A DNA stretch of 64,000 nucleotides from Tropicimonas isoalkanivorans. GTDB taxonomy: Bacteria; Pseudomonadota; Alphaproteobacteria; Rhodobacterales; Rhodobacteraceae. The position numbers and the translations under genes are program-made. A model generated the notes under the pieces. It ran no database searches. It saw only the letters and a program-made list of their open reading frames with translations, and had not been told where the DNA came from. The stretch lies in assembly GCF_900112335.1 (NCBI RefSeq), contig NZ_FOLG01000006.1, positions 62,001 through 126,000 on the forward strand, given 5' to 3'. Shown piece after piece: positions 1 to 64,000 of the stretch. Every line of letters begins with the position of its first letter. Position 1 is the first letter of the stretch.

Positions 1-588
1 GCGGAGGAGTTGATCTGGTCGAAAAACGTTCGCCGATACCTGCTGGGTGAGCAAGAAGATGTGTTCGACATCAAGGTCTGGAATGCAGACGCGACGCGGA
101 TGCCATACCGGATGCATTCGGAATACCTGCGGGGCCTGTTCCTCGAGAACCGCCTGACTGGTGGCCGTTTCGCGGTGGAGGGGCGGCCGGTGGCACTGTC
201 CGACATCAAGGCGCCGTTCTTCGTGGTCGGAACGGAAAAGGATCACATCGCGCCGTGGAAGTCGGTGTACAAGATCCGGCTGTTCAACGATGCCGAGCAG
301 ACCTTTGTGCTGACGGTTGGCGGGCACAATTCCGGCGTCGTCAGCGAACCCGGCCATCGGGGGCGGAGTTTTCGGATCGGCACCCGGGAACCCGACGCGT
401 TCTACCAGGACCCGGATACCTGGCTTGCCGGTGCCGACAGCCGGGACGGCTCGTGGTGGCTCGCCTGGGCGGATTTCCTCCGCGCGAAGGGCACCGGGCA
501 GGCGATGTCTCCGCCCGCGATGGGGGCACCCGACGAAGGATTGAAACCTCTCTGCGCCGCGCCGGGATCCTACGTTTACCAACGGTGA
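1..588 (+). CDS. phaC: Class I poly(3-hydroxyalkanoate) synthase, C-terminal part (5' end outside window)
   Basis: Polymerises (R)-3-hydroxyacyl-CoA into polyhydroxyalkanoate storage granules. The frame is open from base 1, so only about the last 195 codons are present. They contain the conserved synthase core segment NADATRMPYRMHSEYLR, the aspartate of the Cys-Asp-His triad in GTEKDHIAPW, the histidine in GGHNSGVVSEPGH and the usual Trp-rich end (GSWWLAWADFL). The nucleophilic cysteine lies upstream of the window. The gene converges on the DUF4405 gene with 48 bp between them. The family assignment is firm; substrate range cannot be judged from this fragment. Confidence 0.93.
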   Translation, partial: AEELIWSKNVRRYLLGEQEDVFDIKVWNADATRMPYRMHSEYLRGLFLENRLTGGRFAVEGRPVALSDIKAPFFVVGTEKDHIAPWKSVYKIRLFNDAEQTFVLTVGGHNSGVVSEPGHRGRSFRIGTREPDAFYQDPDTWLAGADSRDGSWWLAWADFLRAKGTGQAMSPPAMGAPDEGLKPLCAAPGSYVYQR

Positions 589-636
589 CTCGAAGTGTTC
601 AGGCGTCAGCGCACTGCCGGCGCCGCTCTTCGAGCG

Positions 637-1143
637 TCAGCCGCCCGAGCGCCAACCCCGGTTTGGCCGCGTGGGGAGGGCCGCTTCGGAAGACCAGTGG
701 TCTCGCTTGAAATAGGAATTACCGTCCACCACCCAACTTGCAGGCGGCCATGCGAGGATCGCGACGAGGGCGACCAGTGCTACCGCTGCGAGCGCAAGGA
801 GCGCTTCCCTACGGTGCCCTGTCGGATGGATCGGCGTTCCGGCCAGAAGGGTCCGGTAAACCCGCAGATGAAGCAGGAAATGCCAGGCGACGACCGCGAC
901 GAAGACGACCGCTGTCGCGATGTGCACTGCCTCCCACCCGGGGCGGCCCAGGCCGAGCAACGTCCAACCCACCTCGTACGCCATCCGTCCATTCGGCGCG
1001 ACGTAGAGCATGATGCCGCTTACCAGCATCAGGACGAAGGTCAGGCTGACGCCGAAAGCGGCGAAGGCCCGTCCGGACAGCGGCGCATGTCGGCTGTGAT
1101 CCGACGATGCGGTGTGAGCTGCCGTCTGCGTGATCGTACCCAT
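637..1143 (-). CDS. DUF4405-type cytochrome b-like membrane protein
   Basis: A 168-residue integral membrane protein. Hydrophobic helices are visible at about residues 26-48, 73-93 and 112-132. The second helix carries histidines spaced as in DUF4405/flavinylation-associated cytochrome proteins (EAVHIATAVV...AWHFLLHLRVY), probably haem ligands. The family is linked to membrane electron transfer, but no redox partner gene lies alongside, so the role is inferred only. The N-terminal 20 residues are polar and His-rich. It converges with phaC; its upstream neighbour, also on the minus strand, is rpoH. Confidence 0.75.
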   Translation of the reverse strand: MGTITQTAAHTASSDHSRHAPLSGRAFAAFGVSLTFVLMLVSGIMLYVAPNGRMAYEVGWTLLGLGRPGWEAVHIATAVVFVAVVAWHFLLHLRVYRTLLAGTPIHPTGHRREALLALAAVALVALVAILAWPPASWVVDGNSYFKRDHWSSEAALPTRPNRGWRSGG

Positions 1144-1287
1144 GGTTCTCCCTCCCGATGGCGGGGGCGGCCGAAGGGGCTGGCGACCCCGTCCGCTGGT
1201 AGAACGCGCGCACGCTCGCGTTCCGTCGCCGTGAGGGGAAAATAGTCACCCGCTGCACCCTGCGTGCCGTTGAAGGTGACGGCCATG

Positions 1288-1319
1288 GAAAAAGCCCCGC
1301 GCCGGGAGGGCGCGGGGCT
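1288..1319 (-). terminator. Rho-independent terminator of rpoH
   Basis: On the minus strand an 11-bp GC-rich stem (AGCCCCGCGCC pairing with its complement, 1293-1303 with 1309-1319) with a 5-nt loop is followed by a run of five T. It lies 25 bp beyond the rpoH stop codon, the normal place for an intrinsic terminator. Confidence 0.85.
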
Positions 1320-1343
1320 CGAATCTCATGCATGCGACTGCAT

Positions 1344-2240
1344 TCAGGCTGCGGGAAGGACGCCCTTTTCGCGAGCAAGGTCCTTCATCCGCTTCTGCAG
1401 CTTCTCGAAGGCGCGTACCTCGATCTGGCGGATTCGCTCGCGGCTGACGTCGTAGACACCGCTCAATTCCTCCAGTGTCACCGCCGGCTCCGCCAGACGG
1501 CGTTGGGTGAGGATATCCTTTTCGCGGTCATTCAGCGCGTCCATCGCCTCCAGCAGCAAGTCGCGGCGCACCGACATCTCGTTGCTTTCGGCATATTGCT
1601 CCGCCTGGTCGGCACTTTCGTCCTCCAGCCAGTCCTGCCACTGCGTGGTGGTGTCGCCGTCGCTACCGACGGTGGCGTTAAGGGAGGCGTCGCCCCCCGA
1701 TAGCCGCCGGTTCATCGAGATCACCTCGTCCTCCGTCACACCGAGATCGGTGGCGATCTTCGTGACGTTCTCCGGCCGCATGTCGCCCTCTTCCAGCGCG
1801 CCAATGCGGGATTTCGCCTTCCGCAGGTTGAAGAACAGCTTCTTCTGCGCCGAGGTCGTGCCAAGTTTCACAAGGCTCCAGGACCGCAGGATATACTCCT
1901 GGATCGCGGCCCTGATCCACCACATGGCATAGGTCGCCAACCGGAACCCCTTCTCCGGATCGAAGCGCTTCACCGCCTGCATCAGGCCAACGTTGGCCTC
2001 CGAGATGACTTCGGCTTGCGGCAGTCCGTAGCCCCGGTAGCCCATGGCGATCTTCGCGGCGAGGCGCAGGTGGCTCGTCACCATCTTGTGCGCAGCTTCC
2101 GCATCGCCGTGGTCCACCCACCGCTTAGCCAGCATGTATTCTTCTTCCGGCTCCAGCATTGGAAACTTGCGAATCTCCTGCAGGTACCGATTCAGCCCCT
2201 GTTCAGGAGACGGTGCGGGAAGCGTGGTATAGTTGCGCAT
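1344..2240 (-). CDS. rpoH: RNA polymerase heat-shock sigma factor RpoH (sigma-32)
   Basis: Directs RNA polymerase to heat-shock and envelope or oxidative stress promoters. At 298 residues it has normal RpoH length. Region 2 is seen in EANVGLMQAVKRFDPEKGFRLATYAMWWIRAAIQEYIL, and the diagnostic RpoH box QKKLFFNLR follows it. The C-terminal helix-turn-helix of region 4.2 is in LEELSGVYDVSRERIRQIEVRA. The ATG is preceded by GGAGGGACC. A sigma-70-like promoter lies upstream and an intrinsic terminator follows. Alphaproteobacteria of this family often carry two rpoH paralogues; which one this is cannot be told here. Confidence 0.96.
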   Translation of the reverse strand: MRNYTTLPAPSPEQGLNRYLQEIRKFPMLEPEEEYMLAKRWVDHGDAEAAHKMVTSHLRLAAKIAMGYRGYGLPQAEVISEANVGLMQAVKRFDPEKGFRLATYAMWWIRAAIQEYILRSWSLVKLGTTSAQKKLFFNLRKAKSRIGALEEGDMRPENVTKIATDLGVTEDEVISMNRRLSGGDASLNATVGSDGDTTTQWQDWLEDESADQAEQYAESNEMSVRRDLLLEAMDALNDREKDILTQRRLAEPAVTLEELSGVYDVSRERIRQIEVRAFEKLQKRMKDLAREKGVLPAA

Positions 2241-2299
2241 ACGGTCCCTCCGTGCCTGTCAGTATCTGTTACGCCTTCGGGCGCACATGTTCGATATGA

Positions 2300-2327
2300 C
2301 ATATATAAACTGAACTGTTCGGTTCAA
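2300..2327 (-). promoter_or_regulatory. Predicted rpoH promoter with overlapping inverted repeat
   Basis: On the minus strand TTGAAC, a 16-nt spacer and TATATG resemble a housekeeping promoter about 60 bp upstream of the rpoH ATG. The inverted repeat TGAAC-N6-GTTCA overlaps the -35 hexamer and could be an operator. No sigma-32-type -10 (CCCAT) is seen, so autoregulation by RpoH is not supported. Confidence 0.5.
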
Positions 2328-2392
2328 GTACTGACGTGTCCGTGAGCGGCGCCGCACTCAGTGTAGTCACATGCCGGACCGCGCAAAAGCTC

Positions 2393-3427
2393 TCAAATCC
2401 CGCGCAATTTAGCGATTAGGGCATCCATGTCTTCGGGCAGCGGGCTTTCGAATGCGAGGCGCTCTCCGCTGACCGGATGGTCAAATCCGAGCGTGGCAGC
2501 ATGCAGGGCTTGCCTGGGAAAGGCGTCCGCTTCTGAGGCGGCGGCAATCCCCAGGCTGCGGGTGGAGAGTTTGCGCCGCCCGCCGTAGACCGGATCGCCT
2601 ATCAGCCCGTGCCCGGTATACGCCATGTGCACCCGGATCTGATGCGTGCGCCCGGTCTGCAATCGGCACTCCACCAGTGCGGCGCCCGGCGGATGGCCGA
2701 AGGGTTCCGCAACGCGCACACGAGTTACCGCGTGCCGCCCACCGGACCAGACAACCGCCTGCCGCTGCCGGTCATGGCGGTGTCGGTCAAGCGCGGTTTC
2801 AATCTTCAGCACCTCGGCGCTTTCCCAACTGACGCCCCGGAGGCCACGCAAGCGCGGGTCCGCCGGGTCTGGGCAACCGTGAACGACCGCAAGGTACCGT
2901 CGGTCGGCGGTGTGTGCCTCGAACTGTGAGGCCAGCCCGTGATGCGCGGCGTCGGTCTTGGCCACCACCAGCAGGCCGGAGGTATCTTTGTCGATCCGGT
3001 GGACGATCCCCGGCCGACGCGCCCCGCCGATGCCGGAGAGCGAGTCTCCGCAATGGTGGAGGAGTGCGTTGACCAGTGTGCCGGACGGACTGCCGGGAGC
3101 AGGGTGAACCACCATCCCGGCGGGTTTGTCGATCACGATCAGCGCTTCGTCTTCGTAAACCACTGCGAGCGGAATGGCTTCCGCCTGCGTTTCCACCTCC
3201 ACCGCTTCGGGGACGAGGATTTCCACCATGTCGCCTGGGCAAACCTTCTGCTTGGCATCCTGCGCCGGGACGCCGGCAACGCGGACGTGGCCGTCTGCGA
3301 TCAGTCGGGCTAGCCGCGACCGGCTCAGCGCCTCCTGTTCGGGGACGTCCCGCGCAAGCGCCTTGTCGAGGCGTTCGGGCCCCGCGGCGGTTATCTCGAT
3401 CCGGAGCGTCCGGAGCGGCTCGGTCAT
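2393..3427 (-). CDS. rluD: RluA-family 23S rRNA pseudouridine synthase (RluD-like)
   Basis: Isomerises uridine to pseudouridine in 23S rRNA. An N-terminal S4-like RNA-binding region (about residues 15-65, SRSRLARLIADGHVRVAG) precedes the catalytic domain. The catalytic aspartate is in the family motif RPGIVHRIDKDTSGLLVV, and the GRTHQIRVHM motif is present further on. The frame stays open 120 nt upstream, but that extension is Arg/His-rich and unlike the family, so the ATG at 3427 (MTEPLRTLRIE) is chosen, giving 344 residues. It is divergent from the DUF6476 gene. RluA, RluC and RluD specificity is not resolved by sequence alone. Confidence 0.9.
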   Translation of the reverse strand: MTEPLRTLRIEITAAGPERLDKALARDVPEQEALSRSRLARLIADGHVRVAGVPAQDAKQKVCPGDMVEILVPEAVEVETQAEAIPLAVVYEDEALIVIDKPAGMVVHPAPGSPSGTLVNALLHHCGDSLSGIGGARRPGIVHRIDKDTSGLLVVAKTDAAHHGLASQFEAHTADRRYLAVVHGCPDPADPRLRGLRGVSWESAEVLKIETALDRHRHDRQRQAVVWSGGRHAVTRVRVAEPFGHPPGAALVECRLQTGRTHQIRVHMAYTGHGLIGDPVYGGRRKLSTRSLGIAAASEADAFPRQALHAATLGFDHPVSGERLAFESPLPEDMDALIAKLRGI

Positions 3428-3567
3428 GGTGGTGTTCCGGTGGTGCGACGTGTCCCGCCGGATACGCCGTCCATACCCATGACGCAAGCGCGGCACGACG
3501 GGCGCGATTGTGCCCTTCCACCACACGGCCGCGTGCCATATCAGCAATGCCAGAAGCTGGAGGCCCC

Positions 3568-3891
3568 ATGGAACAGCCAGACCCGAGCTCCGCCGACGTC
3601 CGCAGCCTTCGCCTTTTGCGAGTGCTGGTCCTGATCCTGACCGGCAGCATGATCGTCGGCATGATCACCCTGATCGTGCTCTTCATCACACGTTTTCCGA
3701 ATCTGGACAGCGAAGTGCCGGCGCCATTCCAAACGCTGCGCCTCCCTGAAAGCATAGCCCTGCCCGAAGGGGCCTCGCCGCTGGCGATCACCCAGGGGCC
3801 GGGGTGGTGGGCTGTGGTGACGGACGGCAACGACATCCTGATCTTCGATGCAGCCGACGGGACCTTGCGCCAGACTGTCGAGGTGGAGTGA
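3568..3891 (+). CDS. Small DUF6476-type membrane-anchored protein
   Basis: A 107-residue protein with one transmembrane helix (about residues 19-43, LVLILTGSMIVGMITLIVLF) followed by a short extracytoplasmic domain that resembles a beta-propeller fragment (ITQGPGWWAVVTDGNDILIFDAADGTLRQTV). The ATG has GGAGG 4 nt upstream. The function is unknown; I recall it as a conserved Rhodobacteraceae family found beside rluD and rpoH. It is divergently oriented from rluD and may share a regulatory region with it. Confidence 0.7.
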   Translation: MEQPDPSSADVRSLRLLRVLVLILTGSMIVGMITLIVLFITRFPNLDSEVPAPFQTLRLPESIALPEGASPLAITQGPGWWAVVTDGNDILIFDAADGTLRQTVEVE

Positions 3892-3943
3892 ACTACTGGC
3901 GATGTGGCCATAATTCCTGAGGAAAAGCCCTCGGGGCGGCTGC

Positions 3944-3971
3944 TTGACATGTTTTGATCACCTGATACCGC
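3944..3971 (+). promoter_or_regulatory. Predicted ppk2 promoter
   Basis: A perfect TTGACA -35 box is followed after 16 nt by TACCGC, which is preceded by an extended -10 TG dinucleotide. It sits 56 bp before the ppk2 start. The -10 is weak, so the call rests mainly on the -35 box. Confidence 0.4.
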
Positions 3972-4027
3972 CAGATTGGCCGTGTCAGGAGCGCCAAACA
4001 TGGCGTCGGAAAGGATGGAGTCGCAGT

Positions 4028-4981
4028 ATGAACGACAGCAGTCACGAGGACGAACGCGGGGGGGCGCACGCGCCACTGGACGAGATGCACGGCGACTGGC
4101 TGGAGGCCGAACTCGAAGAGACGCTCGACGAGACCTTCGAGATGGAATTCAGCGAGCCGATGCTCAGTCAGGAGATCCGCAAGATCTACCGGACCGCGCA
4201 TCCGGATTCGCTCGACCGCCGGGTGTATTTCCGAAACCTTCTCCGGCTGCAGGCGGAACTCATCAAGGTGCAGGACTGGGTAGAGCATACCGGTGCCAAG
4301 ATCTGCATTCTGTTCGAAGGGCGGGATTCGGCCGGCAAGGGCGGGGTGATCAAGCGCATCACGCAACGCCTGAACCCGCGGGTTTGCCGTGTGGTGGCGC
4401 TCCCGGCGCCGAACCGCCGCCAGCAGAGCCAGTGGTATTTCCAGCGCTATGTCGAACATCTGCCGGCCGGCGGCGAGATCGTGCTGTTCGATAGGTCCTG
4501 GTACAACCGGGCAGGCGTGGAGCGGGTGATGGGCTTCGCCAATGAGGATCAAGTGGAGCAGTTCTTCCGGGACGTGCCGGAGTTCGAGCGGATGCTTGTG
4601 CGGAACGGGATCATCCTTCTGAAATACTGGTTCTCGATCACCGATGCCGAACAGCAGCTTCGCTTCCAGGTGCGCATCCACGACCCCATGAAGCAGTGGA
4701 AGCTTTCGCCGATGGACCTGCAGAGCCGCGTGCGGTGGGAGCAATACACCAAGGCGAAGGAAGACATGTTCGCGCGCACCAACATTCCCGAGGCGCCGTG
4801 GTACATCGTCGAGGGCAACGACAAGAAGCGCGAACGGCTGAACTGTATGGAGCACATCCTGACCAAGATCCCCTACGAGCCGGTGGAGAGCGAGAAGGTG
4901 GAGTTGCCGGAGCGCGTCTACAATCCGAACTACGAGCGCAAGGTTCTGCCGGACGAGTTGTACGTGCCGAAGATCTACTGA
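4028..4981 (+). CDS. ppk2: Polyphosphate kinase 2
   Basis: Transfers phosphate between polyphosphate and nucleoside di- or triphosphates. The 317-residue protein carries the PPK2 Walker A (FEGRDSAGKGGVIKRI), a Walker B-like DRSWYNRAGVERVMGF and the lid region around RVRWEQYTKAKEDMF. Its first 45 residues are acidic and low in complexity. The ATG at 4028 is preferred over an upstream in-frame ATG because AAGGATGGAG precedes it at a suitable distance. It is a single-gene unit, with a promoter-like element before it and a hairpin terminator after it. It joins phaC as a second storage-polymer gene in this window. Confidence 0.93.
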   Translation: MNDSSHEDERGGAHAPLDEMHGDWLEAELEETLDETFEMEFSEPMLSQEIRKIYRTAHPDSLDRRVYFRNLLRLQAELIKVQDWVEHTGAKICILFEGRDSAGKGGVIKRITQRLNPRVCRVVALPAPNRRQQSQWYFQRYVEHLPAGGEIVLFDRSWYNRAGVERVMGFANEDQVEQFFRDVPEFERMLVRNGIILLKYWFSITDAEQQLRFQVRIHDPMKQWKLSPMDLQSRVRWEQYTKAKEDMFARTNIPEAPWYIVEGNDKKRERLNCMEHILTKIPYEPVESEKVELPERVYNPNYERKVLPDELYVPKIY

Positions 4982-5000
4982 CGCCGTGAGCGATGGGAAC

Positions 5001-5038
5001 GCGCCCGGTGGGCGCGTGCCTCCGGCGGGGATATTTTT
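5001..5038 (+). terminator. Intrinsic terminator of ppk2, fused to a dispersed repeat
   Basis: The perfect 6-bp stem GCGCCC/GGGCGC with a 3-nt loop (5001-5015) is followed by the dispersed repeat motif ending in a run of five T (5034-5038). It lies 20 bp after the ppk2 stop. Confidence 0.65.
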
Positions 5039-5051
5039 CGACACAAGAAGC
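5016..5051 (+). repeat. Dispersed intergenic repeat CCTCCGGCGGGGATATTT, copy 1
   Basis: The 18-base core at 5019-5036 recurs identically at 62327-62344. In both places it begins with GTG and is followed after a few variable bases by GACACAAGAAGC. Both copies sit directly 3' of a hairpin terminator. I recall similar sequences being common between genes in Rhodobacteraceae genomes. Confidence 0.75.
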
Positions 5052-5146
5052 GGTTGTATGTCGCCATGGATCGGTGAGGTCTTTTCATCGGCACGAGGGC
5101 CTGCAAGTCTCGCGCCGTTTCGTCCACCGACTCAGAGAGGCAATGC

Positions 5147-5692
5147 ATGAGTCCGTTCGACCCGGGGCTTCCACTCATCCGTGACTGCGAAGAGCGCGAC
5201 ATGCCGGCGATACAGGCGATTTATTCCGATGCGGTGCTTACCGGTCAGGCGTCCTTCGAGCTGGAACCGCCATCGGTGGACGAGATGCGCAGTCGCTGGC
5301 AGGCCCGTGCAACCGTTGGGTATCCGTTCCTGGTGGCGGAGGCCGACGGGCAGATTTCAGGGTATGCGTATGCCGGGGCGTATCACGGACGTCCGGCCTA
5401 TGCCTGGACCGTGGAGAACTCCATCTACATTCATCGCGATCATCGTGGCCGGCGGGTTGGGAAATTGTTGATGGAAGAGGTTATTCGACGCTGCGAAGGG
5501 GCCGGATATCGTCAGATGGTGGCGGTCATCGGCGATTCCGGTAATGCGGGTTCGATCGCGCTGCACCGGAGCCTCGGGTTCGTCCATGCGGGGACGTTGC
5601 GGTCGGTCGGGTGGAAGCACGGGCGCTGGCTGGATTCAGTACTCATGCAGCGCCCGCTGGGACCGGGCGACGCGACCGCGCCAACGGGGTAG
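5147..5692 (+). CDS. GNAT-family N-acetyltransferase (phosphinothricin/methionine-sulfoximine type)
   Basis: Transfers acetyl from acetyl-CoA to an amine. The 181-residue sequence matches the PAT/MnaT subfamily: IRDCEERDMPAIQAIYSDAV at the start, a YAWTVENSIYIHRDHRGRRVGKLL segment containing the acetyl-CoA pyrophosphate loop, and GNAGSIALHRSLGFVHAGTLRSVGWKHGRW near the end. Family members acetylate methionine sulfone/sulfoximine or phosphinothricin, so detoxification of an amino-acid analogue is likely. It is monocistronic, and a perfect 9-bp hairpin separates it from convergent ssb. Confidence 0.85.
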   Translation: MSPFDPGLPLIRDCEERDMPAIQAIYSDAVLTGQASFELEPPSVDEMRSRWQARATVGYPFLVAEADGQISGYAYAGAYHGRPAYAWTVENSIYIHRDHRGRRVGKLLMEEVIRRCEGAGYRQMVAVIGDSGNAGSIALHRSLGFVHAGTLRSVGWKHGRWLDSVLMQRPLGPGDATAPTG

Positions 5693-5733
5693 GGTAACGC
5701 CGCACCGGGCGTGTCGGAACAGGGCGCGCCGGG

Positions 5734-5756
5734 TGCGGGCGGTCCGTCCGCCCGCA
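5734..5756. repeat. Perfect inverted repeat between convergent genes
   Basis: TGCGGGCGG and CCGCCCGCA form a perfect 9-bp stem with a 5-nt loop, between the 3' ends of the acetyltransferase gene (+) and ssb (-). Neither flank has a T run, so it may terminate in both directions only weakly, or simply protect 3' ends. Confidence 0.6.
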
Positions 5757-5770
5757 TAAGTTGCGCTGCT

Positions 5771-6268
5771 TCAGAACGGTATTTCGTCGTCCATGTCGCT
5801 GCCGCCACCGCTAGAGGCGCCACCGCCGTAGCCGCCCTGCTGGCCCCCGCCATAGCCGCCGCGGTCCTCATAGCCGCCGCCCCCGCCACCGCTGTAGCCG
5901 CCGCCCTCGCCGCCGCCGCGACCGTCGAGCAGGGTCAGTTCGCCGCGGTAGGGGCGAAGAACCACTTCCGTCGTGTAGCGGTCCTGTCCGGACTGGTCTT
6001 GCCATTTGCGGGTTTCGAGTTGGCCCTCGATGTAGACCTTGGAGCCCTTGCGCAGGTACTGTTCGGCGATCCGGGCCAACGGTTCGGAGAAGATGGCGAC
6101 CGAATGCCATTCGGTCCGCTCGCGCCGCTCGCCGGTGTTGCGGTCCTTCCAGTTTTCCGACGTCGCGATGCGCAGGTTGCACACCTTGCCGCCGTTCTGG
6201 AAGGTGCGCACCTCGGGGTCACGGCCGAGATTGCCCACCAGGATCACCTTGTTCACCGATCCCGCCAT
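5771..6268 (-). CDS. ssb: Single-stranded DNA-binding protein
   Basis: Coats ssDNA in replication, repair and recombination. The 165-residue protein has an N-terminal OB fold ([59 protein letters not shown]), a Gly-rich flexible linker (about residues 115-155) and the conserved acidic tip DMDDEIPF that recruits partners. AAGGAG precedes the ATG. It is divergent from the lytic transglycosylase gene. I see no LexA-type box in the shared upstream region. Confidence 0.97.
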
Positions 6269-6395
6269 GCGCTGCTCCTTGTGTCTGCACGTATTGCCTG
6301 TTGCCGAACCGCACCGATTCCGGTGCGAAGCCAGACGCTACACCACCTTCGGTTCGTGAAAAACTGCCTAATTCCGCCGCAGGCCCCATCCCGCT

Positions 6396-6424
6396 CTGGC
6401 AAAAGCGGACGAGCTTCCTATACT
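6396..6424 (+). promoter_or_regulatory. Predicted promoter of the lytic transglycosylase gene
   Basis: CTGGCA, a 17-nt spacer and TATACT match the sigma-70 pattern well. The expected start of transcription is about 30 bp before the ATG at 6462. Confidence 0.55.
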
Positions 6425-6461
6425 GCCCGCCGAAGGAACGAGGGACAAAAGGCACAGCCGA

Positions 6462-7073
6462 ATGGCCAAGCTGTACGGTGCGATTGGAATCGCGGCCATC
6501 CTTGCGGTGGGCATGACGGCAGCCGCTGGTGCGCCTGCCTTTGCGGAATCGACGGTTTCGTCGAAGTCGAGGGCCCGGCTCTTTTCATCGCAGACCAAAC
6601 TCCTCGATAGCCGCGCCGCCACCCAGTATTCCAATTCCATCCGGTACCAGCCGCCGAGTGCCAAGAAAGGTGCCAGTGCCGCGAATGTGCCGGGATACCG
6701 AGGCCGTTACGCGGGCGAATACCTTGCCGTCGCCAAGTCCGCCGCGCGCAAGCATGGTGTGCCGGAAGATCTGTTCCTGCGGCTGGTCCAGCAGGAGAGC
6801 AACTGGCGGGTCAGCGCCAAGTCCCACAAGGGGGCGATCGGGCTGGCGCAGTTGATGCCGGGGACCGCGGCGAAGCTGGGGGTCAATCCCCATGATCCGC
6901 GTCAGAACCTCGAGGGCGGCGCACGATACTTGCGGATGATGTACGATCGGTACGGAAACTGGCGCCTCGCGCTGGCGGCCTACAACGCGGGGCCGGGGGC
7001 AGTGGACAAGTATGGCGGCATTCCGCCCTACCAGGAAACTGCCCATTACGTCAGCAAGATCTGGGGCAGTTGA
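6462..7073 (+). CDS. Exported lytic transglycosylase (SLT domain)
   Basis: Cleaves peptidoglycan glycan strands to anhydro-muropeptides. A signal peptide is clear (hydrophobic core about residues 8-26, cleavage near AFAES). The SLT domain covers residues 85-200: the catalytic glutamate in [14 protein letters not shown], then [51 protein letters not shown]. At 203 residues it is a compact, single-domain enzyme. The region between signal and domain is Ser/Arg-rich. It has its own promoter and no operon partner. Confidence 0.9.
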
Positions 7074-7158
7074 TCCTGCGGCAGTGTGTCCGATAAAAAG
7101 ACTCGGAAATTCACGGTACGCATTTCCTGACATGTTCGCGTGACATTGGGCGATCAGG

Positions 7159-8355
7159 ATGCGCGCGACCGAAGGATGCCCGGAGACTCAGACCTTGCCG
7201 CTCGCGTACCTTACCCGCATTGCCGTCGGCAGTTTGGCCGGAATGGCGGCCGCCGCGATTGCCCATGCCGAGCCTCTCTATCCGACGCCCGAAGACCTCG
7301 GTGAGGCGCTCTTCTTCGACAGTAGCCTGTCGATGAACCGAACGCAGGCTTGCGCGACCTGCCACGATCCCGCCCACGCTTTTGTCGACCCGCGCGAAAC
7401 GGAAGCGGGTCGTTCGGCATCGCTGGGCGATGATGGCGTATCCCTCGGGGACCGGAACACGCCCACGGCGGCCTATGCGATGTTCTCGCCGGAGTTTCAC
7501 CACGATCCGGAGACGGGCTTGTGGAAGGGCGGGCAGTTTTTGGACGGGCGCGAGATTTCGCTGGAGGGCCAGGCCGGTGGGCCGCCGCTCAATCCGATCG
7601 AGATGGGGATGCCGGATGCTGACAGCGTGGTGCGGCGACTTCAGGAAAATCCAGACTACGTGGCCGCCATGAAGGCCTTCTACGGCGACGGTGTCTTCGA
7701 TCAGCCGCTGGTGGCCTACGAGGCGATGGCCCGCGCCATTGCGGCCTTCGAACGGACGGACGTCTTCGCGCCCTTCGACAGCAAGTACGACCGGTACCTG
7801 CGGGGGGAGTACACGATGACCGAGGAGGAGGAGTTGGGGCGCGTGCTGTTCTTTTCGGAGCAGTTCACCAACTGCAACCGCTGCCACCAGCTTCGCCGCA
7901 GCCCCATTGATCCGAAGGAAACATTTTCAAATTATGCCTTCCACAATATCGGTGTGCCGCGGAATGCCCGGCTGCGCGGTGTGAACGGCGTGGGGGACGA
8001 CGGCCAAGACACCGGCTTGCTCCTGAACCCCGGCGTGGATGACCCGGCTCAGGCCGGCAGGTTCAAGGTGCCGACGTTGCGCAATGTTGCCGTGACCGGT
8101 CCCTACATGCACAACGGCGTCTTCGAGGATCTGCGCACGGCGGTTCTGTTCTACGACAAGTACAACTCGCGGAACCCGGCGCGTCAGATCAACCCCGAAA
8201 CCGGGCAGCCTTGGGGACCGCCGGAGGTGGACGGAACCTTGTCGATGGAAGAGCTCGAGGCCTCCCCGGCGCTGGACGATCAGCGCATAGATGCCATCGT
8301 CGCCTTTCTGAAGACGCTGACCGATGCACGGTATGAACATCTGCTGGACGAGTAG
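7159..8355 (+). CDS. Di-heme cytochrome c peroxidase (CcpA/MauG family)
   Basis: A periplasmic haem protein that normally reduces hydrogen peroxide with electrons from cytochrome c. Two CxxCH haem sites are present (CATCH at about residue 64, CNRCH at about 238). The family segments GDRNTPT near the first haem and FKVPTLRNVAVTGPYMHNG toward the C-terminus are also seen. An N-terminal export signal runs to about residue 37 (AHAEP). The ATG has only a short AGG just upstream, so the exact start is uncertain. Haem attachment would need the Ccm system, part of which lies at the end of this window. A MauG-like maturation role cannot be excluded. Confidence 0.88.
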   Translation: MRATEGCPETQTLPLAYLTRIAVGSLAGMAAAAIAHAEPLYPTPEDLGEALFFDSSLSMNRTQACATCHDPAHAFVDPRETEAGRSASLGDDGVSLGDRNTPTAAYAMFSPEFHHDPETGLWKGGQFLDGREISLEGQAGGPPLNPIEMGMPDADSVVRRLQENPDYVAAMKAFYGDGVFDQPLVAYEAMARAIAAFERTDVFAPFDSKYDRYLRGEYTMTEEEELGRVLFFSEQFTNCNRCHQLRRSPIDPKETFSNYAFHNIGVPRNARLRGVNGVGDDGQDTGLLLNPGVDDPAQAGRFKVPTLRNVAVTGPYMHNGVFEDLRTAVLFYDKYNSRNPARQINPETGQPWGPPEVDGTLSMEELEASPALDDQRIDAIVAFLKTLTDARYEHLLDE

Positions 8356-8382
8356 GCGCAGAGTGAAGTCCCGGACGCGGGC

Positions 8383-9255
8383 TTAGCCAGAGTCCATCGC
8401 GATTGAGTGCCACGCTTTCATGCGCGCCCGGAACCAGGTGCGCTGGCGTTTCGCGTATTGACGCGTGGCGATCTTCGCTGCCTCCCGAGCGTCCTCAAGG
8501 GTAAGTTCGCCGCGCAAGTGGGCCATCAGCTCTGGCGCGCCAATGGCGCGGGAGGAGGGCAGGGTGGGATCCCAGCCTTCGAGATTGGCCGCAGCTTCAT
8601 CCAGGGCGCCAGCCGCCAGCATCCTGTCGAACCGCCGCGCGATCCGCGGCGACAGCCAGTCCTTCGGCGCATCCAGCACGAACGCCTGCGTCTCGTCGAG
8701 CGGCAACAGCGGCGGCGGTGTCCTGTCCTGCCAGTCGGCCAGCCCGCGACCCGTCGCCGCCAGAACCTCCCATGCGCGCTGAACGCGGGCGGGGTTGGCG
8801 GTGTCGATCCGGGCGCGGGTGGGGGCATCGAGCGCGGCGAGCCGCGTCGCATGGTCCTGCGCATCCGCATCCCGGCGAATCTCCGCCGGTATCGGCGGGA
8901 TCTCAACCAGACCCTCCGTCAGCGCTGTGAAATAGAGCCCCGTCCCGCCGACGACGATTGGGCGCTCACTGCCCGACAGCAAGCCCGCGACGTCCCGCAG
9001 CCAGTGCCCGACGGAATAGCACACCTCCCGCCCGACATGCCCGTAGAGCATGTGGGGCGCCTGCATTTCTTCCTCGGGTGTCGGTCGCGCGGTGAGCACC
9101 CGCCAGTTGGAATAAACCTGTAGGGCATCGGCGTTGACGATCACACCGCCCTGCGCCGACGCGATCTCCAGCGCGAGTGCCGATTTGCCGCTGGCCGTGG
9201 GGCCGGCGATCAGGACTGGGCGGTCCCGGTCGATGTCGGGCAGGGCTGCCACCAC
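8383..9255 (-). CDS. miaA: tRNA dimethylallyltransferase
   Basis: Adds a dimethylallyl group to A37 of tRNAs that read UNN codons. The 290-residue protein has the P-loop [15 protein letters not shown], the conserved NADALQVY segment, the GGTGLYF motif and the C-terminal [14 protein letters not shown] signature. The start is GTG with GGAG just upstream. It is divergent from pyrH. Like mnmA further on, it is a tRNA anticodon-loop modification gene. Confidence 0.95.
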
Positions 9256-9332
9256 CGCTCTCCGTCTTAGCTGTTGATGCCGGCGCCGTTTTCCGACAGG
9301 AAGGCGCCGAACGAGATCAGGGGGATTGTGAT

Positions 9333-10070
9333 ATGTTGCAAGCGACCGAGGATCAACCGACGCCGGCCTATCGCCGTGTCCTCCTGAAAATCTCCGGCGA
9401 GGCGTTGATGGGCGACCAAGGCTACGGCCTGCACCCGCCCACCGTCCAACGCATCGCCCAGGAGGTCAAATCCGTTCAGGACATGGGCGTCGAGATCTGC
9501 ATGGTGATCGGCGGCGGCAACATCTTCCGGGGGCTGCAAGGCTCCGCACAAGGGATGGAACGGACGACCGCCGACTACATGGGCATGCTCGCCACGGTCA
9601 TGAACGCCCTAGCGATGCAGTCCGCGCTCGAAGGCATCGGCGTCTATACCCGGGTGATATCGGCGATCCGGATGGACGAGGTCTGCGAGCCCTACATCCG
9701 CCGCCGCGCCGTCCGCCACCTGGAAAAGGGACGTGTCTGCATCTTCGCCGCCGGCACGGGAAATCCGTATTTCACGACGGATACGGCCGCGACACTGAGG
9801 GCCAATGAAATGGCCTGCGAGGCGATCTTCAAGGGAACGAAGGTGGATGGTGTTTACGACAAGGACCCGGTGAAATTTGCCGACGCCGTCCGCTACGACA
9901 CCGTCACCTACGACGACTGCCTCGCCAAACACCTGAAGGTCATGGACGCATCGGCGATTGCCCTGGCGCGTGACAACAACCTTCCGATTATCGTTTTCTC
10001 TCTCGACGAGCCCGGCGGCTTCCGCGGCGTCCTCGCCGGCCAGGGCACCTATACCCGCGTTCACCACTGA
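9333..10070 (+). CDS. pyrH: UMP kinase (uridylate kinase)
   Basis: Phosphorylates UMP to UDP for RNA, DNA and nucleotide-sugar synthesis. The 245-residue protein shows the amino-acid-kinase fold motifs [39 protein letters not shown] and the [10 protein letters not shown] segment. The frame is open upstream, but the ATG at 9333 follows an AGGGGG Shine-Dalgarno and starts the conserved protein. It opens the long pyrH-frr-uppS-cdsA-dxr-rseP row. A 205-bp gap separates it from frr. Confidence 0.96.
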
Positions 10071-10275
10071 GAGGCCGAGGGCCACGTGGCCGGCCATCAT
10101 ATTGCCCGACAATGTTCGCGCTTTCTGCACGATCGGCGGTTATCCAAGGTATTGTCCGCAAGCCTGCCGGAGGTTGCCGACGGGGTAGTCGCTGCCGGAA
10201 TGGCCGCTATACATTCGACTGCCCCGAGGGTAGAACCGAGCAGAACGAACGAGATGCTTGCAAGGGAACAGGCAC

Positions 10276-10842
10276 ATGTCAGCAGACTACGAAGACCCGG
10301 ACATTGACGATCTCAAGCACCGCATGGCCGGCGCCTTGAAGGCTTTGAAAAACGAATTTCTGTCGCTTCGCACGGGGCGCGCGTCCGCCTCCATGCTCGA
10401 TCCGATCCAGGTCGACGCCTATGGCGCGATGACGCCCATCAACCAGATCGGCACCGTGAACGTTCCCGAGCCGCGCATGATCACCCTGAATATCTGGGAC
10501 AAGTCGATGGTATCGAAGGCCGAGAAGGCGCTTCGCGAAAGCGGTCTGGGGATCAACCCGGTCGTAGACGGCACGATCATCCGCCTGCCCATTCCCGAAC
10601 TGAACGAGGAACGGCGGCGCGAGTTGACCAAGGTCGCCGCGCATTATGCCGAAAACGCGCGTGTCGCTATCCGCAACGTCCGCCAGGACGGGATGCATCA
10701 GCTCAAGAAGGCCAAGGGCGATGGCATGCCGGAAGACGATCAGAAGATCTGGCAGGACGAAATCCAGGAGCTGACCGACAAGCACATCAAGATCGTCGAT
10801 GCGGCTTTGGAGCACAAACAGGAAGAGATCATGCAGGTTTGA
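10276..10842 (+). CDS. frr: Ribosome recycling factor
   Basis: Splits post-termination ribosomes together with EF-G. The 188-residue protein has standard length. The family sequences [37 protein letters not shown] and LPELNEERR-like [17 protein letters not shown] are all present. The ATG at 10276 is chosen over one 18 nt upstream because AAGGGAACA lies at the right distance. It sits in the conserved pyrH-frr-uppS order. Confidence 0.97.
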
Positions 10843-10890
10843 CCTGCCCCGCCGCGCCCCTATGGACCCAACACACGGAACCCGCCACCC

Positions 10891-11613
10891 ATGACCCCAG
10901 CCCAACGACGCCCGGCCCCGGACCACGTGGCGATCATCATGGATGGCAACGGCCGATGGGCGACCGCGCGAGGGCGGCCACGGCTTTTTGGTCACCAGGC
11001 CGGCGCGCGGCGGGTGAGCGAAATCGTGGAGGCGTGTCCCGACCTGGGCGTGCAATACCTGACGATCTTTGCCTTCTCGACCGAGAATTGGAGGCGCACG
11101 CAGGCCGAGGTATCCGGCCTGATGACGCTGTTCCGCCGTTACATCATCAAGGAGGCGCAGCGCCTTCTGGCGAAAGGCGTTCGGGTGCGGTTCATCGGTG
11201 ACCGGGACATGCTCGACCCGAAACTCGTTCAATTGATGGATGACCTCGAGGCGCTGACCGTCGCCAACGACAACGTGCACCTGACCATCGCGCTGAACTA
11301 CGGTGGGCGCGATGAGGTAACGCGCGCGACCCGGCGCCTCGCCAAGGAAGTCGCTGCAGGCCGGATCGATCCCGAACAGGTCGATGCCGAAACGCTCGGG
11401 CGGTTCCTCGACACCCACACGCTGCCCGATCCGGACCTCGTGATTCGGACCAGCGGCGAGGCGCGGATCTCCAACTTCCTGCTCTGGCAGTCGGCCTATG
11501 CCGAATACGAGTTCGTGGACACGCTCTGGCCCGACTTCGGCGCCGAAGACTTTGCGCGGATCCTGGCGAAGTTCGGACAGCGGGAGCGGCGGTTCGGAGC
11601 AGTCCTTGCCTGA
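10891..11613 (+). CDS. uppS: Undecaprenyl diphosphate synthase (isoprenyl transferase)
   Basis: Condenses isopentenyl diphosphate onto farnesyl diphosphate to make the C55 lipid carrier for peptidoglycan and LPS. The family hallmarks are HVAIIMDGNGRWA with the catalytic Asp, FSTENWRR, NYGGRDEV and the C-terminal DLVIRTSGEARISNFLLWQSAYAE. Length is 240 residues. The gene follows frr by 48 bp, and cdsA starts inside its last codons. Substrate for the pathway comes from Dxr, encoded two genes downstream. Confidence 0.96.
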   Translation: MTPAQRRPAPDHVAIIMDGNGRWATARGRPRLFGHQAGARRVSEIVEACPDLGVQYLTIFAFSTENWRRTQAEVSGLMTLFRRYIIKEAQRLLAKGVRVRFIGDRDMLDPKLVQLMDDLEALTVANDNVHLTIALNYGGRDEVTRATRRLAKEVAAGRIDPEQVDAETLGRFLDTHTLPDPDLVIRTSGEARISNFLLWQSAYAEYEFVDTLWPDFGAEDFARILAKFGQRERRFGAVLA

Positions 11614-12424
11614 AGACCCCGAAAGCCCGCAAACGCCTGTTACCCCTCGTTGGCAGGATCTGAGTACCCGGACGTGGACCGGCCTTGCCATGGTATCGGT
11701 CGGAATCGTGGCGATTGCTCTGGGCGGTGTTTGGTTCCAGATGCTGGCCGTTTTCGTGACGGCGGTGATGATCTGGGAACTTGCGCGCATGATCCAACCG
11801 GCGTGGGACGTGGGGGCAATGTTGCTCGCGGCCTTCTCGGCATCGGTCATTTCGGGACTTTTGGCTTTAAATCCAGACTGGCATCTGGCGCTGCTTCTGG
11901 CCCCCGCGGCCGTTGGGGCGGCGATGATGCAGCGGGAGCGGCTCACCTTTTTCCTCTTTGCACTCGCGATTGCGGTGGCGGGTTGGGGGCTGGTTGTGGC
12001 GCGGGAAAACTACGGAGTGACTTGGCTGTTCTGGCTGGTGATCGTCGTGGTCGTCACCGACGTTGCGGGATACTTCGCGGGACGCCGGCTTGGCGGGCCG
12101 AAATTCTGGCCGCGTGTCAGCCCCAAGAAAACGTGGTCCGGCACGGTGGCGGGCTGGCTTGGGGCAGGGGTGGTCGGCGCGCTCTTCCTGACTTTCACCG
12201 ACTCGGGGTGGGACCTGATCTGGATTTCAATGATCCTGTCGATGGCCTCGCAGATGGGTGATATCGCCGAAAGTGCGCTGAAGCGTCGGATGGGGGTAAA
12301 GGACAGCTCCGCCCTGATCCCCGGCCATGGAGGGCTGTTCGACAGGTTCGACGGGCTGTTAGGCGCGTCGCTTTTTACCCTCCTCTTGGCGCTGATTGTC
12401 GATGTTCCGGAGATAGGGTTATGA
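11606..12424 (+). CDS. cdsA: Phosphatidate cytidylyltransferase (CDP-diglyceride synthase)
   Basis: Makes CDP-diacylglycerol from CTP and phosphatidic acid in the inner membrane. Multiple transmembrane segments are evident, and the family signature SPKKTWSGTVAGWLGA...SQMGDIAESALKRRMGVKDSSALIPGHGGLFDRFD is complete. The most likely start is the TTG at 11606: it has GGAG 6 nt upstream and overlaps the uppS stop by 8 nt, giving 272 residues. No ATG is available until well into the first membrane helix. Coupled translation with uppS is likely. The ATG of dxr overlaps its stop. Confidence 0.93.
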   Translation: MPEDPESPQTPVTPRWQDLSTRTWTGLAMVSVGIVAIALGGVWFQMLAVFVTAVMIWELARMIQPAWDVGAMLLAAFSASVISGLLALNPDWHLALLLAPAAVGAAMMQRERLTFFLFALAIAVAGWGLVVARENYGVTWLFWLVIVVVVTDVAGYFAGRRLGGPKFWPRVSPKKTWSGTVAGWLGAGVVGALFLTFTDSGWDLIWISMILSMASQMGDIAESALKRRMGVKDSSALIPGHGGLFDRFDGLLGASLFTLLLALIVDVPEIGL

Positions 12425-13599
12425 AAAGGGTCTCAATCCTCGGGGCAACCGGATCGATTGGCGAGAATACCGTCGACCTGATCGCGCGGGCTCCGGAGGA
12501 GCACAAGGTGGTGGCCCTGACGGGAGGCCGCAATGTCGTCCGGCTCGCCGAGCAGGCGATCGCGCTGAACGCGGAACTCGCCGTGACATGTTATCCCGAG
12601 TTGAAACAGCAACTTGCGGACCGTCTTTCAGGCACTGGCATAGAGGTTGCCGCGGGCAGCGAGGCGCTGCTGGACGCTGCGGCGCGGCCGGCGGACTGGG
12701 TGATGTCTGCCATCGTGGGGGCCGCAGGTTTGCCGCCAGGGCTTGTGGCTTTGAAACAGGGCGCAACCCTTGCGTTGGCCAACAAGGAGTCGCTCGTCTG
12801 CGCCGGCGCCCTGCTGAAGGAAACGGCAGCGGCCCATGGCGCGACCCTCCTGCCGGTGGACAGCGAGCACAGCGCCGTCGCACAAGCGCTTGTCGGAGAA
12901 GACATTTCCGCCGTTGAGCGCGTCATCATCACGGCCTCGGGCGGGGCGTTTCGAGACTGGCCGCTTGAGCGGCTCGCGGAGGCGACGCCGGAGCAGGCTA
13001 GCAAGCACCCGAATTGGGACATGGGACAGCGGATCACGGTGGATTCCGCATCGATGTTCAACAAGGCGTTGGAAGTCATTGAAACACATGAATACTTCGG
13101 GTTCTCTCCGTCCCAGATCGAAGTGATCGTCCATCCCCAGTCTTTGATCCACGCCCTCGTTGGCTTCCATGACGGCGCGCTGATGGCGCACGTCGGTCCG
13201 CCAGATATGCGTCACGCCATTGGCTATGCGCTATACTACCCGGAGCGGCGCGCGCTGCCCGTTGAACGGCTTGACCTGGTGAAGATCGGGCAATTGGACT
13301 TTCGGGCCCCATGCGAGCGCCGCTGGCCGGCGTTGCGGCTTGCCCGCGAGGTGATGGCGATGGGCGGATTGGCTGGTGCGGCCTTCAATGCGGCCAAGGA
13401 ACAGGCGTTGGACGCGTTTCTGGCACGACAGATCCGATTCACGGACATGGCCACCGTCGTCGAGGAGACTTTGGAGGCCCTAGAGCGCGATGGCGCCCTG
13501 AAATGTGACCGGATGCGCCTTGATGATGTCATGGAAACAGACCATCTGGCACGCAAGCGCGCGGTCGAAGCCGCGTCACTGATCGCAACGGACGCCTGA
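12421..13599 (+). CDS. dxr: 1-deoxy-D-xylulose 5-phosphate reductoisomerase
   Basis: Second step of the MEP isoprenoid pathway, making 2-C-methyl-D-erythritol 4-phosphate with NADPH. The NADPH loop (ILGATGSIGENTVDLI), the metal-binding region (LLPVDSEHSAVAQAL), TASGGAFRDW and HPNWDMGQRITVDSASMFNK are all present. At 392 residues length is normal. Its ATG overlaps the cdsA stop (ATGA). It supplies isoprenoid precursors for UppS in the same row. Confidence 0.97.
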   Translation: MKRVSILGATGSIGENTVDLIARAPEEHKVVALTGGRNVVRLAEQAIALNAELAVTCYPELKQQLADRLSGTGIEVAAGSEALLDAAARPADWVMSAIVGAAGLPPGLVALKQGATLALANKESLVCAGALLKETAAAHGATLLPVDSEHSAVAQALVGEDISAVERVIITASGGAFRDWPLERLAEATPEQASKHPNWDMGQRITVDSASMFNKALEVIETHEYFGFSPSQIEVIVHPQSLIHALVGFHDGALMAHVGPPDMRHAIGYALYYPERRALPVERLDLVKIGQLDFRAPCERRWPALRLAREVMAMGGLAGAAFNAAKEQALDAFLARQIRFTDMATVVEETLEALERDGALKCDRMRLDDVMETDHLARKRAVEAASLIATDA

Positions 13600-13605
13600 G
13601 GTTTC

Positions 13606-14940
13606 ATGGATATTGCTACGCTGATGCCCCAGTTCGGGGGCGCCCTCTGGACCCTTGCCGCGTTCGTCATTGCCCTGAGCGTCATTGTTTTCGTTCACGA
13701 ATACGGCCACTACATTGTCGGCCGCTGGACGGGCATTCGCTCCGAAGTCTTTTCCATCGGCTTCGGCCCCGTGCTGTTTTCCCGCACGGACCGGCATGGG
13801 ACGAGGTGGCAGGTCGCCGCCCTCCCGTTCGGCGGATACGTGAAATTCCTGGGCGATGCCTCGGCGGCCAGCGACAAGGCGTCAGATACCTACGAGGCTC
13901 TCGACGAGGAAACCAAACGCCACACGATGCACGGCGCCCCCCTCTGGGCCCGTGCGGCCACGGTTGCGGCGGGGCCAGTGTTCAATTTCGTCCTGTCCAT
14001 CCTCGTCTTTGCCATTGTTATGTCCTGGCAGGGCATTCCCAAGGAGCCGGTCGAGGTGGGAGTTCTCAAGCCCACGCCCGCAACTGCGGGCACGCTGGAG
14101 CCCGGAGACCGTATCCTTGCCGTCGACGGCTCGGAGACGCCAAATTACGAGAGTTTTTACACCGCGATCCGGGAGATGCCTCTGTCCGCAACGGTCAGCT
14201 ATCGGATCGAACGGAGTGGCGAGCCACAGACAGTCGACGGCCCGTACCCGTTTCCGCCGCTCGTGGAGAGCCTTCAGCCCGGTTCGGCCGCGATGGACGT
14301 GGGGCTGGAGCGCGGAGATGTTATTACTGCGATTGACGGCACGCCCGTAACGGCGTTTCGCGAGTTGCAGGACGTCGTTGCCAAGTCAGATGGGCGCCCG
14401 CTCGCGGTGGACGTCTGGCGGGACGGCGAGACCCATGAGTTCGTCCTCGCGCCGCGCCGGGTGGATCTTCCGGTGGATGGTGGATTCGAGACGCGATGGT
14501 TGATCGGAATGACCGGTGGCCTGATCTTCGAACCTGCCACGCGTACGCCCGGGCCGTTCGAGGCAGTGAGCAGTGGCGTCCGGCAAGTGATCTTCATCAT
14601 CGAAAGCTCGCTGTCGGGTCTTTGGCATATGATCACCGGCGCCATATCCTCCTGCAACCTCAGCGGTCCGATCGGCATCGCGGAGACCAGTGGCGCTGCC
14701 GCCAGTCAGGGCGTCGAAAGCTTCATCTGGTTCATCGCTGTGCTCAGCACCGCAGTGGGGATGCTCAACCTGTTTCCCATCCCTGTGCTGGACGGGGGGC
14801 ATCTTGTGTTTCACGCCTTTGAGGCGCTGACCGGGCGCCCGCCGAGCGACCGCGCGTTGCGCGTTCTGATGGGCATGGGGTTGGCGGCGATGCTGGCCCT
14901 CATGGCCTTCGCTCTGACCAACGATCTGTTCTGTCCCTGA
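13606..14940 (+). CDS. rseP: Site-2 metalloprotease RseP
   Basis: Intramembrane zinc protease for regulated proteolysis, for example of anti-sigma factors. The zinc motif HEYGH is at residues 31-35 in the first helix. Two PDZ domains follow (around EPGDRILAVDGSETPNYESF and ERGDVITAIDGTPVTAFREL). The third ligand aspartate is in the late motif FPIPVLDGGHLVF. At 444 residues the length is typical. It starts 6 bp after dxr and precedes bamA, the usual proteobacterial order. Confidence 0.95.
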   Translation: MDIATLMPQFGGALWTLAAFVIALSVIVFVHEYGHYIVGRWTGIRSEVFSIGFGPVLFSRTDRHGTRWQVAALPFGGYVKFLGDASAASDKASDTYEALDEETKRHTMHGAPLWARAATVAAGPVFNFVLSILVFAIVMSWQGIPKEPVEVGVLKPTPATAGTLEPGDRILAVDGSETPNYESFYTAIREMPLSATVSYRIERSGEPQTVDGPYPFPPLVESLQPGSAAMDVGLERGDVITAIDGTPVTAFRELQDVVAKSDGRPLAVDVWRDGETHEFVLAPRRVDLPVDGGFETRWLIGMTGGLIFEPATRTPGPFEAVSSGVRQVIFIIESSLSGLWHMITGAISSCNLSGPIGIAETSGAAASQGVESFIWFIAVLSTAVGMLNLFPIPVLDGGHLVFHAFEALTGRPPSDRALRVLMGMGLAAMLALMAFALTNDLFCP

Positions 14941-15052
14941 GGGTGGAGCCGGCCGACAAACGGCACGCTTCCGCCCCAATCTAGTCACAATCGGCGCCTA
15001 GGTTCAGTCTCAAAGGTCGCCCGCAGTGGGCGGCATCAGACAGGATAGATAG

Positions 15053-15184
15053 ATGCACACCGTTAGCGATGGATATCAAAGTCTCAGCCTGCTCTTTCGC
15101 CTCAATTGGGATCGGCTGCTCTACACGGCTGCGATCCTTGGTGCGTTGACCGGCGCGGCGGCGCTCGCGTCCGCGTTGAGCTGA
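15053..15184 (+). CDS. 43-residue single-pass membrane peptide between rseP and bamA
   Basis: A short frame encoding MHTVSDGYQSLSLLFRLNWD and then a hydrophobic stretch (about residues 21-43, ending in ALASALS). AGGAT stands 7 nt before the ATG, and a strong intrinsic terminator begins 25 nt after the stop, as expected of a real last gene. The amphipathic N-terminus with LNWDRLLY followed by one helix suggests an inner-membrane peptide with a cytoplasmic N-terminus. I do not recognise a function. It could be a conserved small protein of this family; the reading frame, ribosome site and terminator are the evidence. Confidence 0.55.
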   Translation: MHTVSDGYQSLSLLFRLNWDRLLYTAAILGALTGAAALASALS

Positions 15185-15208
15185 ATTTTCCCCCGGATTT
15201 CCCTCGAG

Positions 15209-15241
15209 GGGCGGTGCGAAAGCGCCGCCCTTTGTCATTTT
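15209..15241 (+). terminator. Intrinsic terminator upstream of bamA
   Basis: A 9-bp stem (15209-15217 with 15222-15230, one U-G wobble) is capped by a GAAA tetraloop and followed by TTTGTCATTTT. It closes the pyrH-to-rseP transcription unit and the 43-residue ORF. Confidence 0.8.
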
Positions 15242-15268
15242 GACAAGTGACACTATCGGCGGTAGCAA
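15240..15268 (+). promoter_or_regulatory. Predicted bamA promoter
   Basis: TTGACA overlaps the T tract of the preceding terminator and is followed after 17 nt by TAGCAA. Transcription would begin about 30 bp before the bamA ATG. This would start the bamA-ompH-fabZ-lpxA-lpxI-lpxB unit independently of rseP. Confidence 0.5.
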
Positions 15269-15307
15269 AGGGACAATAATTTTCAACATACGCCGGGGGA
15301 CGTCGGC

Positions 15308-17671
15308 ATGAGCAAAAAAGAAACGGGCGGCGCGAGCAGGCACGCCCGGCAAGGCGGCAAAGACGGGCTCTCCATCGTCAGGAAATCGATCATCGTCGGC
15401 TTGTTGCCTGTAATGACAGGCATTTTCCCGATGTCGTCGGAGGCGCAGAGCTACCGCTTCAGCAACGTCAACATCCAGGGCAACGAGCGTGTCGACCCCG
15501 CCACAATCCTCACCTACGCGGGAATCGGCGCGGGTGAAGAGGTGAGCGCGGCCGAGTTGAACGATGCTTATCAGAATATCGCGGCGACGGGACTGTTCGA
15601 GACGATCGAACTGGTGCCTTCGGGCAACACTCTGGTGATCAGGGTCAACGAGTATCCGACGATCAATGTCATTGCCTTTGAGGGCAACCGCAGGCTCAAC
15701 GACGAGGCCCTCGCAAGCCTCGTGAGTTCGCAATCACGGCGGGTCTATTCCCCGGCCACTGCCGAAGCCGACGCGGCCGAAATCGCGGAGGCGTACCGCC
15801 AGGGCGGACGGCTCGCCGCGAGTGTGACGCCCAAGGTCATTCGCCGGTCCGGGAACCGGGTGGACCTGGTGTTCGAAATCACCGAGGGGCGGGTGAGCGA
15901 GATCGAGCGGCTTTCGTTCGTCGGCAACCGCACCTATTCCGACGGGCGCCTCCGCCGCGTTTTGGCCACCAAGCAGGCCGGCCTGATACGCCAACTGATC
16001 CAGCGTGATACCTTGGTGGAGGACCGGCTGGAATTCGACAAGCAGCTCCTGACCGATTTCTACAACTCCCGCGGATTTATCGACTTCCGGATTCTCAGCG
16101 TCACGACAGAACTGGATCGGAACCGTCGCGGGTTCTTGCTGACGTTCAACGTCCAGGAGGGGCAGCGGTATCGGATCGGGCGGGTCAGCGTCAGTTCGCA
16201 AGTGGCCGGGATCGATATCGACAAGTACCTCCGGGCGACGCGGATGCGCAGCGGGGCGGTCTATTCTCCGGTACCTATCGACACCGACGTGGCGCGCCTT
16301 GAGCGCCTGGCTGTCGAGCAAAGCCTGAACTTCATCCGGATCGAGCCGCGTCTTGTCCGCAACGAGCGCAACCAGACGATCGACGTCGAATACGTCATCA
16401 CCCGCGGGCCTCGCGTCTTCGTGGAACGCATCGATATCGAGGGCAACACGACCACGCTCGACCGCGTGGTGCGGCGCCAGTTCAAGACGGTCGAGGGTGA
16501 CCCGTTCAATCCTCGCGAAATTCGCGCTGGTGCCGAACGCATCCGGGCGCTCGGCTTCTTTGCGGATGCCGACGTCTCCACGCGGGAGGGCTCGCGGCCC
16601 GATCAGGTGATTGTCGACGTGAATGTCGAGGAACAGCCGACCGGCTCCCTTGGATTCGGTGCCGCCTATTCGACCAACTCGGGCCTGGGGTTCAACTTCT
16701 CCTTCAACGAGACGAACTTCCTGGGTCGCGGGCAGTCCCTCGGGGCGAGCCTTGGCTTTACGGACTCCTCGCAGGTCTTCAGCTTCAACTTCGTCGAACC
16801 GGCGTTTCTCGGGCGCGATGTCGCTTTCGGGCTAAGCGCCTCCTACCGCGAAACCGAACAGGACAACTCGGACTACGACACCACCAAGGGCCTGTTCCGG
16901 CCGTCCTTCACGTTCCCGATCGGCGAACGCACGCGCCTCGGCCTGCGTGGGGCCTATGAATACGGATCCGTGACCGGTATCGACCAGGGCGAGTCCTCCA
17001 ACATCCTTTATGAAGAACAGGAAATGGGCGGGTTGGCGGCCGTATCTGCGGGCTACACCCTGGCCTACAGCACCCTGTCGACCGGGCTGGACCCGACAAG
17101 TGGCTTGCTGTTTCAGTTCAGCCAGGATTTTGGCGTCCGCGACGACAACGCCAGCTTCGTCACAACGGAAGCATTACTCCGCGCCCGCAAGGCCATCTGG
17201 AACGAAGAGATCAACTTGCGCGCGGAAATCGAGGGCGGCAGCGTCGTGTTCTCCGGCGGGGATAGCCGGATCATGGAACGCTACTCCCTGTCCAACAAGA
17301 TCCGCGGCTTCGAGCCGAACGGGGTCGGTCCGCGCGATTTGGCTGTCGAGAACGAAGACGTGCTCGGCGGAAACTATTTCGCCGTCGCCCGGATGGAGGC
17401 GGACTTCCCGCTGGGCCTGCCCGAGGAATACGGCATCCTCGGCGGCGTTTTCCTTGACGTCGGTACGGTCTGGGGGCTCGACAACACCGCTGGTGGGCCG
17501 GCGGGCGATGACGAAGTGGACGATGATCTCTACTGGCGGTCGGCGGCCGGCGTTTCGCTGTTCTGGGACACGCCACTGGGGCCGTTGCGGTTCAATTTCT
17601 CGCGTCCGATCATGAAGAAGGTCTACGACGAGGAACAGAACTTCGAGTTCACTGTCTCCACGCGGTTCTGA
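15308..17671 (+). CDS. bamA: Outer membrane protein assembly factor BamA
   Basis: Central Omp85 component that folds beta-barrels into the outer membrane. After a signal region of about 46 residues (ending near SSEAQ) come POTRA repeats (first: YRFSNVNIQGNERVDPATILTYAGI) to about residue 435, then the 16-stranded barrel. The barrel holds the conserved segment SLSNKIRGFEPNGVGPRD (VRGF-type motif, here IRGF) and ends in phenylalanine (FTVSTRF), the barrel-insertion signature. At 787 residues length is normal. ompH follows 2 bp later. The lipoprotein partner gene bamB lies about 34 kb further on. Confidence 0.96.
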   Translation: MSKKETGGASRHARQGGKDGLSIVRKSIIVGLLPVMTGIFPMSSEAQSYRFSNVNIQGNERVDPATILTYAGIGAGEEVSAAELNDAYQNIAATGLFETIELVPSGNTLVIRVNEYPTINVIAFEGNRRLNDEALASLVSSQSRRVYSPATAEADAAEIAEAYRQGGRLAASVTPKVIRRSGNRVDLVFEITEGRVSEIERLSFVGNRTYSDGRLRRVLATKQAGLIRQLIQRDTLVEDRLEFDKQLLTDFYNSRGFIDFRILSVTTELDRNRRGFLLTFNVQEGQRYRIGRVSVSSQVAGIDIDKYLRATRMRSGAVYSPVPIDTDVARLERLAVEQSLNFIRIEPRLVRNERNQTIDVEYVITRGPRVFVERIDIEGNTTTLDRVVRRQFKTVEGDPFNPREIRAGAERIRALGFFADADVSTREGSRPDQVIVDVNVEEQPTGSLGFGAAYSTNSGLGFNFSFNETNFLGRGQSLGASLGFTDSSQVFSFNFVEPAFLGRDVAFGLSASYRETEQDNSDYDTTKGLFRPSFTFPIGERTRLGLRGAYEYGSVTGIDQGESSNILYEEQEMGGLAAVSAGYTLAYSTLSTGLDPTSGLLFQFSQDFGVRDDNASFVTTEALLRARKAIWNEEINLRAEIEGGSVVFSGGDSRIMERYSLSNKIRGFEPNGVGPRDLAVENEDVLGGNYFAVARMEADFPLGLPEEYGILGGVFLDVGTVWGLDNTAGGPAGDDEVDDDLYWRSAAGVSLFWDTPLGPLRFNFSRPIMKKVYDEEQNFEFTVSTRF

Positions 17672-17673
17672 GC

Positions 17674-18357
17674 ATGGCGGTGAGGGCCGTTCGCGGCGTG
17701 CTGACCGGCCTTGTGTTGACGGCGGCAGGGGTGGTGGCGCCGCCCCTCCCGGCGCAGGACGCCGACGGGATGGCGGCTGCGCAAATCCTCATTCTGGACC
17801 AGGAGAGGCTGTTTTCGGACAGCAAGTACGGCCTTCGGGTGCAGGCGGAGTTGGAAAAGATCTCCAACGACCTGGCCGAACGCAACCAGTTGATCTCTGC
17901 GGAGCTCCGGGCGGAGGAGCAGGAGTTGACGGAACGGCGCAGCTCTCTCTCGCCAGAGGAGTTCCGGCCGTTGGCTGATGCGTTTGATACGAAAGTCGTG
18001 CGCCTGCGCGAGGAGCAGGATGCACGTATTCGCGAACTCCAGCGCCGGCGGGATCAGGAAAGGCGGGTGTTCACCCAGCGTGTGCTTCCGGTTCTGTCGA
18101 ACCTCGCGGGGGAGGCCGGGGCAGTGGCAATTCTGGACGAACGAGCAGTGATCCTCTCCGCCGATCGGATCGACGTCACCGACCAGGCGATTCAACGGGT
18201 GGATGAACTGCTGGGCGATGGCGGCGAGCTTGCGGCGCCTGAGCCCGGAGAGGACCTTCCTCCGGCGGACAACGCGCCCGATCCGGAGGCCGTCGACCAA
18301 CTGCCGGGATCACCGTCGCCCGGTGTCGTGGTTCCGCTGGACGCGCGGGACCAGTAG
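17674..18357 (+). CDS. OmpH/Skp-family periplasmic chaperone
   Basis: Holds unfolded outer-membrane proteins in the periplasm for BamA. The 227-residue protein has a signal peptide (to about residue 28), then the Skp-type segment AAAQILILDQERLFSDSKYG and a long charged coiled coil (about residues 48-135, rich in Glu, Arg and Gln). VLSNLAGEAGAVAILDERAVILSADRIDVTDQ follows, with an acidic Pro-rich tail. It begins 2 bp after the bamA stop, so the two are cotranscribed. Confidence 0.9.
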   Translation: MAVRAVRGVLTGLVLTAAGVVAPPLPAQDADGMAAAQILILDQERLFSDSKYGLRVQAELEKISNDLAERNQLISAELRAEEQELTERRSSLSPEEFRPLADAFDTKVVRLREEQDARIRELQRRRDQERRVFTQRVLPVLSNLAGEAGAVAILDERAVILSADRIDVTDQAIQRVDELLGDGGELAAPEPGEDLPPADNAPDPEAVDQLPGSPSPGVVVPLDARDQ

Positions 18358-18359
18358 CT

Positions 18360-18424
18360 CTCCCGCCCCTTCGAAGCGGCCGTTCGGCCGCCCCGAAGCG
18401 TTGGGCCGGGCGCCCTTCGGGCGC
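18360..18424 (+). repeat. Multi-hairpin intergenic element, copy A (short form)
   Basis: It starts with CTCCCGCCC (18360-18368). A perfect hairpin follows (GCGGCCG/CGGCCGC, 18376-18391), then GTTGGGCC (18400-18407) and a second hairpin (GCGCCC/GGGCGC, 18410-18424). Copies B (38182-38276) and C (42252-42349) share both conserved words at nearly the same spacing but have different stem sequences. The third, AT-rich hairpin of B and C is missing here. Confidence 0.6.
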
Positions 18425-18559
18425 GGGAGCGCAGGGATGGCCGACGGGGCGCCGAGGGGCCCCGGGCGCTCGCTTGCCGTGGCCGGAGTTGACGTGTAGG
18501 AGCGGTGGAACGGCGGGCACGGCCGCCGTGCGAAAGGACAATGGCAAGGCGCGAAGTAC

Positions 18560-19039
18560 ATGAGCGAAGATACGAGCCCGCTGCTTGAGGCAGACCACGA
18601 TACGATCCGGAAGATCCTTCCCCATCGCTACCCGTTCCTGATGATTGACAAGGTGCGGGACATCGTTCCGGGGCAAAGTGCCGTCGGCATCAAGAATGTC
18701 ACCGTGAACGAACCTCATTTTCAGGGGCATTTCCCCGGTCATCCGGTCATGCCGGGCGTGCTGATGATCGAGGCGATGGCCCAGACGGGGGCGGTTCTGA
18801 TCGGGGCATCCCGGGGGATCGAGACGGAGCTGATGATCTATTTCACCACCGTCGATAAGGCCAAGTTCCGCCGCCCGGTTGTACCCGGCGACGTTCTGGA
18901 ATTGCACGTGACGGTCAAGCGGGCCGGCTCGCGCATCGGGAAGTTCGAGGGACGGGCCATGGTGAACGGGGAAGTTGCGGCGGAAGCGGAGTTCTCCGCG
19001 ATGGTGCAGTTGCCGAAAGAGCCGCAGGCGGAGGGCTGA
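18560..19039 (+). CDS. fabZ: 3-hydroxyacyl-[acyl-carrier-protein] dehydratase FabZ
   Basis: Dehydrates beta-hydroxyacyl-ACP in fatty-acid elongation and so competes with LpxA for hydroxyacyl-ACP. The hot-dog fold carries the family sequence [14 protein letters not shown], the catalytic histidine in [23 protein letters not shown] and the following catalytic Glu. Length is 159 residues. It follows a 202-bp gap after ompH that contains repeat copy A. lpxA starts 4 bp after its stop. Confidence 0.96.
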
Positions 19040-19043
19040 GCCC

Positions 19044-19841
19044 ATGACGATCGACGCAATGGCCCGGATTCACCCGACCGCCGTGATCGAGGACGGCGCG
19101 GAGATTGCTGCCGGCGTATCCATCGGCCCGTTCTCGGTGATCGGTGCGAAGGTGTCGCTGGCCGAGGGCGTGGAAATCAAGTCCCACGTCGTGGTGACGG
19201 GCAACACCTCCATCGGGCCGGACACAGTCATCTTCTCGTTTTCGGTGGTTGGCGAAATTCCCCAGGATCTCAAGTATCACGGCGAGGACACGCGTCTGGA
19301 AATCGGCGCCCGCAACCGGATCCGCGAGCATGTGACGATCAACCCGGGCACCGAGGGCGGCGGTGGCATCACCAGTATCGGAGACGACTGCCTGTTGATG
19401 GCTGGCGTTCATGTGGCGCACGATTGCCGTGTCGGCAATCGGGTGATCCTCGTCAACAACGTCGGGCTGGCCGGGCACGTGCAGGTTGACGACGACGTCA
19501 TCATCGGCGGTATCTCCGGCGTGCACCAGTGGGTCCGGATCGGCAAAGGGGCGATCATCGGCGGTCTGTCGAAAGTCGAAAAAGACGTGATCCCCTATGG
19601 CATGGTGCAGGGCAAGGCCGGGTCGTTGGTTGGGCTGAACCTGATCGGGCTGAAGCGGCGCGGTCTTGACCGTACCGACATTAACGCGCTTCGCGAGGCC
19701 TACGTCCGGCTCGCGAACGAGGGCGGGACGTTCCGGGAGCGGGCGGAGGCATTGTCTCAGGAGGCGGCAAACGAGTACGTCTCGGCGATCGCGGCCTTTA
19801 TCCTGAGTGACAGCGACCGCAGCTTCCTGACTCCGGAGTGA
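19044..19841 (+). CDS. lpxA: UDP-N-acetylglucosamine acyltransferase
   Basis: First committed step of lipid A synthesis, adding a 3-hydroxyacyl chain to UDP-GlcNAc. Left-handed beta-helix hexapeptide repeats run from about residue 8 to 185 (IHPTAVIEDGAEIAAGVSIGPF, GNRVILVNNVGLAGHVQVDDDVIIGG). The catalytic histidine region MAGVHVAHDCRVG is present, and the helical C-terminal domain follows (LKRRGLDRTDINALREAY). The ATG at 19044 gives the standard 265 residues. It overlaps lpxI by 4 nt (GTGA). Confidence 0.96.
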   Translation: MTIDAMARIHPTAVIEDGAEIAAGVSIGPFSVIGAKVSLAEGVEIKSHVVVTGNTSIGPDTVIFSFSVVGEIPQDLKYHGEDTRLEIGARNRIREHVTINPGTEGGGGITSIGDDCLLMAGVHVAHDCRVGNRVILVNNVGLAGHVQVDDDVIIGGISGVHQWVRIGKGAIIGGLSKVEKDVIPYGMVQGKAGSLVGLNLIGLKRRGLDRTDINALREAYVRLANEGGTFRERAEALSQEAANEYVSAIAAFILSDSDRSFLTPE

Positions 19842-20674
19842 GCGGGGTGGCGGTCCCACCGCCTGTTGCGCTGATCGCGGGGCAGGGGCGCTTGCCCGAG
19901 GTTCTGGCCCGCGGGCTCAAAGCCGAGGGGCGGACGGTCATTTATTGCGCCTATCACGACACGCCCCCGGGAACCGTGGTTCCCGATCTGACATTCCGCC
20001 TCGAGACCCTGGGCACGCTCCTGAAGACGTTGCGAAAGCGCGGCGCGGGCGAGGTCTGTTTCGCAGGCGGGGTGCGGCGCCCGAAGTTCGATCCGAAGAA
20101 GCTCGATCTGGCGACTGCGTCACTCGTGCCCCGATTCATGGCCGCTTTGGGTCATGGGGACGATGCCGCTCTGCGGGTCGTTCTGGACCTGTTCGAAAGC
20201 CGGGGAATGGCGGTACGCGGGGCGCACGAGATCCTGCCGGAGTTGTTGCCCGAGGTGGGGGTGTTGGGGGCGATCCAACCCAATGACGAAGACCGCCGCG
20301 ACGCCGAACGCGGGGCAGAGGTCGTCTCGGCCCTCGGCGCGGCGGACGTAGGCCAGGCCTGTGTGATCGCCCGGCGCCAGGCGCTGGCGGTGGAGGCGAT
20401 GCCGGGGACGGACTGGATGCTTGCCTCTCTGGCCGGCCGTCGCGACGGGTTGCCCGAGGGAGGGGTGCTCTACAAGGGGCCGAAGCCGCAACAGGACCGT
20501 CGGGTGGACTTGCCCACGATCGGTCCGGAAACACTGCGGGCCGCTGCATCCGCAGGGCTGAACGGGGTCGTGATCGAGGCCGGGGGCGTGATGGTTCTGG
20601 ACCGCGAACAAACGGTCGCAGCGGCCGACGCGGCGGAGCTCTTCCTATGGGTCCGCCCGAAGGAGCAGGGGTGA
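19838..20674 (+). CDS. lpxI: UDP-2,3-diacylglucosamine diphosphatase LpxI
   Basis: Hydrolyses UDP-2,3-diacylglucosamine to lipid X, the job done by LpxH in enterobacteria; LpxI (DUF1009) is the form used by many alphaproteobacteria. Seen here are the N-terminal VALIAGQGRLPEVLARGL, GEVCFAGGVRRPKF, GHGDDAALRVVLDLFESRG and the C-terminal LPTIGPETLRAAASAGLNGVVIEAGGVMVLDRE. The start is GTG overlapping the lpxA stop, and the stop overlaps the lpxB start, so the three are translationally coupled. Confidence 0.93.
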   Translation: MSGVAVPPPVALIAGQGRLPEVLARGLKAEGRTVIYCAYHDTPPGTVVPDLTFRLETLGTLLKTLRKRGAGEVCFAGGVRRPKFDPKKLDLATASLVPRFMAALGHGDDAALRVVLDLFESRGMAVRGAHEILPELLPEVGVLGAIQPNDEDRRDAERGAEVVSALGAADVGQACVIARRQALAVEAMPGTDWMLASLAGRRDGLPEGGVLYKGPKPQQDRRVDLPTIGPETLRAAASAGLNGVVIEAGGVMVLDREQTVAAADAAELFLWVRPKEQG

Positions 20675-21846
20675 TGCGGGTTTTCCTGGTGGCTGGCGAG
20701 CCGTCCGGCGACAAGCTGGGCGCAGCGCTCATGGCGGGGCTGAAGGCACTCGTGCCAGATGTCGCGTTTGCCGGCGTCGGCGGGCCGCTGATGGAGGCGG
20801 AGGGGATGGAGAGCCAGTTCCCGATGTCAGAACTGTCACTGGCCGGGCCGTCGGAGATTCTTCCGAAGTACTTCGACCTGAAGAAACGGCTGGAGCAGAC
20901 CGCCGACGAGGTGGTGCGGATGCGTCCGGATGCGCTCGTCACGATCGACGTGCCGGAATTTAGCCTGCGGCTGGCGCATCGGGTGCGCAAGGCCGCGCCT
21001 GAACAGCATACAGTGCATTACGTGGCACCGACGGTATGGGCCTGGCGGCCGAAGCGGGCGCAACGGATGGCGCCGGACATTGATCAAGTGCTGGCGCTCC
21101 TGCCGTTCGAGCCGCCCTACATGGAAGCCGCCGGGATGCGCTGCGATTTCGTGGGGCATCCGGTCGTGGCGGAGCCTCAGGCTAGCCGCGAGGAGGCAAG
21201 CGCCTTTCGCGCCGCGCACGGGATCGCGCCCGAGGCTCCCCTGATCCTGGCGTTACCGGGGTCGCGCAGGGGCGAGATCACCCGTCTCGCACCGGTTTTC
21301 GGCCAGACGCTCCGGCGGGTGCTGTCGGTGCATCCAGAGGCGCGGATCGTCGTGCCGACGGTCGGCGCGCGCGCGGAACTGATGGCGGAACAACTTGCCG
21401 AGTGGCCCGGCGATCCAATCTTGCTGGACCCGCGCGGGCGGGTGGAGGCGGAAGCACGGGCGGAGAAGCGGGCGGCGTTCCGCGCGGCGGATGCGGCGTT
21501 GGCTGCCTCGGGAACGGTATCGCTTGAACTGGCCGCTGCGGATACGCCCATGGTGATCGGCTATGACGGGTCATGGCTGACGCGCGCCTACGTAAGTCGA
21601 CTGCTCCTGGTCGATACGGTGACGCTGGTGAACCTCGTGTCGGAGACACGGGCGGTGCCTGAGTTTATCGGAAAGCAGTGCCGGGCAGAGGCGATGGCAC
21701 CCGCGCTTCTGGAGGTGCTCGCCGATGGCGGCGCGCAGCACAAGGCGATGGACCTGACCATGGAGAGTCTGGGGCGCAGTGACGAGGCGCCAGGCCTCCG
21801 CGCCGCCCGCGCGGTGCTGAACGGACTGCCGGCCACGCGGGGCTGA
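20674..21846 (+). CDS. lpxB: Lipid-A-disaccharide synthase
   Basis: Joins lipid X to UDP-diacylglucosamine to form the lipid A disaccharide. The 390-residue GT-B enzyme shows VFLVAGEPSGDKLGAALM, FAGVGGPLMEAEG, TIDVPEFSLRLA, YVAPTVWAWRPKRA, LPGSRRGEI and the C-terminal SGTVSLELAAADTPMVIGY. The ATG at 20674 shares one base with the lpxI stop and has AAGGAG upstream. It is the last gene of the bamA-to-lpxB row, converging with the oxidoreductase gene. Confidence 0.96.
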   Translation: MRVFLVAGEPSGDKLGAALMAGLKALVPDVAFAGVGGPLMEAEGMESQFPMSELSLAGPSEILPKYFDLKKRLEQTADEVVRMRPDALVTIDVPEFSLRLAHRVRKAAPEQHTVHYVAPTVWAWRPKRAQRMAPDIDQVLALLPFEPPYMEAAGMRCDFVGHPVVAEPQASREEASAFRAAHGIAPEAPLILALPGSRRGEITRLAPVFGQTLRRVLSVHPEARIVVPTVGARAELMAEQLAEWPGDPILLDPRGRVEAEARAEKRAAFRAADAALAASGTVSLELAAADTPMVIGYDGSWLTRAYVSRLLLVDTVTLVNLVSETRAVPEFIGKQCRAEAMAPALLEVLADGGAQHKAMDLTMESLGRSDEAPGLRAARAVLNGLPATRG

Positions 21847-21894
21847 CTCTGATGCACTTCGGAGCAGGCTCCCGTCTCCTGCGCCGATTGTCCA

Positions 21895-22977
21895 TCACGC
21901 GAGCCCGAACTGCCGACGATATTTCGGGATGAGCAGGGTGCGGCCCTTGAGCAGTCGCGTGGTCGTGGGGCCTCGCACGCCGGCGGGCGGGACGGATGAC
22001 GCCCCCATTTGCGGCCCGAGCGGCAAGATGATCGGTGGTTTGCGCCAGGGAGCATAGGGAAGGATGCGCTCCAGACGTCCACCGCGAAGCAGGGTGCGAA
22101 CCGCGTTTTCCAACCAGGGCAGTTGCCGCAGCGTCCCAACGATGGACATGGCGTCGCCGGTGTCCACCGCATCGCCTGCGGCCAGGACGTTGGGATAGTC
22201 CGACGGGCGCAGGTATCGGTCGACGAGGACCCGGCCGTTCGCCCCGATGCGGGCGCCGGGCAGGTCGCGAAGCAGTGCGTTTTGGGGCCGTGCGCCGAGT
22301 GCGGGAAAGACGAGATCCACCTGCAGGGTTTCGCCGTTCTCCAGCTTGAGCGGACCGCGGAAGGGCGCGCTCGGGTCCGCAACGACCTCGGCACGTTCGG
22401 CGAAACGGACCTCAACACCAAGGACGCCAAGTTGGCGCGTGAGTTCCGCCCCGAGCCGCGGCGGGTGTTCTGGCAGCAGCGTGGGCGTCTCCGACACCAG
22501 CGTAACGCTCCGGTCGGGCATCGCGGCCCGGATCTCGCCCGCCAGTTCGATTCCCACGGCGCCCGCTCCCACGATGGCGATGGAGCCGGCGGCCCTGAGC
22601 GCGTCATGCGCGTCGGCGTTTGCCTGCCGGAACGCAGGAATACTGTCACCTGCGGGTTTGAAGGGGGCGGCGTAGGCGGAGCCTGTGGCGACAACGATGA
22701 CGTCCGCCTCAAGGGTGGTGCCGTCCTCCAGGGTGACGCTGTCGGCACCGACGTCCGAAACTCGTGCTTGAACGACCCGGCCGTTTCGAAGGAGGGAGTG
22801 ATAGGGCAGCAGGGCGCGGTCGAGCAGGTCCGGTTTCAGAACGGCGCGGATCATCGCCGCAGAATGGACAAACGCGTCGCGCGGCTCGACGAGCGTCACG
22901 TCGGCAGATCTGTCGAGCCGAGATGCCAGGTCCGCCCCGACATAGCCGCCGCCAACAATGATAACCCGTTTTTCCAT
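21895..22977 (-). CDS. FAD-dependent NAD(P)H oxidoreductase (NDH-2/AIF-like)
   Basis: A 360-residue two-dinucleotide-fold flavoprotein. The FAD-binding fold is at the N-terminus (RVIIVGGGYVGADLASRL), the NAD(P)H fold in the middle (SIAIVGAGAVGIELAGEI), and the second FAD signature is YPNVLAAGDAVD. The ATG at 22977 has GAGGGAG upstream and begins directly with the nucleotide fold, so an upstream in-frame start is rejected. The type resembles AMID/FSP1 and NDH-2 quinone reductases. No clear membrane anchor is seen, so the acceptor is unknown. It stands alone between lpxB and mnmA. Confidence 0.8.
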   Translation of the reverse strand: MEKRVIIVGGGYVGADLASRLDRSADVTLVEPRDAFVHSAAMIRAVLKPDLLDRALLPYHSLLRNGRVVQARVSDVGADSVTLEDGTTLEADVIVVATGSAYAAPFKPAGDSIPAFRQANADAHDALRAAGSIAIVGAGAVGIELAGEIRAAMPDRSVTLVSETPTLLPEHPPRLGAELTRQLGVLGVEVRFAERAEVVADPSAPFRGPLKLENGETLQVDLVFPALGARPQNALLRDLPGARIGANGRVLVDRYLRPSDYPNVLAAGDAVDTGDAMSIVGTLRQLPWLENAVRTLLRGGRLERILPYAPWRKPPIILPLGPQMGASSVPPAGVRGPTTTRLLKGRTLLIPKYRRQFGLA

Positions 22978-23082
22978 GCCACTCCCTCGCGTTTGCGCTG
23001 GCGTGGACTCTGGCGCGCCCGGCCGTGAGGTCAAGCGTGCGAGGGATCTTACGCGGTCTCGGATGCCGGGGGCGGCGGGCGA

Positions 23083-24225
23083 TTACCCGCGCCAGATCCA
23101 TCCGCCGCCGAAAATGCGCGTGCCGTCCAGTTCGTAGAACACGCAGGCCTGTCCTGGAGACACACCTTCCTCCGGCGTCAGCAATTCAACTTCCGCGGTA
23201 TCGGGGCCGGTCGGGCGCAAGATTGCCTCGCGCGGCGGCCGCGTCGAGCGGACCTTCACCGAAAGCTGCCATTCGGGCCGAGACATCAGAGGCGCATCGC
23301 CCAGCCAGTTGATCTCGCGCACTGGCACGATCCGGGTAGAAAGTGCTTCTTTCGGGCCAACGATCACGCGGCGGGTGTTCGGGTCCAGCCTCACCACGTA
23401 GAGCGGTTCGTCAAGTCCGCCGATGCCGAGGCCCCGCCGTTGACCGATGGTATAATGGATCACGCCGTCATGGCGGCCCAAGACGCGGCCCTCAAGGTCG
23501 ACGATCTCCCCTGGCTCTCCCGCGCCCGGACGCAGTTTCTCGATCACCGAGGCGTAATTCCCCGCTGGAACGAAGCAAATGTCCTGGCTGTCCGGCTTGT
23601 CGGCCACCGGCAGCCCATGTTTGGCCGCGAGCGCTCGGGTCTCTGCTTTGCTCGTAAGATGCCCGAGCGGAAATCTCAGGAAGTCAAGCTGTTCGGGTGT
23701 GGTCGAAAACAGGAAATAGGACTGATCGCGCCGCGGATCACCCGCGGTGTGCAATTCGGCGCCATTTGCGCCCATTTTGCGCTGAATATAGTGTCCAGTT
23801 GCCATACAATCCGCGTCCAGATCACGGGCTGTTTCCAAAAGGTCCTTGAATTTGACACGTTCGTTGCAACGAATGCAGGGAACGGGAGTCGCTCCGGCAA
23901 GATAGCTGTCGGCGAATTCGTCGATGACGGCATCGCGAAAAATGTTCTCGTAATCGAGGACGTAATGCGGAAAGCCCATCTCCTCGGCCACCCGCCGAGC
24001 GTCGTGGATGTCGATGCCGGCGCAACATGCACCCTTCTTGGCCAGCGCGGCGCCATGGTCGTAGAGCTGCAGAGTGACGCCGACGACGTCGTAGCCCTCG
24101 GAGGCGAGTTCTGCGGCCACGACCGACGAATCGACCCCGCCCGACATCGCCACAACGACTCGGGTTTCGCTCGGTGCTTTCGCAAAGCCGAGGGAATTCA
24201 AAGGCCTGTCTTGATCGAGCGGCAT
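23083..24225 (-). CDS. mnmA: tRNA-specific 2-thiouridylase MnmA
   Basis: Forms 2-thiouridine at U34 of Glu, Gln and Lys tRNAs, using ATP and relayed sulfur. The PP-loop [13 protein letters not shown] is at about residues 28-40. The catalytic cysteine pair is seen in [13 protein letters not shown] and in [13 protein letters not shown]. The C-terminal beta-barrel covers residues 260-378. Length is 380. A good sigma-70-like promoter lies just upstream, divergent from sciP. Confidence 0.95.
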
Positions 24226-24254
24226 GTCTGGCTCCAGTGCGCAAGGTGCGCGGG

Positions 24255-24282
24255 ACTATAGGAAAATTCGAAATACTCTCAA
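24255..24282 (-). promoter_or_regulatory. Predicted mnmA promoter
   Basis: On the minus strand TTGAGA, a 16-nt AT-rich spacer and TATAGT form one of the best sigma-70 matches in the window, 30 bp before the mnmA ATG. Confidence 0.65.
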
Positions 24283-24354
24283 GGCCGCGTTTCACCAGTC
24301 CTTAAACCGGACGGCGCAAGGGTGCGGCCAGGTGGTGAGATGGGAGTGCACTCG

Positions 24355-24639
24355 ATGTTTATCAAGAAGATAGACGGCCCGCGGACGATAACCCTGCCCG
24401 ATGGAACGGTCATGACGCGCGCCGACCTGCCGCCGAAGACCACGCAACGGTGGGTCGCGAGCCGAAAGGCTGCAGTGGTCCGGGCGGTAGCGGGAGGGTT
24501 GATCTCTTTGAACGAGGCAAAGGAGCGCTACGGCCTTTCCGACGAGGAATTCGAAGCCTGGCACCGTGCTATCGATCTGTTCGGCGAAGGCGCGTTGAAG
24601 GCGACCCGAGTTCAGCAGTTTCGGGCTCCCCAGAATTAG
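24355..24639 (+). CDS. sciP: DUF1153 protein, SciP-type CtrA inhibitor
   Basis: A 94-residue helix-turn-helix protein of the DUF1153 family. Its Caulobacter member SciP binds CtrA and blocks transcription of CtrA-activated genes. Conserved family features are LPDGTVMTRADLPP, TQRWVASRKAAVVRAVAGGLISLNEAKERYGLSDEEFEAWHRAI and the terminal TRVQQFR. The ATG at 24355 has GGGAG 8 nt upstream; two earlier in-frame ATGs are less well placed. It sits immediately upstream of ctrA in the same direction, supporting functional pairing. Action on CtrA here is inferred from the family and position. Confidence 0.88.
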   Translation: MFIKKIDGPRTITLPDGTVMTRADLPPKTTQRWVASRKAAVVRAVAGGLISLNEAKERYGLSDEEFEAWHRAIDLFGEGALKATRVQQFRAPQN

Positions 24640-24644
24640 CGAGG

Positions 24645-24775
24645 TTAACCTTTGGTAGAATCGTGCAACTGTAAGTTTAGATCGATTGGACCTGGTATCG
24701 GTAATTACGGATTAACCAATTCGGACGATGCTGGCTTCAAGAGGGGATCGAAGCGGAGAAAGAGTTATGCGAATC
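24645..24775 (+). promoter_or_regulatory. ctrA upstream region with TTAA half-sites and GANTC sites
   Basis: Between sciP and ctrA are two TTAACC words (24645-24650 and 24712-24717), resembling CtrA-binding half-sites, and a GAATC at 24658-24662. A second GAATC at 24771-24775 lies in the first ctrA codons. GANTC is the target of the CcrM methylase, which times ctrA transcription in Caulobacter. No full TTAA-N7-TTAA box is present, so this is suggestive only. Confidence 0.35.
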
Positions 24776-25480
24776 CTGCTCGTCGAAGACGACGCGGCGA
24801 CTGCCAAGAGCATCGAAATGATGCTCACCCACGCCAACCTGAACGTGTACTGCACGGATCTTGGCGAGGAGGCGATCGACCTGGCAAAATTGTACGATTA
24901 CGACCTGATCCTCCTGGATCTCGGCCTGCCCGACATGACAGGTCACGAGGTGCTGCGGCAACTGCGACTGGCACGGGTTGAAACCCCGACGCTCATCCTG
25001 TCCGGCGCCGACGATACGGACAACAAGATCAAGGGGTTCGGCTTCGGCGCCGACGACTATCTGACAAAACCATTCCATCGTGAGGAACTGGTCGCTCGTA
25101 TCCACGCGATCATCCGCCGATCCAAGGGCCATGCGCAATCGGTCATCCGAACCGGCAAGGTCACGGTCAACCTGGACGCGAAGACGGTCGACGTGGACGG
25201 CAAGGGCGTGCATCTGACCGGCAAGGAATACCAGATGCTGGAGCTCTTGAGCCTTCGCAAAGGCACGACGCTGACGAAGGAGATGTTCCTCAACCATCTC
25301 TACGGCGGCATGGACGAACCGGAACTGAAAATCATCGACGTGTTCATCTGCAAGTTGCGCAAGAAGCTCAGCGTTGCGACCGGCGGCGAGAACTACATCG
25401 AGACTGTGTGGGGCCGCGGCTACGTCTTGCGGGACCCGGAACCGGCACAAATGAAGTCGCGCTACGCAATGGGCGCATGA
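24767..25480 (+). CDS. ctrA: Cell-cycle response regulator CtrA
   Basis: OmpR-family master regulator of cell-cycle and motility genes in alphaproteobacteria. The 237-residue protein has a receiver domain with the acidic pair at residues 8-9, phospho-acceptor Asp51 (in [20 protein letters not shown]) and the late Lys of [13 protein letters not shown]. The winged-helix output domain is highly CtrA-like ([52 protein letters not shown]). GGAGAAAG precedes the ATG. It follows sciP by 127 bp and is followed by a C/A-rich repeat and a terminator. Confidence 0.97.
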
Positions 25481-25492
25481 CGGTACAGGAAT

Positions 25493-25566
25493 AAACCACC
25501 ACCACCACCACCCACGACAACAAACCACCACCACCCACGGTAACAAACCACCACCTCCACCCACGG
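25493..25566 (+). repeat. C/A-rich, nearly G-free imperfect tandem repeat after ctrA
   Basis: Three units of about 23-30 nt share the form AACAAACCACCACC...CCACG. In 25491-25566 I count 39 C, 29 A, 5 G and 3 T, in a genome otherwise evenly rich in G and C. It begins 12 nt after the ctrA stop and would lie in the ctrA 3' untranslated region. The long G-poor, C-rich stretch resembles a Rho-utilisation site, and the last unit contains CCTCC, complementary to Shine-Dalgarno sequences. Confidence 0.8.
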
Positions 25567-25632
25567 TTTTCGGTCGGTCGACGGGGCTGGCGCTCAGCCG
25601 AAACACAATTTCCCTCCACGGCGGTGTACCTC

Positions 25633-25670
25633 GGGCGCGTCCATGGCAACATGGCGCGCCCAACTTTCTT
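25633..25670 (+). terminator. Hairpin terminator downstream of ctrA
   Basis: A 12-bp stem (GGGCGCG then CCATG, pairing with CATGG then CGCGCCC) with one bulged T and a GCAA loop (25633-25661) is followed by AACTTTCTT. It lies about 150 nt after the ctrA stop, so the repeat would be inside the transcript. Confidence 0.6.
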
Positions 25671-30412
<4,742 letters not shown>

Positions 30413-30431
30413 GGCACTTTCCGTCGTCAAT

Positions 30432-30466
30432 GTTCCACGACGTTCGCAAATGTTCTTAAAAAGTTC
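30432..30466 (+). promoter_or_regulatory. LexA-type SOS operator (GTTC-N7-GTTC) in a row of GTTC repeats
   Basis: Four GTTC words lie in direct repeat at 30432, 30442, 30452 and 30463, with spacers of 6, 6 and 7 nt. The last pair, GTTCTTAAAAAGTTC, exactly fits the alphaproteobacterial LexA motif GTTC-N7-GTTC. A near match in the other orientation, GAAC-N6-GAAAC, follows at 30490-30504. The array lies 74-108 bp upstream of the 40-residue ORF. Confidence 0.75.
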
Positions 30467-30539
30467 TTTACTTCTCTCCTGGGGTGTGAGAACAAAGGTG
30501 AAACAAACGTTAACGCCCGAGAATGAGAGGACACCGCCC

Positions 30540-30662
30540 ATGTTCGCAGAATTCAAAGCGCTGATCGTCCGGTCCGAGCCCACGCTGCTGGAAGACGCGA
30601 TCGGCGTCGCCTCTCTGGGCGTCCTTCTGGTGGCCGCATTGCACCTGCCCACACTGATCTGA
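30540..30662 (+). CDS. 40-residue membrane peptide downstream of a LexA-like operator
   Basis: The frame encodes an amphipathic, charged N-terminus (MFAEFKALIVRSEPTLLEDA) and one hydrophobic helix (about residues 20-40). GAGAGG stands 9 nt before the ATG. A LexA-type operator lies upstream and a strong terminator downstream, so it looks like a self-contained SOS-induced unit. Small SOS-induced inner-membrane peptides such as Caulobacter SidA inhibit cell division; a similar role is an inference from size, topology and control, not from sequence similarity. Confidence 0.7.
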   Translation: MFAEFKALIVRSEPTLLEDAIGVASLGVLLVAALHLPTLI

Positions 30663-30807
30663 GGAATTTGCCTGCCTGCGACCTGCTGCCCGGCGGCGCG
30701 CATCACCGTCCCCAAATCGATGCGTTGCCTGATTTCTGCCTGTCCCAATGGCTCCGGACCCGCCTCTGCGCCCGAGCCGACCGGTTCAGCACTGTCGCCA
30801 CTTCGCC

Positions 30808-30842
30808 GCCGCCGTCCCAACCGGGATGCGCGGCGGCTTTTT
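30808..30842 (+). terminator. Intrinsic terminator after the 40-residue ORF
   Basis: A two-part stem (GCCGCCG with CGGCGGC, and inner TCCC with GGGA) at 30808-30837 is followed directly by five T. It ends the recG/small-ORF transcription and lies just beyond the 3' end of the convergent ybaK-type gene. Confidence 0.85.
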
Positions 30843-30857
30843 CATGGGGCAGGGGAC

Positions 30858-31337
30858 TCAGTCGTCCGTCTCGACGAACTCGGCCAACTCGCCGCCACAG
30901 GCTCGGCGCAGCCGGTCCGGTGCGACGCCGAAAACATGGCGCGGCGTGCCAGCGGCAGCCCAGACGGTCTCGAAATCGGTGAGCCGTGGGTCGAAGAAGG
31001 CGCGAACAGGGGTCAAGTGGCCCACCGGGGCGACACCGCCGATGGCGAATCCGGTGACGTCGCGAATCCGGGCCCCCCGCGCCGGATGGGCCGCTTCGCC
31101 CAGCAGTGCGGCGACCGCTTCGGTCGACACCCGGTTGCCTCCGGCGGTCACGAAAAGCACCAGCGCTTCGCTCTCCTCCGTCTCCAGGATGATCGACTTC
31201 GCGATCTGGTCGATCTCGCAGCCCACAGCCTCCGCCGCATCCTTGGCGGTGCGGGTGCTCTCGGACATCTCGCGCAAGGTGTAGGTCACGCCGGCGGATT
31301 CCAGTGCGTCCGTCACACGGGTCAGGCTGTTGCTCAT
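30858..31337 (-). CDS. YbaK/EbsC-type aminoacyl-tRNA deacylase
   Basis: A 159-residue YbaK/ProX-fold protein that probably hydrolyses mischarged tRNA such as Cys-tRNAPro. The family pattern is clear: an N-terminal helix (SLTRVTDALESAGVTY), EIDQIAKSIILE with the conserved Lys, ALVLFVTAGGNRVS and FAIGGVAPVGH, then RAFFDPRL. It is divergent from glnE, with 119 bp between starts, and convergent with the SOS-type small gene. Substrate specificity cannot be read from sequence. Confidence 0.88.
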   Translation of the reverse strand: MSNSLTRVTDALESAGVTYTLREMSESTRTAKDAAEAVGCEIDQIAKSIILETEESEALVLFVTAGGNRVSTEAVAALLGEAAHPARGARIRDVTGFAIGGVAPVGHLTPVRAFFDPRLTDFETVWAAAGTPRHVFGVAPDRLRRACGGELAEFVETDD

Positions 31338-31456
31338 GTCACTGCTCCCTTTTTGCCGGCTCCTCTATCTGGGCCCATACGCCCGAATGCAAGATGCACC
31401 CGGCGTCCACCGACCTGTGGATTGACCGTCGCGGGTTCGCGGGCCATCAGTTGTCC

Positions 31457-34264
31457 ATGACGTTTTCCGCCGCGATAACCCGTTCGCCCATTCCCTACGA
31501 CACCGATGCCGCGCGGGATGCTACCGCGCGATTCGAGGACCTTTCGCCAGACGTTCGCGACGTCTTGGCAGGTGCGGCGGGGTGCAGTTCGTACTTGCGC
31601 GGGTTGATGGAGCGGGAGGCGGACTGGCTGCGGGAGGCCTTGGCGGCGGATCCCGCAACCGTTCTGCCGGCAGAATACGAGGCACTGCGTCCCATGGGCG
31701 TCGCGGAGCTGAAGACGGGCCTGCGCCGCGCCAAGGGCCGGGTGGCACTTTTTGCGGGGCTGGCCGATCTCGCGGGCGTCTGGCGGTTGGAGGAGGTGAC
31801 AGGCGCGCTGACCGACTTCGCCGACCTATCGGTCGACCTGGCGATGAAGGGCGTTCTTACGCGCGATTTCGAGCGCGGCAAGTTCCCGGGCCAGACCGAG
31901 ACCGACCTGCCATCCGCCGGTGGCATGGTGGCGCTCGCCATGGGCAAGATGGGGGCGGGGGAGTTGAATTATTCCTCCGACATCGACCTGATCATGCTGT
32001 TCGACGAAAGCCGCTATCCCGAGGCTGACTTCCATGAGGCGCGGTCGAATTTCGTGAAGGCCACGCGGCGGATGACGGCGCTTCTAAGCGACATGACCGG
32101 CGACGGTTACGTCTGGCGGACGGACCTGCGCTTGCGGCCCGACCCCTCCGTCACGCCGGTCTGCCTGTCGATGGAGGCGGCGGAGCGCTATTACGAATCC
32201 GTCGGCCGGACCTGGGAAAGGGCAGCGCACATCAAGGCGCGGCCCTGCGCGGGCGACGTGGCGGCGGGCGAACGGTATCTGGAACGTCTGCGGCCCTTCA
32301 TCTGGCGCCGCCATCTGGACTTCGCAGCGATCCAGGACGCCCACGACATGCGCCTGAAAATCAAGGAGCACAAAGGGCACCATGGCACCCGCTCTCTGGA
32401 AGGGCGGGACCTGAAACTCGGGCCCGGCGGAATTCGCGAGATCGAGTTCTTCACCCAGACCCGCCAGATCATTGCCGGCGGCAGGGATCCGAGCCTCCGC
32501 CTCCGCGGTACCGTTCCTGCACTGGCTCAATTGGCGAAAACGGGTTGGATTCCCATGGAGTTGGCCGAAGAACTTACAACGCACTACCGGGACCTGCGGG
32601 AACTGGAGCACCGGGTGCAGATGGTGGCCGATGCTCGAACCCACGCGCTACCCACCACGCCGGAGGGGTTCGACCGGATTGCACGGATGTGCGGCGAGGG
32701 GGATACCGCAGCCTTCCGGCAGTCCATCGCCGACCGGCTCGATGCGGTCCGGGCTGCTGCCGAACGGTTCTTCGTCCCGCGCGTCGCCGGGGCGGAGACT
32801 CCGGCGGCCGACGTGGAGGAGCCGGAGATCGTCCGGCGCTGGCGGCTCTATCCGGCGCTGCGCTCTGCGCGGGCGCAGGAAATCTTCGAGCGGCTAAAGC
32901 CGGACCTGCTGGCACGCCTGAATGCGGCCCCGCGCCCGGAGGAGGCGCTGCAGGCGTTCGACGGCTTCCTCTCCGGCCTGCCGGCGGGGGTTCAACTCTT
33001 TTCTCTGTTCCAGGCGAACCCGAACCTCCGGGCGCTGATCGTCGACATCGCGTCCACGGCGCCTGCGCTCGCCAGCTACCTGTCCCGCAATTCACAGGTG
33101 CTGGACGCGGTGATCGGGGGCAGTTTCTTTTCCCAATGGCCCGGCAAGGTGGAGCTGGCGCGGGACCTGTCGCAGCGGCTCGAAGCGACGGGCGATTACG
33201 AAGGCCAGCTCGACGTAGCGCGGCGGTGGCAGAAGGAGTGGCATTTCCGGGTGGGGGTACATCACCTGCGCGGGTTGGTGGACGCCGCTGAGGCCGGGAG
33301 ACAGTTCGCGGATGTGGCCGAGGCGGTGCTTGTGGCCTTGCTGCCGGCGATCCAGGAGACGTTTGCCGAGCGGCACGGGCCGATGCCGGGGCGCGGTGGC
33401 GTGGCCGTCGGTATGGGCTCCCTCGGCGCCGGCTGGATCAACGCCAGCTCGGACCTCGACCTGATCATGATCTACGACGCCGAGAAGACGGACATGTCGA
33501 ACGGCCCACGCCCGCTGCCGGCGCCGACCTATTATGCCCGGCTCACCAAGGCGATCCTGACCGCGTTGTCCGCGCCCACGGCCGAGGGGCGTCTATACGA
33601 AGTGGACATGCGGTTGCGTCCGTCGGGAAAACAGGGACCTGTCGCGACGTCGCTGTCCTCCTTCGACACCTATCAGCACGAGGAAGCATGGACGTGGGAG
33701 CATCTGGCTCTGACCCGTTCACGCGCGATCGCTGGCAATTCCAAGGTGGCGGAGGGTGTGGAGCGTGTGCGCCTGTCCGTGCTTTCCGCCCCTCGGGACG
33801 CGGAAAAGGTGCTCGCGGACGTGCGCGATATGCGCCGAAGGCTGGCGGAGGCAAAGGCACAAGAGGGACCGCTGGACGTCAAGCGCGGTTCGGGCGGAAT
33901 GCAGGACATCGAGCTGGTGGCCCAGACGGGCGCGCTGCTGGCCTCGGCACAGGCGCGGCGGACCGCTCCGCAGCTTCACGCGGCGGCTCGCTTTGGCTGG
34001 CTGACACACTCCGAAGCCGAACAGCTTACCTCCACGTACCGGCTGGCGCGGTCGGTGCAGAGCGTCGGGCGTCTCATCGTGGACGGCCCGCTTGAAGTCG
34101 ACGCATTGGGGCAGGGCGCGCGCGAGGTTCTGGCTAGGGAAACCGGGCAAACGGACATCCAGGTGCTGATCGAGGAACTGGCCGCGCGCCGTGCCGAGTC
34201 CGCCGCGATCATTGACGCTGTTCTGGAGCGAATGCCCCCGCGTGCAAAGGCGGGGGCGGCATGA
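31457..34264 (+). CDS. glnE: Bifunctional glutamine synthetase adenylyltransferase/deadenylase
   Basis: Adds AMP to, and removes it from, glutamine synthetase according to nitrogen status. The 935-residue protein contains two nucleotidyltransferase domains, each with the G-X-D-X-D type metal motif (YSSDIDLIMLFDE near residue 175 and ASSDLDLIMIYDAE near residue 665), and a linking helical region. FTQTRQIIAGG and the RGSGGMQDIELVAQT segment support the family. The frame is open upstream, but the ATG at 31457 best fits family length; no strong ribosome site is visible. Confidence 0.93.
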   Translation: MTFSAAITRSPIPYDTDAARDATARFEDLSPDVRDVLAGAAGCSSYLRGLMEREADWLREALAADPATVLPAEYEALRPMGVAELKTGLRRAKGRVALFAGLADLAGVWRLEEVTGALTDFADLSVDLAMKGVLTRDFERGKFPGQTETDLPSAGGMVALAMGKMGAGELNYSSDIDLIMLFDESRYPEADFHEARSNFVKATRRMTALLSDMTGDGYVWRTDLRLRPDPSVTPVCLSMEAAERYYESVGRTWERAAHIKARPCAGDVAAGERYLERLRPFIWRRHLDFAAIQDAHDMRLKIKEHKGHHGTRSLEGRDLKLGPGGIREIEFFTQTRQIIAGGRDPSLRLRGTVPALAQLAKTGWIPMELAEELTTHYRDLRELEHRVQMVADARTHALPTTPEGFDRIARMCGEGDTAAFRQSIADRLDAVRAAAERFFVPRVAGAETPAADVEEPEIVRRWRLYPALRSARAQEIFERLKPDLLARLNAAPRPEEALQAFDGFLSGLPAGVQLFSLFQANPNLRALIVDIASTAPALASYLSRNSQVLDAVIGGSFFSQWPGKVELARDLSQRLEATGDYEGQLDVARRWQKEWHFRVGVHHLRGLVDAAEAGRQFADVAEAVLVALLPAIQETFAERHGPMPGRGGVAVGMGSLGAGWINASSDLDLIMIYDAEKTDMSNGPRPLPAPTYYARLTKAILTALSAPTAEGRLYEVDMRLRPSGKQGPVATSLSSFDTYQHEEAWTWEHLALTRSRAIAGNSKVAEGVERVRLSVLSAPRDAEKVLADVRDMRRRLAEAKAQEGPLDVKRGSGGMQDIELVAQTGALLASAQARRTAPQLHAAARFGWLTHSEAEQLTSTYRLARSVQSVGRLIVDGPLEVDALGQGAREVLARETGQTDIQVLIEELAARRAESAAIIDAVLERMPPRAKAGAA

Positions 34265-34542
34265 GTCGCGATTGGGCCGACCCCAAGGCCTTGATTGCGG
34301 AAGCGTATAGGATCGAGGGACTGGCCGAGCCGGAATGCCGTTCAATTTTTCTGGACTGGGCGCTCTCGCTTGGCGATGAAACCGACCAGAAAGCGGCGCT
34401 CAGCGCCCTGGTGGATCGCCATGCCGCCGAGTTCCCCGCGCACCCGATGAGCCTCGTCCTGCGCGAGGGACTAGCAGACGGCGCAACGCCCGCGCGGCGC
34501 GGCGGCTGGCGTGGCCGTCGGCGCGGGTCGCCACAAGCGTGA
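34261..34542 (+). CDS. Conserved-looking hypothetical protein following glnE
   Basis: A 93-residue soluble protein whose ATGA overlaps the glnE stop, so it is translated with glnE. The sequence is helical (DPKALIAEAYRIEGLAEPECRSIFLDWALSLG, then ALSALVDRHAAEFPAHPMSLVLREGL) and ends in an Arg/Gly-rich tail. I do not recognise a domain; the composition and overlap argue that it is real. A link to nitrogen control is only suggested by position. Confidence 0.65.
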   Translation: MSRDWADPKALIAEAYRIEGLAEPECRSIFLDWALSLGDETDQKAALSALVDRHAAEFPAHPMSLVLREGLADGATPARRGGWRGRRRGSPQA

Positions 34543-34560
34543 GCCAGCGGCCTGCGTTCT

Positions 34561-35202
34561 TCAGGCCGTGAGCGATGCGGCCTCCCGGGCCAGTGCCTCG
34601 ATCGCCGTCCAGTCACCCGCCGCCACGCGATCCTTCGGCGCGACCCAGCTCCCGCCCACGCAGACGACATTGGGGAGGGATAGGTACGACGGGGCATTCT
34701 GAACGGAGACCCCGCCGGTCGGACAGAAGCTGATCTGCGGGATCGGCGCCCCGATCCCCTTGAGCGCAGGTGCGCCCCCGGCGGCTTCGGCAGGGAAGAA
34801 TTTCAGCATCGAATAGCCCCGCTCGTAGAGCCGCATCGCTTCGCTGGCGGTCGCCGCGCCGGGCAGCAGCGGCAGATCGGCATCTTCGCAGGCCTGCAGC
34901 AGCGTATCGGTCGCGCCGGGAGAGACACCGAAGCGCGCTCCTGCGGCCTTCGCAGCGGCAACATCCTCGGGGGTCAGCAGCGTGCCGGCACCCACGACGC
35001 CGCCGTCCACCTGCGCCATGGCGCGGATCGCGTCGAGCGCGGCGGGGGTTCGCAGGGTGACTTCGAGCACCGGCAAGCCGCCTGCGACCAATGCCTGGGC
35101 AAGCGGTCGGGCGGTGGAGGCATCTTCGATCACCAGCACCGGCACCACGGGGGCCATGCGGCAGATCTCGGCGGTTTTCTTGCTCGCATCCTGTGGGGTC
35201 AT
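34561..35202 (-). CDS. eda: 2-keto-3-deoxy-6-phosphogluconate aldolase (KDPG/KHG aldolase)
   Basis: Cleaves KDPG to pyruvate and glyceraldehyde 3-phosphate in the Entner-Doudoroff pathway. The 213-residue TIM barrel shows VVPVLVIEDASTARPLAQAL, the Glu of LEVTLRT, VGAGTLLT, the Schiff-base lysine in YSMLKFFPAEAAGG and FCPTGGVSVQNAPSYL. No edd partner is adjacent. It converges with the small ORF after glnE. Its upstream neighbour is nlpD on the same strand, 130 bp away. Confidence 0.94.
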   Translation of the reverse strand: MTPQDASKKTAEICRMAPVVPVLVIEDASTARPLAQALVAGGLPVLEVTLRTPAALDAIRAMAQVDGGVVGAGTLLTPEDVAAAKAAGARFGVSPGATDTLLQACEDADLPLLPGAATASEAMRLYERGYSMLKFFPAEAAGGAPALKGIGAPIPQISFCPTGGVSVQNAPSYLSLPNVVCVGGSWVAPKDRVAAGDWTAIEALAREAASLTA

Positions 35203-35332
35203 TGTCGTGTCCTCTGATGGGCCGGTTCTCCGGCGCGAAAGCCCGGTGGCCGGCCGTCAGAGCCAGACTACGGGCGCAAAGTCCGGCGGGCGTCGCGATG
35301 ATGCGTAGCCCCCCGGCAGGTCAGGCTCGGCC

Positions 35333-36502
35333 TCAATTGAGGTACGGTGTCGGATCGACGGCTTCGACCCCCTCGCGCACCTCGAAGTGCAGGTAGGGCG
35401 AGCTGGACGACCGCACTGTCGCCACGGCTTGCCCCCGGTCCACCCGATCGCCCTTGCGGACCTTGAGGTTGTCCACGTTGGCATAGACGGTCAATAGCCC
35501 GCCATCATGGCGCAGCACGAGGATCGGGACGTTGTCGGTGTCCTCAGTAATCGCCGCGACAACGCCCCCGGCGGCGGCCCGGACGGTTTCGCCGGACGAG
35601 GCCGCGATGTCGATCCCGTCGTTCTTGCCCTTGTTGAAGTCGCGGATGATGCTGCCGCCGACCGGCGCGCCCATCCGGGATTTCGATACCGAGGTCGCCT
35701 GTTTTCCAAGGTCCGGCGATTTCGGCGTTTCCGGCGTCTCTTTCGCGGCGGCGGGGGGCGTGTTTTTTGGCAGCGGCGTTGCGGCGCTCGGCGGCGTAGG
35801 AGTGGGGCTGCCCTGGCCGGGAGCCGTTGTGGCAGTTTCGATCTGCGGTCGCGCCGCGGGGCTGTCTGACAGGACAGGGATCAGCAGGTACTGTCCGGAC
35901 CGAACGTTCAAGCCTGCGTCCAACCCGTTCCATTCGGCCAGCGCCGCAGGCGTCACGCCATAGCGGCGGGCGATGGAGTAGGCCGTTTCGCCGGGTTGCA
36001 CCTGGTGGCGTACCGGCTCCCTGCCGGTCTGTATGGCGGAAGCCCCCGATGTTCCGGCGCCGGCGCGGTCGATCGCTCCGCCCGCGAGCGTCTCAACATC
36101 CACCGATCCCGCCGGCCGGATCGGACCCGTGCCGATGGCGCCTGTTGCGGGCGACGGTTCGGAGACGCGGCGCGGCAGGGCCAGCACTTCGCCCTGGTTG
36201 AGCCGCGCGTTCACCGGGACGCCGTTGTAGCGCGCAAGCTCCTCTGCCGGCACCGTGCCCAGCCGGGCCGCGACATCGGCCACCGTGTCATTGCGGCGTG
36301 CTATTGCCACCTGGTAGTTCGGATAGGAGATCACACCACGATTGTCCGGTTGCGGCCGGCTCGTCGTGGCCCCCGCGACGGCATCGGTGGTATCGAACCC
36401 ACTGCCGATGCCCCGGAAGTCGAGGTCGAAATTGCTGAGGCTTCCTGTCGAACAGGCGCTCAGGACAAGCATGCTGGCACACAGGCTCAGGGTCGGGCGC
36501 AT
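35333..36502 (-). CDS. nlpD: NlpD-type lipoprotein: two LysM domains and a degenerate M23 domain
   Basis: Outer-membrane lipoprotein that probably activates cell-wall amidases at the septum. The lipobox ends in LSAC at Cys17. Two LysM domains follow (about residues 62-110 and 165-210, the second being VQPGETAYSIARRYGVTPAALAEWNGL), then a Pro/Thr-rich linker and an M23 (LytM) domain. The zinc ligands appear lost: the HxxxD site reads NDGID, the central site reads YANV instead of YAHL, and HxH reads YLHFEV. That agrees with a non-catalytic NlpD/EnvC-like activator. It lies in the surE-pcm-nlpD order known from other proteobacteria. Confidence 0.9.
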   Translation of the reverse strand: MRPTLSLCASMLVLSACSTGSLSNFDLDFRGIGSGFDTTDAVAGATTSRPQPDNRGVISYPNYQVAIARRNDTVADVAARLGTVPAEELARYNGVPVNARLNQGEVLALPRRVSEPSPATGAIGTGPIRPAGSVDVETLAGGAIDRAGAGTSGASAIQTGREPVRHQVQPGETAYSIARRYGVTPAALAEWNGLDAGLNVRSGQYLLIPVLSDSPAARPQIETATTAPGQGSPTPTPPSAATPLPKNTPPAAAKETPETPKSPDLGKQATSVSKSRMGAPVGGSIIRDFNKGKNDGIDIAASSGETVRAAAGGVVAAITEDTDNVPILVLRHDGGLLTVYANVDNLKVRKGDRVDRGQAVATVRSSSSPYLHFEVREGVEAVDPTPYLN

Positions 36503-36617
36503 CGGCTCTCACTCCTCAATCGCGGCGCCCTCTTTGCGAGGCGTCCGGGTCGCTTCTCGGCGGCCCGGGCATCTCGGCCCCCGGAGCCGCCACTCACAGC
36601 TATCAGTCTCACGTATC

Positions 36618-37262
36618 TCATTCCCGCCCAAGACCTTCCAGCAACGGCACGAACCGGACCGGGCAAAGCTCGTCGTAGTCGTACCCTTCCGCCGTCCGCC
36701 GCACGCGGATCAGCGTCTGTACCGCATCGGACTGGCCCACGGGCAGCACCATGATACCGCCGATGCGCAACTGCGCCAAGAGCGGCCCCGGCGGGTCTTC
36801 CGCCGCTGCCGTGACGATGATGCGGTCGAACGGCGCGTGATCGGGCAGGCCGTGACTGCCATCGGCGAGGAAGGTGGTGATATTGGTCAGGCCGAGGGCG
36901 TCGAACACCGCCTGCGACTGGTCCACCAGCCGCTTGAACCGCTCGACCGTATAGACGCGCCGAACCAGTTGCGACAGCACCGCGGCCTGGTAGCCCGAGC
37001 CCGTGCCGAGTTCCAGCACCTTGTCCCGAGGGGTCACCTGGAGCGCCTGCGTCATCAGCCCGACGATGGAGGGCTGGCTGATCGTCTGCCCGCAGGCAAT
37101 GGGCAAGGGGGTGTCATCATAGGCCCGGTCCGAAAAGAGCCCCTGCTGCACGAAGAGGCCCCGGTCGATCTGTTCCATTGCCGTCAGGACGCGCTTGTCC
37201 GTCACCCCCTTGGACCTCAGCGCGAAGACAAGGCGCATCTTCTGTTCGGGCGTCCAACTCAT
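36618..37262 (-). CDS. pcm: Protein-L-isoaspartate O-methyltransferase
   Basis: Methylates isoaspartyl residues so that damaged proteins can be repaired, using SAM. The 214-residue protein has the PCMT substrate segment [27 protein letters not shown], the SAM motif [31 protein letters not shown] and GGIMVLPVG. Its ATG overlaps the surE stop (ATGA), so both are translated together. nlpD follows 115 bp later. Confidence 0.94.
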
Positions 37263-38047
37263 TCGAGCGCGGTCCGGAGTGGTGCGATGTGGTCATGCGC
37301 GGTCAGATCGGCCCGCATCGGCGTGATTGAGATGTAGCCGTCGAGGTTCGCCTGAACGTCGGTCCCGTCGCCGGTCGGTACATCCTGCCGACCACCCTTG
37401 ATCCAGACGAACCGCCGACCGGATGGGGCATGGATGGGTTCGACCGTGAAATGCACGTCGGGCCGAACGCCCTGAACCGTCACGCGGCGCCCCTTGACGC
37501 TGTCGGCCGGGCAGGCGGGAAAATTCACGTTATAGAACGTGCGATAGCCGCCGTTGCTGTCCCACCGGCCCCGATCCAGCAAATCGCGGATCAACGCTGC
37601 GGCATGGCCCGCGGCAGCCTCGAACGGGTCGTCAAGTTGCGCATTTTCGGGGCCGAAGAACTGCGACAGGGCGATGGCGGGCAAGCCCTGGATTGCCGCT
37701 TCGAGCGCGCCGCCGACGGTGCCGGAGTAGAGCGTGTTCTCGCCTGCGTTGTTGCCGCGATTGACGCCGGAGAGCACCAGGTCCGGGCGAGCGTCCTTCA
37801 TCACGTCGTGCACGCCCGCGAGCACGCAATCGGCAGGGCTGCCCTCCGCTGCGAAGCGCCGCTCGCCCATCTTTGCGATCATCGTCGGGTGCGTGTAACT
37901 GATGCAATGGGCGACGCCGGACTGCTCGAAGGCGGGGGCCACGGTCCACACTTCGCCGGAGGGGCCGGCGACGGTTTCCGCGACACGTTGGAGAACCTCG
38001 AGGCCAGGTGCGTTTATCCCGTCGTCATTGGTGATGAGAATGCGCAT
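37259..38047 (-). CDS. surE: 5'/3'-nucleotidase SurE
   Basis: Metal-dependent phosphatase acting on nucleoside monophosphates. The first residues [16 protein letters not shown] hold the metal pair Asp8-Asp9. Other family blocks are [14 protein letters not shown], the GSPADCV loop, [29 protein letters not shown] and YNVNFP. Length is 262. It is first in the surE-pcm-nlpD row. Upstream is a 304-bp gap containing repeat copy B in the opposite orientation. Confidence 0.95.
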
Positions 38048-38351
38048 ACCCGGCCCTTTTCTTCCACGCCCTGCTTAGACTCAGCCCGCAGGGGGAGCAA
38101 GCACCGCGCGCCATCGCTTGGCCCGATGGTGTAGTTTGGCGAGGAGACCGACGTGCATGTGGCGGCCCGCGGCGTGGGCGGCTCCCGCCCCTCGGACACC
38201 CCATCGAAGATGGGGCGCCGCCGGTTGGGCCAGGCCGCGCGCTCCGCGCGCGGGCGATCTTTCGGCCGAAGGATCGTGCTCGCTTGTGGCTGGGCGGGCG
38301 TGAATCTGTCCGGCGGACCGCCATATGACCCACCGGGCGCCAGCGCCCGGT
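38048..38351. other. Intergenic gap between surE and the SDR gene
   Basis: About 304 bp without a convincing gene. It holds the multi-hairpin element copy B (38182-38276). Near the SDR side is GGGCGCCAGCGCCC (38336-38349), a short palindrome. No clear sigma-70 promoter for surE was identified. Confidence 0.6.
38182..38276 (+). repeat. Multi-hairpin intergenic element, copy B (full form)
   Basis: In order: CTCCCGCCC; hairpin 1 CCCCATC-GAA-GATGGGG (38199-38215); GTTGGGCC (38224-38231); hairpin 2 CCGCGCGC-TCC-GCGCGCGG (38235-38253); hairpin 3, a 22-nt near-palindrome around TTTCGGCCGAA (38255-38276). Copy C has the same order and spacing with other stem sequences. Here the element is antisense to both flanking genes. 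Confidence 0.75.
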
Positions 38352-38996
38352 TCAGCCGAGCGCCGCTACAAGGCGGGCCCCCTCGGCGCGAACGTCGGCC
38401 AGCGCGTCATGATCCTCTCCCGGGAAGAAACGGGCGCGCAGGGCGGTTGGCACCGGTTCGGGCATTAGAATGCGAACCGACGGGCCGACCCGCTGCGTCT
38501 CGGCGGCCCAGGACCGCACGAGCGCCATCTGGGCAGCCTTCGTGGCGCCGTAGGACCCGAAGAACGGCTGTCCGGCGCGGTCGTCGTCCAGAAACACCGC
38601 CCGAGCGCCCTCGCGGGCGCGGAGTAGCGGTGCGACGAAGGTGATAAGCCGGCGGGTCGCCTCCACGTTGGTGGCGAGGGATCGGTCCCAGTCCTTGCCT
38701 TCCACCTGGTCGGTCGGGGTCAGCGGCGCGGCGTGGATGGCTGTGTGAACCCACAGGTCCACCCCGCCCCAGCGGTCGTGAATGGATCGGCAGAGATGCT
38801 GCATCGCACCGTCGTCGGTGATGTCGAGCAGTGCAAGCGTCGCCTGGCCACCGCGGGCCTGGATGCGATCGTCGAGGTCCTCCAGCCCGCCAACCGTGCG
38901 CGCGACCGCAAGCACGGTATAGGTCGGAGCGAGTTCTTCGGCCATGGCGGCGCCAAGGCCGCGGGAGGCGCCGGTAACAAGGGCGAGTCGGGTCAT
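38352..38996 (-). CDS. Short-chain dehydrogenase/reductase family protein
   Basis: A 214-residue Rossmann-fold protein with the nucleotide loop ALVTGASRGLGAAMAEEL, ALLDITDD, the NVEATRR segment (for NNAG/NxxA) and the active-site pair in SYGATKAAQMALVRSW (YxxxK). The catalytic serine expected about 13 residues before the tyrosine is not seen; that strand reads AVFLDDDRAGQ. It may be a divergent or non-catalytic member. It is followed by the repeat-bearing gap and preceded by the HR-domain-like gene on the same strand. Substrate unknown. Confidence 0.75.
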   Translation of the reverse strand: MTRLALVTGASRGLGAAMAEELAPTYTVLAVARTVGGLEDLDDRIQARGGQATLALLDITDDGAMQHLCRSIHDRWGGVDLWVHTAIHAAPLTPTDQVEGKDWDRSLATNVEATRRLITFVAPLLRAREGARAVFLDDDRAGQPFFGSYGATKAAQMALVRSWAAETQRVGPSVRILMPEPVPTALRARFFPGEDHDALADVRAEGARLVAALG

Positions 38997-39043
38997 GCCG
39001 GGTCAGTGCACCGGCGCGGCGACCGAGGTCAAGCCGCAGTCGC

Positions 39044-39295
39044 TCAACCGGCCGGCATTTCCAGCCGGCGCGTGCCTCGCCCGGAGCGCAACAGCAGCGC
39101 GTTTCCGTCGATCGCGATCACCTGTCGGCCATTCAACCGCTCGCCGGGCCGGACCCTTTCGATTCGTCCCGAGGCGTGGCGGACGAGCGCGCGGCGGTCG
39201 TTGGACGTGCCGAAGACACCGATCAGGGCGAGATCACGGAGCGGCAACTTGTTCTTTTCCGTGGCGACGGCGGCAGCTTGGGTCGTGTTGGGCAT
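39044..39295 (-). CDS. Small protein resembling the PilP/GspC HR domain
   Basis: An 83-residue protein. LALIGVFGTSNDRRALVRHASGRIERVRPGERLNGRQVIAIDGNALLLRSGRGTRRLEMP follows the beta-rich pattern of the GspC/PilP homology region (strand, Gly-turn, RPGERL-type turn, AID, final RL.MP). There is no signal peptide or helix to carry it across the membrane. The ATG at 39295 has GGAAG 6 nt upstream; an ATG 18 nt earlier is less well served. No pilus or type II secretion genes are near, so the resemblance may be only structural. Confidence 0.6.
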   Translation of the reverse strand: MPNTTQAAAVATEKNKLPLRDLALIGVFGTSNDRRALVRHASGRIERVRPGERLNGRQVIAIDGNALLLRSGRGTRRLEMPAG

Positions 39296-39514
39296 GGTGT
39301 CTTCCGAAGTCATACACTGAAACCGGCCTGCAACCGCCGAAGAGGCGGTGCCGGTGGTGTCGTGAGCGAGGTGAAACGTTCCGATCGGTCCGACAGGTCA
39401 TCCACCCATCCCGATCAAGCGAGGCGGCCGGATATCACCGGCTCTGGTGGAGGAAAAGGGGGATCGAAAAGTTGTGATGACGGTCGGTCGCTTCCCGCTG
39501 ATCGGCGGGTCGCG

Positions 39515-40366
39515 TCAGGTCAAGGACAGCCCTTGCCGCCCGGCGAGGTCGAGAAAGAACTGCCAGGCCACGCGCCCGGACCGCGCGCCCCGCGTTGCTT
39601 GCCATTCGATTGCCTCGGCCCTGAGCGTGTCAGGGGCGATGGAGAGGCCGTATGCCTCGCAATACCCGTCAATCATGGCGAGATATTCGTCCTGGCTGCA
39701 GGGATGAAAGCCCAGCCAGAGGCCGAAGCGGTCGCTGAGCGAGACCTTTTCCTCGACCGCCTCCGAAGGGTTGATCGCTGACGAGCGTTCGTTCTCGATC
39801 ATGTCCCGGGGCATCAGGTGCCGCCGGTTGGACGTCGCGTAGAACAGCACATTGTCCGGCCGACCCTCCACGCCGCCATCCAGCACTGCCTTCAAAGACT
39901 TGTAGTGCTGGTCATCGTGGCCGAAGCTCAAGTCGTCGCAGAACAGCAGAAAGCGATGGGTCGCCGCGCCCCTGAGGAGTGTGAGAAGCCGAGGGAGCGA
40001 CGGCAGGTCCTCCCGCTGCAGTTCCACAATTTTCAGATCTTCTCCCTTTTTGCGAACGTCGGCGTGTACAGCCTTCACGAGGCTGGATTTTCCCATCCCG
40101 CGTGCGCCCCAGAGCAGGGCATTGTTCGCGGGCAAACCGCGCGCGAACTGGAGCGTGTTGGCCAGAAGGATCTCCCGCGCTCGGTCGATGCCGACGAGCA
40201 GCGACAGCGCGACGCGATTGACCTTTTTCACCGGGACGAGCCGATCCGGTTCCGTGTGCCAGACAAAGGCTTCTGCCGCATCGAAGGCAGGGGCCTCCGC
40301 CGGCGCAGGGGCTATGCGCTCCAACGCCGCGGCGATCCGGTCCAGCTCCTCGACGGTGAAGTCCAT
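39515..40366 (-). CDS. DUF815 P-loop ATPase
   Basis: A 283-residue AAA-like ATPase of the DUF815 family. It has VKKVNRVALSLLVGIDRAREILLANTLQFARGLPANNALLWG before Walker A (GARGMGKSSLVKAVHA), Walker B (RFLLFCDDLSF) and a sensor-like LFYATSNRRHLMPRDM. The function is unknown. Its ATG shares one base with the tatC stop, so it belongs to the tatA-tatB-tatC transcription unit. That position hints at a link to export or membrane quality control, but it is not established. Confidence 0.85.
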   Translation of the reverse strand: MDFTVEELDRIAAALERIAPAPAEAPAFDAAEAFVWHTEPDRLVPVKKVNRVALSLLVGIDRAREILLANTLQFARGLPANNALLWGARGMGKSSLVKAVHADVRKKGEDLKIVELQREDLPSLPRLLTLLRGAATHRFLLFCDDLSFGHDDQHYKSLKAVLDGGVEGRPDNVLFYATSNRRHLMPRDMIENERSSAINPSEAVEEKVSLSDRFGLWLGFHPCSQDEYLAMIDGYCEAYGLSIAPDTLRAEAIEWQATRGARSGRVAWQFFLDLAGRQGLSLT

Positions 40367-41265
40367 CAGCTGCCCTTTGCCGCTTCGCGTGCGTCGTCGT
40401 CCACCTCGTCCTCGTCGTCAAGAATGCCCATGGCGCGCAATTCTTCGTTCCGTTTCCGCTCGACGCGGCCCACCAGGAGGATGGAGATTTCGTAGAGCGA
40501 ATAGACGACCGTGAACAAAATCACCTGGGTGATGACGTCCGGCGGCGTCACCAGAGCGGCAAGCGTGAGGATGCCGACGATGGCGTATTTACGCACGTGC
40601 TTGAGCCCGTCGACGGAAACCAGCCCGGCCTTCCCCATTAACGTAAGAAGAACGGGGAGTTGGAAGCAGATGCCGAACGCGAGAATGAACTTCAACGTCA
40701 GGTCAAGGCTCTCGCGGACCGAGCCGAGGAAGATCGTCCGCAGTTCCTGGTCCTGGACGTCCATCGGAACCTCCGCGCCGGTCAATATCGCGGCAAGCGT
40801 CGGGATCGCATCGGAGAAGCCGATGAAGAAGTTCATCGCCAGCGGCGTGACCACGAAATGCGCAAACGACGCACCGGCGAGGAACAGGAGCGGAGAAGCG
40901 ACCAGGAAGGGCAGAAAGGCGTTCTTTTCCGAGCGATAGAGCCCCGGGGCGACGAAGCGCCAAAGCTGGTAGCCGATATACGGGAAGGAGAGCGCAAGCC
41001 CGAAGATCAGGGAGATCCGGATCAGGACAAAGAATTTCTCTTGTGGGGCGGTAAAGATCAACTGCGGGTTCTCGCCGCGCGCCCGCAGGATGTCCGCGAT
41101 CGGCTGGACCATGAAGTTCAGGATCGGTTCGGCTACGAAGAAACACAGGACCATGGCGATGAAAAAGGCCAGGACCGAGCGGATCAGCCGGGTGCGCAGT
41201 TCCGCCAGGTGTTCGATCAACGGGGCGGAGCTGTCTTCGATCTCGTCGTCAGTGGGGTCGCTCAT
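40366..41265 (-). CDS. tatC: Sec-independent translocase subunit TatC
   Basis: Receptor core of the twin-arginine translocon, which exports folded proteins. Six transmembrane helices are evident. Diagnostic segments are the N-terminal SAPLIEHLAELRTRLIRSV, FTAPQEKFFVLIRISLIFGLALSFPYIGYQLWRFVAPGLY and the late FGICFQLPVLLTLM. Length is 299, with an acidic C-terminal tail (DDEDEVDDDAREAAKGS). It follows tatB by 5 bp and overlaps the DUF815 gene. Confidence 0.97.
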   Translation of the reverse strand: MSDPTDDEIEDSSAPLIEHLAELRTRLIRSVLAFFIAMVLCFFVAEPILNFMVQPIADILRARGENPQLIFTAPQEKFFVLIRISLIFGLALSFPYIGYQLWRFVAPGLYRSEKNAFLPFLVASPLLFLAGASFAHFVVTPLAMNFFIGFSDAIPTLAAILTGAEVPMDVQDQELRTIFLGSVRESLDLTLKFILAFGICFQLPVLLTLMGKAGLVSVDGLKHVRKYAIVGILTLAALVTPPDVITQVILFTVVYSLYEISILLVGRVERKRNEELRAMGILDDEDEVDDDAREAAKGS

Positions 41266-41270
41266 TCGGG

Positions 41271-41783
41271 TCAGCTCGTGCCTTCCTGTGGGCCTTGCGC
41301 CGTTCTCGTGGCAGCATCGGGCGCCGCAGAGTCCCCCGGGGCGGTCTGCACCTCCGCCTCGGAATCCAGCCGGGCCTGGGCTTTGGCGGCTGCGCTTTCG
41401 CGGATCTTGCGCGCCGCGTCCGCACGCTCTTCGGTCATCGGAGCAGTTTTGGGGCCCTTTTTGGCGGGGCGGGCCGAGGCCTCGTCGGCCATCTCGTCAT
41501 CTTCGCCGAAGGGGTCGAAATCGTCGAACGTCGTCGCTTTTCTCAAGGCGTCCGCGCCCATGGCTCTTGGGCTTGTCATGGTCCGAAAGTCCTTGGCGAC
41601 GTCGCGTACGCCGGATTCGTCCGCGGCGTCTTCCATGGCGCGCGTGAACTCGCGGGCCATCCCGCGCATCCGAGCGGTGAATTTGCCGAGGGTGCGGAAC
41701 ATCACGGGCAGGTCCTTGGGGCCCACCACGATCAGCGCCACAATGCCGATCAGCATCAATTCGGTCCATCCGAGGTCAAACAT
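41271..41783 (-). CDS. tatB: Sec-independent translocase subunit TatB
   Basis: Works with TatC in recognising twin-arginine signal peptides. The N-terminal MFDLGWTELMLIGIVALIVVGPKDLPVMFRTLG is typical: a short helix with a conserved Glu, a Gly-Pro hinge, then an amphipathic helix. The C-terminal half is long, charged and disordered (Ala, Asp, Lys, Thr rich). Length is 170. It stands between tatA (41 bp upstream) and tatC (5 bp downstream). A GC-rich palindrome (GCCCCCG/CGGGGGC) lies in the tatA-tatB gap. Confidence 0.95.
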   Translation of the reverse strand: MFDLGWTELMLIGIVALIVVGPKDLPVMFRTLGKFTARMRGMAREFTRAMEDAADESGVRDVAKDFRTMTSPRAMGADALRKATTFDDFDPFGEDDEMADEASARPAKKGPKTAPMTEERADAARKIRESAAAKAQARLDSEAEVQTAPGDSAAPDAATRTAQGPQEGTS

Positions 41784-41824
41784 GTCGCGTCAGCCTTCCA
41801 TCGGCCCCCGACGGGGGCGGGGCG

Positions 41825-42052
41825 TCAGACCTTGTCCTTCTCGGTGGTGTTCTCGGGGGTTACGTCGCGGGCGGAGGAGGCAGACTTGTCCTCCAGCTCA
41901 TCCTTGTTGCCTTCGGCCACGCCCTTTTTGAAGGCGGTGATCCCTTTGCCGACCTCGCCCATCAGCGACGAGACCTTGCCGCGCCCGAACAGTACGAGAA
42001 CGACGACCGCGATCAGGATAAGGCCGGGAACGCCGATATTTCCGATACCCAT
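41825..42052 (-). CDS. tatA: Sec-independent translocase subunit TatA
   Basis: Forms the pore-like assembly of the Tat system. The 75-residue protein starts MGIGNIGVPGLILIAVVVLVLFGRGKVSSLMGEVGKGI (one helix, the FGRGK hinge and an amphipathic helix) and ends in a charged tail. The ATG at 42052 is chosen because AGGGAGA precedes it; the frame stays open 63 nt further without family similarity. First gene of tatA-tatB-tatC-DUF815. Confidence 0.95.
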   Translation of the reverse strand: MGIGNIGVPGLILIAVVVLVLFGRGKVSSLMGEVGKGITAFKKGVAEGNKDELEDKSASSARDVTPENTTEKDKV

Positions 42053-42368
42053 CTGTCTCTCCCTTGTGGGACGGGCCCTTTCCGGCCCGTACCCGTGGTT
42101 TCTGAAGGTCGTCACTACTTATGAGTTTCGTGCAGCACTTCAAAGCCCCAAATGGTCACGGCGCGGGAATTTGACCATCGGTCCAAAGGTCCAGGAAGAA
42201 CGCCATGGTGGTTTGCGAGAGGTCCACTGGTGCGCTCTGTCTGATCCGGGCGCGATTTTTCGGAGGAAAAATCGCAGCCGCGCGTCGTGCGCGCGGCTCG
42301 GCCCAACGGGAGGAGTGGCATCTACAGATGCCATGACGACGGGCGGGAGAGCGCCGGTCCCGCCGGCA
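42053..42368. other. Intergenic gap between tatA and the ABC ATPase gene
   Basis: About 316 bp without a gene. It contains the multi-hairpin element copy C (42252-42349). On the minus strand there is TTGAAG (42138-42143), a possible -35 for tatA, with only a weak TAAGTA -10. No other signal was found. Confidence 0.6.
42252..42349 (-). repeat. Multi-hairpin intergenic element, copy C (full form)
   Basis: Read on the minus strand: CTCCCGCCC (42341-42349), hairpin 1 TGGCATC-TGTA-GATGCCA (42316-42333), GTTGGGCC (42300-42307), hairpin 2 GCCGCGCG-N5-CGCGCGGC (42277-42297), hairpin 3 GCGATTTTTC-CTCC-GAAAAATCGC (42252-42275). It lies 20 bp beyond the stop of the ABC ATPase gene and in the same direction as the flanking genes. 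Confidence 0.78.
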
Positions 42369-43448
42369 TCAGCTTGGGAAGACGAAGCAGCGGTCCCGCC
42401 GAAGCGTCAGCCAAAGCGGCGTGCCGGGTCGCGGCAGGAAGACCGCCGGTACTGTCGCCTTGAGAATGGTAGAATCGTAGTCCATCCGAAACTCCACGAG
42501 GCTTTCGCGCCCCATGAAGCGGGCACGCTCGACGACGGCTCGGGCCGCCACCCCGTCCGTCGGTGTCGGGTTGGGTCCGCGGCCTTCCCGGTCGAAGTCG
42601 ATCCGCAGGTGCTGCGGGCGAATCACGATCTCCACCGGTGTGCCGTCTGCGTGTCCTGGGGTCAGGAACTGACCGAAGGGCGTCTCCGTCAGCGCACCAT
42701 GAGAAACGCCCCGCACAATATTGATATCGCTGAAGAACGCGGCGGCAGCGCGGTCGACGGGATTGTTGTATATATGGTAGGGCGCGCCCCTCTGGACGAT
42801 CTTCCCCGCCCGCATCAGCGCGATCTCGTCGGCCATGCGCATGGCCTCATCCGGCTCGTGCGTGACCAGGAGAACGGCGGTGTTCTCCTCCTTTAGCACT
42901 GCAAGTGTGCGATCCCGGATGTCGTCGCGCAGCCGATTGTCGAGGCCGGAGAATGGCTCGTCCATCAGCATGATCGCAGGTTTTGGGGCCAGCGCCCGCA
43001 CCAACGCCACGCGCTGCTGCTCGCCGCCGGAGAGTTGGTGTGGGTAGGCGTCGATGAACGAACCCAGGTCGACCCGTTCCAGCAGGTCGCCCACCCGCTC
43101 ACGGTTCCGGCGTAGCCCGCCGTCAAGGGCGAAGGCCACGTTCTCACCGACGCTCAGATGCGGAAACAGCGCGAAATCCTGGAACATCAGCCCGATGCCG
43201 CGCCGTTCCGGCGGCAGGTGGCGCTCGTCGTCGGAGACGCAGTCGCCGTCCACGATGATCCGCCCGGAATCCTGCCGGTCGACGCCGGCCACGATGCGCA
43301 GTGTCGTCGACTTGCCGCAGCCCGACGGACCCAGCAGGCACGTCACCTGGCCGGGCGCGACGCTCAACGAAACGCCAGTGACCACATCGCGCCCGTCGAA
43401 CCGGCGGGTAATGGCGTCAACCTTTAGGCGGGGCGGCGTTTGCGGCAC
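42369..43448 (-). CDS. Fe3+-type ABC transporter ATP-binding protein (FbpC-like)
   Basis: A 359-residue importer ATPase with Walker A LLGPSGCGKSTTLRI, signature LSGGEQQRVALVRAL, Walker B AIMLMDEPFSGLD, H-loop LLVTHEP and a C-terminal TOBE-like domain (residues about 240-355). The FALFPHLSVGENVAF segment is typical of the CUT2/FbpC group. No permease or binding-protein gene is adjacent, so the substrate is unknown. The start is GTG without a good ribosome site, so the first few residues are uncertain. It is divergent from the Atm1-type gene. Confidence 0.85.
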   Translation of the reverse strand: MPQTPPRLKVDAITRRFDGRDVVTGVSLSVAPGQVTCLLGPSGCGKSTTLRIVAGVDRQDSGRIIVDGDCVSDDERHLPPERRGIGLMFQDFALFPHLSVGENVAFALDGGLRRNRERVGDLLERVDLGSFIDAYPHQLSGGEQQRVALVRALAPKPAIMLMDEPFSGLDNRLRDDIRDRTLAVLKEENTAVLLVTHEPDEAMRMADEIALMRAGKIVQRGAPYHIYNNPVDRAAAAFFSDINIVRGVSHGALTETPFGQFLTPGHADGTPVEIVIRPQHLRIDFDREGRGPNPTPTDGVAARAVVERARFMGRESLVEFRMDYDSTILKATVPAVFLPRPGTPLWLTLRRDRCFVFPS

Positions 43449-43605
43449 TGTTTTGGTCGATTGTTTCGGTCAGGTTTTCGGAAGGGGTAGCAGCGCCCGC
43501 CTCTGTGAGCAAGGGCGGGAGGCGTCTGCGTACGTTTGGCTGGGCGGCTGGCGTTTCCCCTTTGCGGGTCATAGGCTGCGCGACAGCGGCAGCGAAAGGC
43601 GACCA

Positions 43606-45423
43606 ATGGCAGACGCGACAGAGCACGTGGAACGGCAGCGCGGGTTGAGAGTACTGCGCGACGTTGCCCCGTACCTCTGGCCGGAGGGCGAGCCGGGCGT
43701 CAAATTGCGCGTGGTCGGCGCAATGGCGGTGCTCGTCCTCGCCAAGCTGATCGCGGTGACGACGCCGATGCTCTACAAGGGCGCCGTTGACGCGCTTGCC
43801 GGCGACACCCCGGACGGCACGACGATGCTTGCGCTTGGCGCAGTGGGGCTGACCGTGGCCTATGGGACCGTCCGACTTACCAACATCGGCTTCCAACAAC
43901 TTCGTGACGTGATCTTTGCCCGTGTGGCGCAGGGTGCGTTGCGCAAGCTGGCGCTCCGGACCTTCCGCCATATTCACGCACTTTCCCTGCGTTACCATAT
44001 CAGCCGCAAGACCGGAGCCTTGAGCCGCATCATGGAACGGGGCGTGAAGGGCGTGTCGTTCCTGCTGCGATTCCTGCTGTTTTCCATCGGCCCTTTGGTG
44101 CTGGAGCTGGTGATGGTCTGCGGTATCCTCGTGGCGGTCTTCGACTGGCGGTTCCTCGTGGTGCTGGTCGTCACTATCGTGCTCTATGTCTGGTTCACCT
44201 TCGCCATTACCGAGTGGCGTGTGCGTATCCGGCGCCAGATGAACGATCAGGATAACGAGGCGAACCAGCGGGCTATCGACTCGTTGCTGAACTACGAGAC
44301 GGTGAAGTATTTCGGCGCCGACCGGCGGGAGGCGGCGCGTTATGATGAGGCGATGGCGGGCTACGAGACTTCCGCGTTGAAGACTGCCTATTCACTCGCG
44401 CTCATCAACTTCGGACAGGGGCTGGTGATCAATGTCGGGCTCGTCGCAGTGATGGTCATGGCGGCGCGGGGCGTGTCCTCCGGTGACTTTACGGTTGGCG
44501 ATTTCGTGATGGTCAACGCCTATATGATCCAGATTATCATGCCTCTGAACTTTCTCGGCACGGTCTATCGGGAGATCCGCCAGAGCCTTGTCGACATGGG
44601 ACAGATGTTCGACCTGTTGGAGCAGCCGGCGGAGGTCGTGGACAAGCCTGACGCGCCGGCCTTGACAGTCACCGGCGGCGAGGTGGTCTTCGACGACGTG
44701 CACTTTTCCTACGAGTCCGACCGGCCGATCCTGAAGGGCGTTTCCCTCACGGTCCCGGCCGGCCGGTCGCTCGCTATCGTGGGGCCGACGGGGTCCGGCA
44801 AGTCGACCATCGGCCGGCTGCTCTTCCGTTTCTACGACGTGGACGGCGGGAGCCTGCTGATCGACGGTCAGGACGTGCGGGACGTGACCCAACATTCCCT
44901 GCACGAGGCCATCGGCGTGGTGCCGCAGGATACGGTGCTGTTCAACGACACGATCTGGTACAACATCGCCTATGGCCGGCCCGAGGCAAGCCGCGAGGAG
45001 GTGGAGGATGCCGCCCGCGCGGCTGAGATCCATGACTTCATCCAGACACTGCCGCGTGGCTACGACACGATGGTGGGGGAGCGGGGATTGAAGCTGTCGG
45101 GAGGCGAGAAACAGCGGGTCGGGATCGCGCGAACGATCCTGAAGAACCCGCCGATCCTGCTGCTGGACGAGGCGACCTCAGCGCTCGACACCCGGACGGA
45201 GCAGGGCATTCAGGCCTCGCTGCGGCGCATGGGGCGGGGCCGGACGGTTATCACTATCGCGCATAGGCTCTCGACCATCGTGGACGCTGACGAGATCGTC
45301 GTGCTGGAAGAGGGTCGGGTGGTAGAACGCGGAAGCCACGCCGCACTGCTGGCGCAGCATGGCCGCTACGCGAGCATGTGGGCCACGCAACGGGCCGAGG
45401 ATGAGGGCGCGGACGCAGCGTAG
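43606..45423 (+). CDS. Atm1-type ABC exporter (half transporter)
   Basis: A 605-residue half transporter, membrane domain first and ATPase second. The hallmark sequence of the Atm1/HMT family is present (RAIDSLLNYETVKYFGADRREAARYDEAM), along with Walker A VGPTGSGKSTIGRLL, signature LSGGEKQRVGIARTIL and Walker B ILLLDEATSALDTRTEQGIQ. Relatives export glutathione-linked sulfur or metal conjugates and support Fe-S or metal homeostasis. The ATG at 43606 starts where family similarity begins; only AAGG lies upstream. The frame extends far upstream, but only as the antisense of the ABC ATPase gene. Confidence 0.9.
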   Translation: MADATEHVERQRGLRVLRDVAPYLWPEGEPGVKLRVVGAMAVLVLAKLIAVTTPMLYKGAVDALAGDTPDGTTMLALGAVGLTVAYGTVRLTNIGFQQLRDVIFARVAQGALRKLALRTFRHIHALSLRYHISRKTGALSRIMERGVKGVSFLLRFLLFSIGPLVLELVMVCGILVAVFDWRFLVVLVVTIVLYVWFTFAITEWRVRIRRQMNDQDNEANQRAIDSLLNYETVKYFGADRREAARYDEAMAGYETSALKTAYSLALINFGQGLVINVGLVAVMVMAARGVSSGDFTVGDFVMVNAYMIQIIMPLNFLGTVYREIRQSLVDMGQMFDLLEQPAEVVDKPDAPALTVTGGEVVFDDVHFSYESDRPILKGVSLTVPAGRSLAIVGPTGSGKSTIGRLLFRFYDVDGGSLLIDGQDVRDVTQHSLHEAIGVVPQDTVLFNDTIWYNIAYGRPEASREEVEDAARAAEIHDFIQTLPRGYDTMVGERGLKLSGGEKQRVGIARTILKNPPILLLDEATSALDTRTEQGIQASLRRMGRGRTVITIAHRLSTIVDADEIVVLEEGRVVERGSHAALLAQHGRYASMWATQRAEDEGADAA

Positions 45424-45587
45424 GCCGGAATGACTCCGTCTCTTTCCTCCGTGGGCCGCTCAGGGGCGCACATTGCGCTGGCTGGGCCAATCGACAGGAG
45501 CGCCTCATTTCGGGCCGCTTGGGGTCAAAGTTTCGCTTCAATCCGAACCAAATGATTAAAATTGCATCAACACTCGGGAGGTGTCCC

Positions 45588-45965
45588 ATGGTGAGTGATT
45601 TGAGTGCAATGTCGGGCCATCGGTACGCGCCCCAGTTCGAGCCCAACTGGTTGGACAAGCTCGATACCCTGCTCTCTACCAGAGTCGGTGATCTATTCGG
45701 TTCGGTGGCGGACGCACAGACGCAAGTCCTGGCGATCGGCCTCGCGATTGGCTGCATCTCTGTCATCTTTGCCATGGGTTTTGCGCGTCGGCGGGCGGCG
45801 GCCCGGTCACGCGCGGCGCGCAACAATCCCGCTCCGAGGTTCCTGCGTCGGGCGGACGCGCAGGCGCGGCTTGCCGCGTTGCGGGACACGTCGACCCAAC
45901 TGGAGGTGACCGGCGCGGCCGGCCATTATTCAACCCATCGCGCCATGCAAGGCCCGAACGCCTGA
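45588..45965 (+). CDS. Hypothetical single-pass membrane protein
   Basis: A 125-residue protein. Residues 1-45 are polar (FEPNWLDKLDTLLSTRVGDLFGSVADAQTQ), one transmembrane helix follows (VLAIGLAIGCISVIFAMGFA), and then a basic cytoplasmic-type stretch (RRRAAARSRAARNNPAPRFLRRADAQARLAAL). GGGAGG stands 6 nt before the ATG. An AT-rich TAAAAT (45557-45562) could be a -10 element, but no fitting -35 was seen. I do not recognise the family. Confidence 0.65.
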   Translation: MVSDLSAMSGHRYAPQFEPNWLDKLDTLLSTRVGDLFGSVADAQTQVLAIGLAIGCISVIFAMGFARRRAAARSRAARNNPAPRFLRRADAQARLAALRDTSTQLEVTGAAGHYSTHRAMQGPNA

Positions 45966-46047
45966 GGACGCCACGCCGGGTGGGCCGTGTCTCATAGCAT
46001 AATGTCGCTGCCCGCAGTCGGAACCAGCGAACCCTCTGCCGCCGCCG

Positions 46048-49000
46048 TCACTCAGCCGCCTGTATGGACCCGTCGCCGCCGTCTTTGCCGCCGTCCTTGT
46101 CGGAGGTATCGGGCACCGGGCTTTCCGGGCTGGGGTCTTTCGCCGAGTCGTCTCGGGTGGTCTCACTAGACGGTTCGGGCGGGCCGAGGCGGCGTGGTGG
46201 CTCCTCGGCTGGAATGGAGGGTACGGGAATCCAGACCAGTTCGGGCACCTTGAGCCGACTGGCCGTCCGGGTAAGGCCGAGATCCTGCGCCGCCTGGCTC
46301 TTGCGGCCGCCCGCGACCGCCTGCGCACGGTGAAGCCCTCCATACGCCCCTTTCCAGAACCACACCCGCGCCGCCAGCATCGCCGGGGTGAAGACGAGCG
46401 TGAGCACGGTCGCAATTCCGAGCCCGAAAACGACCGCAGTTGCGAGTTGCTTCCACCAGAGCGCGGTCGGACTGTCGATGGTGTAACCGCCGTTGATGAA
46501 GTCGAGCGACAGGCCGAACATCATCGGCATCAGGCCCGCCATGGTGGTCGACGTGGTCAGCAGGACGGGCCGCAACCGCTGCTCCGCTGTCCGCGCGATG
46601 GCCTCCAGCCGCGGCATGTACTGGCTGAACTCCTGATAGGTGTCGATCAGCACGATATTGTTGTTCACCACGATTCCGGCGAGCGCAACGATGCCCGTGC
46701 CGGTCATGATGATCGAAAACGGCTGGCCCATCACGATCATGCCGATGAGGACACCGGTGGTGGAAAGCACCACGGCCAGCAGCACCAGAACGGCATTGTA
46801 GAGGCTGTTAAACTGCGTCAGCAGGATCACGAACATCAGACCAAGGGCACCTGCGAAGGCGCTCATGAGAAACGCCTGGCTTTCCTCCTGCTCCTCCTGA
46901 TCGCCCGTCCATTGCCAGCCGATCCCCTCGGGCAGCGGTTCCTCGGAGGTCAACCACCCCGTCAGCAGGCCGATTCTCTCCGTTGCATTGATCGGCACAA
47001 CGGACAGGTTATCGCGCTCGATCATCTCGGCGACGGAGGGGCGGGTGTCAGGGTCCGAGGCGTGGACGACTTCCACGGTCTCGCCAGCACCGTTAACGAG
47101 TTTCACAAGGTTTGGCGCGACGTCGGCCTTCAGGTCGTAGGTGCGCCGCCCGTCCACCCGGTCGATCCGGGCCAGCTTGGGCACCGGCTGGCGGGTGATG
47201 AAGTTCGCAAGCGGCACCAGGCCGTCTGCAGTGCGCACCTTGAGCGTGTCCAAAGTAGAGAGCAGCCGGTCCTCCTCGGGCAGGCGGACCCGGATGTCAA
47301 TTTCTTCGTCGGATGTGTCCACCCGCATCGTGTCGAGAAGGATGCCGCGGGTGACGAGCTGCACCATCGCGCCGACGGTGGCGACGTCCGCGCCGTAGCG
47401 GCCCGCCTTCTCGACATCCACGTCGATCTGCCAGTCGATACCGGGAAGCGGCAGGGTGTCCTCGACATCTATCAGTCCCGGCACGGACTCGAACTTCGCG
47501 CGGGTTATTGCCACCGCCTCGCGCAGGCTATCCCAGTCGTCGCCCGACAGTTGCAAATGGATCGGTTTGCCCGAGCCCGGACCCATGGAAAGGTTGAGCG
47601 TCTCCGTGTAAATTCCCGGGATCTCAGATAATTTCTCCTGAATGCGTGCGAGAACCAGATCGCCGTCCAGATCCGGGCGATCCTTTCGATCGTCCCAACG
47701 AACCAGCTCGATTTGAACTTGCCCAATGGTGTCGCGCGGGCTGGAGGCCCCCCCGGTGTTGGCGTTCAGCCCGCCATCGCCGGCAAAAGCGAAAACGCTG
47801 TCCACGCCCGGTTCTTGGAGAACGATTTGTTCCACCTGGTGAACCAGTTCGTCCTTCTCGTCGATCCCCAGATTTCCGCGGGCGCGTACGTAGACAATTG
47901 CCTGCTCCGGCTCGGATTCGACGAAGAACTCTGTGCCCCGATTGTTCTGGCCGTAGTATTGAAACGTCGCCATGACGACGAAGGCCACGCCGGCAATCAC
48001 GACGACGGGCATGATCGGGTTGCCGGTCAGGAACCGGATCAGCCAGCCGAAAGCAGTCCGCTGGTACCCGGCCTGAACGCGTTGCTTGCGCCACTGCACC
48101 TTGGCGGCGTCCATGGTGATGGAGGAGGCGAAGGCACCCAGGACCAGCACGACCGCCCCGAAAAGCCGTCCGGCCGTTGCGCGTGTGGCGTCGGGCAGAA
48201 GGTAGTGCGGGTTGAGCACCTGCATGGCGCCCAGGAAGATGAGGTAGAGCGCGACTGGCACCAGCGCAGCACGCACAGCCCATGGCCAGCGACGCAGGCG
48301 CTCTGCGAGATGGTGGAACGTGCGCGCCAGCCGGCCGGAGACGCCACCCACCACCGGCAGAAAGATGAGCGCCACAATCAGCGAGGCCGACAGCACGAAG
48401 ATAAGCGTGATCGGGAGCATCTTCATGAATTCGCCGGAGACGCCCGGCCAGAACAGCATAGGCAGGAAGGCGCAAAGTGTGGTCGCGGTGGAGCTTACGA
48501 TGGGCCAGAACATCCGCTTCGACGCCTCGACATAGGCGTGCATCGGCCCCGTGCCGCTCTTGATGCGGGTGTCTGCGTATTCGACCACCACGATGGCTCC
48601 GTCCACCAGCATCCCCACGGCGAGGATCAGGCCGAACATCACCATGTTGGAAATCGCCACGTCCATGATTGCGAGGAAGCCGAAGCAGAGGAGAAATGAT
48701 GTCGGGATCGCAAAGCCCACCAACAGCGACGGGCGCGGGCCGAGGGCGGCCAGGATCACAATCATGACCAGGCCGATGGCGGTCAGCACGGACCCCTCTA
48801 GCTGGCGCACCATGGATTCCACCTGTACCGACTGATCGTTGGAGGTGCTGACGACGATGGCGTCCTGCAGCTCCGGCGGCCACGTGGCCTTTTCCGCGGC
48901 GACGGTCTCACGCACGAGCGCGGCCATGTCGATCACGTTGTAGCCCTTGCGCTTGACCACCTGCAGCGCGACGGATTTCTCGCCGTCGAAGCGCGCGGTG

Positions 49001-49806
49001 CCCTGACGGTCTTCGAAGGTAAGCGAGATTGTGGCCAGATCGCCGAGCGTGATGACGGAGTCGCCGTTCACCTTGACCGGAAGATCGTAGATGTCCGCGG
49101 TGGTCTCGAAGGATGAGGGGATCTTGACCGAGAAGGCGCCACCCTCCGTCTCAACCTCGCCGGCGGCGATGAGCTGGTTGTTGTTGACCACTGCATTGAT
49201 CAGCTCACCGGCGGTGACGTTGTAGGATTCCAGCTTCAGCGGGTCGATCGTGACCTCGACCATCTCGTCCCGGTGCCCGGCCAGTGCGGCCTCCAGAACC
49301 GGCTCCAACCCTTCAAGACGGTCCTGCAAGCCGTTGGCAAGTTTCAGCAATGTTCGCTCGGGCAGGGGACCCGACAGGGTGACGATGATAATCGGGAATT
49401 CGGAGAAGTTGAACTCGTCGACGGTGTAGTTCTCGGCACCTTCGGGAAAGTTCGCTTCGGCCTTGTTCATCGCCGCCCGGACGTCGGCCAGCGTGGCCGA
49501 CTTGTCCCAGCCGAATTCGAATTCCAGCACCAGGTTGGCATAGCCCTCCACGGCGGTGCCGGTCATCGTCTCCAGCCCGTCGAGATCCGACATTTCGGTC
49601 TCCATGGGCTTGATCGGCAGCTTCTCGGCATCCTCGGCGGAGATGCCGGGGAAGGGGACGGAGATGAACACCGCCGGGATCTCGATGTCCGGCTCGCCTT
49701 CCTTTGGCAGGTTGATGTAGGTGATCGCCCCGGCAACGACCGAGAGCAGGATGATGCCGATGATCATCCGCGTATGGTGCGAGGCCCAGTCGACGATGCC
49801 TGTCAT
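46048..49806 (-). CDS. RND-family efflux transporter permease, extended form
   Basis: Proton-driven inner-membrane pump of the AcrB/HAE class. The N-terminal helix and periplasmic start are typical (INLPKEGEPDIEIPAVFISVPFPGISAEDAEKLPIKPMETEM), and the transmembrane-4 Asp402 lies in GMLVDGAIVVVEYAD. At 1252 residues it exceeds the usual length of about 1040. Two additional hydrophobic segments (about 509-530 and 545-565) lie between the first and second halves, and a Pro/Ser/Asp-rich tail of about 85 residues closes the protein. The adaptor gene is 25 bp upstream; no outer-membrane channel gene is adjacent. Substrate unknown. Confidence 0.9.
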   Translation of the reverse strand: MTGIVDWASHHTRMIIGIILLSVVAGAITYINLPKEGEPDIEIPAVFISVPFPGISAEDAEKLPIKPMETEMSDLDGLETMTGTAVEGYANLVLEFEFGWDKSATLADVRAAMNKAEANFPEGAENYTVDEFNFSEFPIIIVTLSGPLPERTLLKLANGLQDRLEGLEPVLEAALAGHRDEMVEVTIDPLKLESYNVTAGELINAVVNNNQLIAAGEVETEGGAFSVKIPSSFETTADIYDLPVKVNGDSVITLGDLATISLTFEDRQGTARFDGEKSVALQVVKRKGYNVIDMAALVRETVAAEKATWPPELQDAIVVSTSNDQSVQVESMVRQLEGSVLTAIGLVMIVILAALGPRPSLLVGFAIPTSFLLCFGFLAIMDVAISNMVMFGLILAVGMLVDGAIVVVEYADTRIKSGTGPMHAYVEASKRMFWPIVSSTATTLCAFLPMLFWPGVSGEFMKMLPITLIFVLSASLIVALIFLPVVGGVSGRLARTFHHLAERLRRWPWAVRAALVPVALYLIFLGAMQVLNPHYLLPDATRATAGRLFGAVVLVLGAFASSITMDAAKVQWRKQRVQAGYQRTAFGWLIRFLTGNPIMPVVVIAGVAFVVMATFQYYGQNNRGTEFFVESEPEQAIVYVRARGNLGIDEKDELVHQVEQIVLQEPGVDSVFAFAGDGGLNANTGGASSPRDTIGQVQIELVRWDDRKDRPDLDGDLVLARIQEKLSEIPGIYTETLNLSMGPGSGKPIHLQLSGDDWDSLREAVAITRAKFESVPGLIDVEDTLPLPGIDWQIDVDVEKAGRYGADVATVGAMVQLVTRGILLDTMRVDTSDEEIDIRVRLPEEDRLLSTLDTLKVRTADGLVPLANFITRQPVPKLARIDRVDGRRTYDLKADVAPNLVKLVNGAGETVEVVHASDPDTRPSVAEMIERDNLSVVPINATERIGLLTGWLTSEEPLPEGIGWQWTGDQEEQEESQAFLMSAFAGALGLMFVILLTQFNSLYNAVLVLLAVVLSTTGVLIGMIVMGQPFSIIMTGTGIVALAGIVVNNNIVLIDTYQEFSQYMPRLEAIARTAEQRLRPVLLTTSTTMAGLMPMMFGLSLDFINGGYTIDSPTALWWKQLATAVVFGLGIATVLTLVFTPAMLAARVWFWKGAYGGLHRAQAVAGGRKSQAAQDLGLTRTASRLKVPELVWIPVPSIPAEEPPRRLGPPEPSSETTRDDSAKDPSPESPVPDTSDKDGGKDGGDGSIQAAE

Positions 49807-49831
49807 GGCGGCGCAGTCCCTTTCGGTGCGG

Positions 49832-51094
49832 CTACTGGCTTACGGTTTCCCTGTAAGTTACGTCCAGCGGAACGCCTTCGGTCACATATTCTTGCCCGAC
49901 GATGATGATCTCTGCCCGCTCCGGCAGGCCAGCGATCCAGATGCCCTCCGGTGTGTCGCGGAGGAAGTCGACCGGCGCGAAGGCGGCCACCGGCCCGGTG
50001 CCGTCCTGTGCCTCCTCGACAATGCGCAGGCCCAGCTTACCCGAATCATCCAGGGTCAGCGCGGAGCCGGGCACCAGATGCGCCTTGGCCCCATCGGCCT
50101 CGATGGCGATGTCGGCGGTCTGACCGTCGCGAATGCGCAGGTCCGGGTTGGGCACCTGAACCTCGACGCGGAACGTCCGCGTCTGCTCGTCGGCTGACCG
50201 CGACAGGAAGGTCACCGTGCCGGCGACCGTATCTCCCGAGATCAGCCGCGCCGTCGCGGGTGCGCCCACCTCGACGTGGCCGACCTGGGTTTCGGAAACG
50301 AATCCGACCAGCTTCATCGGATCGAGCTGGATCACGGTGGCGCAGGCCGAGCCGGGCTGCATCAGCGCGCCGAGTTCGGCGGTGTCGGTCTCAAGCAGGC
50401 CGTCGAAAGGGGCCTCGATGGTCAACCGGTCGATTTCCTTCTCGGCCAGCGCGACGGCGGCGGCGGCGGCCTCCACCTGCGAGGTGGCCGCCTCCAGCCC
50501 CGAACGCGCAGATGCAACGCCCGCACGGGCGGAACTCACAGACGCGCGGGTCGAGGCGACGCGCGTTTCGGAGGCAAACCCTTCCCGACCGAGCCGACTG
50601 GCGGCGCGGTCGTTGATCTCAGCCTCCTCCAGCAGGGCCTGAGCCTCCTCGACCCGTGCTTCGGAGACAGGCAGGCCGGCCTTCGCCGACGCAAGTTGCG
50701 CCTTGGCCTCGGAGAGTTGCGCCAGTCGGACACCGGGTTCGATCTCACACAGAAGCTGCCCGGCTTTCACCAGAGCGCCCTTACGCAGCGGATCGGACAC
50801 GATCTGCCCCGTCGTTTCCGCCCGCACCTCTACCTGCCGTGCCGCTTCCGTCCGGCCGCGAACGAGCACTGCGCTATCGATCACCTGTGTGAGGGATTCC
50901 ATAGCGACCACCGACACCCGGTCCACGTCATCCGTGACCTCGGCCGCCGCCTCCTCCGGCTCATTCGGCACGTTGGCCGGCGCGGCCTCGTCCACGTCCA
51001 TGCCCGCAAAACGGAACACGCTTTCCCGATGCATCACGAGCATAAAAATGAGCGCGGCGACCACGGCCGCTATGAGGATCGAAAACCACCTCAT
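49832..51094 (-). CDS. RND efflux periplasmic adaptor (membrane fusion protein)
   Basis: Links the RND pump to an outer-membrane channel. The 420-residue protein has an N-terminal anchor helix (about residues 4-20), a barrel-sandwich lipoyl half (VEVRAETTGQIVSDPLRKGALVKAGQLLCEIE), a long Ala/Glu/Arg-rich alpha hairpin (about 105-200), the second lipoyl half (IEAPFDGLLETDTAELGALMQPG) and the beta-barrel domain. The ATG at 51094 begins with the anchor; the 75-nt open stretch before it has no family similarity. It is cotranscribed with the pump. Confidence 0.9.
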   Translation of the reverse strand: MRWFSILIAAVVAALIFMLVMHRESVFRFAGMDVDEAAPANVPNEPEEAAAEVTDDVDRVSVVAMESLTQVIDSAVLVRGRTEAARQVEVRAETTGQIVSDPLRKGALVKAGQLLCEIEPGVRLAQLSEAKAQLASAKAGLPVSEARVEEAQALLEEAEINDRAASRLGREGFASETRVASTRASVSSARAGVASARSGLEAATSQVEAAAAAVALAEKEIDRLTIEAPFDGLLETDTAELGALMQPGSACATVIQLDPMKLVGFVSETQVGHVEVGAPATARLISGDTVAGTVTFLSRSADEQTRTFRVEVQVPNPDLRIRDGQTADIAIEADGAKAHLVPGSALTLDDSGKLGLRIVEEAQDGTGPVAAFAPVDFLRDTPEGIWIAGLPERAEIIIVGQEYVTEGVPLDVTYRETVSQ

Positions 51095-51360
51095 GCGAAA
51101 TTGCCTCTCGCTGTCGGCTGAATACACATAATTTGCCGGACAAATGTGCGTTCCTGCGTGAAAAAGCAAGGGTCAAAGCGGTTTGAGGGCAGTATGGCGA
51201 GCAGGCTTACCTTAACGTCACACAGCACCTTGGCCGGATTGGAACCCGCATCGCTCCGTGTTCTCCGGGGTTGGCATCCTTGCTGGCTTCGGGGTAAGAG
51301 GAGACGTTTTCACGGCCCCGGCGGGCCGCGTGTGCCGGTGCCGAACGAGGATTGGAAAGC

Positions 51361-52020
51361 ATGAGCCAAGCAGACAGCTTCATCGACGAGGTGAACGAGG
51401 CCGTTCGTCGCGACAAGCTCTTTCTGATGCTGAAGAAATACGGCTGGATCGCGATCCTGATCGTGGTGCTGATCGTGGGCGGCGCTGCCTGGAACGAATA
51501 CCGCAAGGCCAGCGCGCGGGCCGAGGCCGAAGCGCTCGGCGACAACGTGCTCGCCGCCATGGATTCCGAGGCGCCGGCCGCGCGTGCCTCCGCGCTCGAA
51601 ACGGTTGCCGCGGATGGCGATGCGGAGGCCGTTGTCGCGCTGTTGCAGGCAGCGGGGGAACTGGGTGCAGAGAACCCCAAGGCGGCGGCAGATCTGCTGC
51701 GCCCGTTGGCGACGGACACGTCGGTTCCGCAAGTTTACAGCGATCTCGCGGCGTTCAAGATGGTCCTCTTGGGCGAGGCCGCTTTCGGTGCGCAGGAACG
51801 CGAACAGGTACTCAATCGCCTCGCTCAGCCCGGCGCGCCCTATCGCAACCTTGCGCTGGAGCAGCGCGCGTTGGATCTTGCCGCGGCGGGCCAGACGGAG
51901 GACGCGGTGGCGGCGGCGCAGTCGCTGCTGGAGGAGCCGGGCCTGACCCAGGATCTGTTGCAGCGGATCGCGCAGCTGATCGTCGCGCTTGGGGGAGACC
52001 CGGATACCGGGAACGGATGA
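51361..52020 (+). CDS. YfgM-like tetratricopeptide-type membrane protein
   Basis: A 219-residue protein with a cytoplasmic N-terminus (DSFIDEVNEAVRRDKLFLMLKKYG), one helix (WIAILIVVLIVGGAAWNEY, residues 24-42) and an Ala-rich helical periplasmic domain. This layout matches YfgM, a Sec-translocon-associated protein, and in many proteobacteria yfgM precedes bamB as here. GAGGATTGGAAAGC precedes the ATG. It begins the yfgM-bamB-der row, the same order as in enterobacteria. Confidence 0.82.
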   Translation: MSQADSFIDEVNEAVRRDKLFLMLKKYGWIAILIVVLIVGGAAWNEYRKASARAEAEALGDNVLAAMDSEAPAARASALETVAADGDAEAVVALLQAAGELGAENPKAAADLLRPLATDTSVPQVYSDLAAFKMVLLGEAAFGAQEREQVLNRLAQPGAPYRNLALEQRALDLAAAGQTEDAVAAAQSLLEEPGLTQDLLQRIAQLIVALGGDPDTGNG

Positions 52021-52088
52021 GCCGGAACGGCGGATCGGCCGGCGCGGCACGGCTCGCGGCGGCATGTGGAAGGACGGGAGAACGAGCG

Positions 52089-53441
52089 GTGAAGTCACTG
52101 GCATTGACGGTTGGTGCGGTTGCGCTGGCCCTGACGCTCGCGGGTTGCTCCGACGAGCAACGCCTTCCCGGCGAACGCTACGACATTCGCTCTCCGGAGG
52201 GGCTTGCACTGGCAGGCGCCGGGGCGGTGCCGCGGATTGACGGAGCGATGCCTGCCTCGGCGATGTCGCGCAACGTGCCGTTCTCGATGCCCGCGCAGGT
52301 CAACCACACATCCTGGACCCATCGCGGCGGCTCTCCCGCGCACCGGCTGCAGCACCCGGCGCTCGGCCCCACACTGACGCAAGTGTGGTCCGCCCGCATC
52401 GGCGCGGGCGAAACGCGCAAGGCCAAGATTACGGCCGATCCCGTGGTGGCGGACGGCCGGGTTTTCACGCTGGATGCGCAAAGTACCGTTTCGGGGCTGT
52501 CCACCGGCGGTGGAACGCTCTGGTCGCGTAACCTGACGCCGCCGTCCGACCGGACCGGCGACGCCTCTGGCGGCGGGTTGGCCATTGGCGGCGGACGCAT
52601 GTTGGTGACCACTGGCTTTGGGGAGCTTCACGCGCTCGATCCCGCGACCGGCGGGACCCTGTGGGTGCAGGACTTTGACGCGCCGGTCTCCGGGGCGCCA
52701 ACGATCTTCGGCGACCTCGTCTACGTCAGCAGCCGTGACAACCGCGCCTTCGCGGTCCGTGCATCCGACGGTCGGCTGCAATGGGAACTGCCGGCGGCGC
52801 CGACGGCCTCGGCCACGGTGAACGGCGCGGGGCCCGCGGTAACGGATCGCGTCGCGGTCTTCCCCTTCGGCTCGGCGGAACTTGTGGCAACGCTGCGCCG
52901 TGGCGGTATCCGGCTCTGGACCGCGATCCTCGCCGGGCAACGACGCGGGCGCGCCTATGCGGGTGTGAGCGACATCTCCTCTGACCCGGTCATCGTCGGC
53001 AACACGCTCTACGCCGGATCCCCCTCCGGCCGGATCGCGGCGATTGACGTAAACAACGGCGAACGGATCTGGACCGCGACCGAAGGCGCCATGAGCCCGG
53101 TGGTCGTCGAGAGCGGGTCGGTTTTTGCCGTGACGGACATTCAACAGCTCGTGCGCATCGACGCGGCGACGGGCGAGGTGATCTGGGCGACGGACCTGCC
53201 GGGCTTCAAGAATTCCCGCCCACGGCGGCATCAGGCGGTGTTCGCTCACTACGGTCCTGTCCTGGCCGGCGGGCGGCTGGTCGTTGCCTCGGACGATGGC
53301 TACATCCGCAGCTTCAGCCCGCAGAGCGGCGCGTTGCTGTCCCAGGTGCCGATCCCGGGTGGCGCGACCACCAACCCCGTCGTGGTCAACCGGACGCTCT
53401 ATGTGGTGACGACGAAAGGTGAACTGCTCGCTTTCCGTTGA
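52089..53441 (+). CDS. bamB: Outer membrane protein assembly factor BamB
   Basis: Lipoprotein scaffold of the Bam complex. A signal peptide ends in the lipobox LAGC with Cys20. A PQQ-like beta-propeller follows, with repeated blades such as GGGTLWSRNL, TGGTLWVQDFDAPVSGAPTIFGDLVYVSSRDNRAFAVRASDGRLQWEL and TGEVIWATDLPG. The start is GTG at 52089 after GGGAGAACGAGC, which gives 450 residues. It lies between the YfgM-like gene and der. Confidence 0.92.
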   Translation: MKSLALTVGAVALALTLAGCSDEQRLPGERYDIRSPEGLALAGAGAVPRIDGAMPASAMSRNVPFSMPAQVNHTSWTHRGGSPAHRLQHPALGPTLTQVWSARIGAGETRKAKITADPVVADGRVFTLDAQSTVSGLSTGGGTLWSRNLTPPSDRTGDASGGGLAIGGGRMLVTTGFGELHALDPATGGTLWVQDFDAPVSGAPTIFGDLVYVSSRDNRAFAVRASDGRLQWELPAAPTASATVNGAGPAVTDRVAVFPFGSAELVATLRRGGIRLWTAILAGQRRGRAYAGVSDISSDPVIVGNTLYAGSPSGRIAAIDVNNGERIWTATEGAMSPVVVESGSVFAVTDIQQLVRIDAATGEVIWATDLPGFKNSRPRRHQAVFAHYGPVLAGGRLVVASDDGYIRSFSPQSGALLSQVPIPGGATTNPVVVNRTLYVVTTKGELLAFR

Positions 53442-53499
53442 GCCGCGCATCCGCTAAAGGGACGGGTCTGACCCGAGTCCCGCTATCGCGAGCAAGACC

Positions 53500-54969
53500 A
53501 TGAGCTTCACCCTGGCCCTCGTGGGCCGCCCCAATGTTGGCAAATCCACGCTGTTCAACCGCCTGGTGGGCAAGCGCCTGGCTCTGGTGGACGACCAGCC
53601 GGGCGTGACCCGCGATCTGCGCGAGGGCGAGGCGCGGCTGGGGGATCTGCGCTTCACCGTGATCGACACCGCGGGTTTGGAGGAGGCCACGGACGAAAGC
53701 CTTCAGGGCCGGATGCGACGGTTGACGGAGCGGGCGGTCGAGATGGCCGATGTGTGCCTGTTCATCCTCGACGCTCGGGAAGGGGTGACACCGGCTGACG
53801 AGGTCTTCGCCGATATCCTGCGCCGCAAGTCCGCCCACGTTCTGCTGGCCGCCAACAAGGCGGAGAGCAACGCAAGCGAGGCGGGCGTCTACGAGGCTTA
53901 CGGCTTGGGACTTGGCGATCCGATCCGGATTTCGGCCGAGCACGGGGAAGGGATGGCGGACCTGCATGCGGCGCTCATGCCGCTCGCCGATGCCTTCGCG
54001 GAACGGGCCGAGGCCGAGGCCCCGGTCACCGATGTGGACCTGCCGGAGGACGATGACGAACTGGAGGATGTGGACACCGCGCCGCGCATCACCCGGGCGC
54101 ACCCTCTCCAAGTGGCCGTTGTCGGCCGGCCGAATGCCGGAAAGTCCACGCTGATCAACAAGATCCTTGGCGAGGACCGGCTGCTGACTGGCCCCGAGGC
54201 GGGCATCACCCGCGATGCCATCTCGCTGCCCATCGAATGGAATGGCACCCCAATGCGCATCTTCGACACCGCTGGGATGCGGAAGAAGGCGAAGGTGCAG
54301 GAGAAGCTGGAGAAGCTGTCGGTCTCCGACGGGCTGCGCGCGGTGAAGTTTGCCGAAGTGGTCGTCGTGCTGCTCGATGTGGAAATCCCCTTCGAGCAGC
54401 AGGACCTGCGGATTGCCGACCTTGCCGAGCGCGAGGGCCGCGCGGTCGTGGTGGCAGTGAACAAGTGGGACCTCGAGGACGAAAAGCAGGGCAAGCTCGC
54501 GGGGCTCAAAGAGGCGTTCGAGCGGTTGCTGCCGCAACTCAAGGGCGCGCCGCTTATCACGGTTTCTGCCAAGACGGGTCGGGGTCTGGATCGGCTGCAC
54601 GATGCCATCGTGCGGGCCCACGAGGTCTGGAACCGCCGCATTCCGACGGCGAAGCTGAACCAATGGATGACCGGAATGCTGGAGGCCCATCCGCCCCCGG
54701 CGCCGCAGGGTAAGCGGATCAAGCTGCGCTACATCACCCAGGTCAAGACGCGCCCACCGGCGTTCGTGATCATGACGTCTTTTCCGGACAAGCTTGCGGA
54801 TAGCTATAAACGCTATCTCGTCAATGGCTTGCGGGAAGACTTTGACATGCCGGGAACACCGATCAGGCTGACGTTCCGCAGCCAAGCGGACAAGAACCCG
54901 TACAAGGACAAGAAGAAGTCCACGCCGTCCCGGCTGCGCAAGCACCGGGGTAAAAAGCTGTCCGGCTAA
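53500..54969 (+). CDS. der: Ribosome-assembly GTPase Der (EngA)
   Basis: Double GTPase needed for 50S subunit maturation. The first G domain has [25 protein letters not shown] and NKAESN; the second has [37 protein letters not shown] and NKWDLED. A linker rich in Asp/Glu joins them. The KH-like domain ends with the basic tail [18 protein letters not shown]. At 489 residues length is normal. It follows bamB by 58 bp and converges with the TspO-like gene. Confidence 0.97.
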
Positions 54970-55002
54970 GCGCCCGGCGCTGGTGGCGCGGCGGTGGAAA
55001 CG

Positions 55003-55743
55003 TCAGTCCGATTGCCGGCTGACGTTCCACGCGACACCCACCGCGAGGCTCAGCAGGACCGGAAGGGCCACAAGACCCCAATCGCGGCCGATATTTGCAG
55101 CGGCGACGCCGAGCAGCCCCCAGGCCACGGCGAGCGCGTATTCCGGCGTTCCGTCCAGCCGCAGTTGCACCCAGATGGCAAGCCCGCCCGCCGCGAGCAG
55201 CGCAATCCACGCCCAGACCGTGGCGTTCGGGCCGATTGCGTAGCCGGCACAAACGACGGCGAGACCGGCGAAGCTCGCCACCGTCAGCCAGCCCGCGTAA
55301 AGCGCCAACGGCGCGCGCAGGAGCCAGCGGTCATAGCGCGAGAGCGTGCTGAGAAGCGCCGCAAGCGCGGTTACGAGCATGGCGAAGATCAGGATGGTCG
55401 CCCAGACGGGGCTGAAATTGGCGACGGCCGTCCAGGGAGTGCCCAGGACCATGGAAACGATGAGCGGCCAGCGCGGGGCATCCCAATGCGTGTCGTCGGA
55501 CCGTTTGACGAGGCCGAAGAGCGCATGGGCCAGAAGCCCCAGAAAGATCACGCCCCAGATGGCGAAGGCATAGCCGGCCGGCTGCACCGGCGGGTCGGCC
55601 TGCGGCACCGGGAACACCGACGGATCGAAGCCGCTGAAGGGAACGGAGAACGTGATGACGGCGAAGGCAACCGCCGCCGTCACCACGAGGATGGATTTCA
55701 TGTGGCCCGGGCTTTCGCTCCGGGGGTCCGGGAGGTCGCTCAC
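55003..55743 (-). CDS. Tryptophan-rich TspO-like polytopic membrane protein
   Basis: A 246-residue protein with six or seven hydrophobic segments. [25 protein letters not shown] resembles the TspO/MBR pattern, and many Trp residues lie at helix ends. TspO proteins bind porphyrins or respond to oxygen and stress; similarity here is distant. The start is GTG overlapping the serS stop (GTGA) with AGGGG upstream, so it is translated with serS; an internal ATG (55701) is the alternative. Confidence 0.6.
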
Positions 55744-57032
55744 GCCATCTGCCCCTCAGCTGTGATGCGGGTCTTGCCGCCAAGCCACGGATGGAGCGCT
55801 TGGGGCAGTTCGACCGATCCGTCCGCTTGCTGGCCGTTCTCCAGCACGGCGATAAGGCACCGCCCCACGGCGAGGCCCGAGCCGTTCAGGGTATGCACGA
55901 ACTCCGGCTTGCCACCGCCGTCGGGGCGGAAGCGGGCGTTCATGCGGCGAGCCTGGAAGGCGCCGCAGACCGACACGGAGGAAATCTCGCGGTACGCGTT
56001 CTGCCCCGGCAGCCAGACCTCGATGTCATGCGTCTTGCGCGCGCCGAAGCCCATATCGCCGGTGCACAGCACGACAGTCCTGTAAGGAAGCCCGAGCTTT
56101 TCCAGGATCGCCTCGGCGCAGCGGGTCATCCGCTCATGCTCTTCCAGGCTTTTGTCGGGATGGGTGACGGAGACCATCTCGACCTTTTCGAACTGGTGCT
56201 GGCGGAGCATCCCGGACGTGTCCTTGCCCGCGCTGCCGGCTTCCGACCGGAAGCAGAGCGAATGCGCGGTGTAGCGGCGGGGGAGGTAGCTTTCCTCGAT
56301 AATGCAATCGTTGACGATGTTGGTAAGCGTCACCTCCGACGTCGGGATCAGCCACCAGCCTTCCCGCAAGAGGTAGGAATCTTCGCCGAACTTGGGCAGT
56401 TGCCCCGTTCCGAACATCATCTCTTCGCGCACCATCACCGGGCCGTTGACCTCCGTCAGGCCGTGCTCCGTGGTGTGGGTGTCGAGCATGAACTGTGCCA
56501 GCGCCCGGTGAACCCGCGCCACGGCGCCGGACATCAGCACGAAGCGGGAACCAGCAAGTTTCGCCGCCGTCTCGAAGTCCATTCCATCCTGAACCGCAGC
56601 GAGCTCGTAATGCTCCTTCGGCGCGAAGTCGAAGGTCTTCGGCTCGCCCCAGCGGCGGATCTCGACGTTGTCGTTTTCGTCCGCGCCGACGGGGACCTCA
56701 TCAAGCGGCAGGTTCGGCAAGCTCACCAGCAAGTCGCGCAGACGCGCGTCCTCAGTTTTCGCTTCCTCTTCCAGCCGGGCGATCTCGTCCTTCTTCTCCG
56801 TCATCAGGCCGCGCAGACGTTCGAATTCCGCCTCATCGCCCTTGGCCTTGGCGGCGCCCACCTGCTTGGACGCCGCGTTCCGCTCCGCTTGGGCCGCCTC
56901 GGCGGCCGCGATCTTCTCCCGGCGGGCGGCGTCCACGGCAAGGATTTCCGAAGACATCGCCGAAATTCCCAGCTTCGCCAGACCGGCGTCGAAAGCGTCC
57001 GGGTTGTCGCGAATGAAGCGAATGTCGTGCAT
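55740..57032 (-). CDS. serS: Seryl-tRNA synthetase
   Basis: Charges tRNASer and supplies Ser-tRNA for selenocysteine where used. The 430-residue enzyme has the N-terminal antiparallel coiled coil (residues about 28-100, rich in Ala/Glu/Lys). The class II motifs follow: motif 2 in [30 protein letters not shown] and motif 3 in [20 protein letters not shown]. The second ATG (57032) is chosen because GGAGAGACC lies just upstream; the first ATG is 18 nt earlier. Confidence 0.96.
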
Positions 57033-57140
57033 CGGTCTCTCCATGGCCACTGCTTGGCTGCAAGCGCGTCATGCCGCAAAGCGGGCGGGGAGAAAAGGGG
57101 GGATGCCGTTTCGGCACGTACCGCAGCCGTTGGGCAGGGG

Positions 57141-57863
57141 TCAGTGCCGTTCCATGAAAGAATATGTGCCGTCCTGAATTGCTTCGATGGGCGCGCAGCC
57201 TCTGGCGCGGTAGTACCGCCAGCTTGCAACGGCAAACTTCCGCGGCGCGAGCATGTAGATCGACGAATTGATCACGTCCGCCGTGGGCGGCCAGTCGACC
57301 TTGGCAGCGTCCAGCAGGGCGTGCCGCGCCGCCTCGTCAAGTCCGCCGATTTCCAACGCGTTCGCCACGAATTCGTGATCGACGAGCGGGATTTTCTTTC
57401 CGGGTTGGGTGGCCTGGTAGAGCAGCGCATGGGCCATTTCGTGACGCATAAGCGAACGGAACACGATATCGGGGGGCAGAGAGGCATAGGAGTCGCCGGG
57501 TCCCAGCCGCTGCAAAAGTAGATCGGGACGGATGATCGCCAGCGCATTTCTATCGCTGTCGTAGGAGGCAAGGCACTGACCGAGAGGGAGGGACAGGTTC
57601 TCGACAAGCTGGATGTCGACCGGCGCTTGAAGGGTCAGGCCACAGACGGAGACGGCATCTCGTGCGTCCTGTGCCGCCGCGCATGCCTGTTGAAAAAATG
57701 CATCGGTCGGGGCCTCCACGCGGAACATCGGGTCCGGGCAGGCGACCGGGTCCGCCAATGCCGGGGCGATGGATAGGGAAAGTGCAGCCACGATCTCCGC
57801 CAGCCCGCGCAGACTGCGCGCCGGGCGGCGCAAGGTGCGCCTGTTTGGATGGAGTGGGCGCAT
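57141..57863 (-). CDS. Exported HExxH-containing hypothetical protein
   Basis: A 240-residue protein with an N-terminal signal peptide (hydrophobic core near residues 19-37, cleavage near ALADP). The motif RHEMAHALLYQ is an HExxH zincin-type site, followed by DHEFVANALEIGGLDE, whose glutamate could be the third ligand. It may be a small metallopeptidase, but no further family signature is recognised. Cysteines (CPDPM, QQACAAA, VCGL, LGQCL) suggest disulfides. It lies between serS and a trypsin-like protease gene on the same strand. Confidence 0.65.
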   Translation of the reverse strand: MRPLHPNRRTLRRPARSLRGLAEIVAALSLSIAPALADPVACPDPMFRVEAPTDAFFQQACAAAQDARDAVSVCGLTLQAPVDIQLVENLSLPLGQCLASYDSDRNALAIIRPDLLLQRLGPGDSYASLPPDIVFRSLMRHEMAHALLYQATQPGKKIPLVDHEFVANALEIGGLDEAARHALLDAAKVDWPPTADVINSSIYMLAPRKFAVASWRYYRARGCAPIEAIQDGTYSFMERH

Positions 57864-57933
57864 ACACAACCATACCACATTTCCGGTCCCGGTGCGGTGA
57901 CCGACCTCAAGGTCCGCTGGCGAAACGGTGCGA

Positions 57934-58662
57934 CTATTGCGGCTGGGTCCTTCCGGCGACCAGTGGGGCAAGCGCAGATACCGGAGAGCTTTCTGCCGTC
58001 GATGCCGAGATGATCGCCACAACCTGCCATCCCGCCGGGGAGAGCCAGAGCACAGGAGCGCCCGAGGCGCCGGGACTCACCGGGCAGTCGAGCCCGATCA
58101 ACGCTGCTGTTCGATATCCCACTCCGCACGCGGTCTGTCGGGAGAGCGCGTGCGGGCGGTCCATCCGGTAGCCGAGAAGGGCAAGCGAGACGGCTTCCTC
58201 GGGAAGCGGCGAAAGCGGCAGGGACTGAACCTTTTCGTCTGTGATGGGCTCCTGCAGAACGATGAAGCCCACGTCGGCCGCGATCGTCTCGGCAGAGGGC
58301 AGGGCCCCCAATGCGAAGCCTGCGCCAATGCGCACCGCCGCGCCGCTCCGGTGCGCGGCATATGCCCCGGCGCGCCAACCGGCGACGAAATGCACATCCT
58401 CTGGCCGGGCGACCTTGCCATCGCCGCGGTAGAGGCAATGGGCCGCGGTTAGCACCAGATCGGGGGCCACCAGCGTTCCCGTACACATGCCGCGCCGGCG
58501 AAGTCCCGCGATGTTCACCCGGCCGATTGCATTCCACGCGGGTTGCTCCGCTTCAGGCAGGATAGTGGGCTCCCGAGGGTCGGATTGGGCTGCAGCACTT
58601 AGGGGCAGGGCGAGCGCCAGCAGAATCCCGGCCAACGCGGCGCGACTGTGTAACGGACACAT
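57934..58662 (-). CDS. Exported trypsin-like serine protease
   Basis: A 242-residue secreted protein with a signal peptide (about residues 1-25). The chymotrypsin-fold triad is visible: His in LVLTAAHCLY, Asp in AADVGFIVLQEP and Ser in SPGASGAPVLWLSPAGW. The CTGTLVAPDLVLTAAHC context is typical. Cys pairs are present around residues 60, 76, 178 and 192. It acts outside the cytoplasm; substrate unknown. It precedes the HExxH gene on the same strand and is divergent from yajC. Confidence 0.85.
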   Translation of the reverse strand: MCPLHSRAALAGILLALALPLSAAAQSDPREPTILPEAEQPAWNAIGRVNIAGLRRRGMCTGTLVAPDLVLTAAHCLYRGDGKVARPEDVHFVAGWRAGAYAAHRSGAAVRIGAGFALGALPSAETIAADVGFIVLQEPITDEKVQSLPLSPLPEEAVSLALLGYRMDRPHALSRQTACGVGYRTAALIGLDCPVSPGASGAPVLWLSPAGWQVVAIISASTAESSPVSALAPLVAGRTQPQ

Positions 58663-58802
58663 TCTGTGGATCTGGCTCCCCTTGCTGGAACCGGAACACT
58701 AGCCGTGCGGCGGGCGGGAGCTCAATCGGGCTCGCCTGTCTATGGCCGCTTTTCGCGCAGCCGCCGATGTGGCATGGGCCAGGATGATCGCAGCGCTTCG
58801 TC

Positions 58803-58831
58803 TTGCGCTTGGCCCATAGCGCACATAGGTT
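58803..58831 (+). promoter_or_regulatory. Predicted yajC-secD-secF promoter
   Basis: TTGCGC, a 17-nt spacer and TAGGTT fit the relaxed sigma-70 pattern of this group. The expected transcript would begin near 58838 and have a leader of about 45 nt with the hairpin described at 58844-58876. Confidence 0.45.
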
Positions 58832-58843
58832 GCGCGCCAACGA

Positions 58844-58876
58844 CGGGGGGAAGGCCCCCGAAACCTAACGAGGGGG
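58844..58876 (+). promoter_or_regulatory. yajC leader: alternative pairings with the ribosome-binding site
   Basis: CGGGGG and CCCCCG (58844-58860) form a 6-bp hairpin. The same five C (58855-58859) could instead pair with the Shine-Dalgarno G tract GAGGGGG (58870-58876), just 6 nt before the yajC ATG. The two structures exclude each other, so translation could be switchable. Confidence 0.35.
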
Positions 58877-58882
58877 TTTTCC

Positions 58883-59212
58883 ATGTTCGCATCGCCTGCC
58901 TACGCCCAGGCCGCCGGAGGCGCCGGCGGCGGCGCCATCATGCAGTTCCTGCCGCTGATCCTGATCTTCGCCATCATGTACTTCCTGCTGATCCGTCCGC
59001 AGCAGAAGAAGGTGAAAGAGCATCAGAAGATGGTGTCGGAGCTTCGCCGGGGCGACCAAATCGTCACCCAGGGCGGCATCATTGCCAAGGTATACAAGGT
59101 GCGCGACGACAATGAACTGGACGTGGAGATTGCGGATGGGGTGCGCGTACGCATCGTTCGCAGCACCGTCTCGCAGGTCCTGAACAAGACCGAACCGGCA
59201 GCCGAAAGCTGA
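58883..59212 (+). CDS. yajC: Preprotein translocase accessory subunit YajC
   Basis: Small inner-membrane partner of SecDF. The 109-residue protein has the family core FLPLILIFAIMYFLLIRPQQKKVKEHQKMVSELRRGDQIVTQGGIIAKV, with one helix followed by a basic cytoplasmic domain. GAGGGGG precedes the ATG. secD follows 27 bp later, the usual yajC-secD-secF order. Confidence 0.96.
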   Translation: MFASPAYAQAAGGAGGGAIMQFLPLILIFAIMYFLLIRPQQKKVKEHQKMVSELRRGDQIVTQGGIIAKVYKVRDDNELDVEIADGVRVRIVRSTVSQVLNKTEPAAES

Positions 59213-59239
59213 TCGCCATCCCCTGAAGGCACCTTTTCC

Positions 59240-60901
59240 ATGCTTCACTTCCCCTTCTGGAAGCGCCTGCTTATCTGGGGCGTCACCATCGTGATTCTCC
59301 TGATGGCGGTGCCGAACGTGTTCTACGGTCGGGTCGAACGCCACAACGACGCGGTCAAGACCATCGAGAGCTCTGGCGAAACACCGGAACTCGCCGCCGA
59401 TGCCGCGGGCTGGCCGTCGTGGTTGCCCTCGGGGCTCGTGAACCTCGGCCTGGACCTCAGGGGCGGTGCCTACCTGCTCGCGGATGTGCAAGTTGCGGAC
59501 GTCTATGCCGATCGGATGAACGGCCTCTGGCCAGGGGTCCGGGACGTGCTGAGGGCCGAGCGCGACACGGTCGGCGCAATCCGCCGCGTCGACGGGCCGC
59601 CCGATGAACTGCATGTGAAGATCGCCAACCCCGACGGCATGGCGCGCGCGATGGAACTGGTGCGCGGCCTCTCCCGCCCAACCGTCAGCCTGACCGGCGT
59701 CGGATCGAACGACATCGAGGTGAGCGGACAGGGCGACACGATCATCGTCAAGTTGTCGGAGGCCGAAAAGCGCGCCACCGACGATCGCACCGTGCAGCAG
59801 AGCGTGGAGATCGTGCGCCGCCGCGTCGACGAGGTCGGCACGCGGGAGCCGTCGATTCAGAAACAGGGTGAAACCCGGATCGTGATCCAGGTGCCGGGGA
59901 TCGGCTCCGCCGACGAACTCAAGAATCTGATCGGGACCACGGCAAAACTGACCTTCCACCCGGTCGTCAGCCGCACCTCCGAGGCCGGTGCCGACCCGGG
60001 CCCGGGCAACTTGCTGCTGCCGTCGATGGACGAAAATGGCGTCCACTATATCGTAGATCAGAGCCCCGTGGTCAGCGGCGACGAGTTGAACGATGCCCAG
60101 CCGAGTTTCGACCAGAACGGCCGCCCAGCTGTCAGCTTCCGGTTCAATCCGACCGGCGCGCGCAAGTTCGGCGACTATACCCGCGACAACATCGGCTCCC
60201 CCTTCGCCATCGTGCTCGACAACGAGGTTATCTCCGCGCCCGTCATCCAGGATCACATTCCCGGCGGGTCGGGGATCATCACGGGGAACTTCACCATAGA
60301 GGCCTCGAACAACCTCGCCGTGCTGCTGCGCGCAGGCGCCCTGCCGGCGGAAATGACCTTCCTCCAGGAACGAACCATTGGCCCGGAACTCGGGCAGGAC
60401 AGCATCGAGGCCGGGCGCATCGCGACCCTCGTGGCCTTCGCAGCCGTGCTTGCCTACATGTTCCTTTCCTACGGTCTCTTCGGCCTCTTCGCCAACATCG
60501 CGCTTATTATCAACGTCGGGCTGATCTTCGGCCTGCTATCGCTGATCGGAGCGACGCTGACCCTGCCCGGCATCGCCGGCATCGTGCTGACCATCGGCAT
60601 GGCGGTGGACGCCAACGTGCTCGTCTTCGAACGGATCCGCGAGGAACTGAAGACCGCCCGCGGTCCGTCACGGGCAATCGAACTCGGCTATGAGAAGGCC
60701 ATGTCGGCCATCATCGACGCCAACCTGACCACCTTCATCACCGCCGTCATCCTCTTCGCCCTCGGCTCCGGCCCCGTTCGCGGCTTCTCGGTGACGCTGG
60801 CCCTGGGTATCCTCACCTCGGTCTTCACCGCGATCTACGTGACGCGGCTGATCATCGTGATGTGGTTCGAACGCCGCCGCCCCAAGACGATTGAGGTTTG
60901 A
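59240..60901 (+). CDS. secD: Protein translocase subunit SecD
   Basis: Uses the proton gradient to pull exported proteins through SecYEG from the periplasmic side. The 553-residue protein has an N-terminal helix and then the P1 domain, with LVNLGLDLRGGAYLLADV at its base and the repeated IVRRRVDEVGTREPSIQKQGETRIVIQVPG motif. Further on are PVIQDHIPGGSGIITGNF and the C-terminal five-helix block with GIVLTIGMAVDANVLVFERIREEL. Length is normal for alphaproteobacteria. secF follows after one base. Confidence 0.97.
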   Translation: MLHFPFWKRLLIWGVTIVILLMAVPNVFYGRVERHNDAVKTIESSGETPELAADAAGWPSWLPSGLVNLGLDLRGGAYLLADVQVADVYADRMNGLWPGVRDVLRAERDTVGAIRRVDGPPDELHVKIANPDGMARAMELVRGLSRPTVSLTGVGSNDIEVSGQGDTIIVKLSEAEKRATDDRTVQQSVEIVRRRVDEVGTREPSIQKQGETRIVIQVPGIGSADELKNLIGTTAKLTFHPVVSRTSEAGADPGPGNLLLPSMDENGVHYIVDQSPVVSGDELNDAQPSFDQNGRPAVSFRFNPTGARKFGDYTRDNIGSPFAIVLDNEVISAPVIQDHIPGGSGIITGNFTIEASNNLAVLLRAGALPAEMTFLQERTIGPELGQDSIEAGRIATLVAFAAVLAYMFLSYGLFGLFANIALIINVGLIFGLLSLIGATLTLPGIAGIVLTIGMAVDANVLVFERIREELKTARGPSRAIELGYEKAMSAIIDANLTTFITAVILFALGSGPVRGFSVTLALGILTSVFTAIYVTRLIIVMWFERRRPKTIEV

Positions 60902-60902
60902 G

Positions 60903-61871
60903 ATGCGCATGAAACTCGTTCCCGACAACACGAACTTTGACTTCTTCAAGTTCATGCCCATCACCTTCGGCGCCTCGATGCTGGCAATGGTGGTCTCGGT
61001 CGTGTTGTTCTTCGCCGTGGGGCTCAACTTCGGCATCGACTTCCTCGGCGGCACCACCATCCGGACCGAGAGTCCGAATGCCGTAGACGTTGGCGAATAC
61101 AGGCAGGCGCTGGCGCCGCTGGATCTTGGCGACGTGGCAATCACGCAGGTCTTCGATACGTCCTTCGACAGCTCCCAGCACGTCGCTCAAATCCGCATCC
61201 AGCAACAGGAAGGCCACGAGGCGATCACGCCGGAGACCATCAAATCTTTGGAGGCGGCCCTGCAGACGGTCGATCCGGACGTGACCTTTCCGTCCGTCGA
61301 AAGCGTCGGACCCAAGGTTTCCGGCGAACTCGTCTGGACGGCGGTGGAGGCGGTCGCGGCATCGATCCTTGCGGTGCTGTTCTACATCTGGCTCCGGTTC
61401 GAGTGGCAATTCTCGGTCGGCGCCGTCGTGGCGCTGATCCACGACGTGACCTTGACCATCGGCATCTTCTGCCTTCTCCAGATCCGGTTCGATCTGACGA
61501 TCATCGCGGCGCTTCTGACCATCGTCGGGTACTCGCTCAACGACACGGTGGTGGTGTTCGACCGCGTACGAGAGAACCTTCGGCGCTACAAGAAGATGGA
61601 CCTGAAGGAGGTCCTGAACGTCTCGATCAACGAAACTCTGAGCCGGACCATGATGACCTCCTTCACGACACTGCTCGCGTTGTTCGGTCTCTATATCCTC
61701 GGCGGTGACGTGATCCGCGGCTTTGTCTTCGCGATGATCTGGGGCATCGTTGTCGGTACCTATTCGTCGGTGTTCGTCGCCTCGCCGGTTCTGCTCCGTC
61801 TGGGTGTCAAGCGCGACTGGTCCAAGCCGAGCCAGGGCGGCGGCACCCAGTTCTCCAACGTCGACGCCTGA
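60903..61871 (+). CDS. secF: Protein translocase subunit SecF
   Basis: Forms the SecDF complex with SecD. The 322-residue protein shows the GLNFGIDFLGGTTIR start of the periplasmic domain. The VGPKVSGELVWTAVEAV segment and the C-terminal helices follow (LTIVGYSLNDTVVVFDRVRENLRRY, and SINETLSRTMMTSFTTLLALFGLYILGGDVIRGF). Two start codons (60903, 60909) lie close together; the first is given. It is separated from secD by 1 bp. Confidence 0.97.
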   Translation: MRMKLVPDNTNFDFFKFMPITFGASMLAMVVSVVLFFAVGLNFGIDFLGGTTIRTESPNAVDVGEYRQALAPLDLGDVAITQVFDTSFDSSQHVAQIRIQQQEGHEAITPETIKSLEAALQTVDPDVTFPSVESVGPKVSGELVWTAVEAVAASILAVLFYIWLRFEWQFSVGAVVALIHDVTLTIGIFCLLQIRFDLTIIAALLTIVGYSLNDTVVVFDRVRENLRRYKKMDLKEVLNVSINETLSRTMMTSFTTLLALFGLYILGGDVIRGFVFAMIWGIVVGTYSSVFVASPVLLRLGVKRDWSKPSQGGGTQFSNVDA

Positions 61872-61905
61872 GGGGCCTGGCTCCCGCGACTTTACGGAGG
61901 GCACC

Positions 61906-62259
61906 ATGAAGATGCACGAAGTCACCTATCCGGATGCGATCCCCTTCGACGGATACGGACCGGGCTTCTTTCGACTCGCCGGAAAAGTGCATGAGGGGGA
62001 TCTTCTGGTGACGGCTTCGTCGGTTTCGGCCTGGGGCGGCTATGACGATGCGGCGGCGGTTCTTGCAATCTCCGAAGACATCGACGTCGTCCTCGTCGGC
62101 ACGGGGCAGGACATGGCCCACATTCCTGCGTCCTTCCGCGAGACACTCGAAGACGCGGGCATCGGGGTAGAAACGATGGCCACCGCCTCGGCTTGCCGGA
62201 CCTACAACATTTTGCTTGCGGAGGGGCGGCGCGTGGCGGCTGCCGTGCTCGCGCTCTGA
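61906..62259 (+). CDS. Mth938-like domain (DUF498) protein
   Basis: A 117-residue single-domain protein with the fold of human NDUFAF3. The pattern is IPFDGYGPGFFRLAGKVHEGDLLVTASSVSAW, VVLVGTGQDMAHIP and METMATASACRTYNILLAEGRRVAAAVL. Its role in bacteria is not settled; the secDF-adjacent position is one I recall in this family and fits NDUFAF3-type links to membrane assembly. The ATG has GGAGG 6 nt upstream. It follows secF by 34 bp and ends before an intrinsic terminator. Confidence 0.85.
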   Translation: MKMHEVTYPDAIPFDGYGPGFFRLAGKVHEGDLLVTASSVSAWGGYDDAAAVLAISEDIDVVLVGTGQDMAHIPASFRETLEDAGIGVETMATASACRTYNILLAEGRRVAAAVLAL

Positions 62260-62283
62260 CCCTTCTTGTTGGTGAAAATACCC

Positions 62284-62323
62284 AATTCCGCCGCTCGGGG
62301 CCGGGCGTCGCGCCGGAATTTTT
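62284..62323 (+). terminator. Intrinsic terminator after the Mth938-domain gene
   Basis: AATTCCG (62284-62290) pairs with CGGAATT (62314-62320), with a further CGC/GCG inside across a single C-C mismatch. TTTTT ends at 62323. It closes the yajC-secD-secF-Mth938 unit and directly abuts the second copy of the dispersed repeat. Confidence 0.8.
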
Positions 62324-62359
62324 GTGCCTCCGGCGGGGATATTTCCGGACACAAGAAGC
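62324..62359 (+). repeat. Dispersed intergenic repeat CCTCCGGCGGGGATATTT, copy 2
   Basis: The 18-base core at 62327-62344 is identical to that at 5019-5036, again preceded by GTG and followed by GACACAAGAAGC (62348-62359). It is attached 3' to an unrelated terminator stem, which shows that the repeat, not the stem, is the conserved part. Confidence 0.75.
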
Positions 62360-62402
62360 CGGGGCGCTTTCGCTCCGATTTCCCTTGGAGTAAGCGCGGC
62401 GG

Positions 62403-63023
62403 ATGGAGGTGCGTGTCGAGGATCTGGCTATCGTGCGGGGCGGACTGCGGGTGCTGGAGGGAGTTTCCTTCCGCTTGCCGTCGGCGCGTGCGCTGGTGCT
62501 GCGGGGGCCGAACGGCATCGGCAAGACGACATTGCTGCGGACGCTCGCCGGCCTGCAGCCCGCGGATGCCGGGCGGGTGGTGCCGGGGCCGGACGCGATG
62601 GCCTATGCCTCTCATGCAGACGGAATCAAGGCCACGTTGAGCGTTGAGGAGAACCTGAGGTTCTGGGCCCGCCTGCACGGGACCGCGTCGATCACCGCGG
62701 CTCTGCGCGATTTCAATCTTGAAACGCTCGCGGAACGGCCAGCGGGCAGCCTCTCGGCGGGGCAGAAGCGGCGGCTTGGGCTGGCGCGTATGGCGGTGAC
62801 CGGGCGGGCGGTGTGGCTGTTCGATGAGCCGACTATTTCGTTGGACGCCGACAGCGTGGCGCTGTTCGCGGCAGCGGTGGGCCGGCATCTGGAGGTGGGA
62901 GGCTCGGCGGTCATCGCGACCCACATCGACTTGGGCCTAGCGGGCGCGGACGTGCTGGACCTCGCGCCTTACAAGGCGGCGCCGCCCGAACACGGACACG
63001 ACTTTCACGAGGCGTTCCTATGA
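62403..63023 (+). CDS. ccmA: Haem exporter ATP-binding protein CcmA
   Basis: ATPase of the CcmABCD system, which releases haem from CcmE for cytochrome c maturation. The 206-residue protein has Walker [20 protein letters not shown], signature [16 protein letters not shown] and Walker [14 protein letters not shown], and is short, as usual for CcmA. It follows the terminator/repeat block, so it starts a new unit. ccmB overlaps its stop by 4 nt. It would serve c-type cytochromes such as the peroxidase at 7.2 kb. Confidence 0.94.
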
Positions 63024-63685
63024 TGGCCCTGATCGCCCGGGATCTCGCGCTTTCGGTGCGTGCGGGCGGCGGCTTCGGGCTCGCGCTCGCCTTCTTCCTG
63101 ATCGTCGTGACGTTGACGCCCTTTGCCGTCGGACCTGAATCGGCCACGCTGTCCACCATTGCTGCGGGCATCCTGTGGCTGGGAGCACTGCTGGCCTGTC
63201 TGCTCTCGCTCGATAGAATCCTCGCGCTCGACTACGAGGACGGGGCTCTGGAGCTTCTCGCGACCGCCCCGATCCCCCTGGAGGGCGTGGCTGCCGCGAA
63301 GGCGCTGGCGCATTGGATCACCACGGGATTGCCGCTGACGCTTGCCGCGCCGGCGTTTGGCGTGTTGTTGAACCTGCCCGCGCCCGGATACGTCTGGCTC
63401 ACCCTCTCGCTGGCCATCGGCACGCCCGCCCTGTCTGTGATCGGAACCTTCGGCGCGGCACTCACCGTCGGACTCAAGCGGGGAGGGCTTTTGTTGTCGC
63501 TCATCGTATTGCCCCTATACGTTCCGACGCTGATCTTTGGCGCCGAGGTCGCGCGCCGTGGGGCAGAGGGGCAGGGGCTCGCGGGCCTTTCGACACCATT
63601 CGCGCTCTTGGGCGGGATCACATTGGCGACCATCGCGCTGCTGCCTTTTGCCTCGGCTGCGGCAATCCGTATCAACCTTCGCTGA
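63020..63685 (+). CDS. ccmB: Haem exporter membrane protein CcmB
   Basis: Membrane partner of CcmA. The 221-residue protein has six hydrophobic segments and the family sequence [13 protein letters not shown]-type start ([18 protein letters not shown]), [39 protein letters not shown] and the late [21 protein letters not shown]. Two ATGs (63020, 63023) are adjacent; the first overlaps the ccmA stop (ATGA). ccmC follows 57 bp later. Confidence 0.94.
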
Positions 63686-63742
63686 CACGTTGCCGTTAGG
63701 CTCGGTTGAGCAGATCGAATCGAGGCACTAGAAGTCCGCCGC

Positions 63743-64000
63743 ATGTCACTTTGGGAATACGCGAACCCGCGAAAATTCATGGCGCTCTCCGGCGCGGTTC
63801 TGCCCTTCGCAGCGGCCGGCACGGCAATCGCGCTCGTGGTCGGATTGGCTTGGGGATTCTTCTTTACGCCGGAAGACTATCGCCAAGGCTCCACAGTGAA
63901 GATCATCTATATTCACGTGCCGTCGGCCATGGTTGCGATCAACTGCTGGTTGATGATGCTGGTCGCCTCGCTCGTCTGGCTGATCCGGCGGCACCATGTG
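63743..64000 (+). CDS. ccmC: Haem transporter CcmC, N-terminal part (cut by window end)
   Basis: Presents haem to CcmE in cytochrome c biogenesis. Only 86 codons are present. They show MSLWEYANPRKFMALSG, a first helix (VLPFAAAGTAIALVVGLAWGFF), the DYRQGSTVKIIYIHVPSA segment with the conserved haem-ligand histidine, and the start of helix 2. This matches the CcmC N-terminus well. It continues the ccmA-ccmB-ccmC order. Confidence 0.93.
   Translation, partial: MSLWEYANPRKFMALSGAVLPFAAAGTAIALVVGLAWGFFFTPEDYRQGSTVKIIYIHVPSAMVAINCWLMMLVASLVWLIRRHHV

Follow-up and report, generated by a model that had tools for sequence, protein, structure and literature searches.

A few model species are known to make small membrane peptides that are induced in the SOS response. 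TisB of E. coli, a single-transmembrane peptide of this kind, is restrained by an antisense RNA. For DinQ, a second SOS-regulated single-transmembrane peptide of E. coli, restraint by antisense sRNAs has been described (PMC3567139), and Caulobacter SidA is described as a 29-aa SOS-induced inhibitor of the inner membrane that acts on FtsW (PMC4211646), in an alphaproteobacterium whose reported SOS consensus is GTTCN7GTTC (PMC12700426). YneA, SosA and SulA are likewise induced by SOS and are division inhibitors, YneA being described as blocking septal synthesis through FtsW. Among the Rhodobacteraceae, Rhodobacter sphaeroides has a small RNA, UdsC, that derives from the 3′-UTR of a hypothetical-protein gene, and the published accounts give it a length of 67 nt and an RpoHII-dependent promoter (PMC9779115, PMC8625941).

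We analysed a 64-kb stretch of DNA from Tropicimonas isoalkanivorans (the window, to which all coordinates refer), in which a 40-codon ORF lies behind recG. Like SidA, its product is a very small SOS-type peptide, here predicted to be of the inner membrane, from an alphaproteobacterium with the GTTCN7GTTC LexA consensus; unlike the 29-aa SidA, and comparing by published description, it is approximately 40 aa long, occurs family-wide, is encoded beside recG and is accompanied by a structured 3′ RNA. It also resembles DinQ and TisB as a predicted single-transmembrane SOS-type peptide with a putative regulatory RNA nearby, but whereas the RNAs described for DinQ are antisense, here it is the 3′ end that carries the RNA, in cis and with conserved motifs. 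Our main reading, to which we assign a probability of roughly 0.5, is that one LexA-repressed transcript would specify both a damage-induced inner-membrane peptide, plausibly a brake on division, and a structured 3′ RNA.

The gene order at positions 26091–34264 is ligA, recG, the peptide gene with its RNA, ybaK (reverse strand) and glnE; the NAD-dependent DNA ligase, RecG and glutamine synthetase adenylyltransferase were named by NCBIfam and the YbaK-type gene by Pfam. The usual upstream neighbour, recG, which encodes an ATP-dependent DNA helicase, occupies 28322–30412 (NCBIfam NF008164, 1126.6 bits against a cutoff of 785) on the forward strand, as do all features from there to the terminator. 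The initial annotation of this DNA had pointed out four GTTC words including an exact GTTC-N7-GTTC, and these were confirmed at 30432, 30442, 30452 and 30463, forming a ladder of half-sites (30432–30466) in steps of 10–11 bp, the last two of which make up LexA box 1, GTTCTTAAAAAGTTC (30452–30466). Behind it lie TTTAC (30467–30471), probably the −35 region and conserved at ≥90% in a 59-locus consensus, and a second, degenerate LexA-like element, GAACAAAGGTGAAAC (30490–30504, with GAAC at 30490). The 40-codon ORF with a ribosome site behind the box was also found as annotated, at 30540–30662, with a Shine–Dalgarno-like GAGG at 30527–30530 and 73 bp from box 1 to the ATG. Downstream of the stop codon come CUGCCU (30672–30677), picked out by motif enrichment and immediately 5′ of stem P1, the structured 3′ RNA (30678–30798) and, approximately 140 nt from the stop codon, a strong intrinsic terminator (30805–30842) with a 14-bp stem (30805–30818/30823–30837) followed by TTTTT. 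A simple consensus scan returned no sigma-70 promoters and no terminators (0 of each). The convergent gene downstream, mentioned here for context only, encodes a YbaK/EbsC-type aminoacyl-tRNA editing protein on the reverse strand (30858–31337; PF04073, 2.3e-24).

Taken alone, the box means little, because GTTC-N7-GTTC occurs six times on the two strands of the window against 2.35 expected (2 of 100 shuffles reach six), the remaining five matches overlapping long mechanical ORFs; the case for an operator therefore rests on conservation. The initial annotation had proposed SOS control and a search of related genomes for the ORF and the box together, and a perfect GTTCN7GTTC was present upstream of the peptide in all 59 protein-selected loci, namely 19/19 from a single-sequence search and 40/40 from a profile search, the latter picked down the better-scoring listed part of the matches, with the weakest matches outside the sample. 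A GTTC 10 bp ahead of the box is conserved at ≥90% in the consensus of these 59 loci, and GAAC stands 23 bp behind box 1 in 52 of them. The partner half-site of the second element (n = 59) reads CAAC in 50 loci, TAAC in four, AAAC in three and otherwise in two, and is never a perfect GAAC; in six diverged genomes (L248, L249, L251, L254, L255 and L257) the second element is a perfect GAACN7GAAC. This motif or its reverse complement was found within 450 nt upstream of both recA and lexA in 15/15 family genomes each. The recA promoter of one relative (G003, locus L151) holds two LexA boxes, GTTCTCAAAATGTTC and GAACAAGGCAAGAAC, and its layout resembles the one in front of the peptide gene.

We also scanned a promoter-only pattern over one genome per species (84,980 species), which gave at least 117 stretches. 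When 117 promoter-pattern loci were taken together with the 19 loci of the single-sequence search, some of which represent the same genome (e.g. L004/L122 and L010/L091), the ORF was present in 135 of 136, and the one locus lacking it (L113) ends 77 nt past the start of the box. The end of recG was upstream in 79 of the 80 promoter-pattern loci listed, the 80th having too little sequence to tell, as well as in 18/19 and 39/40 protein-selected loci. Locus L002, from a genome of the same genus (G002), is the sole one of these 19 for which no recG match was found in the adjoining 1.5 kb, and a ybaK match is present there. As a control we took the 30 best-scoring recG loci of the 73 genomes with a match in a class-wide draw, one of which, L284, ends with recG. 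Within the 250 nt that follow recG, a box was present in 0/27 testable loci outside the Rhodobacteraceae against 2/2 inside. A chance occurrence of the box was rejected on the strength of 59/59 loci in the family against 0/27 outside it. These comparisons with recA and lexA and across loci support the box as the LexA operator type of Rhodobacteraceae, and we regard LexA control of the peptide gene as highly probable. An in silico LexA study of Dinoroseobacter shibae names lexA, recA, dprA, pde2 and flagellar, GTA and pilus genes (PMC6473078); the word recG is absent from its main text.

The single-sequence search of 40 relatives found the peptide gene in 19, made up of 9/9 genomes of the genus (own genome included), 10/15 from the rest of the family and 0/16 from outside. 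Among 295 Rhodobacteraceae genomes a profile of 32 rows matched 260, covering 259 of 294 genera, and in a class-wide draw it matched 4 of 289 genomes, all four of them Rhodobacteraceae. Twelve of the 35 family genomes without a profile match were inspected and recG was present in ten; in seven of these ten, recG is followed by a perfect box of the LexA type and by a hydrophobic ORF, diverged in sequence, of 38–50 codons, so the true share of the family is probably above 260/295. The other three (L252, L253 and L256) have neither box nor ORF at that position, possibly through loss or relocation of both. Judged by these sequence searches, the peptide unit is close to universal in Rhodobacteraceae.

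In searches of known families, the window peptide had no Pfam match at E 1 and none in NCBIfam, and no plasmid copies were found by tblastn at E 0.01, a weak test with so short a query. The peptides of 32 relatives had no match in PADLOC, one weak Pfam match (DUF3149, 0.02) and none to SulA (PF03846), and three PHROGs families were each matched once and weakly, at E 0.02 or worse.

To assess the coding status of the ORF, we compared the 94 of 135 ORFs with exactly 40 codons and no N in 578 pairs at 62% to <100% nucleotide identity. Differences at codon positions 1, 2 and 3 numbered 7340, 4506 and 11382 respectively, and among the 571 pairs with usable dS, which are not independent of one another, the median dN/dS was 0.29 and dN was below dS in 99.6%. 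On the codon-position pattern and dN/dS, a non-coding ORF was rejected. The initial annotation had made conservation of the reading frame in relatives one of the points on which its proposal could fail, and on this sequence comparison the frame is under purifying selection as a protein and very probably translated.

The 32-row alignment shows an invariant start methionine and Asp19, with Gly22, Leu34 and Pro37 nearly invariant; D-x2-G occurs in 162 of 164 distinct peptides, and L-x-L-P is found at the C-terminus. Of the 164 distinct peptides 162 were scored, and 99% of these have a hydrophobic core above 1.6 (Kyte–Doolittle, 15 residues); none of the 162 has Lys or Arg after the core, from which an N-in, C-out topology is predicted. 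The net charge of the peptide is near zero, and AlphaFold2 places helices at 2–11 and 13–39 with a mean pLDDT of 89.9. The membrane peptide suggested by the initial annotation is supported by hydropathy and by these modelled helices, and we predict a helical, N-in, single-pass inner-membrane peptide. In Paracoccus (L076, L098 and L126) the peptides are N-terminally shortened to 31–36 residues and keep the D-x-x-[GS] membrane helix.

The peptide is short and hydrophobic, its gene has a LexA operator, and the untranslated part is long and structured, features that could also belong to a type I toxin-like system in the manner of TisB or of DinQ, the SOS-regulated single-transmembrane peptide with antisense sRNAs mentioned above. 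Damage would then lead to a depolarized or otherwise altered membrane and slower growth, and either RNA structure or an antisense RNA would keep translation in check. We consider this unlikely, as the conservation of D19, G22, L34 and P37 in the 32-row alignment suggests a specific partner and not a generic pore, and the near-zero net charge also speaks against it. A brake on division is our leading guess for what the peptide does, a tentative one that rests on the analogy with SidA and on SulA, the domain of one of the SOS-induced division inhibitors, not being found in 24 relatives with a search that matched the E. coli control. The sequence itself gives no pointer to the divisome in particular. 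The peptide might instead be a membrane effector related to repair or the envelope, with, for example, a protease, a transporter or the gene-transfer-agent/competence machinery as its partner, and the link reported in Rhodobacteraceae of LexA to the CtrA network as well as to gene transfer agents (PMC6473078) would fit such a role; however, the neighbours checked (recG and ybaK in relatives, recG in the other sets) showed no genomic link to such genes, and we hold this to be improbable.

The initial annotation made no mention of what lies between the stop codon and the terminator, where we found a conserved and covarying structured RNA of approximately 135 nt. In the centroid fold, the closing stem P1 pairs 30678–30682 with 30794–30798, 30684–30688 with 30787–30791 and 30690–30693 with 30781–30784; P2 (30695–30704/30719–30729) carries a loop with GUCCCC, CUGCCUGUCCC starts at 30736, and P4 is formed by 30750–30757 and 30772–30778. 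The folding z-score of 30660–30845, a stretch that includes the terminator, was −3.57. A simple rule placed an intrinsic terminator within 400 nt for 120 of the 135 loci, some of the other 15 ending at the edge of the locus, and the median length of the 3′ region is 175 nt. Without the terminator, the median z-score was −2.44 with 68% of values below −2 (105 of the 120 regions), compared with −1.19 and 33% in the control, 95 stretches of recG coding sequence that are shifted as well. Upstream of the terminator, CTGCCT occurs 179 times against 12.6 expected from dinucleotide shuffles (in 101 of 120 loci) and CTGTCC 130 times against 12.9 (in 89 of 120).

When 17 chosen folds were compared by eye, most shared a plan in which a long closing stem right after UUUCUGCCU is followed by a UGUCCC-loop hairpin, the CUGCCUGUCCC stretch, a GCCUC-loop hairpin and the terminator; the CUGCCUG/CUGUCCC motifs sit, again by eye, in the tail, loops and linker. 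We examined these elements with an alignment-free permutation test, which compares the pairing of the two arms within a species with that of arms swapped between species and in which species kinship remains. For the closing stem (102 of 120 loci) the energy was −16.8 kcal/mol, against −10.9 (S.D. 0.26) when swapped. The UGUCCC hairpin gave −13.8 against −10.9 (S.D. 0.33; 67 loci) and the GCCUC hairpin −14.4 against −10.8 (S.D. 0.36; 42 loci), with the CUGCCUGU hairpin (P3) weakly supported at −10.7 against −9.2 (S.D. 0.29; 66 loci). Of the 24 pairs in a 40-row alignment, 22 have changed on both sides; pairing holds in 87% of the cells, and 0 of 500 shuffles reach the observed values. These figures are generous because the alignment was fitted to the model. 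RNAalifold recovered the P2 hairpin alone from this alignment, and we take the permutation test as stronger evidence for the structure than RNAalifold on so wide an alignment. Comparison between species supports a structure conserved by compensatory change, and the RNA very likely has a selected role.

A first covariance model was built from seven same-genus sequences and applied to 707 kb, the sequence of 100 of the 136 loci. It had 78 matches at E ≤5, of which 68 fell on the 3′ region (seven being the training sequences) and ten elsewhere; at E ≤0.027, 37 of 38 were on the 3′ region. The refined model, R2, was built without L070, whose match (E 0.025) was off target. It found the RNA at E ≤0.01 in 34 of 40 protein-selected loci, six having no match, or in 32 of 38 after two loci on contigs shared with the training set were dropped, with match starts ranging, relative to the end of the stop codon, from 4 nt upstream to 39 nt downstream. 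Across 40 whole genomes of relatives, R2 matched at E ≤0.001 in 13, each time at the peptide, and its weaker matches include off-target ones (e.g. in G018). In the genome of origin a single match is strong, the one beside the peptide (E 8.6e-16, its own sequence being among the training rows), and the next match has an E value of 0.47. In 61 genomes of the order, 36 had one match each at E ≤0.01 and 25 had none, and the match adjoins the peptide in the 13 of these genomes where the peptide position is listed. The RNA is without a credible match in Rfam: a search of 30400–30900 at E up to 10 gave two matches, both far below gathering, the gathering threshold over 19 loci gave one, a tRNA elsewhere, and E up to 0.5 over 20 loci gave one of 19.4 bits against a gathering value of 50. 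UdsC resembles this RNA in its origin from the 3′-UTR of a hypothetical-protein gene in the same family, but in the present case there are LexA boxes and the RNA body measures approximately 135 nt, and on the published descriptions (PMC9779115, PMC8625941) identity with UdsC was rejected, since promoter type and length differ.

We also asked where the 3′ motifs might pair. Complementarity between the 3′ motif and the peptide's own leader was no better than in shuffles (mean longest match 4.44 against 4.25), so pairing in cis with the peptide's own ribosome site was not supported, and this result counts further against a toxin-like peptide. The RNA could instead be the main product, a LexA-controlled 3′-UTR sRNA whose CUGCCUG/CUGUCCC stretches pair with purine-rich ribosome-binding sites and so repress mRNAs, the peptide being a second activity. 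Both motifs stand at least 10-fold above shuffles in positions that by eye are tail, loops and linker, the structure is conserved by compensatory change and ends in an intrinsic terminator, and 3′-UTR-derived sRNAs such as UdsC are described in R. sphaeroides (PMC9779115, PMC8625941). However, the ORF is selected as a protein and the RNA cannot be all, and a small test for 7-mer complements to the 3′ motifs found just 1/15 recA leaders and 0/15 lexA leaders; we think it doubtful that the RNA is the main product. Somewhat better placed, although still short of probable, is a dual-function SOS transcript, in which the mRNA of the membrane peptide would also yield a multi-loop sRNA with CUGCCUG/CUGUCCC stretches that act in trans. 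The 3′ RNA may be half of the function, and might work by stabilizing the mRNA, by controlling translation of it or in trans.

Returning to the main reading of one LexA-repressed transcript with two products, we infer LexA binding, damage induction, a membrane partner, division delay and RNA activity as its steps. LexA on the perfect GTTCN7GTTC at the promoter, aided by the adjacent GTTC and GAAC half-sites, would keep the unit off, and DNA damage, through the RecA filament and LexA self-cleavage, would switch on this one-gene SOS unit. A peptide of approximately 40 residues would then be made, in which a cytoplasmic helix forms the N-terminal part and a single transmembrane helix, starting with Asp19, comes next, and a face composed of Asp19, the near-invariant Gly22 and the C-terminal L-x-L-P would bind a membrane partner. 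The septal machinery would be the most likely partner, giving a SidA-like delay of division until the damage is repaired, and the structured 3′ RNA would protect the mRNA or be released as an sRNA.

No recognized description of the gene or the RNA was found in the literature searched, largely open-access main texts, and the main texts of sRNA surveys in Ruegeria pomeroyi and Paracoccus denitrificans are without the word recG. The earlier suggestion of an undescribed checkpoint peptide of Rhodobacteraceae holds in so far as this is a gene of the family for which we found no description, whereas the checkpoint role stays an analogy. A small SOS membrane peptide is a known kind of molecule; the Rhodobacteraceae peptide family and its RNA appear to be new.

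The Rhodobacteraceae gain from this work a concrete candidate for a damage checkpoint, encoded beside recG and matched by the profile in 260 of the 295 genomes. With the conserved RNA structure in what is probably an SOS transcript, it can be tested directly whether a DNA-damage response draws on two products of a single message, one a peptide and the other an RNA. If the dual-function reading is true, one LexA promoter would, throughout the family, set off a post-transcriptional programme together with a membrane brake.
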